33,982 nt of DNA from IMG/VR virus record IMGVR_UViG_3300003690_000236, positions 1 through 33,982 of that record. One strand, written 5' to 3'. Position 1 is the stretch's first letter, and every line of letters starts with the position of its first letter. This document shows positions 1-33,982 of this stretch, piece by piece. This DNA is from a virus. A program made the translations under genes and the position numbers. Under the pieces are notes generated by a model that was not told where the DNA came from, searched no databases, and was given only the letters and a program-made list of their open reading frames with translations.

Positions 1-91
1 AGCTGTTCCTTTGTTTTCATAACCTCATCTTTCCATCCGTCATTGTTTAAATAAGTAAGAGGGTTTTTTCTGAACTGCTTATCTGGGGTTG
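1..91. repeat. 91-base terminal direct repeat, left copy
   Basis: Bases 1-91 are identical to 33892-33982. The repeat lies inside the replication-protein gene, and the frame continues from one copy into the other, so this is an overlap of a circular contig (a circular or circularly permuted genome) and the unique length is 33,891 bases. A true short physical terminal repeat is less likely because it would sit in mid-gene. Confidence 0.95.
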
Positions 92-647
92 ATAAAGTAT
101 AATCAGCAATGTGTTTCATAATATCGTCACGCTCCTGATCTTTTAGCGTGTTCCATTTTAGTTTACATTTTCCAGCGTTTATTTTTTTGTCGTACAAATC
201 CCAGAATGAATTGAATGATATATTTATATTATTATTACTATTTGTATTACTATCTGGTATAGGTTTATCGAAATCAACAAATCCATTTTCGGTTTTCGAT
301 AAATGCATTTGCGGGTTTCGACAAATGGCGGAATTAAAATATGAAAGAGATTTTTCCGTAAGAGCATACCAAGTCGTTCTGTCATACTTCTTTTTATTGT
401 GATTAGCCGTTAATATATAACCATCTTTCTCTAGCTTTTTCAGTGTATTGCGAATCGTGTAAGTGCTTATATATGTGAAGATAGAGGAAAACCCTGCTAT
501 TGAATTATAAGTCCAGTAGTGACCTTCGATCAGGTTTTTATTATTGCCCTCATTGCGCTTGTGCCAATAAAAAAAATGCTGAAGAAAAAGGGCTTCGTGC
601 AGCCCCAATTCATCAGCAATTTCAGTTGGAAATGAATGGGAATTCAT
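1..647 (-). CDS. Phage replication initiator / helicase-loader-like protein, N-terminal part (continues across the circular join)
   Basis: This is the 5' part of a 277-residue protein. It starts with ATG at 647 after a good ribosome site (AAAGGAG) and runs off the left edge in frame into 33705-33911. Residues 10-100 look like the winged-helix domain of phage replication proteins: a helix-turn-helix-like stretch with TIRNTLKKLEKDGYI near residues 64-78. Residues 147-209 match the C-terminal block common in such proteins, with FWDLYDKK near 148 and FRKNPLTYLNNDGW near 192-205. An Asn/Ser-rich linker (about 132-146) separates them. Proteins of this type bind the origin and recruit the host helicase. 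That role is inferred from family resemblance. No helicase or polymerase gene is present, so replication would depend on host enzymes. Confidence 0.75.
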   Translation of the reverse strand, partial: MNSHSFPTEIADELGLHEALFLQHFFYWHKRNEGNNKNLIEGHYWTYNSIAGFSSIFTYISTYTIRNTLKKLEKDGYILTANHNKKKYDRTTWYALTEKSLSYFNSAICRNPQMHLSKTENGFVDFDKPIPDSNTNSNNNINISFNSFWDLYDKKINAGKCKLKWNTLKDQERDDIMKHIADYTLSTPDKQFRKNPLTYLNNDGWKDEVMKTKEQ

Positions 648-659
648 TATGTTTCTCCT

Positions 660-740
660 TTATTTATAAAATATCCACATAGCAATTATACCTATTGCTA
701 TCCCAAAAATCAAACCCATTCTCACACCGTACCAGAACAT
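660..740 (-). CDS. Tiny single-span membrane protein (26 aa)
   Basis: This ATG frame of 26 codons lies exactly in the gap between the genes at 781-1104 and 1-647. Nearly the whole product is hydrophobic (GLIFGIAIGIIAMWIF) and ends in YK, as expected of a one-pass membrane peptide. Its TAA stop runs straight into the AAAGGAG site of the replication gene, which fits a packed operon. No clear ribosome site precedes its own ATG. The function is unknown; it could be a small host-takeover or lysis-timing peptide, but nothing shows this. Confidence 0.45.
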   Translation of the reverse strand: MFWYGVRMGLIFGIAIGIIAMWIFYK

Positions 741-780
741 TTTACGCCCGAGGTAAAAAGATCTTGCTCTGTATTTCTTG

Positions 781-1104
781 TTAATTATTTTTCTTCTTTT
801 TGTTTTTCTTCACTTGCCATTCATATAACAATGCCATCTCTGCCATATGTCTATGATCTGCTCTGGCTTGTGCTTTCCAATCTGGCGATATACAACTTTC
901 CTCATCGAATACTACTTTTAATAATAAGTATAATTTTCTTAATTGTTCTATATCACATTCTTCTGCTATATAGTGTTCATCATCATTTTCGTCATTCCAC
1001 GTTAAATTGAAAATTTCATAGTTAATCATAAAATCTAAACTAGAGCTTTCCCCTTTTTTGCGTCCTACATCAAATTTATATTCAAGTTGATTATAATATT
1101 TCAT
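781..1104 (-). CDS. Hypothetical early protein (107 aa)
   Basis: I do not recognise this family. The N-terminal half is acidic (several D/E clusters near residues 38-52), a leucine-rich helix follows (LRKLYLLLKVVF), and the tail is lysine-rich and ends in a K/N run. The ATG overlaps the stop of the upstream gene by four bases (ATGA), with GGAG a few bases upstream, so the two are translationally coupled. It looks cytoplasmic: no signal peptide or membrane segment is visible. Confidence 0.65.
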   Translation of the reverse strand: MKYYNQLEYKFDVGRKKGESSSLDFMINYEIFNLTWNDENDDEHYIAEECDIEQLRKLYLLLKVVFDEESCISPDWKAQARADHRHMAEMALLYEWQVKKNKKKKNN

Positions 1105-1361
1105 TTTTCTTCTCCGAACTCCTCGTTATCAATATTTCTGCGTGTCGCATCATAGATTCCATAGCCATCATAGAACCTGTCTATAAAATCAAGAGTCTTC
1201 TCGACGCTATATTGGCTAGTCTTGGAGCGACCACCAGAGGGTTCTTCCCACGAGGTTGCTACCAACCCTCTTGGGTTTGTATTTTGTTCCTTAAAACAAT
1301 GACAACCGCCACTATTCTTATCCTTATTTATATCCATCTTACAACGAGAACATTTTTTCAT
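1101..1361 (-). CDS. Small Cys-rich protein (86 aa)
   Basis: The N-terminus carries CSRC at residues 4-7 and CHC at 20-22, a plausible zinc knuckle, followed by a low-complexity Gly/Ser/Asn region and an acidic C-terminus. The gene is coupled downstream to the 107-aa gene by an ATGA overlap and overlaps the basic 44-aa gene upstream. It sits two genes downstream of the Mom-like gene. Mu mom is controlled by the small zinc protein Com, but the sequence here does not resemble Com closely enough to name it so. Confidence 0.6.
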   Translation of the reverse strand: MKKCSRCKMDINKDKNSGGCHCFKEQNTNPRGLVATSWEEPSGGRSKTSQYSVEKTLDFIDRFYDGYGIYDATRRNIDNEEFGEEK

Positions 1362-1473
1362 TTTTCTTCTCTTTGTTTCTCTTCACTTGGTTAGCGGTTC
1401 TGCCATGAGATTTTAAATACTTATTCAGCTTACGCTTTTCCCTTTTTTTGTCTTTTGCTTTTCTGTTAGGCAT
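1339..1473 (-). CDS. Small, highly basic protein (44 aa)
   Basis: This ATG frame has 44 codons rich in Lys and Arg. It begins MPNRKAKDKKREKRKL and includes GRTANQVKRNK. This pattern (PNRKAK... GRTANQ) is familiar from small basic proteins in other phage genomes, where they have no assigned function; nucleic-acid binding is a natural guess from composition. Its last codons overlap the start of the 86-aa gene by 23 bases. No strong ribosome site is visible (TTGG before the ATG). Confidence 0.55.
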   Translation of the reverse strand: MPNRKAKDKKREKRKLNKYLKSHGRTANQVKRNKEKKNEKMFSL

Positions 1474-1481
1474 TGCCAACC

Positions 1482-1536
1482 AGCCTCGGCATCAAAGTTC
1501 ACATACCTTTAAACTCATCAACCGAGGCTCGTTTTT
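1482..1536. promoter_or_regulatory. Inverted repeat between the Mom-like gene and the next gene (possible stem-loop)
   Basis: The arms AGCCTCGG (1482-1489) and CCGAGGCT (1522-1529) are perfect 8-base complements separated by 32 bases. On the plus strand the right arm is followed by CG and TTTTT, so it could end rightward transcripts. On the leftward mRNA it would fold just after the Mom-like stop and before the 44-aa gene, where it could stabilise or separate messages. Confidence 0.45.
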
Positions 1537-2344
1537 ACCTACTAGCTTGAGCGGTACTTTGGAACTGCCCCAAACTCTCTCCGATGGTAACGGAGTGATT
1601 CTCTCTTGAATCTTGTACCGCATTTCTTTTTGGATAAGACAAAATTTCGTGTTGAAAATTTTTACGAGCCTTGTGATTTAATATTTTTATATATTTGTAT
1701 CTTGGTAACACTTCCCTTTTTTTTATCTTATTAAAATTTTTCTCATATTGTTCTCTAATTTCTCCAGTTTGATTTAACAGCCATTTCTTTTTATGTGCAA
1801 ATGACCGTTCGCCAATCCATCTATTATCGATGAAATATTCATAAGAGGGATTTGTTTTCCCATAATATATAAAATTAGAGGCTTGATAAATTGTGCCTAT
1901 TTCCCCTGCTTCTGGAGTACAATAAGCTACAATAGCGGTTATTCCTTCGTTCTTCAGAATTTTTATAGATTTAGATATTAAATATGATGCAGTACAGCTC
2001 GGAGTCCAAAAAGCACAAGCACCCCTACTTAATTGTATTATAGATTTCGTTCCAAAGTCTATATTAAACAATCCTAAACTTCTTACTTGTGGCTGTGCAT
2101 ATACTAAAGCACCACCCATCGTTTTACCAAAGTAAATTCCGTGTGAAACCCTATACCCAAACCTGTGAGGCATAGACCGCAACCACTCATATTTTATTAT
2201 AATATTTTTCGCATCTTTGTAAGAACATTGTTTTACAGTACCATCGGATATTTTTACGTCTTCAGGATATAAGCTTTGCTGAAATAAATTATGATATTTG
2301 TTATTTTCGTGATTGTCTCTGATTATTCTTTGGTAAGATTTCAT
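1535..2344 (-). CDS. Mom-like DNA modification protein (GNAT-fold)
   Basis: The 269-residue product resembles the Mom family of phage DNA-modification proteins, which use a GNAT acyltransferase fold to convert adenine to a carbamoylmethyl form that protects phage DNA from restriction enzymes. Visible features are the GTKSIIQLSRGACAF strand region at about 98-112, a helix SYLISKSIKIL at about 120-130, and the segment AYCTPEAGEIGTIYQASNF at 140-158 followed by IYYGKT. The AxPxxG..GTIYxAxNxxYxGKT pattern is the part most like Mom homologues. The C-terminus is basic. I chose ATG 2344, just after the upstream stop and with AGAGG upstream, over ATG 2362, which overlaps the neighbour. The exact chemistry in this phage is inferred. 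Confidence 0.7.
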   Translation of the reverse strand: MKSYQRIIRDNHENNKYHNLFQQSLYPEDVKISDGTVKQCSYKDAKNIIIKYEWLRSMPHRFGYRVSHGIYFGKTMGGALVYAQPQVRSLGLFNIDFGTKSIIQLSRGACAFWTPSCTASYLISKSIKILKNEGITAIVAYCTPEAGEIGTIYQASNFIYYGKTNPSYEYFIDNRWIGERSFAHKKKWLLNQTGEIREQYEKNFNKIKKREVLPRYKYIKILNHKARKNFQHEILSYPKRNAVQDSRENHSVTIGESLGQFQSTAQASR

Positions 2345-2345
2345 T

Positions 2346-2606
2346 TTAAGCCTCTGCACCAAACGATTTCATAAGTTCCATTGCTTTTTGTTCAAGCAAT
2401 ACTTTAACCTCCTCATCGTCCGATTCCTCGAGAACAGCAACAGAGAACGACTGAAGTAATACTTGAGCTATTTGGCTACAAAACTTTGTATCATTCGTTT
2501 TAGATGCATGATAAAACTCTGAAAGCGCACCTGCAAAAGACTCAATCATTTCAATCCTGTCTTTTGATGTGAAATCAGAATACTTCTTGTCTTCCCATTC
2601 AGTCAT
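2346..2606 (-). CDS. Hypothetical acidic helical protein (86 aa)
   Basis: The family is not recognised. The sequence is acidic and predicted mostly helical (EVKVLLEQKAMELMKSFG at the end). It starts at ATG 2606 with a clear AAAGGAG site; the start directly abuts the stop of the 50-aa membrane protein, and its stop lies one base before the Mom-like ATG. Because it sits in one packed run with that gene, it may be co-expressed with it. No zinc site, signal peptide or membrane span is visible. Confidence 0.7.
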   Translation of the reverse strand: MTEWEDKKYSDFTSKDRIEMIESFAGALSEFYHASKTNDTKFCSQIAQVLLQSFSVAVLEESDDEEVKVLLEQKAMELMKSFGAEA

Positions 2607-2759
2607 TTACACTCCTTTTATTATTCCAATTATAACAGAGATTAGAACACCTACAAAGAGTCCGCAGATAAAACTCACTGTTAATTTTTTGGATTGTATT
2701 TTTTTCTTTTTAATCATTTCATTTAGAACAGGATTAAATGTAATCCGTTCAACCTTCAT
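2607..2759 (-). CDS. Small membrane protein (50 aa)
   Basis: The 50 codons have GGAG seven bases before the ATG, and the TAA is immediately followed by the ATG of the next gene. The N-terminal half is basic (MIKKKKIQSKK near 15-25); residues 27-47 form one strongly hydrophobic span (SFICGLFVGVLISVIIGII). A positive N-terminus before a single span predicts N-inside topology in the inner membrane. Function unknown. Confidence 0.7.
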   Translation of the reverse strand: MKVERITFNPVLNEMIKKKKIQSKKLTVSFICGLFVGVLISVIIGIIKGV

Positions 2760-2791
2760 GCGCCACTCCGAATTTTTTCATCATAAGTCAT
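2756..2791 (-). CDS. 11-codon mini-ORF coupling two genes
   Basis: ATG at 2791 encodes MTYDEKIRSGA; its TGA overlaps the ATG of the 50-aa membrane gene (GCATGA). It starts inside the 3' end of the 64-aa gene, directly after ATTATAA and without a good ribosome site. It resembles the 10-codon ORF at 4552-4584 in size and in ending GCATGA. It may only carry ribosomes across the gap. Confidence 0.25.
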   Translation of the reverse strand: MTYDEKIRSGA

Positions 2792-2975
2792 TTATAATAT
2801 CGTAATCCTTGTCCATCTTGTCGTCTATGATATCCAAACCCATTATAGCATTATTAGGGTTGTTAGACTTTACAGATTGAACCACACTATAAATATAGAT
2901 CAAGAGGGATTTAAGTTTCCTGTTCTCATTTATAAGTCCATCAATCTTCTTTTCTGCCGTTTTGGGGTGCAGCAT
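2781..2975 (-). CDS. Hypothetical protein with short coiled coil (64 aa)
   Basis: The ATG at 2975 follows a strong AAGGAG site. The N-terminal 30 residues are charged and heptad-like (AEKKIDGLINENRKLKSLL), and the C-terminus is Asp-rich. It overlaps the 3' end of the 68-aa gene by 35 bases, as expected in a compressed early operon. The family is unknown; no enzyme motif is visible. Confidence 0.65.
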   Translation of the reverse strand: MLHPKTAEKKIDGLINENRKLKSLLIYIYSVVQSVKSNNPNNAIMGLDIIDDKMDKDYDIINDL

Positions 2976-3147
2976 TTTTCTTCTCCTTTTTTATTTTATT
3001 TACTATTTCATGCTTACTAAAATGCACGAATTTCAGGTAGCTGTAAAAATATTCAACAGCCTCTTCTAAATTTTCTGCCTCACAAAAACTGTCGAAGTCC
3101 TTTTCGTTTCTTTTTTGGCTTTTAATATTTATCCAGTAAATGCTCAT
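2941..3147 (-). CDS. Hypothetical small protein (68 aa)
   Basis: The protein starts MSIYWINIKSQKR and contains an aromatic/charged core (EAVEYFYSYLKFVHFSKHEIV) followed by a basic tail. The ATG overlaps the stop of a 33-codon ORF (ATGA) and follows ATTATAA with no Shine-Dalgarno sequence, so initiation probably depends on coupling. It resembles the many unassigned early phage proteins of this size. Confidence 0.6.
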   Translation of the reverse strand: MSIYWINIKSQKRNEKDFDSFCEAENLEEAVEYFYSYLKFVHFSKHEIVNKIKKEKKNAAPQNGRKED

Positions 3148-3245
3148 TTATAATCTGCCCAAAGAGAAACCCGGTGGCACAACACCGTACTTGTACCGAT
3201 ATTCTGGATTATCTTCTTTTGCGTTTCAGTTTCTCTTTCGGACAT
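3144..3245 (-). CDS. 33-codon ORF, possible remnant or coupling ORF
   Basis: This frame reads MSERETETQKKIIQNIG and ends WADYK, with its TGA overlapping the next ATG. The first 20 residues resemble the opening helix of VRR-NUC-type phage nucleases (charged residues, then a KIIQNIG-like turn), but no nuclease core follows. It overlaps the 49-aa gene by 37 bases. It could be a truncated nuclease gene or just a coupling ORF. Confidence 0.35.
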   Translation of the reverse strand: MSERETETQKKIIQNIGTSTVLCHRVSLWADYK

Positions 3246-3358
3246 TTCTTTAAATATTTTACTTTATTAGGGTTTGTTGCGAGTCCGCAATATAATTCTT
3301 TTTTCCATTTAGCACAAAATCCACATTCCTTATTTACAAGAGTACAATGTTCAAACAT
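3209..3358 (-). CDS. Cys-rich small protein (49 aa)
   Basis: The 49-codon ATG frame has cysteines at 5, 12, 15, 24 and 39 and a strongly basic C-terminus (KEKLKRKRR). The Cys spacing (C..CGFC..C..C) suggests a metal-binding knob. The ATG follows CTTATAA and lacks a ribosome site; the mRNA just upstream carries a GC-rich stem (3371-3417). Function unknown. Confidence 0.55.
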   Translation of the reverse strand: MFEHCTLVNKECGFCAKWKKELYCGLATNPNKVKYLKKCPKEKLKRKRR

Positions 3359-3370
3359 TTATAAGAAGAG

Positions 3371-3417
3371 AGGGGGACGGTTTTGTGAACTGACGAACTT
3401 GTGGATTCCGCCCCCCT
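3371..3417 (-). promoter_or_regulatory. GC-rich stem-loop in the leader of the 49-aa gene
   Basis: Arms 3371-3380 and 3408-3417 pair over ten positions with one mismatch (AGGGGGACGG against CCGCCCCCCT), enclosing 27 bases. It lies between the stop at 3423 and the next ATG at 3358. No U-run follows on the leftward strand, so a simple terminator is unlikely; an mRNA-stability or translation-control element fits better. Confidence 0.45.
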
Positions 3418-3422
3418 GTAAA

Positions 3423-3782
3423 CTATCTTCTATCTTGGTTTAGCTTGGCATTAGCAACTTCATCAGCCGATGCATATTCTGTTCCTGCTAAACCCGCAGA
3501 TGCACAGGCACGACCTATTGCCGAAGTTTCGCATACCTCAACATAAGAGGTCTTATTTATGAAATTGCTACCACGAACTTCGTGTGCAATTCCAGTGAAA
3601 CTTCTACCATCAGAATATTCAATCGTTGCCTTTATAATCACTTGATCGTTCTTTGGGTCTTCAGCGAATGTCTTCATTTCCAAGATTTCCGTGTTGATTG
3701 AAAAATCATCACGCAGCTCATGTAGTTCGCCAACCCGCTCGGCAACGGTTCTGTATTCTTTTCCGTGTATGGTTACAGGCAT
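3423..3782 (-). CDS. Possible ssDNA-annealing-type recombination protein fragment (ERF/Sak-like motif)
   Basis: The 119-residue product contains VIIKATIEYSDGRSFTG followed by NKTSYVEVCETSAIGRACASAGL and SADEVANAK. The ETSAIGRAL..AG....IASADEV-type block is shared by phage ERF/Sak single-strand annealing and related ssDNA-handling proteins, where it ends the core domain. Here the protein is much shorter than typical annealases (about 200 residues), so it is a reduced member or a relative with another job. The ATG at 3782 has GGAG upstream and a TAATG overlap with the preceding gene; the TTG at 3797 is a longer alternative. Confidence 0.55.
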   Translation of the reverse strand: MPVTIHGKEYRTVAERVGELHELRDDFSINTEILEMKTFAEDPKNDQVIIKATIEYSDGRSFTGIAHEVRGSNFINKTSYVEVCETSAIGRACASAGLAGTEYASADEVANAKLNQDRR

Positions 3783-4006
3783 TATTTTGTTCTCCAAACA
3801 CGGACACCATTGTCAACTGTTCTTGTTGCGAAACCATAGCCTCTGCTATAGCCCCGTTGATATATCCCAGCGACTGTGTTGTTGTTGTCTTCTCTTGTGC
3901 CGTAAAGCAGAAAAGAATCACCAACAGACATACTATCCAAGAAGAGATATTTTGTACTCCTACTTGGCATTGGGATATTGCTTTCGATTTTAGGTGTGTG
4001 TTTCAT
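3782..4006 (-). CDS. Hypothetical protein (74 aa)
   Basis: ATG 4006 follows AAGGAG at good spacing and is preferred over the upstream start at 4036, which would overlap the Cro-like gene. The protein has the pattern DSMSVGDSFLLYGTREDNNNTVAGIYQRG and ends GYGFATRTVDNGVRVWRTK. This resembles a short phage family with a VGDSF strand and a closing FxTR...G.RVWR strand, possibly a DNA-binding accessory domain; no function is assigned. Confidence 0.65.
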   Translation of the reverse strand: MKHTPKIESNIPMPSRSTKYLFLDSMSVGDSFLLYGTREDNNNTVAGIYQRGYSRGYGFATRTVDNGVRVWRTK

Positions 4007-4028
4007 CAACGCTCCTTTTTTATGGTTG

Positions 4029-4211
4029 TTAGTCAAAGAGTTCTTCGTACTGCTTATTTAAAACATAAGCAATAGCCAGTTTATAAGCACGGCTTGGAGT
4101 TACTTTTCCCCAAGCCCAATTATAAACAGCCGTTTTAGTAACTCCGAGTTTTCGCCCAAGCCAAGCAATGCTCCGCTCTTGAGCCTCTAACTCTTTCAAT
4201 ACATTGTCCAT
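4029..4211 (-). CDS. Cro/CI-family helix-turn-helix repressor (60 aa)
   Basis: The 60-residue protein is almost entirely a Cro-type HTH: SIAWLGRKLGVTKTAVYNWAWGKVTPS spans residues 14-40, with recognition helix TKTAVYNWA. There is no dimerisation or peptidase domain. Small Cro-like proteins bind operators as dimers and set early/late timing. The gene has its own promoter immediately upstream (4242-4270) and an AAAGGAG site, and the leader shares the string TTATATTCTTT with the promoter at 5467-5496, so both could be its targets. With no CI partner or integrase visible, a lysogeny switch is not supported. Confidence 0.8.
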   Translation of the reverse strand: MDNVLKELEAQERSIAWLGRKLGVTKTAVYNWAWGKVTPSRAYKLAIAYVLNKQYEELFD

Positions 4212-4241
4212 TTTTGATTATTCTCCTTTATTTATATAAAG

Positions 4242-4270
4242 AATATAAAGACAATAGTTATTATGTGCAA
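4242..4270 (-). promoter_or_regulatory. Sigma70-like promoter for the Cro-like gene
   Basis: Reading leftward, TTGCAC (4270-4265), a 17-base spacer and TATATT (4247-4242) precede the Cro-like gene. The -10 region is embedded in TTATATTCTTT, which also occurs at the -10 of the promoter at 5467-5496. The leader then carries TATAAATAAAGGAG. The 110-base gap 4212-4321 holds nothing else I can identify. Confidence 0.55.
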
Positions 4271-4321
4271 ACAATTTCATTGTATCACTTATAAGCATAA
4301 AACTTAAACATAGGCATAGGT

Positions 4322-4555
4322 TTACATATCATTTTGGTCAAGAAGTATATCTTCGTATGCTATAGCAATCTCATCTGGCATTACTTCGTAACCGCAAAGC
4401 ACACATTCAAGCCCGAACTCCGTAAGTTCTGAACCGCCACTTATATATTCAACCTGAACAAATTCACAGGGCAATGGCGAATCGTTGCACTTATCTTTTA
4501 AACACTTATGCATTAGCCTTCTTGTTAATTGTTCATTTATAACAATGCCCATCAT
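4322..4555 (-). CDS. Cys-rich small protein (77 aa)
   Basis: The product has cysteines at 18, 23 and 30 and CVLC at 52-55, followed by an acidic C-terminus (IAIAYEDILLDQNDM), a plausible treble-clef-like zinc site with an acidic tail. ATGATG at 4555/4552 gives two adjacent starts, and the TGA of a 10-codon ORF overlaps the first. Family not recognised. Confidence 0.6.
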   Translation of the reverse strand: MMGIVINEQLTRRLMHKCLKDKCNDSPLPCEFVQVEYISGGSELTEFGLECVLCGYEVMPDEIAIAYEDILLDQNDM

Positions 4556-4584
4556 GCTGCCTTGATTTCTTTTTTTGTTTTCAT
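4552..4584 (-). CDS. 10-codon mini-ORF bridging two genes
   Basis: ATG 4584 encodes MKTKKEIKAA. Its ATG overlaps the stop of the 75-aa gene (ATGA), and its own TGA overlaps the ATG of the 77-aa gene. AAAGGAC precedes it. Two four-base overlaps in a row suggest terminating ribosomes are handed on through this peptide; the peptide itself need not matter. Confidence 0.35.
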   Translation of the reverse strand: MKTKKEIKAA

Positions 4585-4808
4585 TTTTGTCCTTTTTTAA
4601 TTAAATATCCTCTGCGGTGTATGTCTTCTACTTTTACCATATCACCACTTTCATCGTGAGCTTTTGGTTTTTCTGGAAACAACACATCTAACATCCTGTT
4701 TTTGTGGTTATTGTCCATGTGCGTAAGGATACCATCTCCGCCTATCAGATTGTCTTCCATAATTAAATCACAATACGGGCATTTCTCACCGTTTCCTATT
4801 GCTATCAT
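4581..4808 (-). CDS. Zinc-finger-like small protein (75 aa)
   Basis: Starting at ATG 4808 (GGAG upstream), the protein has CPYC at residues 10-13 and THMDNNH near 29-35, a CxxC...H....H arrangement like a C2H2 finger. The C-terminus is charged and ends IKKGQK. An upstream in-frame start at 4898 would overlap the neighbouring gene by 113 bases and adds a hydrophobic stretch; I consider it unlikely. DNA or RNA binding is inferred only from the finger. Confidence 0.6.
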   Translation of the reverse strand: MIAIGNGEKCPYCDLIMEDNLIGGDGILTHMDNNHKNRMLDVLFPEKPKAHDESGDMVKVEDIHRRGYLIKKGQK

Positions 4809-5007
4809 TCTTTCTCCATTCGTCATTAGAAATAGCATCTGCATATTTATCAAGAAAAATAGAATAGTTTTCAATGATGCATACGTAGCGTTCTTCACTC
4901 ATCCCCGTTAATTGTCTTGATCTGGGGTCGTACAAAGTATAAGAGCCGAATCTTCGCACCTGTTCAAAATTCATAAAATCGTTTTTGGTTATTTGGCTTA
5001 TAGTCAT
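4786..5007 (-). CDS. Hypothetical protein (73 aa)
   Basis: Starts at ATG 5007 with GGGAG upstream and an ATGA overlap with the coiled-coil gene. The sequence (FEQVRRFGSYTLYDPRSRQ, then a Cys- and Tyr-containing helix) is not familiar. It overlaps the zinc-finger gene by 23 bases at its 3' end. No membrane span or metal site is visible. Confidence 0.6.
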   Translation of the reverse strand: MTISQITKNDFMNFEQVRRFGSYTLYDPRSRQLTGMSEERYVCIIENYSIFLDKYADAISNDEWRKNDSNRKR

Positions 5008-5207
5008 TTTTTCTCCCTCTCTGAAACAAGCGCTTGAGCAATTATTTCAAATACTCTATCAACGGAAATCATGCGGTTTGATTGTTCTCTACTTTCCGTT
5101 TCTAATTTCTCTATATACTTTTGAGCCTCATTTAACTCGCATTTTAAATCAGAGATTTCACTTTTATAATGCTCTTCAGGCATTTTTGAATCAAAAACAT
5201 TTCCCAT
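5004..5207 (-). CDS. Coiled-coil small protein (67 aa)
   Basis: AAAGGAG precedes ATG 5207. Residues 12-45 form a clear heptad pattern (YKSEISDLKCELNEAQKYIEKLE), followed by a helix rich in Ile/Val/Ala near the end. It is probably a small dimeric helical protein. Its stop overlaps the next start (ATGA), tying it to the 73-aa gene. Confidence 0.65.
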   Translation of the reverse strand: MGNVFDSKMPEEHYKSEISDLKCELNEAQKYIEKLETESREQSNRMISVDRVFEIIAQALVSEREKK

Positions 5208-5224
5208 TCTATTTACTCCTTTAA

Positions 5225-5431
5225 TTATCGTTCCAAAAAAATCCCAGAGAGACGCACACGTTTAGCCTTATCTGGCTCACAGGCTTTTCTGAATCTGTCG
5301 GGATTGAAATTATTATTGTCACCCCCGAATATTCCAACAAGCCCATTTATAAGGTCGCTTGTATTAATAGAACCGCCTCGGTCAATTACCTTGACCAACT
5401 TTGCGAATTCAATATAATCTTTTCTACTCAT
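5225..5431 (-). CDS. First gene of the leftward early operon, hypothetical (68 aa)
   Basis: This promoter-proximal gene has AAAGGAG before ATG 5431. The sequence starts SRKDYIEFAKLVK and contains FGGDNNNFNPDRFRKAC. The DYxxFAxLxK ... NFNxxRFxxAC pattern occurs in many small phage proteins of unknown function. As the first gene after the strong promoter it should be expressed early and abundantly. Confidence 0.7.
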   Translation of the reverse strand: MSRKDYIEFAKLVKVIDRGGSINTSDLINGLVGIFGGDNNNFNPDRFRKACEPDKAKRVRLSGIFLER

Positions 5432-5466
5432 TTGATTCTCCTTTTATATCATCTAATTACAGAAAG

Positions 5467-5496
5467 AATATAACCTATTTATAAGTAATAAGTCAA
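5467..5496 (-). promoter_or_regulatory. Early leftward promoter
   Basis: On the minus strand TTGACT (5496-5491), an 18-base spacer and TATATT (5472-5467) stand about 35 bases before ATG 5431. The spacer contains TATAAATA, and the -10 lies in TTATATTCTTT as at the Cro-gene promoter. It would drive the leftward block toward the join at position 1. Confidence 0.65.
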
Positions 5497-5504
5497 TGGT
5501 TTTT

Positions 5505-5640
5505 TAATTTCATATTTTTAATTTCATATTTTTTTATTTCCCATTATATAAAGCCCATTATATAAAGCCCATTATATAAAGTCCATTTTATAAAGTCCAT
5601 TATATAAATGACCATTTTTGCCCATTTTTGCCCATTTTTG
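5505..5640. repeat. Tandem repeats (iteron-like), candidate replication origin
   Basis: Three repeat families lie in series. Two copies of TTAATTTCATATTTTT occupy about 5505-5535. Five 14-base units of type CCCATTATATAAAG start at 5540, 5554, 5568, 5582 and 5596, the last two beginning TCC. Three 10-base units ending CCATTTTTG cover 5611-5640. The following bases hold GTGATCG twice and CTGTAAATT twice, then a very AT-rich stretch. Iterons beside an AT-rich unwinding region are typical of phage and plasmid origins. Confidence 0.65.
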
Positions 5641-6149
5641 CGATTTTCTCCATAAAGTGATCGTTGAGGTGATCGCTGTAAATTAACAACCTGTAAATTT
5701 GTAAAAATATTATTTTTTGAAAATTTTTTATATTTTTTTCGGTCAAATTTTCGGTGGGTAAAAAGCCCTTATTTCAACCCACAATTTAAGCATTTTACAG
5801 CATTCTACCCAATGCAATTAAATTGTATTTAGTTCACAAATAGTTTGTAGGTAGGGTGTGGAATCATTATGTTGTATTGCTTATTGACAATGTATTTAGT
5901 GGTTTTGACCTGAACTAACTCTCCTCGAGGGCGTAAGGCGGAGAGCAAAACCATTTTGAGAGCGTCCTTAGGGGTAGCGCTCAAAAAATTCCCATGACGG
6001 AGCAGAGGGGTAAAATATCAAATTTTTACCCACACCCACGAATTCGAATGTATTCACGATTCCAAAATGAAAATACAGCAGAGGAATTAAATCAAAATTA
6101 AATAAAATCAAATTAAATTAATCATTAACTAAAAAAAGGTAGGTAAAAA
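5641..6149. other. Gene-free region with AT-rich segment and three hairpins
   Basis: No coding frame is convincing here. It holds an AT-rich segment (about 5695-5750), an inverted repeat ACAATTT/AAATTGT (5781-5826), and three stem-loops in a GC-richer island: CTCTCC/GGAGAG (5919-5924, 5940-5945), TTTTGAG/CTCAAAA (5954-5960, 5980-5986) and GGGTAAAA/TTTTACCC (6008-6015, 6024-6031). These could be origin structure, a small RNA, or leader elements for the rightward operon. Confidence 0.5.
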
Positions 6150-6335
6150 ATGAATCCAGAAATGATTCTAACACTCACAGTGTTTATATGTGGTTTTGTT
6201 ATTGGCATGGGTTTTGTTTGCATTGCACTAGTTAAATGTGATGACAAGCGCAACGCACTAGCAGAGCAACTGGTAAACACAAAAAACAAACTGCGTCACC
6301 TCGAAATCTTAAATAAATACGGGGTGAAATCATGA
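6150..6335 (+). CDS. Small membrane protein, first gene of the amidoligase operon (61 aa)
   Basis: Residues 5-28 form one hydrophobic span (MILTLTVFICGFVIGMGFVCIAL); the rest is a charged helix (KRNALAEQLVNTKNKLRHLEIL) likely to be a cytoplasmic coiled coil. ATG 6150 follows GGTAGG. The stop overlaps the amidoligase start by ATGA, so the two are translated together. It could anchor or localise the enzyme to the membrane; that is inference from the coupling. Confidence 0.75.
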   Translation: MNPEMILTLTVFICGFVIGMGFVCIALVKCDDKRNALAEQLVNTKNKLRHLEILNKYGVKS

Positions 6336-7777
6336 ATGACAAAAATATCATGAATGACAAAAAGACAGAAAAGGTCAAACTGTGTCCAGACTGTGACGAG
6401 GAATTGACGCTTAACGATGACGGAGAAAAAACGGTCAACGGGTATGTTTGCAATGAATGCCGCAGTAATTATTTTTACTGTGTTGATTGTTCAGAACATA
6501 GGCATGATGACGATTACGCAGGGCAAACGCTAGACGGTGACTGTTTGTGCTTGGATTGCTCTTGCGGTTCTGGTTGGCGAATGTGCAGTAATTGTGACCA
6601 CTACGTGAATGCCAATGTTGACTGTTGGTATTACATAGTCGATTCTGACGGCGTTTGTGAAAACTGCATAGACAATTACGCATACTGTGACAACTGCGAT
6701 GAACATTACAGTGACGACTGCGGTTGTAGGAAAAGCGAGTACATTAAAGATTATGGGTATAGACCTACCCCCATCTTTAAACTGCATTCATTCACAGCGA
6801 AAAAAAAGAAAAGCGTTGTGATGATGAGTCCAGACGGTAACACGTACGGACAGCCCTACATCAGCGACAAGATCAGCAAAAGCAATCGAGGAAATGAATG
6901 CTTCATTGGTGTTGAACTTGAGGTGGACAGCGAATCTTCAGATGTCTATTACGAAGCAGAAAGACTGATGAACAGAGTTAATTCAGATTGGATTTACTTA
7001 AAAGAAGATGGCTCGATTTCAAACGGGTTTGAGGTAGTAACACACCCTCAAACATTCAACGTCTGGAAACAACGCTTTGATGAATTTGCACCAGTACTGG
7101 AACTGGCAAAGCGTGGATTCAATTCGCATAATACTAAAACGTGTGGGTTGCATCTGTCGCTAAGTAGGAGAGCGTTTAAACAAACACATCTTTACAGGTT
7201 TTGTAAGTTTGTTTACTTTAACCCTCTCTTCATTGCCAAGTTCTCACGTAGAAGATTGTCCTTACTTAATTCGTGGGGTTCGCCGTTTGCTATCACCAGA
7301 GGCAGCGAAATGAATGTGAGGAACTATGTAGACAGAGACGAACATAACAGGTTCTTTCTTAACTGTTTAGGTCAGGCTATTTACTCAACAAAGGCACTGA
7401 TTAAAGATCATCGTTATGGTAGAGGGACTGCTTTAAACTTACCCTCACAACGGGTTGAGTTTAGAGCGCCACGAGGAACACTAAAGAAGGATACATTCCT
7501 TGCAAACATTGAGTTTGTACAATCATTGTTTGAGTTCTCGAATGTTACGAGCGTCGATGACCTTTGCCCGTTGACATTCAAAAGGTTCATTGCCAATAAC
7601 AACAGGTTTAAAAATCTGTTTACTTGGATTGACGATAACATTCCTGCAGGTGATATGTTAACTCACAGGTTGATGTACAAAAATAATGTTCTTAATGAGT
7701 ACGAAGCAAAGCAAGGTAAGAAATTGTCTAGATTTGGAAGTTACTCTTCACTGTTAACAGCGATTGGAGGTGCTTAA
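6332..7777 (+). CDS. Amidoligase-family protein (COOH-NH2 ligase, glutamine-synthetase-like) with N-terminal zinc-finger array
   Basis: The 481-residue protein has two parts. Residues 18-132 are a Cys-rich array with at least seven CxxC pairs (CPDC 18-21, CNEC 40-43, CVDC 50-53, CLDC 73-76, CSNC 85-88, CENC 109-112, CDNC 119-122), so several zinc knuckles. Residues 190-410 carry the signatures of the putative amidoligase family, which has a glutamine-synthetase-like fold: FIGVELEVD (191-199) with the paired acidic residues, YLKEDGSISNGFEVVTHP (222-239), CGLHLSLSR (271-279) and QRVEFRAPRGTL (373-384). The family is predicted to form amide bonds using ATP. It is coupled to a membrane protein upstream and followed one base later by a glutamine amidotransferase, which could supply ammonia. 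Substrate unknown: peptidoglycan, host protein or virion protein are all possible. Confidence 0.8.
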   Translation: MNDKNIMNDKKTEKVKLCPDCDEELTLNDDGEKTVNGYVCNECRSNYFYCVDCSEHRHDDDYAGQTLDGDCLCLDCSCGSGWRMCSNCDHYVNANVDCWYYIVDSDGVCENCIDNYAYCDNCDEHYSDDCGCRKSEYIKDYGYRPTPIFKLHSFTAKKKKSVVMMSPDGNTYGQPYISDKISKSNRGNECFIGVELEVDSESSDVYYEAERLMNRVNSDWIYLKEDGSISNGFEVVTHPQTFNVWKQRFDEFAPVLELAKRGFNSHNTKTCGLHLSLSRRAFKQTHLYRFCKFVYFNPLFIAKFSRRRLSLLNSWGSPFAITRGSEMNVRNYVDRDEHNRFFLNCLGQAIYSTKALIKDHRYGRGTALNLPSQRVEFRAPRGTLKKDTFLANIEFVQSLFEFSNVTSVDDLCPLTFKRFIANNNRFKNLFTWIDDNIPAGDMLTHRLMYKNNVLNEYEAKQGKKLSRFGSYSSLLTAIGGA

Positions 7778-7778
7778 T

Positions 7779-8564
7779 ATGTGTATTGCAATACTACAAC
7801 CGAGAAACAAACGATTGAAACGTAAGACTCTTAAAGCGTGTTGGGATAACAACCCAAACGGCGGAGGGTTCATGTATGCTCTGGATGGTAAGATCGTAGT
7901 TGTAAAAGAGTTGGAGAAGTTTGATAGCTTTTACAGCCAATTCCATAATCACAGAACAAAGCACAACGTGGATTTTATTCTCCATTTCAGGATTGCCACT
8001 CATGGATTGATTGATGAGAAAAACGCACACCCTCACCAAGCAAACTTCAAAACGTGGTTTGTTCATAATGGTATAATATCACAGAAATGTGATACTAAGA
8101 GCAGTCTCTCAGACACTGTGAAATTCGCAAAGCTGTTAAGCAAGTTGGAAACCGATTTTATGCTGAATGACTCAGTCCTTGAATTGGTTCGCGAGTATAT
8201 CGACACTGACAAGATCATTTTCCTAAACAATCAGGGGAAGATCAGGATTGTAAATAAATCCCTCGGGGTTAAGAAGTATGGGTGTTGGTTTAGTAACAGC
8301 ACCTATCAAAGGCAGAGCGGTTATTTCTGGTCTGGATATGCTCACGGTGGTTCAACTGCTTACTCTGCTTACAACAACGGGAACTGGAAAGACTACACGG
8401 TCAACCAAACACTCGGGACTGATTATGAAATATGTGATAGCTGTTCAAAGCAAATCACGATTGACGAGTTCGACGAGTTGAGCGCCCTTTGTCTAGGGTG
8501 TGCAGAGCGTGAACAAATCCTAGCGGAGACTGCCAGACTTGAACACGACGGACATATTATATAA
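7779..8564 (+). CDS. Class II glutamine amidotransferase (Ntn-hydrolase) with C-terminal zinc ribbon
   Basis: The start is ATG 7779 (GGAGGT upstream), which puts the catalytic cysteine at residue 2 (MCIAIL), as required for an Ntn-type glutaminase after Met removal. Other class II landmarks are in place: GGGFMYA (28-34), FRIATHG (70-76, compare RWATHG of GlmS), NAHP (82-85), VHNGII (95-100) and SDT (111-113). The fold spans about residues 2-170. A Gly/Tyr/Ser-rich linker follows, then a four-Cys ribbon (CDSC 219-222, CLGC 238-241). An upstream start at 7764 would bury the Cys and is rejected. It should release ammonia from glutamine, most plausibly for the adjoining amidoligase. Confidence 0.85.
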   Translation: MCIAILQPRNKRLKRKTLKACWDNNPNGGGFMYALDGKIVVVKELEKFDSFYSQFHNHRTKHNVDFILHFRIATHGLIDEKNAHPHQANFKTWFVHNGIISQKCDTKSSLSDTVKFAKLLSKLETDFMLNDSVLELVREYIDTDKIIFLNNQGKIRIVNKSLGVKKYGCWFSNSTYQRQSGYFWSGYAHGGSTAYSAYNNGNWKDYTVNQTLGTDYEICDSCSKQITIDEFDELSALCLGCAEREQILAETARLEHDGHII

Positions 8565-8576
8565 TCGTGTTCGCTT

Positions 8577-8669
8577 GGGGTGTGGGTATATCACTCGTAC
8601 CCCTCACCCCGTCACCACAAAACGCCCTTGCTTCCTCGGTTGCCTCGAGGGGGTGGGGGCGGTTTTTTT
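8577..8669 (+). terminator. Stem-loops and rho-independent terminator after the amidoligase operon
   Basis: A first hairpin pairs GGGGTGTGGGTA (8577-8588) with TACCCCTCACCCC (8598-8610). A second, longer GC-rich structure (about 8620-8662, around CCTCGAGG) ends in GGCGG followed by seven T (8663-8669), a typical terminator. A smaller 8-base inverted repeat GAACACGA/TCGTGTTC (8541-8548, 8565-8572) straddles the stop codon. Together they should stop transcription from 6150-8564. Confidence 0.65.
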
Positions 8670-8973
8670 GCCCCTAGGGTTGGTGTACCCCCACGCCACA
8701 CAAGACTCAAATTATAATGTCCATAGTTAAAAAAATGGAAAATAGTTTCAGGGAATGTCCGAGGGGTTATAATTTACGGGGAGCAAAAACCGAGGTACAA
8801 AACAAAAACATACTGAACGGTATTACAGTACACTTGAGTTTACTATGACAAAACACGTTCCATCAACCGCTTTTTTATTTCCCCTAAATGAAGATATTAC
8901 TTGAGATAGCAAATATCGAGGTATCCAGAGCGGTAATGGTTTTATAACAGGGTTACAAATCCGAAAGGCGATT
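8670..8973. other. Non-coding stretch before the small terminase gene
   Basis: No convincing gene. A 37-codon ATG frame (8734-8847) lacks a ribosome site. Two exact TATAAT boxes (8713-8718, 8768-8773) are candidate -10 elements, but no good -35 stands at the right distance. Because it borders the small terminase gene it is one place to look for a packaging (pac) site. Confidence 0.35.
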
Positions 8974-9642
8974 ATGACTAATAAGGTAATTAAGCTAAAC
9001 CCAAAGAAAAGGGTCGCAATTGAGTGTTTTGCCACAAATCCGCAAATGACATACGTAGATATAGCTGAAATTGTCGGTGTTCATCAGGAAACGATTCTGA
9101 ATTGGAGGAAAGACCCGCTGTTTATTGATGCGATATACGAAAGGTATATGGTTGAGTTCGGGGCAGAGCTTCCATCGGTTTTAAATGCCATGATACGTGA
9201 GGCTTGTGCTGGGAATGTTCAGGCGGGAAGGCTTATACTGGAGCATTCAGGTAAACTTGTAAAGAATATAAGTATCAAAATCGACTCCCCTTTTGAAAAG
9301 TTCCTGAATTCAATTGATTCTAATGGTAAAATAACCAGCAAAGAAAAAATTGATTCGATAGAGGCTGAATTTGAGATCGTTGATCTGCCTGAAAGAGATA
9401 AGTCGAATGATTCACCGAGTACAAGGCATAATAAAGAGAAAAAGAAACTTCACAAGTCAATAGGCAAGGAAAATAAGAAGGCTAAATACCTGAAGATTAA
9501 AAGAGAACGCTATGCTTTAAGAAAAAGGGCTGATGCGGTTGACCTTGAGCATCTTTCCGCTGGAAGAGCTAACAAAAGTGTCCGTACTGCTTGGCTTGAG
9601 GAGCTTGAGAAGAGAGAAAGGATGGAAAACAAAGAATTATAA
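8974..9642 (+). CDS. terS: Small terminase subunit (HTH, phBC6A51-like)
   Basis: The 222-residue protein has an N-terminal helix-turn-helix (TYVDIAEIVGVHQETILNWRK, residues 26-46) and the pattern DAIYERYMVE...IREACAGNVQAGRLILEHSGK that defines phage small terminase subunits. The C-terminal 90 residues are strongly basic and Lys/Arg/Glu rich, perhaps a DNA-binding or terminase-contact tail, longer than in many relatives. ATG 8974 has AAAGG nearby. It recognises the packaging site and activates the large subunit. Unusually it lies on the opposite strand from the large terminase gene, the two converging at 9652-9676. Confidence 0.8.
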   Translation: MTNKVIKLNPKKRVAIECFATNPQMTYVDIAEIVGVHQETILNWRKDPLFIDAIYERYMVEFGAELPSVLNAMIREACAGNVQAGRLILEHSGKLVKNISIKIDSPFEKFLNSIDSNGKITSKEKIDSIEAEFEIVDLPERDKSNDSPSTRHNKEKKKLHKSIGKENKKAKYLKIKRERYALRKRADAVDLEHLSAGRANKSVRTAWLEELEKRERMENKEL

Positions 9643-9651
9643 ATAAGATAC

Positions 9652-9676
9652 AAAAAAGGGGCGAATAATCGCCCCC
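9652..9676 (-). terminator. Strong terminator between converging terminase modules
   Basis: GGGGCGA (9658-9664), a four-base loop and TCGCCCC (9669-9675) form a perfect stem. On the minus strand it is followed by six U (from 9657-9652), a textbook rho-independent terminator for the leftward packaging operon. On the plus strand only CTTATT follows, so it could act more weakly there for the small terminase gene. Confidence 0.85.
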
Positions 9677-9697
9677 TTATTGCGTATGTAAGAATTT

Positions 9698-9943
9698 CTA
9701 TTCTATTATCAGTTCACAGATTTTAGGTTTTTTTTCTACTGCTTTTTTTATATCCTTAATACATCTGTCACAAAGAAATATGCACGTCTTGCCGTGTTCG
9801 TTCTCAATGTAGGCTTTCACACATTTAAACACATGAGAAAATCTCATATATTTGTTTTCTTCATGCTGACAGATATTACAAAAAGCACCGAATCCAGCAT
9901 CTTCTTGCGTGATTGTTGTTGTTGGTATTTTACCTTCCATCAT
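9698..9943 (-). CDS. Small zinc-binding-type protein (81 aa)
   Basis: The protein has CNIC (22-25), a Cys/His-containing middle and CDRC (58-61), so it probably folds round one or two zinc ions; the flanks are basic. It starts at ATGATG with GGAGGGG upstream and overlaps the preceding gene by four bases (ATGA). It is the last gene before the terminator at 9652. Function unknown. Confidence 0.7.
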   Translation of the reverse strand: MMEGKIPTTTITQEDAGFGAFCNICQHEENKYMRFSHVFKCVKAYIENEHGKTCIFLCDRCIKDIKKAVEKKPKICELIIE

Positions 9944-10260
9944 TTCCCCTCCGCTTTGTTGATTGCTTTTTCAGCTTTTTTCCATATCCCACTAAAAACA
10001 TAGTTTATCTTTTCAGGGGTTTCGTCATAATCTCCTCTATTCATCTTAATGCATACTTCGTTTATATGCTTCAACGCAGAAAGCATTTCTGGGGACGATG
10101 CGATTAGGTTTGCGTTTGCTTGTTTTTCTGACTTGGTTGGTTCTTCATTTATCATTGAGTTTTCAGTCTGTGCAATAAAAGTATTTAAACTAAATATTGC
10201 GAACTCGTCTGTTTCTTCTATTCGATGGGAAACCCATTGACCTTTTGTGTGTTTACTCAT
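9940..10260 (-). CDS. Conserved phage protein of the HTKGQW / NANLIASSPEML type (106 aa)
   Basis: The product starts MSKHTKGQWVSH and later has QANANLIASSPEMLSALK and a C-terminal KAEKAINKAEGK. This exact layout (HTxGxW near the start, NAxLIAxAPxLLxAL in the middle, AIxKAEG at the end) is very common in phages of Gram-negative bacteria, where it has no firmly known role. ATG 10260 follows AAAGGAG; a longer start at 10299 is not needed. Its stop overlaps the next start. Confidence 0.8.
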   Translation of the reverse strand: MSKHTKGQWVSHRIEETDEFAIFSLNTFIAQTENSMINEEPTKSEKQANANLIASSPEMLSALKHINEVCIKMNRGDYDETPEKINYVFSGIWKKAEKAINKAEGK

Positions 10261-10329
10261 TTGCACTCCTTTGCATTGATTAACTGTATCAATGTACAAA
10301 TAATTTATATATAATACAAAACTTAATTA

Positions 10330-10467
10330 TTACTTTTTAAAGTATGATATCTGCCGTTCTCTTTTTTTAGCTGATTTTTTTGATGAGAATGAACCCAACC
10401 GTTTTCTTTTGCCACCCTTTTTTGATTTAGAATATAAAATATACTTACTGCCACGCTTTGTAATCAT
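10330..10467 (-). CDS. Small basic protein after the Mu-F-like gene (45 aa)
   Basis: The ATG overlaps the stop of the Mu-F-like gene (ATGA). The 45 residues are Lys/Ser/Arg-rich with SKKGGKRKRLGSFSSKKSA and end RQISYFKK. The pattern K.GKR..LG.F.SK..A.KRE.Q..YFK is familiar among small proteins near phage head genes. Role unknown; nucleic-acid binding is plausible from composition. Confidence 0.65.
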   Translation of the reverse strand: MITKRGSKYILYSKSKKGGKRKRLGSFSSKKSAKKRERQISYFKK

Positions 10468-10961
10468 TTGACTTCCACAATGTTTTCAATTTCTGTATCT
10501 TCAGGAACAACTTGACAATAACAATGATCTCTGCAGACCGACCAGCCTGTTGCTGGCATTCCCCTCGCTACCCAATTGCTCCAAGTATCGACTTCTCCTG
10601 CTCTCGCTACACAATCTGGACAATTCTTTACTCCCTGTGCAACAACCCATCTGTACCTTACGTCATTCCCCACGTTGAGTTCTCGACGTGATATTTGCAT
10701 AATTCCTGCCACAACTCCTCGCTTAATGGAATTGGCATATTCTCCGAAAATCCGCCCGCCGGATTTAAGGTCTGTATCAAGAAGCCGAGCAATTGATTGT
10801 TTTGTAACTCCAGCGTTTCCAAGTCTTTCAATTTGCTGTCTAATCCTTTGCCCGAGAATCTGTGCGTCGAACCCGAGGATTTCAGCAATCCACCTAATAA
10901 TTCTTCTATCTTGAGTATCAAGTTTGCTAATATCAGTTTCTCTTCTTTTTTCATTTGGCAT
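10464..10961 (-). CDS. Mu-F-like minor head (head morphogenesis) protein
   Basis: The 165-residue protein has the C-terminal part of the phage Mu F family: WVVAQGVKNCPDC (105-117), then DTWSNWVARGMPATGWSVCRDHCYCQV, giving Cys at 114, 117, 143, 147 and 149. In that family the C..C...W...G.P..G...C...C.C block is the hallmark. Members are minor head proteins near the portal, some ejected with the DNA. It is shorter than full-length Mu F (over 400 aa), so only the C-terminal domain is present. ATG 10961 has only a weak ribosome site. A 98-codon out-of-frame ORF inside it is treated as a shadow. Confidence 0.8.
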   Translation of the reverse strand: MPNEKRRETDISKLDTQDRRIIRWIAEILGFDAQILGQRIRQQIERLGNAGVTKQSIARLLDTDLKSGGRIFGEYANSIKRGVVAGIMQISRRELNVGNDVRYRWVVAQGVKNCPDCVARAGEVDTWSNWVARGMPATGWSVCRDHCYCQVVPEDTEIENIVEVK

Positions 10962-10969
10962 ATTAACTC

Positions 10970-11467
10970 TTAAATCTTTTTAACAACAACAGCATTGGTG
11001 ATTATTTTGTCTATTTTATCTTCTAAAATCTTTTCTAAATCTTTATATCCATCAAGATTATAAAAATCTAATGGCAAATCGAAAAATGGTCTTGCAGGAA
11101 CTGGCATGTTTGGTATCCACGATGATTTGCTTGTACTATGATCTTCCATATGGACAAAACCGTATGTACTTGCTGGTGTTCCCGTTCTTGGGTGCGGTTT
11201 ATCATCTATATAAACAGAATATCCATCTCCAGATTTTTTAGACCTGATGCTGTTCATAAGATTTCCCGTCTCAATTAATGGAGAGGTTCGTCTTATTTTT
11301 CTTTTTCTTCTTATAGGGATTGTTGACTCTTCAGATAATGTTTCATAATTTGTTCTTCTATCGTCTATCCTTCTTCCGTCTCTCATCGTTTGACGCAAGA
11401 AATCTCTACAGAGTCCAGCAGTTTTTCGGACGTGCTTATTCATTTCCTTATTTATATTCTCGGTCAT
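10970..11467 (-). CDS. Mu-G-like virion morphogenesis / tail completion protein
   Basis: From ATG 11467 the product is 165 residues. The stretch LIETGNLMNSIRSK, then a Tyr-rich middle, STYGFVHMEDHS and PVPARPFFDLP matches the Mu G/tail-completion pattern TGxLxxSI...Y...H..G...PARPF. Such proteins act at head-tail joining. The N-terminal third is basic and helical. I prefer ATG 11467 (GGAAAAG upstream) over a TTG at 11521 that overlaps the upstream gene. Confidence 0.7.
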   Translation of the reverse strand: MTENINKEMNKHVRKTAGLCRDFLRQTMRDGRRIDDRRTNYETLSEESTIPIRRKRKIRRTSPLIETGNLMNSIRSKKSGDGYSVYIDDKPHPRTGTPASTYGFVHMEDHSTSKSSWIPNMPVPARPFFDLPLDFYNLDGYKDLEKILEDKIDKIITNAVVVKKI

Positions 11468-11492
11468 TTCTTTTCCACGAAGAAATCTAATC

Positions 11493-11720
11493 TCACCGCT
11501 CACGCTCGATGGCATCTGCAAACTCCTTTCCTGTCTCTTTTGCTTCTAATATTCTGTCCAAATTATTCGATATAAGGTTTTCAGCCTGTGATTCAGCCCA
11601 TTTTTCTGGATTTTCCATTATATCTTCAATGCGACCTTCCAACGATACTTCAATATCGTTTAGTTCGTTAAGCTTCTTGACGTAGCGTAGAAAAGAGTCC
11701 TCTATTGATCGACTGCTCAT
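11493..11720 (-). CDS. Hypothetical helical protein between portal and Mu-G-like genes (75 aa)
   Basis: An acidic, probably all-helical protein (LNELNDIEVSLEGRIEDIMENPEKWAE...). ATG 11720 has GGAAG upstream. It overlaps the end of the portal gene by 53 bases, rather long but the frame is open and protein-like. Its position suggests a small head-assembly factor; no family recognised. Confidence 0.6.
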   Translation of the reverse strand: MSSRSIEDSFLRYVKKLNELNDIEVSLEGRIEDIMENPEKWAESQAENLISNNLDRILEAKETGKEFADAIERER

Positions 11721-12939
11721 TTACTTCCCTATTTTCTTCAATAATTTTCTGTGCCTGATCTACAGACAGGTCTTTATTATCCCTGACCATCATCTTTGCT
11801 TCTGTCATAAGATTATGCTTCAAACCAAATTCATCAGTCAGAATCTTATCCTGTGTTGTCATCGGATATTCAACTTCATTAAAATCTACTGCAAATTTAT
11901 CTGGCAGACTCATAAAGTTAAAATCGGCGATTGCCTGTTCTTTTTTGTATATCTGCTTTTCATATAAACGCCATAATTCAATATCCAGGCTGATACCAGA
12001 AGGAACTTCTCCGCCCTGTTCTGACCAAGTAACCCACAGATGATGATTCTGCGCTACCATCTCTATCTGGAATTTTATATTTTCTATTACAGAGTGAATA
12101 CTGCCCTGTGGTGACTCTATATTAAATACACCTCCGTCACCTAACATTAAAATCTCATCTGAACCCGCCCTTGCAACTGGCTTGTCTGAATCTAAATTTG
12201 TCCACGGCTGACCGAACATCTGGAATCGTAATCCGAGTTGCATTTCTGTCATTGCGATATTAACGTGTTCATTTGCATTTACAATGTCCTGACTGCCCTC
12301 AACATAAAAAGAATCTATCTGATTTTCACGATGAAGGAATACAAAAGGCAAAACACCGTATCCATGTTCTGTTTCCTCTAAAATTGCTCCGTTTTCATCA
12401 ACAATGCGAAAAATCTCTGAATCCCAATAACAATATTTTAGTTTTTCTGTAACGCTAGGGTCATTTACTGGAGTATTCATTGGATATACAATTGCCGTTG
12501 GTTCAAACGGGTCTGACAGGAAATAAGGGTCAAAATAATATATCGGACGATAATCAAACATTGGATTTTCGCCATTTTCATCCGTTATCCACATAATTCT
12601 CAAAGCAATTGAGCCAAGAAGTCGTGTCATCCTTTCGATGTGCTTCATCCTGACATCTTTTATACTCGCTAATGAATCATACCTTCTGCTTACATTTCTA
12701 TTAGCACCTACTGTATAGATTCTGGAAATTTTGTTTATAAACTTTTTTGTGAAATTAGCCTCGTAATGTGGGATTTCCCTGAAGGAATCCGCATTAAAAA
12801 ACTTCTTTATGTATTCTGCAGTTGATGTTCCAGTATAATAATCAAGCATTTTGCGAACCTCGTCTCTCCTCGACTTCGCCTGTGCCTGTTTGAATTCCTT
12901 TAATGAATTTTTAATAACTTCTTCTGCTGTATGAGCCAT
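11668..12939 (-). CDS. Portal protein
   Basis: The 423-residue protein sits directly after the large terminase and has portal-like features: KMLDYYTGTS near residue 27, EIPHYEANFTKKFINKISRIYTVGANR near 55-80, HGYGVLPFVFLHRENQID near 195, then a long helical stretch and a polar Gln/Glu-rich C-terminus. The dodecameric portal forms the DNA entry vertex and docks the terminase. It is a compact member of its kind. ATG 12939 has AGGTAAG upstream. Family assignment rests on order (terminase, portal, Mu-F-type) plus these patterns. Confidence 0.8.
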   Translation of the reverse strand: MAHTAEEVIKNSLKEFKQAQAKSRRDEVRKMLDYYTGTSTAEYIKKFFNADSFREIPHYEANFTKKFINKISRIYTVGANRNVSRRYDSLASIKDVRMKHIERMTRLLGSIALRIMWITDENGENPMFDYRPIYYFDPYFLSDPFEPTAIVYPMNTPVNDPSVTEKLKYCYWDSEIFRIVDENGAILEETEHGYGVLPFVFLHRENQIDSFYVEGSQDIVNANEHVNIAMTEMQLGLRFQMFGQPWTNLDSDKPVARAGSDEILMLGDGGVFNIESPQGSIHSVIENIKFQIEMVAQNHHLWVTWSEQGGEVPSGISLDIELWRLYEKQIYKKEQAIADFNFMSLPDKFAVDFNEVEYPMTTQDKILTDEFGLKHNLMTEAKMMVRDNKDLSVDQAQKIIEENREVNEQSINRGLFSTLRQEA

Positions 12940-12944
12940 AGTTC

Positions 12945-14267
12945 TTACCTTTTAATTTTATTAATACTTCTTTGTCTTATTGGGAAACGATTTACTATAA
13001 AATATCTGAACGCATCTGCTGAATGATCGTGATATCCGTCTTTTATGGGGTCAAGAGATAAACTTTTCCCTTCCGATTCAGCAGGATAGCGATAGTTCTC
13101 AAAATCTTCCATAACCCCTGTGCATTTTTTATCAACATGGATTCTTCTTAATCCGTCCGCACTTTCAAAAAATCCTCTTACATAGGCAACCCCAGATGCT
13201 ATATTACGACTTAATCTGTCTTTTAAATAGCGAACATATATCCCCGACCTGCGGAAGATTTCTATATCTCCCAATCCGCTTTGTCCCTGAACGGACACGC
13301 CTGATGGGTCGCCATAAAAAGTATAAATAGGATATTCTCTTTGTAAAATTTTCTTCACAAGTTTCTCTGTGGGGATATTTCTTTCGTGAACTATTTCGTC
13401 GATAATATTGATATGTACTGTTCCATCTTGAGTGTGTGTTTGATACCACAATACCGACGGCATTCTGTATCCAAAATCAATCGAACAATATGTTGGATAT
13501 TCTGGAACAAACGGAAAATCACCTGAATCAATCTCTCTGTCAAACGGATAAACTTTTCCTTCAAATGTTGAAAATTCACCACCATATTCTTGATCAAATA
13601 CTTCTTTCGCAAGATTTCTTTTTCTTTCTAATATAAAATCATCATTCTTTCCTACTGGAAATGCGTAATTGTTTGCCCAAGAGGGAAATCTCATTGAATG
13701 CCAGTGTTCATCTGTTTTTCCAAGAAGGTAAAGATCGTATAACCAATTATAACCTTCTGGTGTTGAAATAAAAATAGCTTTACCTTTCCTGTCTGACAAG
13801 GTTGGTGATAAATACATATCCCATATTTTTCTCGACATTTTTGCAGCTTCGTCCACTATCAACAAATCCAAGCCCTCCCCAACAAGAGAATTTGGATTGT
13901 CTGCTGACATTCCTGAAACTATGCTTCCCCATTTGAATTCTATATGCTGATCTTTTTCTGAAGCTGATTTAATATCATCGTCATGTCCAATTACCATGTC
14001 TTTCCATATCTCTCGGAACATAAGCCGAGATTTTTTGTAGGAAAGACCTACTAGCCATATATTTTTGTTTGGCTGTGCGGCATAGAATTCTGCTTCTCTA
14101 TAGGCGGCAGTAGTTTTGCCGTAACGCCGTCCACATATGCAAACAAAAAATGAAGCTGTTTTTTTATTTGGAAAATGAAGTAATCTTTGACCTTCGTGTG
14201 GCTCGTATCCAATGTACTCGAACCATTTCTTCTTAAAGTCAAAGTCTTCACCAGTTCCATTTTGCAT
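12945..14267 (-). CDS. terL: Large terminase subunit (ATPase-nuclease)
   Basis: All expected motifs are visible (numbered from ATG 14267, 440 aa): Walker A GRRYGKTT (46-53), Walker B LLIVDE (135-140), coupling motif STP (168-170), then the RNase-H-like nuclease with IDFGY (Asp 264), FYGDPSG (Asp 320) and DHSADAFRY (Asp 414 and 418). It pumps DNA into the prohead and cuts it. A TTG at 14285 would add six residues; neither start has a strong ribosome site. It is the first gene of the leftward packaging operon, fed by the divergent control region at 14268-14396. Confidence 0.95.
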   Translation of the reverse strand: MQNGTGEDFDFKKKWFEYIGYEPHEGQRLLHFPNKKTASFFVCICGRRYGKTTAAYREAEFYAAQPNKNIWLVGLSYKKSRLMFREIWKDMVIGHDDDIKSASEKDQHIEFKWGSIVSGMSADNPNSLVGEGLDLLIVDEAAKMSRKIWDMYLSPTLSDRKGKAIFISTPEGYNWLYDLYLLGKTDEHWHSMRFPSWANNYAFPVGKNDDFILERKRNLAKEVFDQEYGGEFSTFEGKVYPFDREIDSGDFPFVPEYPTYCSIDFGYRMPSVLWYQTHTQDGTVHINIIDEIVHERNIPTEKLVKKILQREYPIYTFYGDPSGVSVQGQSGLGDIEIFRRSGIYVRYLKDRLSRNIASGVAYVRGFFESADGLRRIHVDKKCTGVMEDFENYRYPAESEGKSLSLDPIKDGYHDHSADAFRYFIVNRFPIRQRSINKIKR

Positions 14268-14296
14268 TGATAAATTTTTTTTCAAAATTGCGGTTG

Positions 14297-14376
14297 CAGA
14301 ATACAGACTATTTAATTTAAAATCCGTTATGACTATATTGCAATCGCAAATTGCAAAATATGATAATGGTATTCTG
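14297..14376. promoter_or_regulatory. Divergent promoter/operator region for packaging (left) and structural (right) genes
   Basis: TTGCAA at 14338-14343 is palindromic and could be the -35 in both directions: rightward -10 GATAAT (14362-14367, 18-base spacer), leftward -10 TTAAAT (14320-14315, 17-base spacer). A perfect inverted repeat CAGAATAC (14297-14304) / GTATTCTG (14369-14376) flanks the region near both predicted start sites. A second TTGCAA lies at 14351-14356. Confidence 0.45.
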
Positions 14377-14396
14377 ACTCAACAAAAGAGGTAAAA

Positions 14397-14939
14397 ATGT
14401 CCGACTCAATAAAAGAGGTTAAAACAACATCCGTCGAACAGGGCGACGTAAAAGAATCTGAAGTCAATCAAGACGTAAAAATGGAACAACCAGAACAAAC
14501 AGATAGTAAATCTGATGTTCAAGTTCCTTTGTATAGACTTTCCGAGGAAATCAAAAAGCGAAAGGAAGCTGATGCTAAACTTGCCAAAATTCAAGAAAAC
14601 GAATTGGAACGAAAAGGCGAGTTCAGGACGTTGCTTGAAAAAGAACGTGAAAAAAATGCTGAATTGTCTAATTATAAAGAACAATTCGATATTTTGTATG
14701 AAGGTGTTCGTGGGGATTTACTTGAAATGCTACCAGAGGACAAAAGAGAGAAGTTTGGAGATGTCAAGGATATTACTCTCCTGAAAAGCATTGTTTCTGA
14801 ATTTACAAAAGAAATCAGAAAAAATGTTGGTCAAGCTGAATCAAAGGTTGATACAAAAAATATTAAATCTATGGTAGGTATGTCCAGAAAGGAAAAAAGA
14901 GAGAATTGGCAATCCATTCTTGAAAGTTATACTCGTTAA
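14397..14939 (+). CDS. Head scaffolding protein
   Basis: A 180-residue, very charged protein: low-complexity acidic/Gln-rich N-terminus, long coiled coil from about 55 to 100 (EEIKKRKEADAKLAKIQENE, then FRTLLEKEREKNAEL), and a short basic C-terminus (SRKEKRENWQSILESYTR). This composition, directly ahead of the major capsid gene, is typical of internal scaffold proteins, which direct capsid assembly and then leave. ATG 14397 has GAGGT upstream. No protease signature is visible, so it is not a protease-scaffold fusion. Confidence 0.75.
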   Translation: MSDSIKEVKTTSVEQGDVKESEVNQDVKMEQPEQTDSKSDVQVPLYRLSEEIKKRKEADAKLAKIQENELERKGEFRTLLEKEREKNAELSNYKEQFDILYEGVRGDLLEMLPEDKREKFGDVKDITLLKSIVSEFTKEIRKNVGQAESKVDTKNIKSMVGMSRKEKRENWQSILESYTR

Positions 14940-14959
14940 TATCAATTTAAGGTAATACA

Positions 14960-15826
14960 ATGGCTGAAGTAACAACAACAACTGCTGCCAATTTTATTCC
15001 AGAACTTTGGCGTGACGCAATATTAGATTATGCGGAGCGCAAATTTCAAATACGGAATCAGGTGATGGATTTTTCATCGCTGATGGCAGATGGTGGCGAC
15101 ATTCTTCACATCCCGAAAGTGACTGAAGAAACTGCTGCAAGTCTATCCAGTGGAAGCGCTGTAACATATGGTGCTAACACGGATGGTGTGATTAACCTCA
15201 CTGTAGATCAACACGCTTATGAAGCGAAAAGAATCGGAGATCACGTAAAGATTCAGGAATCTGCCGATCTCTTTAATGCTTATGCGAAATCAATGGGTTA
15301 TGCGATTGCGAAATATATCGAAAATTATCTCGCAGTTTCAGTGATTCAGGGAGGAACGGGCAACGATGTGACGCTTGGAAGCGATAACGTGTTCACGACT
15401 GCCCTGCTTCGTACAGCATTGCAGAGTCTGCTTGACGCAGGACATGATTATACTGATGGCGAAACATACTTATACTGCTCACCAGCAGCTTACATGAGTG
15501 CGCTTTCGTTGCAGGATTTTTATGATGCATCCCGAAGAGGTGACGGCATAGCTCCTGTAGTAAGCGGCGCTGTCGGCATGGTCTATGGAATTCCAACATT
15601 TGTCTCAACAGATTGGGACGATGACGGAGGTACAGGAGACGAAACAGCTTCAATCTTCAAGAAAGAATCTGTTTACATGGCAATGCAATTAGAACCCAGA
15701 GTCCAATCTGCCTACGATATCGATTATTTATCGACATCCGTGGTCGTGGACGTTTTATTTGGGGCGATATTGTCTCATGGCGCAAGTTCAACATCACTTG
15801 GTGTGGTGAATTTTAACAATCCCTAA
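14960..15826 (+). CDS. Major capsid protein
   Basis: 288 residues, compatible with an HK97-type capsid protein. It starts AEVTTTTAANFIPELWRDAI, has the N-terminal arm and E-loop-like part (FSSLMADGGDILHIPKV), the segment VDQHAYEAKRIGDHVKIQESADLF, SMGYAIAKYIENYLAV, the central VVSGAVGMVYGIPTFVSTD and a hydrophobic C-terminal strand. These match capsid proteins of many aquatic-type siphoviruses. It has AAGG before the ATG and follows the scaffold gene by 20 bases. A 7-base hairpin follows the stop. Confidence 0.85.
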   Translation: MAEVTTTTAANFIPELWRDAILDYAERKFQIRNQVMDFSSLMADGGDILHIPKVTEETAASLSSGSAVTYGANTDGVINLTVDQHAYEAKRIGDHVKIQESADLFNAYAKSMGYAIAKYIENYLAVSVIQGGTGNDVTLGSDNVFTTALLRTALQSLLDAGHDYTDGETYLYCSPAAYMSALSLQDFYDASRRGDGIAPVVSGAVGMVYGIPTFVSTDWDDDGGTGDETASIFKKESVYMAMQLEPRVQSAYDIDYLSTSVVVDVLFGAILSHGASSTSLGVVNFNNP

Positions 15827-15853
15827 ATCTGGATAGTTAATAGCTGGTTTATT

Positions 15854-15870
15854 GGGGAGCTTTGCTCCCC
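15854..15870 (+). terminator. Hairpin after the capsid gene (weak terminator or mRNA stabiliser)
   Basis: GGGGAGC-TTT-GCTCCCC is a perfect 7-base stem with a three-base loop, 28 bases after the capsid stop. No U-tract follows (GATAG), so full termination is unlikely; it more probably protects the capsid mRNA 3' end or gives partial termination. Confidence 0.5.
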
Positions 15871-15893
15871 GATAGACCCTAATTAGGAAAATT

Positions 15894-16043
15894 ATGCGAT
15901 ACTTTAATAAAAAAGACGGTTCGATAATCGGTAAAATGGATTCAGTCAGCAAGGAGCAAGTGAAAGCATATTTAGACGACGGATATAAAGAATGCGATGC
16001 TGATGGTAAAGAAATGAAGTCCAAATCAAAAAAAAGGAAATGA
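15894..16043 (+). CDS. Small hypothetical protein after capsid (49 aa)
   Basis: ATG with AGGAA upstream; product MRYFNKKDGSIIGKM... with an acidic centre and a strongly basic end (KSKSKKRK). Its stop overlaps the start of the zinc-ribbon gene by ATGA. Short proteins with this RYF.K.DGS..G start occur in phage structural regions without known role. Confidence 0.6.
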   Translation: MRYFNKKDGSIIGKMDSVSKEQVKAYLDDGYKECDADGKEMKSKSKKRK

Positions 16044-16219
16044 CTTGTGATTATAAATGTAGAGATTGCAAGAACATATGGGAACAGTTTACATTCAAGG
16101 ATGAAAAACCCATATGCCCAGAGTGCAATTCTTATAAAGCAAAAAAACTTATGTCCGCACCTGTAATCCATTTTGGTATTATTAGTGACAATTTTTTAAG
16201 AAAAGAAGAAGTTATTTAA
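16040..16219 (+). CDS. FmdB-like zinc-ribbon protein (59 aa)
   Basis: The protein starts TCDYKCRDCKNIWEQF and has CPEC at 27-30, giving C-x2-C (7, 10) and C-x2-C (27, 30) spaced by about 17, the FmdB-type zinc ribbon pattern (YKC..C...F......CP.C). The C-terminal part contains APVIHFGI. Small ribbons of this type are common near phage capsid genes; a regulatory or assembly-factor role is guessed. Confidence 0.65.
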   Translation: MTCDYKCRDCKNIWEQFTFKDEKPICPECNSYKAKKLMSAPVIHFGIISDNFLRKEEVI

Positions 16220-16281
16220 CAACCAAGATGCCCATGAGAGCCGTCCCGCTCGGTAAGGCATCGTAACACAGGAGAAAAAAG

Positions 16282-16611
16282 ATGGCACAGTTTAGCGTAT
16301 CTGAAGCTCAAAATTTATCACTGGGTCAATCTGGCTCAATACTCGTAACAGGAACTACCGCCTGTACTAACGCTATCGGCGTTTTTGTAGCAATTCAATT
16401 CATAGAAGATTCAATTTTCGCAAGTGGAAGCGGTGGTCTGATTGCAGAAACAGAACAGTTGTTTCCAGATGATGCTGGAGCTGGTACATCTATTGATTCA
16501 GACGCTGGTGCTGCTATTGACGGAGTCACTTTCCCACAAGGTATGACCATCTTTGGTCGCTGGACAGGTTTTCAGCTCGCATCAGGCGCAGTAATTGCAT
16601 ATGTAGGCTAG
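16282..16611 (+). CDS. Putative head decoration or small virion protein (109 aa)
   Basis: A Gly/Ser/Ala/Thr-rich, low-charge protein (AQFSVSEAQNLSLGQSGSIL ... FGRWTGFQLASGAVIAYVG) with beta-rich composition, AGGAG before its ATG. Its position between capsid and fibre and its composition fit a capsid decoration protein or a small surface protein, similar in style to gene products following capsid in other uncultured phages. The C-terminal GRWTGFQLASGAVIAY strand pattern is notable. Not assigned to a known family. Confidence 0.7.
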   Translation: MAQFSVSEAQNLSLGQSGSILVTGTTACTNAIGVFVAIQFIEDSIFASGSGGLIAETEQLFPDDAGAGTSIDSDAGAAIDGVTFPQGMTIFGRWTGFQLASGAVIAYVG

Positions 16612-16612
16612 T

Positions 16613-16738
16613 ATGCTGGGGTTAAGATTAAGAATTACATCTATGATTACCCAGACAGCCCGTCTTGCAAGGGATTTATGGAAGACTGTTAATGATATCT
16701 GGCAAAACGAACATAGGAAGTGGGAAGACATTGTATAA
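16613..16738 (+). CDS. Small hypothetical protein (41 aa)
   Basis: ATG one base after the preceding stop; 41 codons (MLGLRLRITSMITQTARLARDLWKT...). A basic amphipathic helix with Trp residues and an acidic end. Tight spacing suggests coupling to the gene before. No ribosome site of its own. Could be a short assembly or membrane-interacting peptide. Confidence 0.45.
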   Translation: MLGLRLRITSMITQTARLARDLWKTVNDIWQNEHRKWEDIV

Positions 16739-16819
16739 CAAGATTTATAATACAGCCATGTCAAATAAGTTTCGGGCGGTAAGCTGTATAATTAACAAGG
16801 AAACTATTAGGGGAATATT

Positions 16820-19537
16820 ATGGCAACTTTAACAGGTAAGACAATAGCGGGAAGCTATAAAGACCTTTTAAAAATAAATGCAAATGCGTATCAGTCTGGT
16901 GTTGATTCGACACTAAGGGCAATAGAAGATGGAGATGCCACAGCAAGTGCCCTATGGTTAGCTACTGATAGTGCTTTAATTAGTGGTGCTGATACTAAAC
17001 TATATTTTTATGATGCTGATGGTGGAGAACATATTTCAGCAGATGCATCGGGAGTATTAAACATAGCGGCAGCAGCTGAAATTGATTTAACAGCTACCGC
17101 AATAGATTTGAATGGTACACTTGATTTATCAAGTACATTAACTATTGCTGGCGTTACAAAAATTGGGGCATCGGCAGGTAGTGGTGCTGATGCTTATCTA
17201 TATACTGCTGGGACTGCGGCTCATGTAGGAATACAATGGGATGCAGACGGTAATACCGAAGGAACATTAATAGGTGGAGCTGACGATCACGGAGTAGATT
17301 TTAAGTTCTTTGGCGAGACAAGTGGTGCTTATATACAGTGGGATCAAAGTGCCGATGATCTGGTATTAGCTGGTGCGGCTGGATTAGATATTGCAGGAGA
17401 TATCGACGTTGACGGTACGGCTAACTTGGACATAGTCGATATCGATGGAGCTGTTGATATGGCAAGTACATTACAAGTGGATGGTTCAATTACATCTTCA
17501 GACGGTGCTACAATTACAACCGCAGATAATACAGATACATTAACACTTATATCTACTGATGCGGATGCAAACGTTGGGCCATCTTTAAACTTATATAGAA
17601 ATTCAGGTTCACCAGCAGATAGTGATAACATTGGGATATTAAAAGCAACTGGAAGAAACGATAACAGTCAAGATGTTGATTATGTAATTAATTATAATTC
17701 TATTGGAGATGCTTCTGACGGAACAGAAAATGGTCGTTTTGAAACTTACATTATGTTAGCAGGAACTAATAGAAGTAGAGTCAAAATGGATGAGACTGAA
17801 GCTGTATTTAATAATGATTCAGCAGACCTTGATTTCCGAGTAGAATCAAACGGCGACGCTAATATGTTATTTGTTGATGGTGGGAATAATCGGGTAGGAA
17901 TTGGAACTGCGTCGCCCGATGACATATTGGAAGTTGAAAATTCAGGTGGAGCTGCTTCTATGCGATTAAATGCTTCTTCTGGTAATGAAACAAACTACAA
18001 ATGGGCTGAAGCTGGTACTGTTACATGGAGAATGGTTTATGATGCCGGTGGTAATAAAATAGTATTAAGAGATGAAGTTAATTCTCTAAATGTTTTTTCC
18101 ATTGAAGATAATTCTGCTGCAGACTCTCTTTATATCAACTCATCAGGCAATGTCGGAATTGGCTTAACGGCTCCTGCAGTTGGATTAGATGTTCATCATG
18201 ATAACGAAATCTCAGCAGGATTTGGTAGGAAGGATGATGCGACTAATTTTATTAGTATAAGAACTGCGGAAACAGCCGATAATCTTGCTGGTGTAGCCTT
18301 TATGGTTGGTAGTGCAACTCAAACAGGTGTTTCATCGGGTTATCAAATGGCAGGAATTGCCGCAAAAGTAATTAGTGGAAGTGGTAGTGCTTTAGATGGC
18401 GAATTAGGATTTTATACAAATAGTGGTGATAGTATTGCCCAAAAAATGGTTATTAACAAAGATGGCAACGTCGGGATTGGAACAACGGCTCCAGCAGGAA
18501 AATTAGATGTTTCTTCAAACTCTGGAGGTGGTACTCCAGTTATAGTTATTGCAAATCATGTCGCTGATGCTGAAGCTGGTCATCTTCAATTTAGAAAAAC
18601 AAGAGGGACAACTATTGGTTCTGCAACTGGGACTCAACCAAGCGATGATGATGCATTGGGTAGTATCTCATGGTATGGTTCTGATACTAATAGTTGGGAA
18701 CGAGCGGCGGCGATTACAGCGAGTGCAGATGGAACTTGGGCTAATAATGATTTACCATCAAGAATAACATTTCATACTGTAGATGACGGAACGGCAGTAT
18801 TAGACGAACGTATGCGGATTGACAATGCTGGCAACGTAGGGATTGGAGTCTCACCAGCGGTAAAGCTCCATCTTGATAGTGGAGCTACTACAGAACTTAG
18901 AATAGACGGTGAATCTCATGAATTAGTAACATTTCTTAAAAGCGGTACTCAAGTAGGGTTAGTTGGGTATTCAAACAGCGATTCGACATTAAAATTATCT
19001 GCTGGTAACGGAGCTATAGCGACAAATGCAAATGGTATATCTATTGACTCATCAGGCAACGTCGGAATTGGAACAACCGCACCTGGTCAACTCCTTGATG
19101 TTAATTCAGGTGGTGGTAATATGATTGCAGACGGATATGACACTCACTCACTTGCTGTTTATAAAGAAAACATTGAAGATGCTACAGGTTATCTTGACAA
19201 AGTTTTAGCGTGTCCTGCTCAAAAGTGGAATCGCAAACCTTTCGTTTCCGCAGATGAAATTAAAGAGGCAGTCTTGGATGAATTTGGCGAAGATGTATTG
19301 ATTGAAGAAGCGGTAGAAGCACAGGAAGCAGTTTATGAAACAGTTACAAAGCAACGCCAGATAGTTGTGGTAAGCGAAGTCGAAGAAGAAGTTTCCAGCA
19401 CAGAGATTGTTCTTGAAGATGGGAAATATGTGCAAAAGACTACTACTGAAACGGTAACAAAAGAAGTTTCAGAATCGCAATGGGAAGATGTTCCTCTATA
19501 TGGTGAAGATGGTGAACAGTTAAGAAGATGGGAATGA
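16820..19537 (+). CDS. Tail fibre / spike protein, with first part of an S74-type chaperone domain
   Basis: 905 residues of low charge, rich in Gly, Ala, Asp and Thr. The N-terminus (GKTIAGSYKDLLKINANAY) resembles fibre attachment regions. The shaft carries five GNVGIG-type repeats (VGIGTASP, VGIGLTAP, VGIGTTAP, VGIGVSP, VGIGTTAP), common in trimeric fibres. Near the end SLAVYKENIEDATGYLDKVL matches the opening of the S74 intramolecular chaperone (S...YKENI), which helps trimerise the fibre and then may cleave itself off. The frame stops at 19537, and the rest of the S74 domain continues in another frame from 19524. AGGGG precedes the ATG. Role: host receptor binding. Confidence 0.8.
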   Translation: MATLTGKTIAGSYKDLLKINANAYQSGVDSTLRAIEDGDATASALWLATDSALISGADTKLYFYDADGGEHISADASGVLNIAAAAEIDLTATAIDLNGTLDLSSTLTIAGVTKIGASAGSGADAYLYTAGTAAHVGIQWDADGNTEGTLIGGADDHGVDFKFFGETSGAYIQWDQSADDLVLAGAAGLDIAGDIDVDGTANLDIVDIDGAVDMASTLQVDGSITSSDGATITTADNTDTLTLISTDADANVGPSLNLYRNSGSPADSDNIGILKATGRNDNSQDVDYVINYNSIGDASDGTENGRFETYIMLAGTNRSRVKMDETEAVFNNDSADLDFRVESNGDANMLFVDGGNNRVGIGTASPDDILEVENSGGAASMRLNASSGNETNYKWAEAGTVTWRMVYDAGGNKIVLRDEVNSLNVFSIEDNSAADSLYINSSGNVGIGLTAPAVGLDVHHDNEISAGFGRKDDATNFISIRTAETADNLAGVAFMVGSATQTGVSSGYQMAGIAAKVISGSGSALDGELGFYTNSGDSIAQKMVINKDGNVGIGTTAPAGKLDVSSNSGGGTPVIVIANHVADAEAGHLQFRKTRGTTIGSATGTQPSDDDALGSISWYGSDTNSWERAAAITASADGTWANNDLPSRITFHTVDDGTAVLDERMRIDNAGNVGIGVSPAVKLHLDSGATTELRIDGESHELVTFLKSGTQVGLVGYSNSDSTLKLSAGNGAIATNANGISIDSSGNVGIGTTAPGQLLDVNSGGGNMIADGYDTHSLAVYKENIEDATGYLDKVLACPAQKWNRKPFVSADEIKEAVLDEFGEDVLIEEAVEAQEAVYETVTKQRQIVVVSEVEEEVSSTEIVLEDGKYVQKTTTETVTKEVSESQWEDVPLYGEDGEQLRRWE

Positions 19538-19568
19538 GATTGAAGAAGCTGTAGAGGCTCAAGATGCT

Positions 19569-19997
19569 GTGTATGAAGGTATTACTCATCGTATTCCAGA
19601 GATGGAAGATTATGAAGAAGAACAGTTAGTAAGTGAAGCGGTGGAAGCTGTTGAAGCTGTTTATGAAAAACAGTATTCAGTTTGGGATGAACTTTTCCCA
19701 GAAGATATTTCCCACAGGCAAAAGGCATTATACAATATGCCTGAAGGTGATTTGAAAGATTGGATTGACGAATGGTGTGAATCCAAGCGTGTAGAAATGC
19801 GACCTGAAGATAAATGGCAAAAGAAACGACTTGGCTTGGTTGCTGATGCTGAACTAACGGCTGAACATTTACCTGAAGTTGTTTCTATAAACGATGAAGG
19901 CGAACCGACTGGTATTGACACGATGACCTACATCGGTATTCTGCATAACGCAGTCCAAGAACTATCAGCAAAGGTTGCTGAATTAGAATCTGATTAA
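19569..19997 (+). CDS. C-terminal part of the S74 chaperone domain, in a shifted frame
   Basis: This frame is open from 19524; the first possible start is GTG 19569, without a ribosome site. The end is diagnostic: KKRLGLVADAELTAEHLPEVVS..., then GIDTMTYIGILHNAVQELSAKVAELE, the usual terminal block of S74 chaperones (LGLIAxEL..PEVV...DGxxxGIDY..L...L..AVQEL). It therefore belongs to the fibre protein encoded just before; a +1 change near 19535 would join them. EAVEAxxAVYE-type acidic repeats occur on both sides of the break. Confidence 0.75.
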   Translation: MYEGITHRIPEMEDYEEEQLVSEAVEAVEAVYEKQYSVWDELFPEDISHRQKALYNMPEGDLKDWIDEWCESKRVEMRPEDKWQKKRLGLVADAELTAEHLPEVVSINDEGEPTGIDTMTYIGILHNAVQELSAKVAELESD

Positions 19998-20017
19998 CAA
20001 ACAAACAGGAGTTACAA

Positions 20018-20248
20018 ATGGCAAAAAAGAAAGAAAAAGCCAACGAACAACACGTTGAAGTAGATGGCGAGAAATACTATGTTAAGGATTATAACGAAGA
20101 ACAGAAGCAATTATGGAATCATTGGAACGATTTAGCTAAGAAGGAAAATGCAATGGCTTTTAATCTGATACAGGTAAGAGGCGGCAAAGAATACTTTGGC
20201 GGTCTGTTAGTTAATAGTTTAAAGAATGGTAAAGAACCAAGTAATTAA
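20018..20248 (+). CDS. Hypothetical charged protein (76 aa)
   Basis: Starts MAKKKEKANEQHVEVDGEKYYVKDYNEEQKQL, with AGGAG upstream. Charged, soluble, with a central aromatic region. Short proteins with VDGxxYxxxDxNEEQK...L are common after phage fibre genes, probably minor assembly or fibre-accessory factors. Function unknown. Confidence 0.65.
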   Translation: MAKKKEKANEQHVEVDGEKYYVKDYNEEQKQLWNHWNDLAKKENAMAFNLIQVRGGKEYFGGLLVNSLKNGKEPSN

Positions 20249-20284
20249 TATGATAGCAGTGATTTACATAGGAACAGTTTTGAC

Positions 20285-20713
20285 GTGATATGGGTTCTTC
20301 TTTTATTTCTCATCTCATGTCAAGAGCCGTCAGACCCGTACTACGTCTATTCGACGGATACGTTGCACGTTCATATTGGACAAAGCGTATCTACTCCGCA
20401 ACTGGTTATCAGCGGAAACTGGGGGTTTGATTTAGATGGTGAAGATGCGATATGGGTATTCTGTAAACTGTACAACAGTTTCGACAATACACTTGTAAGC
20501 CCTGAAATGTTTGGCAGTATCTATACTGATGGAGATTATATTAATCTGGTTGATAGGGACTCATCGTTGTTCTATCAGACGGTGTCTGGAGTTGGAGACA
20601 CATCGGAGTGGGTGAAGTATTTAGAACCTGACAGCGTAGCTTTCGCTTTAGTGTATTTGTATCCTCCAAGCTGGGGAGCTTACTTTTATTCAGCATGGGT
20701 GGAATGGCATTAA
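20285..20713 (+). CDS. Phage lipoprotein at the head of the lysis cassette (142 aa)
   Basis: GTG start; residues 2-11 are hydrophobic (IWVLLLFLIS) and end in the lipobox LISC at residues 9-12, so the mature protein should be lipidated at Cys 12 and exported. The remainder has beta-rich aromatic content (SGNWGFDLDGEDAIWVF, YPPSWGAYFYSAWVEWH). Lipoproteins beside lysis genes can be outer-membrane spanin subunits or superinfection-exclusion factors; this one is larger than usual o-spanins and not Pro-rich. A 12-codon ORF (20250-20288) overlaps its start by GTGA. AGGA lies 11 bases before the GTG. Confidence 0.7.
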   Translation: MIWVLLLFLISCQEPSDPYYVYSTDTLHVHIGQSVSTPQLVISGNWGFDLDGEDAIWVFCKLYNSFDNTLVSPEMFGSIYTDGDYINLVDRDSSLFYQTVSGVGDTSEWVKYLEPDSVAFALVYLYPPSWGAYFYSAWVEWH

Positions 20714-20989
20714 ATGAGTAAAGCCATTAATGATAATCTTGAAATTACTCTGAATATAAAGTGGCTCGTTCAACTGGTCGTAATAATTGGTTCTATGGTT
20801 GGTGCTTGGTATTCGCTCAAAATGGATTTAAATGCAATAGTTTTAGAAACAGAGGATTTAAGAAACAAAGTGGAAATGCAGTATGAAGACGTTCACAACA
20901 GATTAATTGTTCTGGAAAATGCCCGTAATGAACAATTAAGCGAAATGAACAAATCAATGTGGCAAAAGACTTTCGGAAAAGATGATTAA
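20714..20989 (+). CDS. Membrane-anchored coiled-coil protein, lysis cassette (91 aa)
   Basis: One membrane span at about residues 17-36 (WLVQLVVIIGSMVGAWYSL), then a long charged helix with heptads (VLETEDLRNKVEMQYEDVHNRLIVLE). N-inside, helix-outside topology would resemble an inner-membrane spanin or a pinholin-type protein. It starts immediately after the lipoprotein stop and shares one base with the next gene (TAATG), a pattern seen across the whole cassette. Whether it is holin or i-spanin is undecided. Confidence 0.65.
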   Translation: MSKAINDNLEITLNIKWLVQLVVIIGSMVGAWYSLKMDLNAIVLETEDLRNKVEMQYEDVHNRLIVLENARNEQLSEMNKSMWQKTFGKDD

Positions 20990-21255
20990 TGGACGACAGG
21001 ATAATTATGGCTATAGTTGGAATCATTGGCGGTCTGATTACATTTCTCCAAAAAGTTCTATATGGTCAGGGTAAGGCTAATTACGAGATAATTGTCAAAC
21101 TCATAGACAGGTTCAATAAATCAGATGAAAGATTCAAGGCAATGGAAAGCAGAATGACAGGAGCAGCTGAAAGGCGCAATGAAAAGCTCATAGATGAGCT
21201 TAATGATTTAACAGATGATATGAATTTCATCAAAGGCAGGATTGATAACAAATGA
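20989..21255 (+). CDS. Second membrane-anchored coiled-coil protein (88 aa)
   Basis: N-terminal span (IIMAIVGIIGGLITFLQKVL, about 5-22), then a long coiled-coil region (YEIIVKLIDRFNKSDERFKAM ...). The same architecture as the preceding gene, although sequence similarity is low. Overlaps the next gene by ATGA. Probably a lysis or membrane-sensing protein; could also be a holin. Confidence 0.65.
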   Translation: MDDRIIMAIVGIIGGLITFLQKVLYGQGKANYEIIVKLIDRFNKSDERFKAMESRMTGAAERRNEKLIDELNDLTDDMNFIKGRIDNK

Positions 21256-21509
21256 ATAAACAGGCGGTAGACGATTACAGAGATCGAATGGATACTCGGC
21301 TTGAAGAATTGACGCTGATGAATGCACAGCAAAATTCAGATATTCATTATGTTAAAGATATTGTTGACGATATTAAAGGTTTAGTTAAGGAACAAAACGG
21401 TAGGGTCAGAAAAAACGAAACGTCTATTGCAAGAATTCAGGGCATTGGTTCTATTATGTCTATTGTTTTGGCAAGTTTTATAGGTTGGTTATTTAAAATC
21501 AGGAGTTAA
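21252..21509 (+). CDS. Coiled-coil protein with C-terminal membrane span (85 aa)
   Basis: The first 60 residues are a charged coiled coil (DYRDRMDTRLEELTLMNAQ...); residues 62-82 form a C-terminal hydrophobic span (IQGIGSIMSIVLASFIGWLF). The reversed order relative to its two neighbours makes an antiparallel pair plausible. ATGA overlap at its start. Phage proteins with this tail-anchor layout near endolysins are often annotated as holin-like. Confidence 0.65.
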   Translation: MNKQAVDDYRDRMDTRLEELTLMNAQQNSDIHYVKDIVDDIKGLVKEQNGRVRKNETSIARIQGIGSIMSIVLASFIGWLFKIRS

Positions 21510-21510
21510 T

Positions 21511-21762
21511 ATGAATATATTAAAATCACTAGTTAATGTGAATATAATAAAATCAGTAGTTGGCTATTTTGTTGGAGAAGATAGCAAAAAAAGACAAATG
21601 GGTCTGGGTGCGGCATTTGCGTTTTCGGGGGCATATTTTATGGATTACATTTCCCTCGAAATGTATGAGGCTTGTATGCCTTTCGTTGTGCTTTGGACGG
21701 GTGCGGCTTTTTCAGCAAAGATTAGTAAACTTTCTAATGCAGTTAAGGATGCTAAAAAATAA
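21511..21762 (+). CDS. Holin-like membrane protein (83 aa)
   Basis: Two hydrophobic stretches (about 30-47 GLGAAFAFSGAYFMDYI and 54-70 CMPFVVLWTGAAFSAKI) with a basic N-terminal helix and a basic C-terminus: a two-span class II holin topology. It directly precedes the peptidase gene, sharing TAATG. Best holin candidate of the four small membrane genes. Confidence 0.65.
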   Translation: MNILKSLVNVNIIKSVVGYFVGEDSKKRQMGLGAAFAFSGAYFMDYISLEMYEACMPFVVLWTGAAFSAKISKLSNAVKDAKK

Positions 21763-22154
21763 TGCCGAGGTTTGGTAAAACAAGTAATTCGAGACTCGTA
21801 ACGTGCGACATGCGATTACAAAAATTATTTAATGAGGTCGTGAAACACTTCGATTGCTCGATACTGGATGGACATCGTGGTAAAAAAGAACAAAACAAGG
21901 CTTACAAAGAAGGGAAAAGTAAGGTGTTTTACCCTAATGGTAAGCATAATCAGATTCCGTCTGTTGCTGTTGATGCTGTACCTTATCCGATTGATTGGAA
22001 AGACAGAGAAAGAATGACTTATTTTGCTGGTTTTGTTTTAGGCGTTGCACTGCAAATGGATTTAAATATCAGATGGGGAGGAGATTGGAACATGAACACA
22101 CAATTAAAAGACAATAATTTTGACGATCTTCCCCATTTTGAAATAAGGGAATAA
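21762..22154 (+). CDS. Endolysin, M15-type L-alanyl-D-glutamate / D-Ala-D-Ala peptidase
   Basis: 130 residues matching the phage M15 peptidase family. Zinc ligand pattern: His 62 and Asp 71 (KHNQIPSVAVDAVPYP) and His 125 (DDLPHFE), with the catalytic acid close to it; the RGKKEQNKAY and IRWGGDW (103-109) motifs are also typical of this group. It cuts the peptide stems of peptidoglycan to lyse the host. There is no signal peptide, so release needs the holin. It starts with TAATG overlap to the holin-like gene. Confidence 0.85.
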   Translation: MPRFGKTSNSRLVTCDMRLQKLFNEVVKHFDCSILDGHRGKKEQNKAYKEGKSKVFYPNGKHNQIPSVAVDAVPYPIDWKDRERMTYFAGFVLGVALQMDLNIRWGGDWNMNTQLKDNNFDDLPHFEIRE

Positions 22155-22156
22155 TT

Positions 22157-22852
22157 ATGGCTACATATGCATCAAATAGAGATTTAAAAGACGTTTTTCC
22201 AGAGGTGGATTCTTTTGATACAAAAACGCCCATATATGGATGGGTAGTACACAGCGGTTCATTATACAGAGCAGATAATTGTGGGCTGGTTACATTGCTT
22301 TTTGCAGATGGGAAGGATTTAGGAGATGCAGAGGCAAATAGTGGCGTAGTAGATGTCAATGGTGAATGGTATTACGATAGCGATATAGATGCTGTGTATT
22401 ATTATAGTTCATCAAATCCTAATGATATGCTTATGGAATCGGGTGAAGATTTTTCCACATTGAAGACACGGTTTCTTTCAAATGCTTCAAAGTATCTCGA
22501 TTCAAGATTGGATGGTAATTTACCGAGGGAACAGTTCAAGGATAAATCTGGTAATTACGATTATATAATTATTAGAACAGCAGCATTGATTGCAGCTACA
22601 TTCTTAATACGATCACAAGACCCTACCAATGAAGTAGCGTCTGCCATGTGGGAAGAAATAAATGGAAATATTGATAGTCTAAACGGTGGGAATACAAAAT
22701 TGTCTTGGCAAACAACTGGTGATTCGTCAAAGGGAATTATTAGAGAAGTTTCAGTTTCAGGCGCACTGCTTATTGTCGATACAAGAGGTCGATATTCTGG
22801 AATTTATGATAGAATAAAGGTTAAAATTGGCACTGGCGGGAGCAAATTGTAA
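22157..22852 (+). CDS. Head-tail connector-like protein (Mu gp36/DUF1320-like), 3' end frame-disrupted
   Basis: 231 residues. It starts MATYASNRDLKDVFPEVDSF, the YAxxxDL opening of gp36-type connectors, has FLSNASKYLDSRLDGNLPRE (a helix ending in xDSRL..LP) and ALIAATFLIRSQDPTNEVA, as in that family. The C-terminal strand DTRGRYSGIYDRIKVKIGTGG then meets a stop at 22852, while the overlapping -1 frame carries a protein-like continuation (22825-23040). Expected role: joining head to tail. It follows the endolysin by two bases, with GGGAA before its ATG. Confidence 0.7.
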   Translation: MATYASNRDLKDVFPEVDSFDTKTPIYGWVVHSGSLYRADNCGLVTLLFADGKDLGDAEANSGVVDVNGEWYYDSDIDAVYYYSSSNPNDMLMESGEDFSTLKTRFLSNASKYLDSRLDGNLPREQFKDKSGNYDYIIIRTAALIAATFLIRSQDPTNEVASAMWEEINGNIDSLNGGNTKLSWQTTGDSSKGIIREVSVSGALLIVDTRGRYSGIYDRIKVKIGTGGSKL

Positions 22853-23040
22853 CCAATGAAATTATAAATGGACAGTATCAGTCAATCGGGAATGGGCTTG
22901 AGATTAGGTTTCAGGGAAGCGCAGATAGCAGTTCCGCTACTGCAAATGACGAATGGGAAATTGAAGTGTCGGGAAGGCTGGAGGAGGTTGATAATTCTTC
23001 ATCTATTCGCTCTACTAGGGCTTCGAGATTATATGCTTAA
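22825..23040 (+). pseudogene. Detached 3' coding segment of the connector gene, in -1 frame
   Basis: This frame has no start codon or ribosome site but reads as a well-formed protein: EQIVTNEIINGQYQSIGNGL, EIRFQGSADSSSATANDEWE, then IEVSGRLEEVDNSSSIRSTR and ends RLYA. It overlaps the 3' end of the connector frame by 28 bases and would extend it after KIGTGG by a -1 shift. The other frame here (65 codons from 22868) has no such character. Either a one-base error or real lesion separates the two, or the extension is made by frameshifting. Confidence 0.6.
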
Positions 23041-23085
23041 AAAGCGGTTGATGATAATAAAATAATTAGCGAATTGGAATGAATA

Positions 23086-23517
23086 ATGGCGATTACGTTT
23101 ACCAATGTATTCAAGGATAAAATTCTTGATACCATTCGTTCTTTTTTGAATGAAAAATTCGCCAGTGCTATTTCCGTTTATACAGGCGATTTTAAGAATA
23201 TGGGGAATCAATCCATAAGGATTACGCCTGTCGGAAATGAGCTTGTTAGTTATACAACGACTGGAGAAGTTAGAGAATACTCCGTTGAAATTGCTTATTA
23301 TTTAAAAGAAAAAGCTGTTAAGGGTGATTTTTGGGCGCATTTTTTGCTACAAATATCCATTATTGAGAATCTGTTTGATGACAATACAAGCAATACATAT
23401 TTTAATGGCAAATTGGCAAGCATGGTCATAAACGATAAAAACGAAGAAGAAGCGATTGACGGGTTAAATGTTGTCAAATGGGATTTTAACGCAATGTATG
23501 TAAACAATGTATCTTAA
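23086..23517 (+). CDS. Tail completion / terminator-like protein, copy A (143 aa)
   Basis: Starts MAITFTNVFKDKILDTIRSFLNEKF, has FKNMGNQSIRITPVGNELV, a long EIAYYLKEKAVK strand-helix and ends NVVKWDFNAMYVNNVS. The layout (N-terminal helix, beta-rich core, C-terminal W-containing strand) and its site between connector and tail tube fit a tail terminator that caps the tail tube at the neck. It is about two thirds identical to the next gene (23587-24096). GGAATG precedes the ATG. Confidence 0.65.
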   Translation: MAITFTNVFKDKILDTIRSFLNEKFASAISVYTGDFKNMGNQSIRITPVGNELVSYTTTGEVREYSVEIAYYLKEKAVKGDFWAHFLLQISIIENLFDDNTSNTYFNGKLASMVINDKNEEEAIDGLNVVKWDFNAMYVNNVS

Positions 23518-23586
23518 TCTAAACAATTGCACCTTCAATAAGCGGTTGTAACACATATAAGACATTTTGCAAATTAAAAACAGATA

Positions 23587-24096
23587 ATGGCAACTTCGTT
23601 TCAAGGCTATCAATGGGAAAACATGAATGTGGTTTTCCAGAACGAGCTTCGCAATTGGGAATATTTCGTTCAGGAAACAAACGTTTTTCAAGAAAAGATT
23701 ATTGATACAATAGGAACTTTTCTTAATAATGAATTTGCTGGAACAATGGCGGTTTATACTGGCTATTTTAAAAATATGGGAAATCAGTCAATAAGGCTTA
23801 CCCCAATTGGCAATGAACTTGTTGATAAATTATCAACTGGAGAAATTAGAGAATATGCTCTAGAGATTGCATATTCCTTTAAGGAAAAAGCTATTAAAAG
23901 AGATACTTGGGAACATATACTGCGCCAAGTATCTCGAATAGAAAGTCTCTTTAGTGACAATTTGAACAATACCTACTTCAACGGAAGACTTGATAGCATG
24001 GTTATCAATGACAAGACCGAAGAAGAGAAAGAGACAGAAGGTTTAAATGTTGTTAAATGGGATTTTAGAGCGATGTTTTTAAGTAACGTATCTTAA
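23587..24096 (+). CDS. Tail completion / terminator-like protein, copy B, paralogue with N-terminal extension (169 aa)
   Basis: From NVF (residue 32) onward it aligns with copy A over its full length: YTGYFKNMGNQSIRLTPIGN, EIAYSFKEKAIK, NTYFNGRLDSMVINDK and GLNVVKWDF are almost the same. By my hand alignment roughly 92 of 136 positions match. The first 31 residues are extra. Upstream bases of both copies share AAGCGGTTG, so the duplicated unit includes leader DNA. No clear ribosome site at 23587. Two neck paralogues could occupy different layers, or one may be redundant. Confidence 0.65.
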   Translation: MATSFQGYQWENMNVVFQNELRNWEYFVQETNVFQEKIIDTIGTFLNNEFAGTMAVYTGYFKNMGNQSIRLTPIGNELVDKLSTGEIREYALEIAYSFKEKAIKRDTWEHILRQVSRIESLFSDNLNNTYFNGRLDSMVINDKTEEEKETEGLNVVKWDFRAMFLSNVS

Positions 24097-24118
24097 AGAA
24101 CGAAAGTAGGAATAGGAT

Positions 24119-24244
24119 ATGAAGGTCAAATTAAAAGACAGTAGTACAAGTTTGCCCAATTGCTGGAAGTCGTGTGGAGCGAGTTTTGAGGATTGGCAAA
24201 AATTAAGTCAGGGAAAAGAAGTTGAATTAAAATCTGCTAAATAA
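24119..24244 (+). CDS. Small hypothetical protein before tail tube (41 aa)
   Basis: ATG 24119 with AGGA upstream; product starts MKVKLKDSSTSLPNCWKSC and ends EVELKSAK. Its TAA shares one base with the tail-tube ATG (TAATG). Very short proteins beginning VKLKDxxxS occur in front of tail tube genes in other phages; role unknown. Confidence 0.6.
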   Translation: MKVKLKDSSTSLPNCWKSCGASFEDWQKLSQGKEVELKSAK

Positions 24245-25248
24245 TGGCAACAGTAGCACATGCGTTCTCTCCTAAAGAGTTTAAATGTTTCATCATATCT
24301 GATTCTTCCAGCAGTGCGGGGACATCAGGCATACATGCGACAAATATGTTGCAATTAGATGTCGATTCAGTCGGTTATCCATCACTTAACGTAACACAAG
24401 TATTAGATGTTAGAAGTGGCGTAGGAAATACTTTTAAGGATGAGGACTTTTTACAAGATAACAAAATGAGAGTAGTAGAGTTAAGTTTATCAGGCACATT
24501 ACACGATGATGTAGGACATAGATTACTCATAGCTAATATTTGTGGCGCTGCACAAGCAGATGATACAAACCAAACGATTGCAGCTGGACATAAAATAGTA
24601 GCACAAAAATATGGGGCAACAGTAACAAACAACGCCTCATCATTAACTGTAATTATTCAACCATCGGATGTTACTAATCAAACAGGTTTAGAGTTTCCCG
24701 GCATGGTTGTAACTAATTTCGCAATTTCGGCTGATAGTGGAACAGAAGGTGGTAGATATAAATTTTCTGCTACTCTCCAATCGGGGAAAGTTCCTGATGT
24801 CGCTTCTACTGCTGCTGCAGGAAGTACCGTCTATGCAAATACTACAACTTCAGTTTTATCTGCTGCAAGTGGAGTTAAAGTTTATGCTACTGATGCAGTG
24901 CTGAGTAGCTTTACTACCACGATTGATTATCCTGCTGTATTTACAGGAATTACATCTACAGGCTATGAAGTAGTAAGCAGAGGTGCTGAATGTTCTGTAA
25001 CTCACGAATGTCAAGTTAAGTATGATGGAGCAACTAAAGGGTTAGTGAATTCATTTGATGGTCAAACCGCTGCAATGGCAGAAAACTCATTTATTATTGT
25101 AAATAATGGAAAATTTGGTGTAGATACAGCTAATGCTGTCTTGACCAATGTGGCATATTCAGAAGGCGATATAATGATGCTTGATGTTTCGTTTAAAGCT
25201 GTTGATGACGGTTCAGATGATTTGCTTATAATTGATATAAGCGATTAA
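24244..25248 (+). CDS. Major tail tube protein
   Basis: 334 residues, low-charge, rich in Ser, Thr, Val and Asp. It contains QLDVDSVGYPSLNVTQVLDV near residue 37, LSGTLHDDVGHRLLI, PGMVVTNFAISADSGTEGG, and a repeated beta pattern. Its place before the two small chaperone frames and the tape measure gene is the standard siphovirus order. Forms the hexameric tail tube. Assignment depends on order and composition more than on a diagnostic motif. Confidence 0.75.
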   Translation: MATVAHAFSPKEFKCFIISDSSSSAGTSGIHATNMLQLDVDSVGYPSLNVTQVLDVRSGVGNTFKDEDFLQDNKMRVVELSLSGTLHDDVGHRLLIANICGAAQADDTNQTIAAGHKIVAQKYGATVTNNASSLTVIIQPSDVTNQTGLEFPGMVVTNFAISADSGTEGGRYKFSATLQSGKVPDVASTAAAGSTVYANTTTSVLSAASGVKVYATDAVLSSFTTTIDYPAVFTGITSTGYEVVSRGAECSVTHECQVKYDGATKGLVNSFDGQTAAMAENSFIIVNNGKFGVDTANAVLTNVAYSEGDIMMLDVSFKAVDDGSDDLLIIDISD

Positions 25249-25266
25249 TAAATAAAAGGAGAACAA

Positions 25267-25545
25267 ATGAAAGAGGTAAAACTTGCTTCTGGTAAAAAAG
25301 CAAAAGTAATGGAGATGTCAGTTGATGATATTGATTATTGTAATGATATTCCTATTATCACATACGATGAAAGCAATAATGCTGTAATCAGAAATCTTTC
25401 AAAAACAAGAACGGCTTGGTTAAGAAAAGGTGTTGATAAATGTGATGATAAATTTATTAAATCGCTCACCGAGGAAGAAAAAACCGAGTTATCATTGAAA
25501 GTGCAGGAATGTCAAGAGCTGGGGGAAGAGAATCCCTCACGTTAG
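25267..25545 (+). CDS. Tail assembly chaperone, first frame (gpG-like)
   Basis: 92 residues, starting KEVKLASGKKAKVMEMSVDDIDYC, preceded by AAAGGAG. Highly charged, with short helix at the end (EEKTELSLKVQECQEL). Position between tail tube and tape measure marks it as the gpG-type chaperone that binds the tape measure and recruits tube subunits. Its last 37 bases overlap the next frame in the -1 register and contain CTGGGGGAA, a possible slip site. Confidence 0.7.
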   Translation: MKEVKLASGKKAKVMEMSVDDIDYCNDIPIITYDESNNAVIRNLSKTRTAWLRKGVDKCDDKFIKSLTEEEKTELSLKVQECQELGEENPSR

Positions 25546-25985
25546 CGCTTAATGTCTTAATTGATACAAGATGTGAGGGTTGCCTATTTCATAACTTTCC
25601 CTACGAAGCGAAATTACCAATTATGGAAAACGGCAAATACAAGACAAGAGAATTCACATCCAAAGATGATATTTGGGATGTGATAGACCTTCTCATAGAA
25701 GAAGCAGAGTCCTTTAATAAAGACAGGGGCAATCGTTTTGATGTGTTCGAATCCATCAAAGTGCAATTGCCCTTTTTTGCTTGTTCAAATGTTTTCCTCA
25801 ATCAATTCCATCAAAATGATATATCAAGATATGCGTATTGTGAAAAATTTAATGTACCTGCATACAATGGTTCATATGGAGAACAGCCTTATCTGTGGAT
25901 ACAGAAATCATTTATTATAGCAAATTATATAGCAAAGAAACAGAATAAAAAATTAGAGAAAGATTATGGCAAACATAAAAAGTGA
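25509..25985 (+). CDS. Tail assembly chaperone, second frame (gpT-like), probably reached by -1 frameshift
   Basis: 158 residues from an ATG that has no usable ribosome site. In the -1 frame from CTGGGGG the protein reads GRESLTLALNVLIDTRCEGC, then FTSKDDIWDVIDLLIEEAES and SFIIANYIAKKQNKK. A G-T fusion made by -1 slippage is the standard arrangement in siphoviruses, where G and G-T act in a fixed ratio. The 3' end overlaps the tape measure start by 20 bases. Confidence 0.65.
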   Translation: MSRAGGRESLTLALNVLIDTRCEGCLFHNFPYEAKLPIMENGKYKTREFTSKDDIWDVIDLLIEEAESFNKDRGNRFDVFESIKVQLPFFACSNVFLNQFHQNDISRYAYCEKFNVPAYNGSYGEQPYLWIQKSFIIANYIAKKQNKKLEKDYGKHKK

Positions 25986-27942
25986 AATAAAAATTAGATT
26001 TACATCGGAGGGCGATAAGAGGGTTATTAGGTCTACAAAGGAATATGCAAAAGGATTGGGTGGAGTTGAAAAAGCCACAAGGAGAAAAATCGCCACAGAC
26101 AAGGCGCATTTAGACTCAATCCGTAGGCTTAACGCACAGCTAAAGGCACAGGGCGGAACTATGAAGGGTGCTGGGATTAGCTCTAAGCTCTATACACAGG
26201 CACTTCAGGGCAATCGTGTTGCAATGGAAAAGATTCGTGTTGCCACAAAAAATTATACAACCCAACTACATAGGAAAAATAGGACTCTTTTACAAACAGA
26301 GCATAGCACAAGAATACTCGGTGGCTCGTTTGCTGTATTACGTTCACGATTACTATTAGCGTCGTTTGCTGGTAGTATTTTTGCAATGACAATCGGCAAA
26401 CTTGCCAACCTGTTGGGCGAGCAGGAAAAAGCAGAGAAAAAGTTAGAAACAGCATTAGGCAGGAGGTCAAAGACTCTTTTGGCGTTTGCATCTGCACAGC
26501 AAAAGGTAACTACTTTTGGAGATGAGGAGACTATTACAGCGATGTCTCTCGTCGGTGCATATACTGAAAATGAAAAAGCTATTGCAAGGCTAACAGAAGC
26601 ATCAATGGATTTAGCCGTAGCCAAAGGTATAGATTTAAATAGTGCAGTTGATTTAGTCTCTAAAAGCGTTTTTAGCTCGACCAATGCCCTGTCAAGATAT
26701 GGGGTTGTAATAGAAGGGTCAACTGGTTCAACGCAGAGACTGGAAAGCGCTGTAAAAAATATTTCTGATCTATATGGAGGTCAGGCAAAGGCAAATGCTG
26801 AAACATTTCTTGGCTCTATTCTTCAGCTTGGTAATTCGGCTGGTGACCTCGGTGAAAAGTTTGGTGCTATAGTTGCCCCAGCCATTGCTCTTTCAGCCAA
26901 ATCCTTAAAATCGTTTGCCGATAGTATTGATGCTGAAGAAATAAAAGCATACGGTACAGCCGTTATGGGTGTTGGACTTGCGTGGTTAGCGTTTACCAAA
27001 GGTGCTCTAATTGCACAGAAGGCAATGCTTCTTCTTAATAAAGTATCAAGAAAAAATATAATGATTTTTGGCGCTATGGTTGCGATTGGTGCAGCAATAG
27101 ATAAATTTAATCTATTCGCAGACAGCACGTCTGATTTAAGTGATGAGATGAAAGACCTTGAGGGAGCTATTGACGATATGATGAACAAGGGCAAGGACTC
27201 TTTATCCTTAACTCAAAAACTTGCCATGTCAAATGTGCTTTTAGAACAGTCTTATAAGAAGTCGGCTCACTCCATATTAAACCTGTTTGATATAAGTAAA
27301 GATAGTTCGCCGATGGATATTTTTACAGAAGAAAGAGAGATACGCCAAGAAGAATTTAGACAGGCACTTGAAAGACATAATGTTACTGCCGAAGAATATG
27401 GTCTTGGATTAGTAACGAATAAAGAAGCATTAATTGAATTAAATGCTATCACTATAAAGGGCGCAGAGGCTGCAGTAAGACAGCAAAACGCACAAATGAA
27501 GATTGTTTCAACATTTGCTGGTGCATTAAGCCAATTGAATTCTTCTGTCAAAGGCTCAGCCCTGATATCAAAAAGACTGGCACAAGTACAAGCCACAATA
27601 GATACATATGCTGCTGCAAACAAAGCATTAGCGGCATCACCGCCTCCGTTTAATTATATCGCTATGGCTGCAGTAATTGCCGCTGGATTTGTAAATGTAA
27701 AAAAAATTGAAGCACAGACGTTTGCAAAAGGCGGAGAATTTATAACAAGCAGACCAGAGATGATTATGGTTGGAGAATCTGGTAGAGAGCGTGTTAGAGT
27801 TACTCCAATAGATAGACCCCAAGAAAGAGCATTGCCAAGCGAACGGACTATAAACGTCAATATCTATGGAGGAATCGTTCAGGAAGATTATGTGAGGAAC
27901 GAACTCCTACCAGCCATAAATAAAGCACAAGCACTTGCCTAA
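25966..27942 (+). CDS. Tail tape measure protein
   Basis: 658 residues. N-terminus basic and helical (KSEIKIRFTSEGDKRVIRST); a hydrophobic stretch near residues 115-150 (LRSRLLLASFAGSIFAMTIG) and another at about 330-370; then coiled helices. The C-terminus FAKGGEFITSRPEMIMVGES, RERVRVTPIDRP is a hallmark of tape measure proteins. It sets tail length; at about 0.15 nm per residue the tail would be near 100 nm. It also may help DNA enter the cell. Ribosome site weak (GAGAA). Confidence 0.85.
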   Translation: MANIKSEIKIRFTSEGDKRVIRSTKEYAKGLGGVEKATRRKIATDKAHLDSIRRLNAQLKAQGGTMKGAGISSKLYTQALQGNRVAMEKIRVATKNYTTQLHRKNRTLLQTEHSTRILGGSFAVLRSRLLLASFAGSIFAMTIGKLANLLGEQEKAEKKLETALGRRSKTLLAFASAQQKVTTFGDEETITAMSLVGAYTENEKAIARLTEASMDLAVAKGIDLNSAVDLVSKSVFSSTNALSRYGVVIEGSTGSTQRLESAVKNISDLYGGQAKANAETFLGSILQLGNSAGDLGEKFGAIVAPAIALSAKSLKSFADSIDAEEIKAYGTAVMGVGLAWLAFTKGALIAQKAMLLLNKVSRKNIMIFGAMVAIGAAIDKFNLFADSTSDLSDEMKDLEGAIDDMMNKGKDSLSLTQKLAMSNVLLEQSYKKSAHSILNLFDISKDSSPMDIFTEEREIRQEEFRQALERHNVTAEEYGLGLVTNKEALIELNAITIKGAEAAVRQQNAQMKIVSTFAGALSQLNSSVKGSALISKRLAQVQATIDTYAAANKALAASPPPFNYIAMAAVIAAGFVNVKKIEAQTFAKGGEFITSRPEMIMVGESGRERVRVTPIDRPQERALPSERTINVNIYGGIVQEDYVRNELLPAINKAQALA

Positions 27943-28073
27943 TGCTCTCTTTTGATTCTGCCCTATCTAACGCTTTATACCCAAAAAGCACTACTTCCTT
28001 CTGGGTTCTGAAATTATACTATAACGCAGAAGGCTCTTCTGATTTAGTTGGGGAAGTCTACAGCAATCTTTAG
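27942..28073 (+). CDS. N-terminal fragment of the tail hub protein (43 aa), frame-disrupted
   Basis: ATG shares one base with the tape measure stop (TAATG), the usual coupling in this operon. The 43 codons read MLSFDSALSNALYPKSTTSF and WVLKLYYNAEGSSD, then stop at 28073. The frame two bases on reads SWGSLQQSLDFFNFTTSTGNMSVK and continues into the 28106-30175 gene. So this appears to be the true 5' end of that gene, cut off by a frame change close to 28043. Confidence 0.6.
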   Translation: MLSFDSALSNALYPKSTTSFWVLKLYYNAEGSSDLVGEVYSNL

Positions 28074-28105
28074 ACTTTTTTAATTTTACGACAAGCACTG
28101 GTAAT

Positions 28106-30175
28106 ATGTCTGTGAAGTTAATTAATACAGATAATTCTATAAAAGGTGGAAGATTTTCTGATTTGTTTTCAACAAACAACTATGCTAATAGAAAATGGGA
28201 ACTATTTCAGAATACTGCACAGGCTGGTACTTATGACACTTCTGCAAGGATGATAGGTTCTGGAATAATCTCTGGTGATATAGCGTACGATACAAGTTCC
28301 ATTACATTAAAACTGCTGGATTTCGCTTCAAAACATCATCAAGAACTCCCAACTACAGTTGTTGCATCCGGGACATATACCAACGCACCTGAGAAAAATA
28401 TCAATAAGCCTATCCCGATGTTTTACGGTGACTGTCACGACAAGGATTCTACCAGTGTTGGAACAATTCCTACTTCTGGTGCGCAATTTGATCGTTATTA
28501 TACCAAAGGTAAGTTTCCTGCAATTATTACAGATAAATTTGATTTAACGAATGCCAATATTGAAGCATTAGTGGATAATGAGACACCGCACACTTTAGAT
28601 ACAGAAAATATATATATGAAAGTTGATGATAATTTTGCTGTTTGTCTCAACGCAACCGAATCAGGCAACACAATAACGGTTAGCGATGTGGATTGGCGTG
28701 TTTATATTTCTCCAACATCGCATAATACATATTCAAGCGGTACGAATTACGGACAGACAATCAATCGTGATTTTAGGATTTCTGCGCCATATACATTAGC
28801 CGCTTCAGATGGAACAGCCACAACAGGATGGCGTATTCCTAAGATACCAAAATTAGGCGAGTTTACAGACATGAAAGTATTTCTTGCGCTCAGGGATATG
28901 GCAACAGACCCCGGTTCGACTATTAATGCTTTTGACATAACGAAGGCAGACGGAACATCTGTAGCCGATTTATCGGGTAGCTGGAGCGATGGAAACGATG
29001 CGGATGTTACATCGGCGAGCGTAGCAGGGCTTTATTCATCACCCGAAAAAGACAGTTGGGATTTTGAAAACAGTTTTCTTTTGAAACTTGAAGATACGTC
29101 TGGCGATTCAAGTGTCAAGATTGCTGAAATTGCACTTGAAATACAATTTGAGCCAAGCCAGATATTTGAAAAAATTGTAAGTGAGCCACACGAAGTAACT
29201 ATTGCATATTCTGAATTTTACACACCTACTATAAATGAAGACGGTGAACAAGTACCAAGGACAAGAAAATTAAACAGATCAAGAAGCGTTCAGAATCCTG
29301 TTGTTAGTGATTATATATACTTCTCGGGTAAAGGTAGAAAATATCCAGCTTTTATTGATGCAGACTCCAGAAACAATGGATACGATGAAAACGATTTAAT
29401 TGAGAACCCGGTCTATATGATAGAGGACATCTTGCGAACTGAATTAAGTTTAGCCTCGGCTAATATTGACTATGCTTCTTTTGATACTTCGGGAAATACA
29501 TCAGATGGATATTTAGGCGATATATATGACGATGCTGTAGGCGATGTCAAATTTGCCTTTTCTCAATATAAATTTATTAATTCAAAAGATTTTATAAATA
29601 GACTGTGCAAACAGATTCTTTCATGGGTTTTTATAAGCGGTGATGGAAAATTCAAAATCAGAACATTGAGGCGAACTGGTGATTATGATTCTGTAGATAA
29701 AACAATAGATTTTAATGACATAAATTTAAAGAGCATATCAAAAACGGCATTAGGGGCTGTAAGAAACGATATTACAATCAATTATAATCACGACTATGTG
29801 CAAGATCAATATTTATCATCAGCAAATCCTACAGCCGATAATACATCTCTGGGGACTTCAGCAAGTGGTTATAATCAGACATTAAAATTTGAAATGGACG
29901 CTGATACATTAGACGATGATACTGCGGGGGCAACTTCTGGTAAAGGGCTGGCTGATGCTTACATGGAAACATTCAAAGATAGAAAAGTAATCTTGACTTT
30001 TGATTGCCTGACTCCAAAATATAATGATCTTGAAATTGGCGATATAATTAAATTTTCAAATTGGGATTCCAATATCAAAATCTATGGTACAGCAATGGGT
30101 ACTGATTATTATTTAATAACAAATATATCGAAAAGTCCAAACAAATCTTCAATTAAAGCAATAAAGGTGTCATAA
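28106..30175 (+). CDS. Large tail protein, probable tail hub / baseplate protein (689 aa shown; frame open from 28043)
   Basis: The ATG at 28106 lacks a ribosome site; conserved-looking sequence continues upstream in frame to 28043 (SWGSLQQSLDFFNFTTSTGN), so the natural start is likely 27942. Visible parts: SVKLINTDNSIKGGRFSDLF near the start, RKWELFQNTAQAGTYDTSAR, a central beta region, INRLCKQILSWVFISGDGKF near residue 495, and a C-terminal LEIGDIIKFSNWD strand that resembles tail-hub proteins. Position after the tape measure supports a tail-tip hub that contacts the fibres and tape measure. Family not firmly recognised. Confidence 0.7.
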   Translation: MSVKLINTDNSIKGGRFSDLFSTNNYANRKWELFQNTAQAGTYDTSARMIGSGIISGDIAYDTSSITLKLLDFASKHHQELPTTVVASGTYTNAPEKNINKPIPMFYGDCHDKDSTSVGTIPTSGAQFDRYYTKGKFPAIITDKFDLTNANIEALVDNETPHTLDTENIYMKVDDNFAVCLNATESGNTITVSDVDWRVYISPTSHNTYSSGTNYGQTINRDFRISAPYTLAASDGTATTGWRIPKIPKLGEFTDMKVFLALRDMATDPGSTINAFDITKADGTSVADLSGSWSDGNDADVTSASVAGLYSSPEKDSWDFENSFLLKLEDTSGDSSVKIAEIALEIQFEPSQIFEKIVSEPHEVTIAYSEFYTPTINEDGEQVPRTRKLNRSRSVQNPVVSDYIYFSGKGRKYPAFIDADSRNNGYDENDLIENPVYMIEDILRTELSLASANIDYASFDTSGNTSDGYLGDIYDDAVGDVKFAFSQYKFINSKDFINRLCKQILSWVFISGDGKFKIRTLRRTGDYDSVDKTIDFNDINLKSISKTALGAVRNDITINYNHDYVQDQYLSSANPTADNTSLGTSASGYNQTLKFEMDADTLDDDTAGATSGKGLADAYMETFKDRKVILTFDCLTPKYNDLEIGDIIKFSNWDSNIKIYGTAMGTDYYLITNISKSPNKSSIKAIKVS

Positions 30176-31215
30176 TGGCTAATATGAATATTAGAACCCC
30201 GAGGTTCTACACAGACAATATAAATTATTTACTTTCAAGAGGAGTTGCTCAAAACGGCAGTTTTGATGTAGTAGCAACGGGTGGTTCAGGAACATCTGCC
30301 ACAAGAGGTATACAAACTGGAACAGAGGCAGAATTATTTGACATGAATCCATTAAATTTAGTTGATTTTGATACCTCTGGTGACCCAGATAGTCAGGTAT
30401 TAATTACGCTTGATTTAAAATCAAGTCCTAAAAAAAGCTTCATAGCGATCTTAAATCATAATTTAAGCACTGCCGATGGGAAAATTAGAATTGCAGCAAG
30501 TGATACAAAATCACATATTCAATCTGCAGATATGGGAAGTGCTACAGCCATACAGCCTGTCGAAGTCGTAAATGCTGATGCAATCGATGACAGTAGTCCC
30601 TTTGAGATAACACCAGCAACAGATGGGTCAACTATTATACGTTTTGCTGAATCAGATTTAAAATTTTGGGGTATTCAATTTGAAGGAGATGGAGGAAATG
30701 AATTTGGCAGCACTGATTTATCCATAGGCTGTATTTTAATAGGTGAATATTTCGAGATGCCTGTTGCTCCAGACTTATCCGTAAAGCGTTCTATTGTATT
30801 CGATCAGGTAGATGTTCTTGAATCAACTGGTGGTCAAAGATTTTCCAATATGAATAGTCATGGCAGGACAGGATCAACTGCTTCTAAATCGCCCTTTACA
30901 ACAGCTACGCTACAATTTAATACTTACGGTGGGCGTATAATTTATGATTTAAATTTTTCTTATCTTGCTTCTACGGATGTAATGCCAAACGAATATGATT
31001 ATTTAGAATTTACTGATGATGCGGTAGTTGAAGATATATGGAACAAAACAAATGGTAGACATATTCCTTTTATATTTTCTATTGACAAAGATTCAGAAGG
31101 CGATAATGCCGAATCAGAGCATATCTTCGCTAGGTTCGGACAAGATTCTTTAGATATGGAACAGGTCGCCGTAGATGTGTTTAATATTCCAATGAGAATT
31201 GAAGAAGAATTCTAA
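30175..31215 (+). CDS. Tail-tip protein (346 aa)
   Basis: TAATG overlap with the hub gene. Beta-rich, low-charge protein: MNIRTPRFYTDNINYLLSRG, later KFWGIQFEGDG, IGEYFEMPVAPDLSVKRSIV and FSIDKDSEGDNAESEHIFAR. The EYFEMPxxPDLSVxRxxxFD stretch is a pattern I associate with distal tail or tail-tip proteins in aquatic phages, but it has no named function. It is the last gene of the rightward operon; its stop overlaps by four bases the stop of the converging 31212-31532 gene. Confidence 0.65.
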   Translation: MANMNIRTPRFYTDNINYLLSRGVAQNGSFDVVATGGSGTSATRGIQTGTEAELFDMNPLNLVDFDTSGDPDSQVLITLDLKSSPKKSFIAILNHNLSTADGKIRIAASDTKSHIQSADMGSATAIQPVEVVNADAIDDSSPFEITPATDGSTIIRFAESDLKFWGIQFEGDGGNEFGSTDLSIGCILIGEYFEMPVAPDLSVKRSIVFDQVDVLESTGGQRFSNMNSHGRTGSTASKSPFTTATLQFNTYGGRIIYDLNFSYLASTDVMPNEYDYLEFTDDAVVEDIWNKTNGRHIPFIFSIDKDSEGDNAESEHIFARFGQDSLDMEQVAVDVFNIPMRIEEEF

Positions 31216-31532
31216 AATCTGCAAAGATAATCGAAATTAAACTCTCCAGTGCAGTGTGGGCATTTCCTTTTTTCTTTACCAAGTTTAGGGAAATCTTTAT
31301 AGGTTATTAAAATCTTTCTGGATTTTCCTGATCTCGGTTTTTCCCAGCAATACCTACATACAGGGCAATATTTTATATCATTATCGGCGCTTAAATCGTC
31401 AAGCATATACGGGTCTTCTACAATATGCCGTTTTACAAATAATCCTCTTATCGCCCAATTAATTGTGTTTTTGTATTTTGGGTTCTGGCTGTAGAATTCT
31501 CTTTGATACCATTTCACATTTTTTGAGGACAC
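31212..31532 (-). CDS. Zinc-binding hypothetical protein (106 aa)
   Basis: GTG start at 31532. Two CxxC pairs (CPVC about 56-59, CPHC about 91-94) separated by a Lys-rich stretch indicate a zinc ribbon; N-terminal part is basic and aromatic (VKWYQREFYSQNPKYKN). Probably nucleic-acid binding. It overlaps the upstream 70-aa gene by 74 bases, so the true start may be lower. Terminal gene of the leftward block. Confidence 0.6.
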   Translation of the reverse strand: MSSKNVKWYQREFYSQNPKYKNTINWAIRGLFVKRHIVEDPYMLDDLSADNDIKYCPVCRYCWEKPRSGKSRKILITYKDFPKLGKEKRKCPHCTGEFNFDYLCRF

Positions 31533-31671
31533 TTCTAGCTCTTCTCCCTTTATCGAATCTCATTACTGACATATCATCTTCAACCTTTATATCGTATTTT
31601 TCTATGTCTGCATAAAACTCAAGAGTGTTTTTCATCTTAAAGAAACATTCTGCTATTTCTCTCTTGTTCAT
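31459..31671 (-). CDS. Conserved small phage protein (70 aa)
   Basis: Starts MNKREIAECFFKMKNTLEFYADIEKYD and has MRFDKGRRARSVLKKCE. The ALEFYAD..xY ... D.G.RAR..L layout is widespread in phages of many hosts without known role. Its ATG shares one base with the stop of the 67-aa gene (TGATG). Confidence 0.7.
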   Translation of the reverse strand: MNKREIAECFFKMKNTLEFYADIEKYDIKVEDDMSVMRFDKGRRARSVLKKCEMVSKRILQPEPKIQKHN

Positions 31672-31874
31672 CAGAATGGTGCTTCGCTTTTCTTTTCAAA
31701 TGACATAGAATAGTATTCTTTTCCACTCTCTGATTTTTTTAACCAACACGCAACAAGATAATCCTCCTCGTCTATCTTGGCAGAGCCTTTTAAGTCTGGT
31801 CTTCTTTCGTTTCCTTCTTTATCGTTCAAAAAAGCTGTACCAGTATTATTTTTATGCTCATACTTCTTATTCAT
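31671..31874 (-). CDS. Conserved small phage protein, NTG..F.ND..G type (67 aa)
   Basis: ATG 31874 has AAAGGAG five bases ahead; the longer in-frame start at 31958 runs through the stem-loop region and is rejected. Sequence: KKYEHKNNTGTAFLNDKEGN, then PDLKGSAKIDEEDYLVACWLKK, and SGKEYYSMSFEKK. The NTGxxFxND ... PDxKGSxxIDxxxYxxxxWxK ... SGKxYxSxSF layout is common in phages (DUF736-like style). A single-strand-binding or accessory role is only a guess. Expression may be controlled by the RNA fold at 31880-31956. Confidence 0.75.
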   Translation of the reverse strand: MNKKYEHKNNTGTAFLNDKEGNERRPDLKGSAKIDEEDYLVACWLKKSESGKEYYSMSFEKKSEAPF

Positions 31875-31879
31875 TGATA

Positions 31880-31956
31880 CTCCTTTAATTATGGACGGGA
31901 CAGAAAGGAGGGCAAGCTGGCGGAAGCCAGCATTGAGGATGAAAACTGCCCCGCCC
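31880..31956 (-). promoter_or_regulatory. Structured mRNA leader with possible two-state switch of the ribosome site
   Basis: On the leftward RNA, 31956-31946 (GGGCGGGGCAG) pairs with 31903-31893 over 11 positions with two G-U pairs, enclosing a perfect six-base hairpin GCTGGC-TTCC-GCCAGC (31931-31916). Between them lies CTCCTTT (31910-31904), exactly complementary to the AAAGGAG ribosome site (31886-31880) of the 67-aa gene. The two pairings exclude each other because the second uses the loop containing the outer right arm. G-U pairs show the structure belongs to the leftward RNA. Confidence 0.5.
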
Positions 31957-31968
31957 AAGTTGTGTCAT
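31885..31968 (-). CDS. 27-codon ORF across the structured leader
   Basis: ATG at 31968 overlaps the stop of the 47-aa gene (ATGA); product MTQLGRGSFHPQCWLPPACP and then Pro/Cys-rich to TAA at 31885, which touches the AAAGGAG of the 67-aa gene. The composition is odd for a protein, and the DNA is constrained by RNA structure, so this is more likely a leader ORF whose translation would melt the stems than a functional protein. Confidence 0.3.
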   Translation of the reverse strand: MTQLGRGSFHPQCWLPPACPPFCPVHN

Positions 31969-32108
31969 TTTATCTCTCTTTTTTTAATATTTATAATATC
32001 ATTCAAAACTTTCTTCGCTTCTGGGTTTTTTCTTCTTCTCAAGGAATTAATTATTATAGCATACTCTTTTTCATCCAACAGAATCACTATTACAGTTTTT
32101 TTTTCCAT
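31965..32108 (-). CDS. Small hypothetical protein (47 aa)
   Basis: ATG shares one base with the phosphoesterase stop (TAATG). Reads MEKKTVIVILLDEKEYAIII then SLRRRKNPEAKKVLNDIINIKKREIK. A short strand followed by basic amphipathic helices; the DExEYxxIxxSLRRRK...KxLxxI pattern is common in tiny proteins in other phages. Function unknown. Confidence 0.6.
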   Translation of the reverse strand: MEKKTVIVILLDEKEYAIIINSLRRRKNPEAKKVLNDIINIKKREIK

Positions 32109-33331
32109 TAAATCTTGATTTCAAATATCGTTGTTCTCGATCTAATTTTATTGATAGCTTTTGGATTATAGGCTTCAAGGCTTTTGGTAATATCATATCC
32201 TTCTGTTCCATTAACATTTTGCAGGTCTACCTTTATGCCGTCCCTGTTGCCGTTAGAATAAAATATATAACAATTCTGTGATGCTCTTCCAGATAAATTC
32301 AGAGCCTTTTCAGAATAATCATTAGCGCCTACCATCGAGGAACTCCTTGAATAAATGTCCCCAACTCTCGCAGAATGAATATGTCCGCTTATTACATAGT
32401 CAATGGAAATTCCATGATTGGCATATCTGCCCATTATCTGATTAATAGATGATTCGTGCTTTGCTCCGATAGCACCATGTCCGTGCAACATTAATAAATT
32501 CTGCCCAGCTACGGTGATTACCAATTCCATCGGGTCGCCAGAGATAAACTCAATTGAACTTCCAACGAATAATGCTCTTAACATATTAAAGATAGTAAAG
32601 TCATAATTGTCTGTAGCGAGAATATCTGACCAGCCATATTCCTTTTGAGTTCTTGCCTCATTCCCAGACACACAGGCAACAGAAACATTATAGTCCTCTG
32701 AAAGCTCATGGATTGCCTGTTGCATAATGTCAACAGCAATGAATACAGCAGACGCACGATTCGTTGCATTATTAAGCATTTCGTCCAATCTGCGATCTGA
32801 ATTTATTAAATCGCCTGTAAGCGATAATAAGACGTTTCCTATATCTTGGGTCGAAAAATACTTTTTAGAGGCTTCTATGTGCCTTTTAATGCGTTTAGAG
32901 GCTATCGTAAAGTCATATTTGTTGTGTGGCAGATCAACAAGCTCATTAAAATGCAAATCAGACAAATGAATTACGCCAACTGCTTTAAGTTTTTTTGATG
33001 TGTGTTTTTTAATTTGGGTGTGCATTTTATAAGAATTCAGCAGTTCAAGGATGTGTTCGTTTAGTTCTTTAACTGCATTTTCCACCCTAGCGTGTTCACG
33101 GAATGTTTTACGCTCAATCCTGTTCCTGTCCTGATAAGCCTGTTTTTGTTTGGCTATTCTAACATTCTCTTTTATAAGGTCAGGTTCTGCTATGGTTGGA
33201 TATTGGCTTTTATAATTACAATCCTTACATAGCCATCTCTGCATTTCATCCCTTATTCCTTTTCGAATAAGATCGCCACTTCCGCAAGACGAGCAGCAAA
33301 CAATATATCCATCGTCATTAAATACGGTCAT
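32108..33331 (-). CDS. Calcineurin-like metallophosphoesterase with N-terminal zinc ribbon
   Basis: 407 residues in three parts. Residues 10-45 hold a transposase/InsA-style zinc ribbon: Cys 13 and 16 (CSSC), GxRxxxQRWLCKDC with Cys 35 and 38. Residues 50-110 are a basic coiled coil. From 118 on is a binuclear-metal phosphoesterase: HLSDLHFN (122-129), LTGDLI (171-176), GNEAR (223-227), LHGHG (282-286) and SGHIHSA (315-321), the five classic motifs. Such phage enzymes act as nucleases or phosphodiesterases, probably DNA-directed given the ribbon. The ATG overlaps the NinG-like stop by ATGA. It is one of the largest early genes. Confidence 0.8.
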   Translation of the reverse strand: MTVFNDDGYIVCCSSCGSGDLIRKGIRDEMQRWLCKDCNYKSQYPTIAEPDLIKENVRIAKQKQAYQDRNRIERKTFREHARVENAVKELNEHILELLNSYKMHTQIKKHTSKKLKAVGVIHLSDLHFNELVDLPHNKYDFTIASKRIKRHIEASKKYFSTQDIGNVLLSLTGDLINSDRRLDEMLNNATNRASAVFIAVDIMQQAIHELSEDYNVSVACVSGNEARTQKEYGWSDILATDNYDFTIFNMLRALFVGSSIEFISGDPMELVITVAGQNLLMLHGHGAIGAKHESSINQIMGRYANHGISIDYVISGHIHSARVGDIYSRSSSMVGANDYSEKALNLSGRASQNCYIFYSNGNRDGIKVDLQNVNGTEGYDITKSLEAYNPKAINKIRSRTTIFEIKI

Positions 33332-33708
33332 TTATAATTCTCCCATACTTTTTTGAGTCCATCATAAAGAGCAATTAACTGTTTATCCGTAAATCGCTTT
33401 TTGGTTTTGTATCTAGAGTGAAGAATATCATATTCTTTCTGACCAAACCTTTTTGCATACCAGTTGGAATACGGATAAAAGTCTCTGTTGTGAGCCAAGT
33501 TACAACCACGACATTGGGTGTGGCAATTGCCGTTTTGTGCTATGTCCCATCTGGTTGAATAACTCGCTCTGGGAAAAAGATGACCGCATTGAAGATTTTC
33601 TTTGGATAAACATATTACGCATTTCTTGTCTCTTGCCCTTATCATAAGACTTACAATTCTGTCTAGTCTTCTTACTAACGTCATCCTTTTTTGTTTTTTC
33701 TTTTTCAA
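33328..33708 (-). CDS. NinG/Rap-like HNH recombination endonuclease
   Basis: 126 residues with Cys 30 and 33, then CGHLFPRASYSTRWD (41-55), NGNCHTQCRGCNLAHN (59-74) and a C-terminal FGQKEYDIL..... K.RF block: the layout of lambda NinG (Rap), which resolves branched recombination intermediates and helps RecA-independent recombination. The start is TTG 33708 overlapping the stop of the replication gene (TTGA); ATG 33684 is an eight-residue-shorter alternative. Sits between the replication gene and the phosphoesterase, as expected of a DNA-metabolism cluster. Confidence 0.75.
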   Translation of the reverse strand: MKKKKQKRMTLVRRLDRIVSLMIRARDKKCVICLSKENLQCGHLFPRASYSTRWDIAQNGNCHTQCRGCNLAHNRDFYPYSNWYAKRFGQKEYDILHSRYKTKKRFTDKQLIALYDGLKKVWENYK

Positions 33709-33982
33709 TTAGCAAGTCCAATTACCTTTAAATATCGTATTTCAGAAGCCGTTTCCATTTTTGTTCTACAGGCTGGGCAAAACTTTATTGTTCCACGCCT
33801 TTCACGAAAACTGGTTCTGGTCTTATGGTTTTGAGGACATATAAGCGTCACCATCTCTTTTTCCTTTTTGATCTTCTCTTCCTCCTCAATTAGCTGTTCC
33901 TTTGTTTTCATAACCTCATCTTTCCATCCGTCATTGTTTAAATAAGTAAGAGGGTTTTTTCTGAACTGCTTATCTGGGGTTG
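33705..33982 (-). CDS. Phage replication initiator, C-terminal part with zinc site (continued from position 1-647)
   Basis: The last 68 codons are unique to this end (MKTKEQLIEEEEKIKKEK...), plus the repeated 91 bases in frame with the left-edge part. A charged helix leads to a Cys/His set, CPQNH (234-238) and CPAC (254-257) of the 277-residue protein, so a CxxxH...CxxC zinc knuckle at the C-terminus. I find this unusual for the family, which typically ends at the TYLNN..W block. ATG 33911 is internal, not the true start. Confidence 0.75.
   Translation of the reverse strand, partial: TPDKQFRKNPLTYLNNDGWKDEVMKTKEQLIEEEEKIKKEKEMVTLICPQNHKTRTSFRERRGTIKFCPACRTKMETASEIRYLKVIGLAN
33892..33982. repeat. 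91-base terminal direct repeat, right copy
   Basis: Identical to bases 1-91; marks circular closure as described for the left copy. Confidence 0.95.

Follow-up and report, generated by a model that had tools for sequence, protein, structure and literature searches.

A conserved amidoligase–glutaminase gene pair with a hypervariable N-terminal array in a virus contig and its relatives

Introduction

Amidoligase systems of phages were predicted by Iyer and colleagues in 2009 (as cited in PMC10580990, PMC5498523 and PMC11318856), and larger amidoligase cassettes are carried by LUZ24-like phages (PMC3890496; PMC5498523). The linkage of an amidoligase gene to a glutaminase gene has already been noted for OM43 phages and Mycobacterium phage Marvin (PMC10580990). 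Our literature search found no published substrate or activity for any member of an amidoligase–glutaminase pair.

Here, we describe such a pair in a 33,982-base IMG/VR virus contig (hereafter “the window”; host class of the virus: bacteria), and compare it with relatives on viral contigs, on bacterial contigs and in annotated phages. What is new here is that a cysteine-rich array at the ligase N terminus, and often the glutaminase tail as well, is hypervariable and mosaic among near-identical relatives, whereas the flanks and the catalytic cores are conserved.

Results and Discussion

Locus organization

Three open reading frames lie head to tail on the plus strand at positions 6150–8564 of the window, encoding in order a 61-aa one-span protein, a 481-aa ligase and a class II glutaminase. 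The features are as follows:

6150–6335, plus strand: 61-aa single-span ORF (strongest 19-residue hydropathy 2.59)
6332–7777, plus strand: 481-aa amidoligase with a GS/YbdK-like predicted fold and an N-terminal cysteine-rich array (Amidoligase_2 profile, model, invariant residues)
6383–6736, plus strand: ligase N-terminal array, residues 18–135, with 7 CxxC pairs (the equivalent region is hypervariable among relatives)
6884–7654, plus strand: ligase domain, residues 185–441 (ExE at 6914–6922, H274 at 7151–7153, ExR at 7457–7465)
7779–8564, plus strand: class II (Ntn) glutamine amidotransferase domain protein, 261 aa from the ATG (nucleophile Cys2 at 7782–7784)
8433–8501, plus strand: glutaminase C-terminal four-Cys ribbon (C219, C222, C238, C241), inside the fast-changing tail
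8623–8661, plus strand: terminator-like hairpin of 17 pairs (10 G-C) followed by a T run, closing the unit

Gene spacing was as an earlier, sequence-only reading of this DNA had described it: the end of the 61-aa ORF and the ligase start have an ATGA in common (6332–6335), and a single base separates the ligase stop (TAA, 7775–7777) from the glutaminase ATG (7779). An alternative glutaminase start that ORF callers might choose (TTG, 7764) would spoil Cys2, and the ATG at 7779 is retained in L007, a relative 94% identical to the window.

Small minus-strand genes lie to the left of the 61-aa ORF, and a terminase small subunit gene to the right of the unit. Two relatives, L012 and L013, retain the pair beside the small genes that lie to its left in the window (up to 76–88% identical), and L013 also retains the terminase small subunit, portal and terminase large subunit (69–88%). 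Conservation between the window and L013 changes abruptly within the head genes, from 88% (terminase large subunit) and 85% (portal) to 39% (scaffold-like) and 38% (capsid-like). At the far end of the window, a calcineurin-like phosphoesterase with an N-terminal zinc ribbon (32108–33331, minus strand; phrog_284) lies beside a NinG-like junction endonuclease (33328–33708, minus strand).

Genomic linkage of ligase and glutaminase

Scanning viral contigs with a glutaminase alignment yielded >550 relatives, of which the best 80 loci were kept. Among these best 80, an amidoligase lies directly upstream of the glutaminase in 79/79 informative loci, with gaps mostly of −26 to +10 bases (L067 was excluded since a contig end cuts the locus, and L017, missed by the profile, was counted as ligase-bearing from its motifs). 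Scanning in the other direction, from the ligase, placed a glutaminase in the locus for 75 of 76 informative new loci (the exception being L189), overlapping or at most 60 bases away in 70 of those 75. Likewise, all 15 bacterial non-GlmS matches have an amidoligase adjoining or near the glutaminase, and the pair also occurs in the annotated phages MEP401/402, ctgrD200 and Marvin. Together, these glutaminase-side, ligase-side, bacterial and annotated-phage counts place the linkage of the two genes beyond doubt, and the neighborhood survey (79/79 and 75/76 informative loci) thus bears out the coupling of both enzymes that had been proposed.

Some loci depart from the simple arrangement. In L091 (1982–6348) and L095 (3787–8739), one glutaminase is found between two different amidoligases, which suggests that one ammonia donor may serve two ligases. 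A DUF3846 gene lies directly 3′ of the pair in L005 (6167–6550), a human-gut contig. An apparent gene fusion in L102 (681-aa ORF with both domains) was rejected: the ligase C terminus runs on in another frame, with a stop just before the glutaminase ATG, which points to a frameshift or to a frame left open by chance in GC-rich DNA.

The claim of a three-gene unit stood only in part, in that the three ORFs are indeed in tandem and the ligase and glutaminase are coupled, but membership of the 61-aa membrane protein is not supported. No homologue of this protein was detected in the viral contigs or phages searched, and the one-span ORFs of any kind found upstream of the pair (18/161 loci) are unrelated to it by sequence. 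At its position, a soluble charged ORF is found in the closest relatives (L012, L013) and unrelated ORFs in other lineages. Only two proteins make up the conserved unit, and the 61-aa ORF is probably a lineage-specific neighbor outside the conserved module, which may be expressed together with the pair. These replacements also argue against a three-part machine with the 61-aa protein as membrane anchor for both enzymes; the ATGA overlap and the predicted span would fit such a machine, which we nonetheless regard as very improbable. Separately, a conserved 55-aa soluble protein (FDVFWKDGWDNCVRVKR...PPRD) overlaps the ligase start in L001 (1443–1619), L008 (896–1072) and many MEP-clade loci.

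Predicted fold and conserved residues of the two enzymes

The window ligase itself falls 1 bit under the cut-off of the Pfam family Amidoligase_2 (PF12224; E 3.3e-4, 21 bits vs. a cut-off of 22), and 27 of 31 aligned homologues match this family at E ≤ 0.01 (best 9e-12). An AF2 model built from 31 sequences reached a pLDDT of 77.7 overall and mostly >80 in the catalytic domain, except for an insertion around residues 320–350. Compared with solved structures, residues 185–441 of this model match YbdK and a YbdK-like protein (Z 12.1–12.2; for YbdK, Z 12.1, rmsd 3.9, 219 aligned), plant glutamate-cysteine ligase (Z 12.0) and many glutamine synthetases (Z 10–11), with a Foldseek match at E 1.6e-5. 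G193, E195, E197, D226, E234, H274, R307, E376 and R378 are invariant in 163/163 homologues, and G272 is the same in 162/163; the order of this acidic/His/Arg set (ExE, H, R, ExR) matches that of the metal and ATP residues of glutamine synthetase. The amidoligase family and fold named in the sequence-only reading are therefore borne out by homologue profile matches, predicted structure and invariant residues. Among the motifs it had listed, ExE is present in all homologues examined, whereas “RxEFR” does not hold as written: the truly invariant part is E-x-R, and in relatives T or some other residue usually replaces the leading R.

Searches with the ligase alone as query returned no relevant match among sequences of solved structures and no relatives in the related-locus search. 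In NCBIfam, the window ligase was unmatched and one homologue was weakly YbdK-like; PADLOC gave no match. A choline-binding repeat match (PF01473), covering 17 residues within the Cys array in 1 of 31 homologues, was taken as chance.

For the downstream protein, assignment as a class II glutaminase with Cys at residue 2 was upheld, C2 being present in 163/163 pairs; among the residues for glutamine binding and the oxyanion, R71, N97 and G98 are conserved in 162/163, and D112 in 161/163. A profile of six glutaminase homologues matched GlmS (3e-9) and also PurF in the PDB, and EgtC was not among the matches. By contrast, the structural model matches the GlmS glutaminase domain (Z 13.0, rmsd 4.0, 171 aligned) and EgtC, an amidohydrolase rather than an ammonia donor, equally well (Z 13.0), and the conserved residues do not separate the two. 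Since the Ntn fold matches both, we kept as a rival a gamma-glutamyl on/off pair like EgtA/EgtC, in which the ligase would couple an amine to glutamate or a different acid, and the Ntn hydrolase, instead of supplying ammonia, would later cut a gamma-glutamyl bond. EgtA-type enzymes are GS-fold ligases, the best structural matches of the window ligase are YbdK and glutamate-cysteine ligase, and gamma-glutamylcyclotransferase genes lie near some relatives (L045, L065, L071), all of which is consistent with this scheme. However, the sequence profile points to GlmS and PurF instead, no other step of a small-molecule pathway was found beside the window pair, and the tight one-to-one coupling of the genes would be better explained by ammonia transfer, so that we consider the on/off scheme quite unlikely.

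Between the window and L007 (94–96% identical), dN/dS is 0.054 for the glutaminase and 0.071 for the ligase fragment, which corresponds to strong purifying selection. Because of this selection, the catalytic residues invariant in 163/163 homologues, and an adjacency kept across phage lineages and bacterial contigs, the locus represents more than a chance arrangement.

Cysteine motifs

The “about seven” CxxC pairs first seen on the ligase were confirmed as 7 pairs, with 20 Cys ahead of the ligase domain, as was the four-Cys ribbon at the glutaminase C terminus (CxxC-15-CxxC, residues 219–241). In a first homologue set, 81 of 82 ligases carry at least 2 CxxC pairs ahead of the ligase domain. In a wider set, a lineage including L146, L148, L161 and others has a clearly related ligase N terminus with zero CxxC and keeps the glutaminase ribbon, and in the MEP clade the ligase carries a single ribbon whereas the glutaminase lacks one. 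Across 163 pairs, 17 combine a ligase without CxxC with a ribbon-bearing glutaminase, and 45 a ligase with one ribbon with a glutaminase that has none. The motifs on the two proteins thus vary independently, and the suggestion that zinc arrays clasp the two enzymes together is rejected as a general rule. In L140, L146, L148, L161, L169 and relatives, ligase N termini of the same layout are nearly devoid of cysteine and contain a long acidic stretch (EEEDDDDD), i.e., a zinc-less array.

A 275-aa Mom-family protein is encoded at 1538–2362 of the window (minus strand; PF25680 E 2.8e-29, phrog_1384 8e-30; <30% identical to known phage versions). The Mom product in phage Mu carries an amide, and the presence of this gene on the same contig would fit a nucleic-acid modification pathway in which an amide is made on a modified base and the zinc motifs bind DNA or RNA. 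However, Mom occurs in only 1 of 48 pair-bearing records, namely the window itself, and we therefore rejected a link between Mom and the pair. Mom is also not known to require a glutaminase, and the 17 pairs without any ligase CxxC further count against such a pathway, which appears most improbable.

Hypervariability of the ligase array and glutaminase tail

For the short-array type, mean identity over 185 close pairs is 82% for the ligase domain and 82% for the glutaminase core, vs. 56% for the N-terminal array and 51% for the glutaminase tail, values which are descriptive only because many pairs share members. Between L012 and L013, the ligase is 90% identical and the array 41%; at the nucleotide level, identity is about 80–90% upstream, 31–48% in the array and 78–87% in the ligase. 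A dip in the array with recovery in the ligase appears in independent lineages (upstream, array and ligase nucleotide identities of 91–93, 51–83 and 83–96% for L147/L146; 93–100, 53–88 and 93–100% for L170/L188; 95–100, 63–93 and 93–100% for L145/L135; 90–96, 58–88 and 91–100% for L152/L168). This hypervariability was observed among relatives of the window; L007, its near-identical relative, carries a ligase fragment without the array. In L148 and L161, the glutaminase tail is 45% identical and the core 92%. Within our partial coverage of the literature, no paper was found on these cysteine-rich arrays or their hypervariability.

Synonymous distances are mosaic: an array dS of 1.70 between L140 and L146 contrasts with ligase and glutaminase-core values of 0.37 and 0.18, and the order is reversed between L146 and L161 (0.37 in the array vs. 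0.96 in the ligase), which is a signature of array exchange. In young pairs, amino-acid changes were overrepresented in the array (18N/1S vs. 9N/20S, Fisher p 1.4e-5; and, in a second case, 76N/21S vs. 9N/17S, p 6e-5). Positive selection on the array is only suggested by these sequence comparisons, because 18 changes out of 19 compared with a neutral expectation of 0.77 gives a p-value of only 0.047 and the young pairs were picked from several looked at. Array dN/dS is usually 0.2–0.8, not clearly >1, and relaxed constraint is another possible cause of rapid change in an auxiliary domain.

Proposed activity and its main alternative

A scheme consistent with these data is that the N-terminal Cys2 of the class II glutaminase would split glutamine and free ammonia, which the adjoining GS-fold ligase would join to a carboxylate activated by ATP, yielding an amide. 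From the conserved residues and predicted folds, we consider such glutamine-dependent amidation likely. The ligase array, and in some lineages the glutaminase C-terminal tail, would be non-catalytic and would recognize the target that bears the carboxylate; a protein, an envelope component or some other host macromolecule is the most likely candidate. The hypervariability of the array favors a role in guiding the ligase to its target, and we assign the combination of amidation with target recognition by the array a probability of about 0.5.

The main rival to target recognition is that the pair is a minimal form of the peptidoglycan-modification cassette of phiEco32, LUZ24 and PSA-HP1, and would amidate or relink wall stem peptides, thereby blocking superinfection by other phages. 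Exactly this has been proposed for the longer cassettes (PMC5498523, PMC10580990, PMC11318856), as a prediction for which we found no published test. BLAST with proteins of StenR_269, which carries the full cassette set, detected an ATP-grasp ligase in 29 related loci, mostly directly after the glutaminase and bridging to the longer cassettes, and GGCT in 3 (L045, L065, L071). The same search found no ATP-grasp, second ligase or cyclotransferase in the window, whose contig may be incomplete; a search for the second COOH-NH2 ligase (PF14395) gave 0/49 records, with no positive control responding. In addition, MEP-clade genes adjoin DNA replication genes. Nor is a hypervariable array easy to reconcile with wall precursors that hardly differ from one Gram-negative host to another: a variable recognition head suits a varying macromolecule better. 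Overall, we regard wall modification as a serious but clearly lesser possibility.

The ATP-grasp gene just after the glutaminase (weak RimK match) was seen at 4002–4751 in L019 and in 27 further loci (e.g., L020, L034, L063, L089), overlapping the glutaminase by 4 bases in most. With this gene content, such loci take an intermediate position, larger than the two-gene unit and smaller than the LUZ24-type cassette.

Returning to target recognition, it is tempting to speculate, if with considerable doubt, that the array is a swappable, fast-diversifying recognition head which aims the same catalyst at different host or rival-phage proteins in related phages. If true, this would be a phage protein-amidation system whose specificity varies in a way comparable in logic to restriction specificity domains. 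Amidoligase–glutaminase pairs are common in environmental phages, and conserved catalysts with a hypervariable front end provide a direct experimental handle. Finding the target, should this reading be true, would reveal the substrates that phages amidate and the reason for doing so, and might extend the known repertoire of phage-host conflict by a post-translational modification.

Comparison with known systems

Over residues 185–441, the window ligase resembles YbdK, glutamate-cysteine ligase 2 and glutamine synthetase in predicted fold and in ExE and ExR, but at only about 10–14% identity; unlike these enzymes, it has the N-terminal array and would, from its gene coupling, need a partner glutaminase. 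The GlmS glutaminase domain and EgtC share the Ntn fold, Cys2, Arg71, Asn97-Gly98 and Asp112 with the window glutaminase, which differs in having no attached synthase domain and in its four-Cys C-terminal tail. Folds unrelated to those of the window pair are found in MurT, a Mur ligase, and in GatD, a class I amidotransferase. Staphylococcus aureus MurT-GatD, a two-protein system for glutamine-dependent carboxylate amidation encoded by co-transcribed genes (PMC3267633), is thus a functional likeness only.

Closer relatives are Methylophilales phages MEP401/402 and Mycobacterium phage Marvin, in which, according to PMC10580990, an amidoligase and a class II glutaminase are adjacent in the same order as in the window. 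The MEP401/402 GATase is 36–39% identical to that of the window and has the same invariant residues but no zinc tail. The MEP ligases, only 24–26% identical overall, have a longer N-terminal region that contains a single ribbon. The phiEco32/LUZ24/PaP3/PSA-HP1 cassette (Iyer 2009; PMC3890496; PMC5498523) likewise combines a PF12224 amidoligase with a class II GATase. It also includes an ATP-grasp enzyme, a further COOH-NH2 ligase and, in many cases, a gamma-glutamylcyclotransferase, none of which was found in the window contig. This kind of pair is already known or predicted (Iyer 2009; Marvin, MEP401/402, LUZ24-like phages), and the window pair is a reduced form of it.
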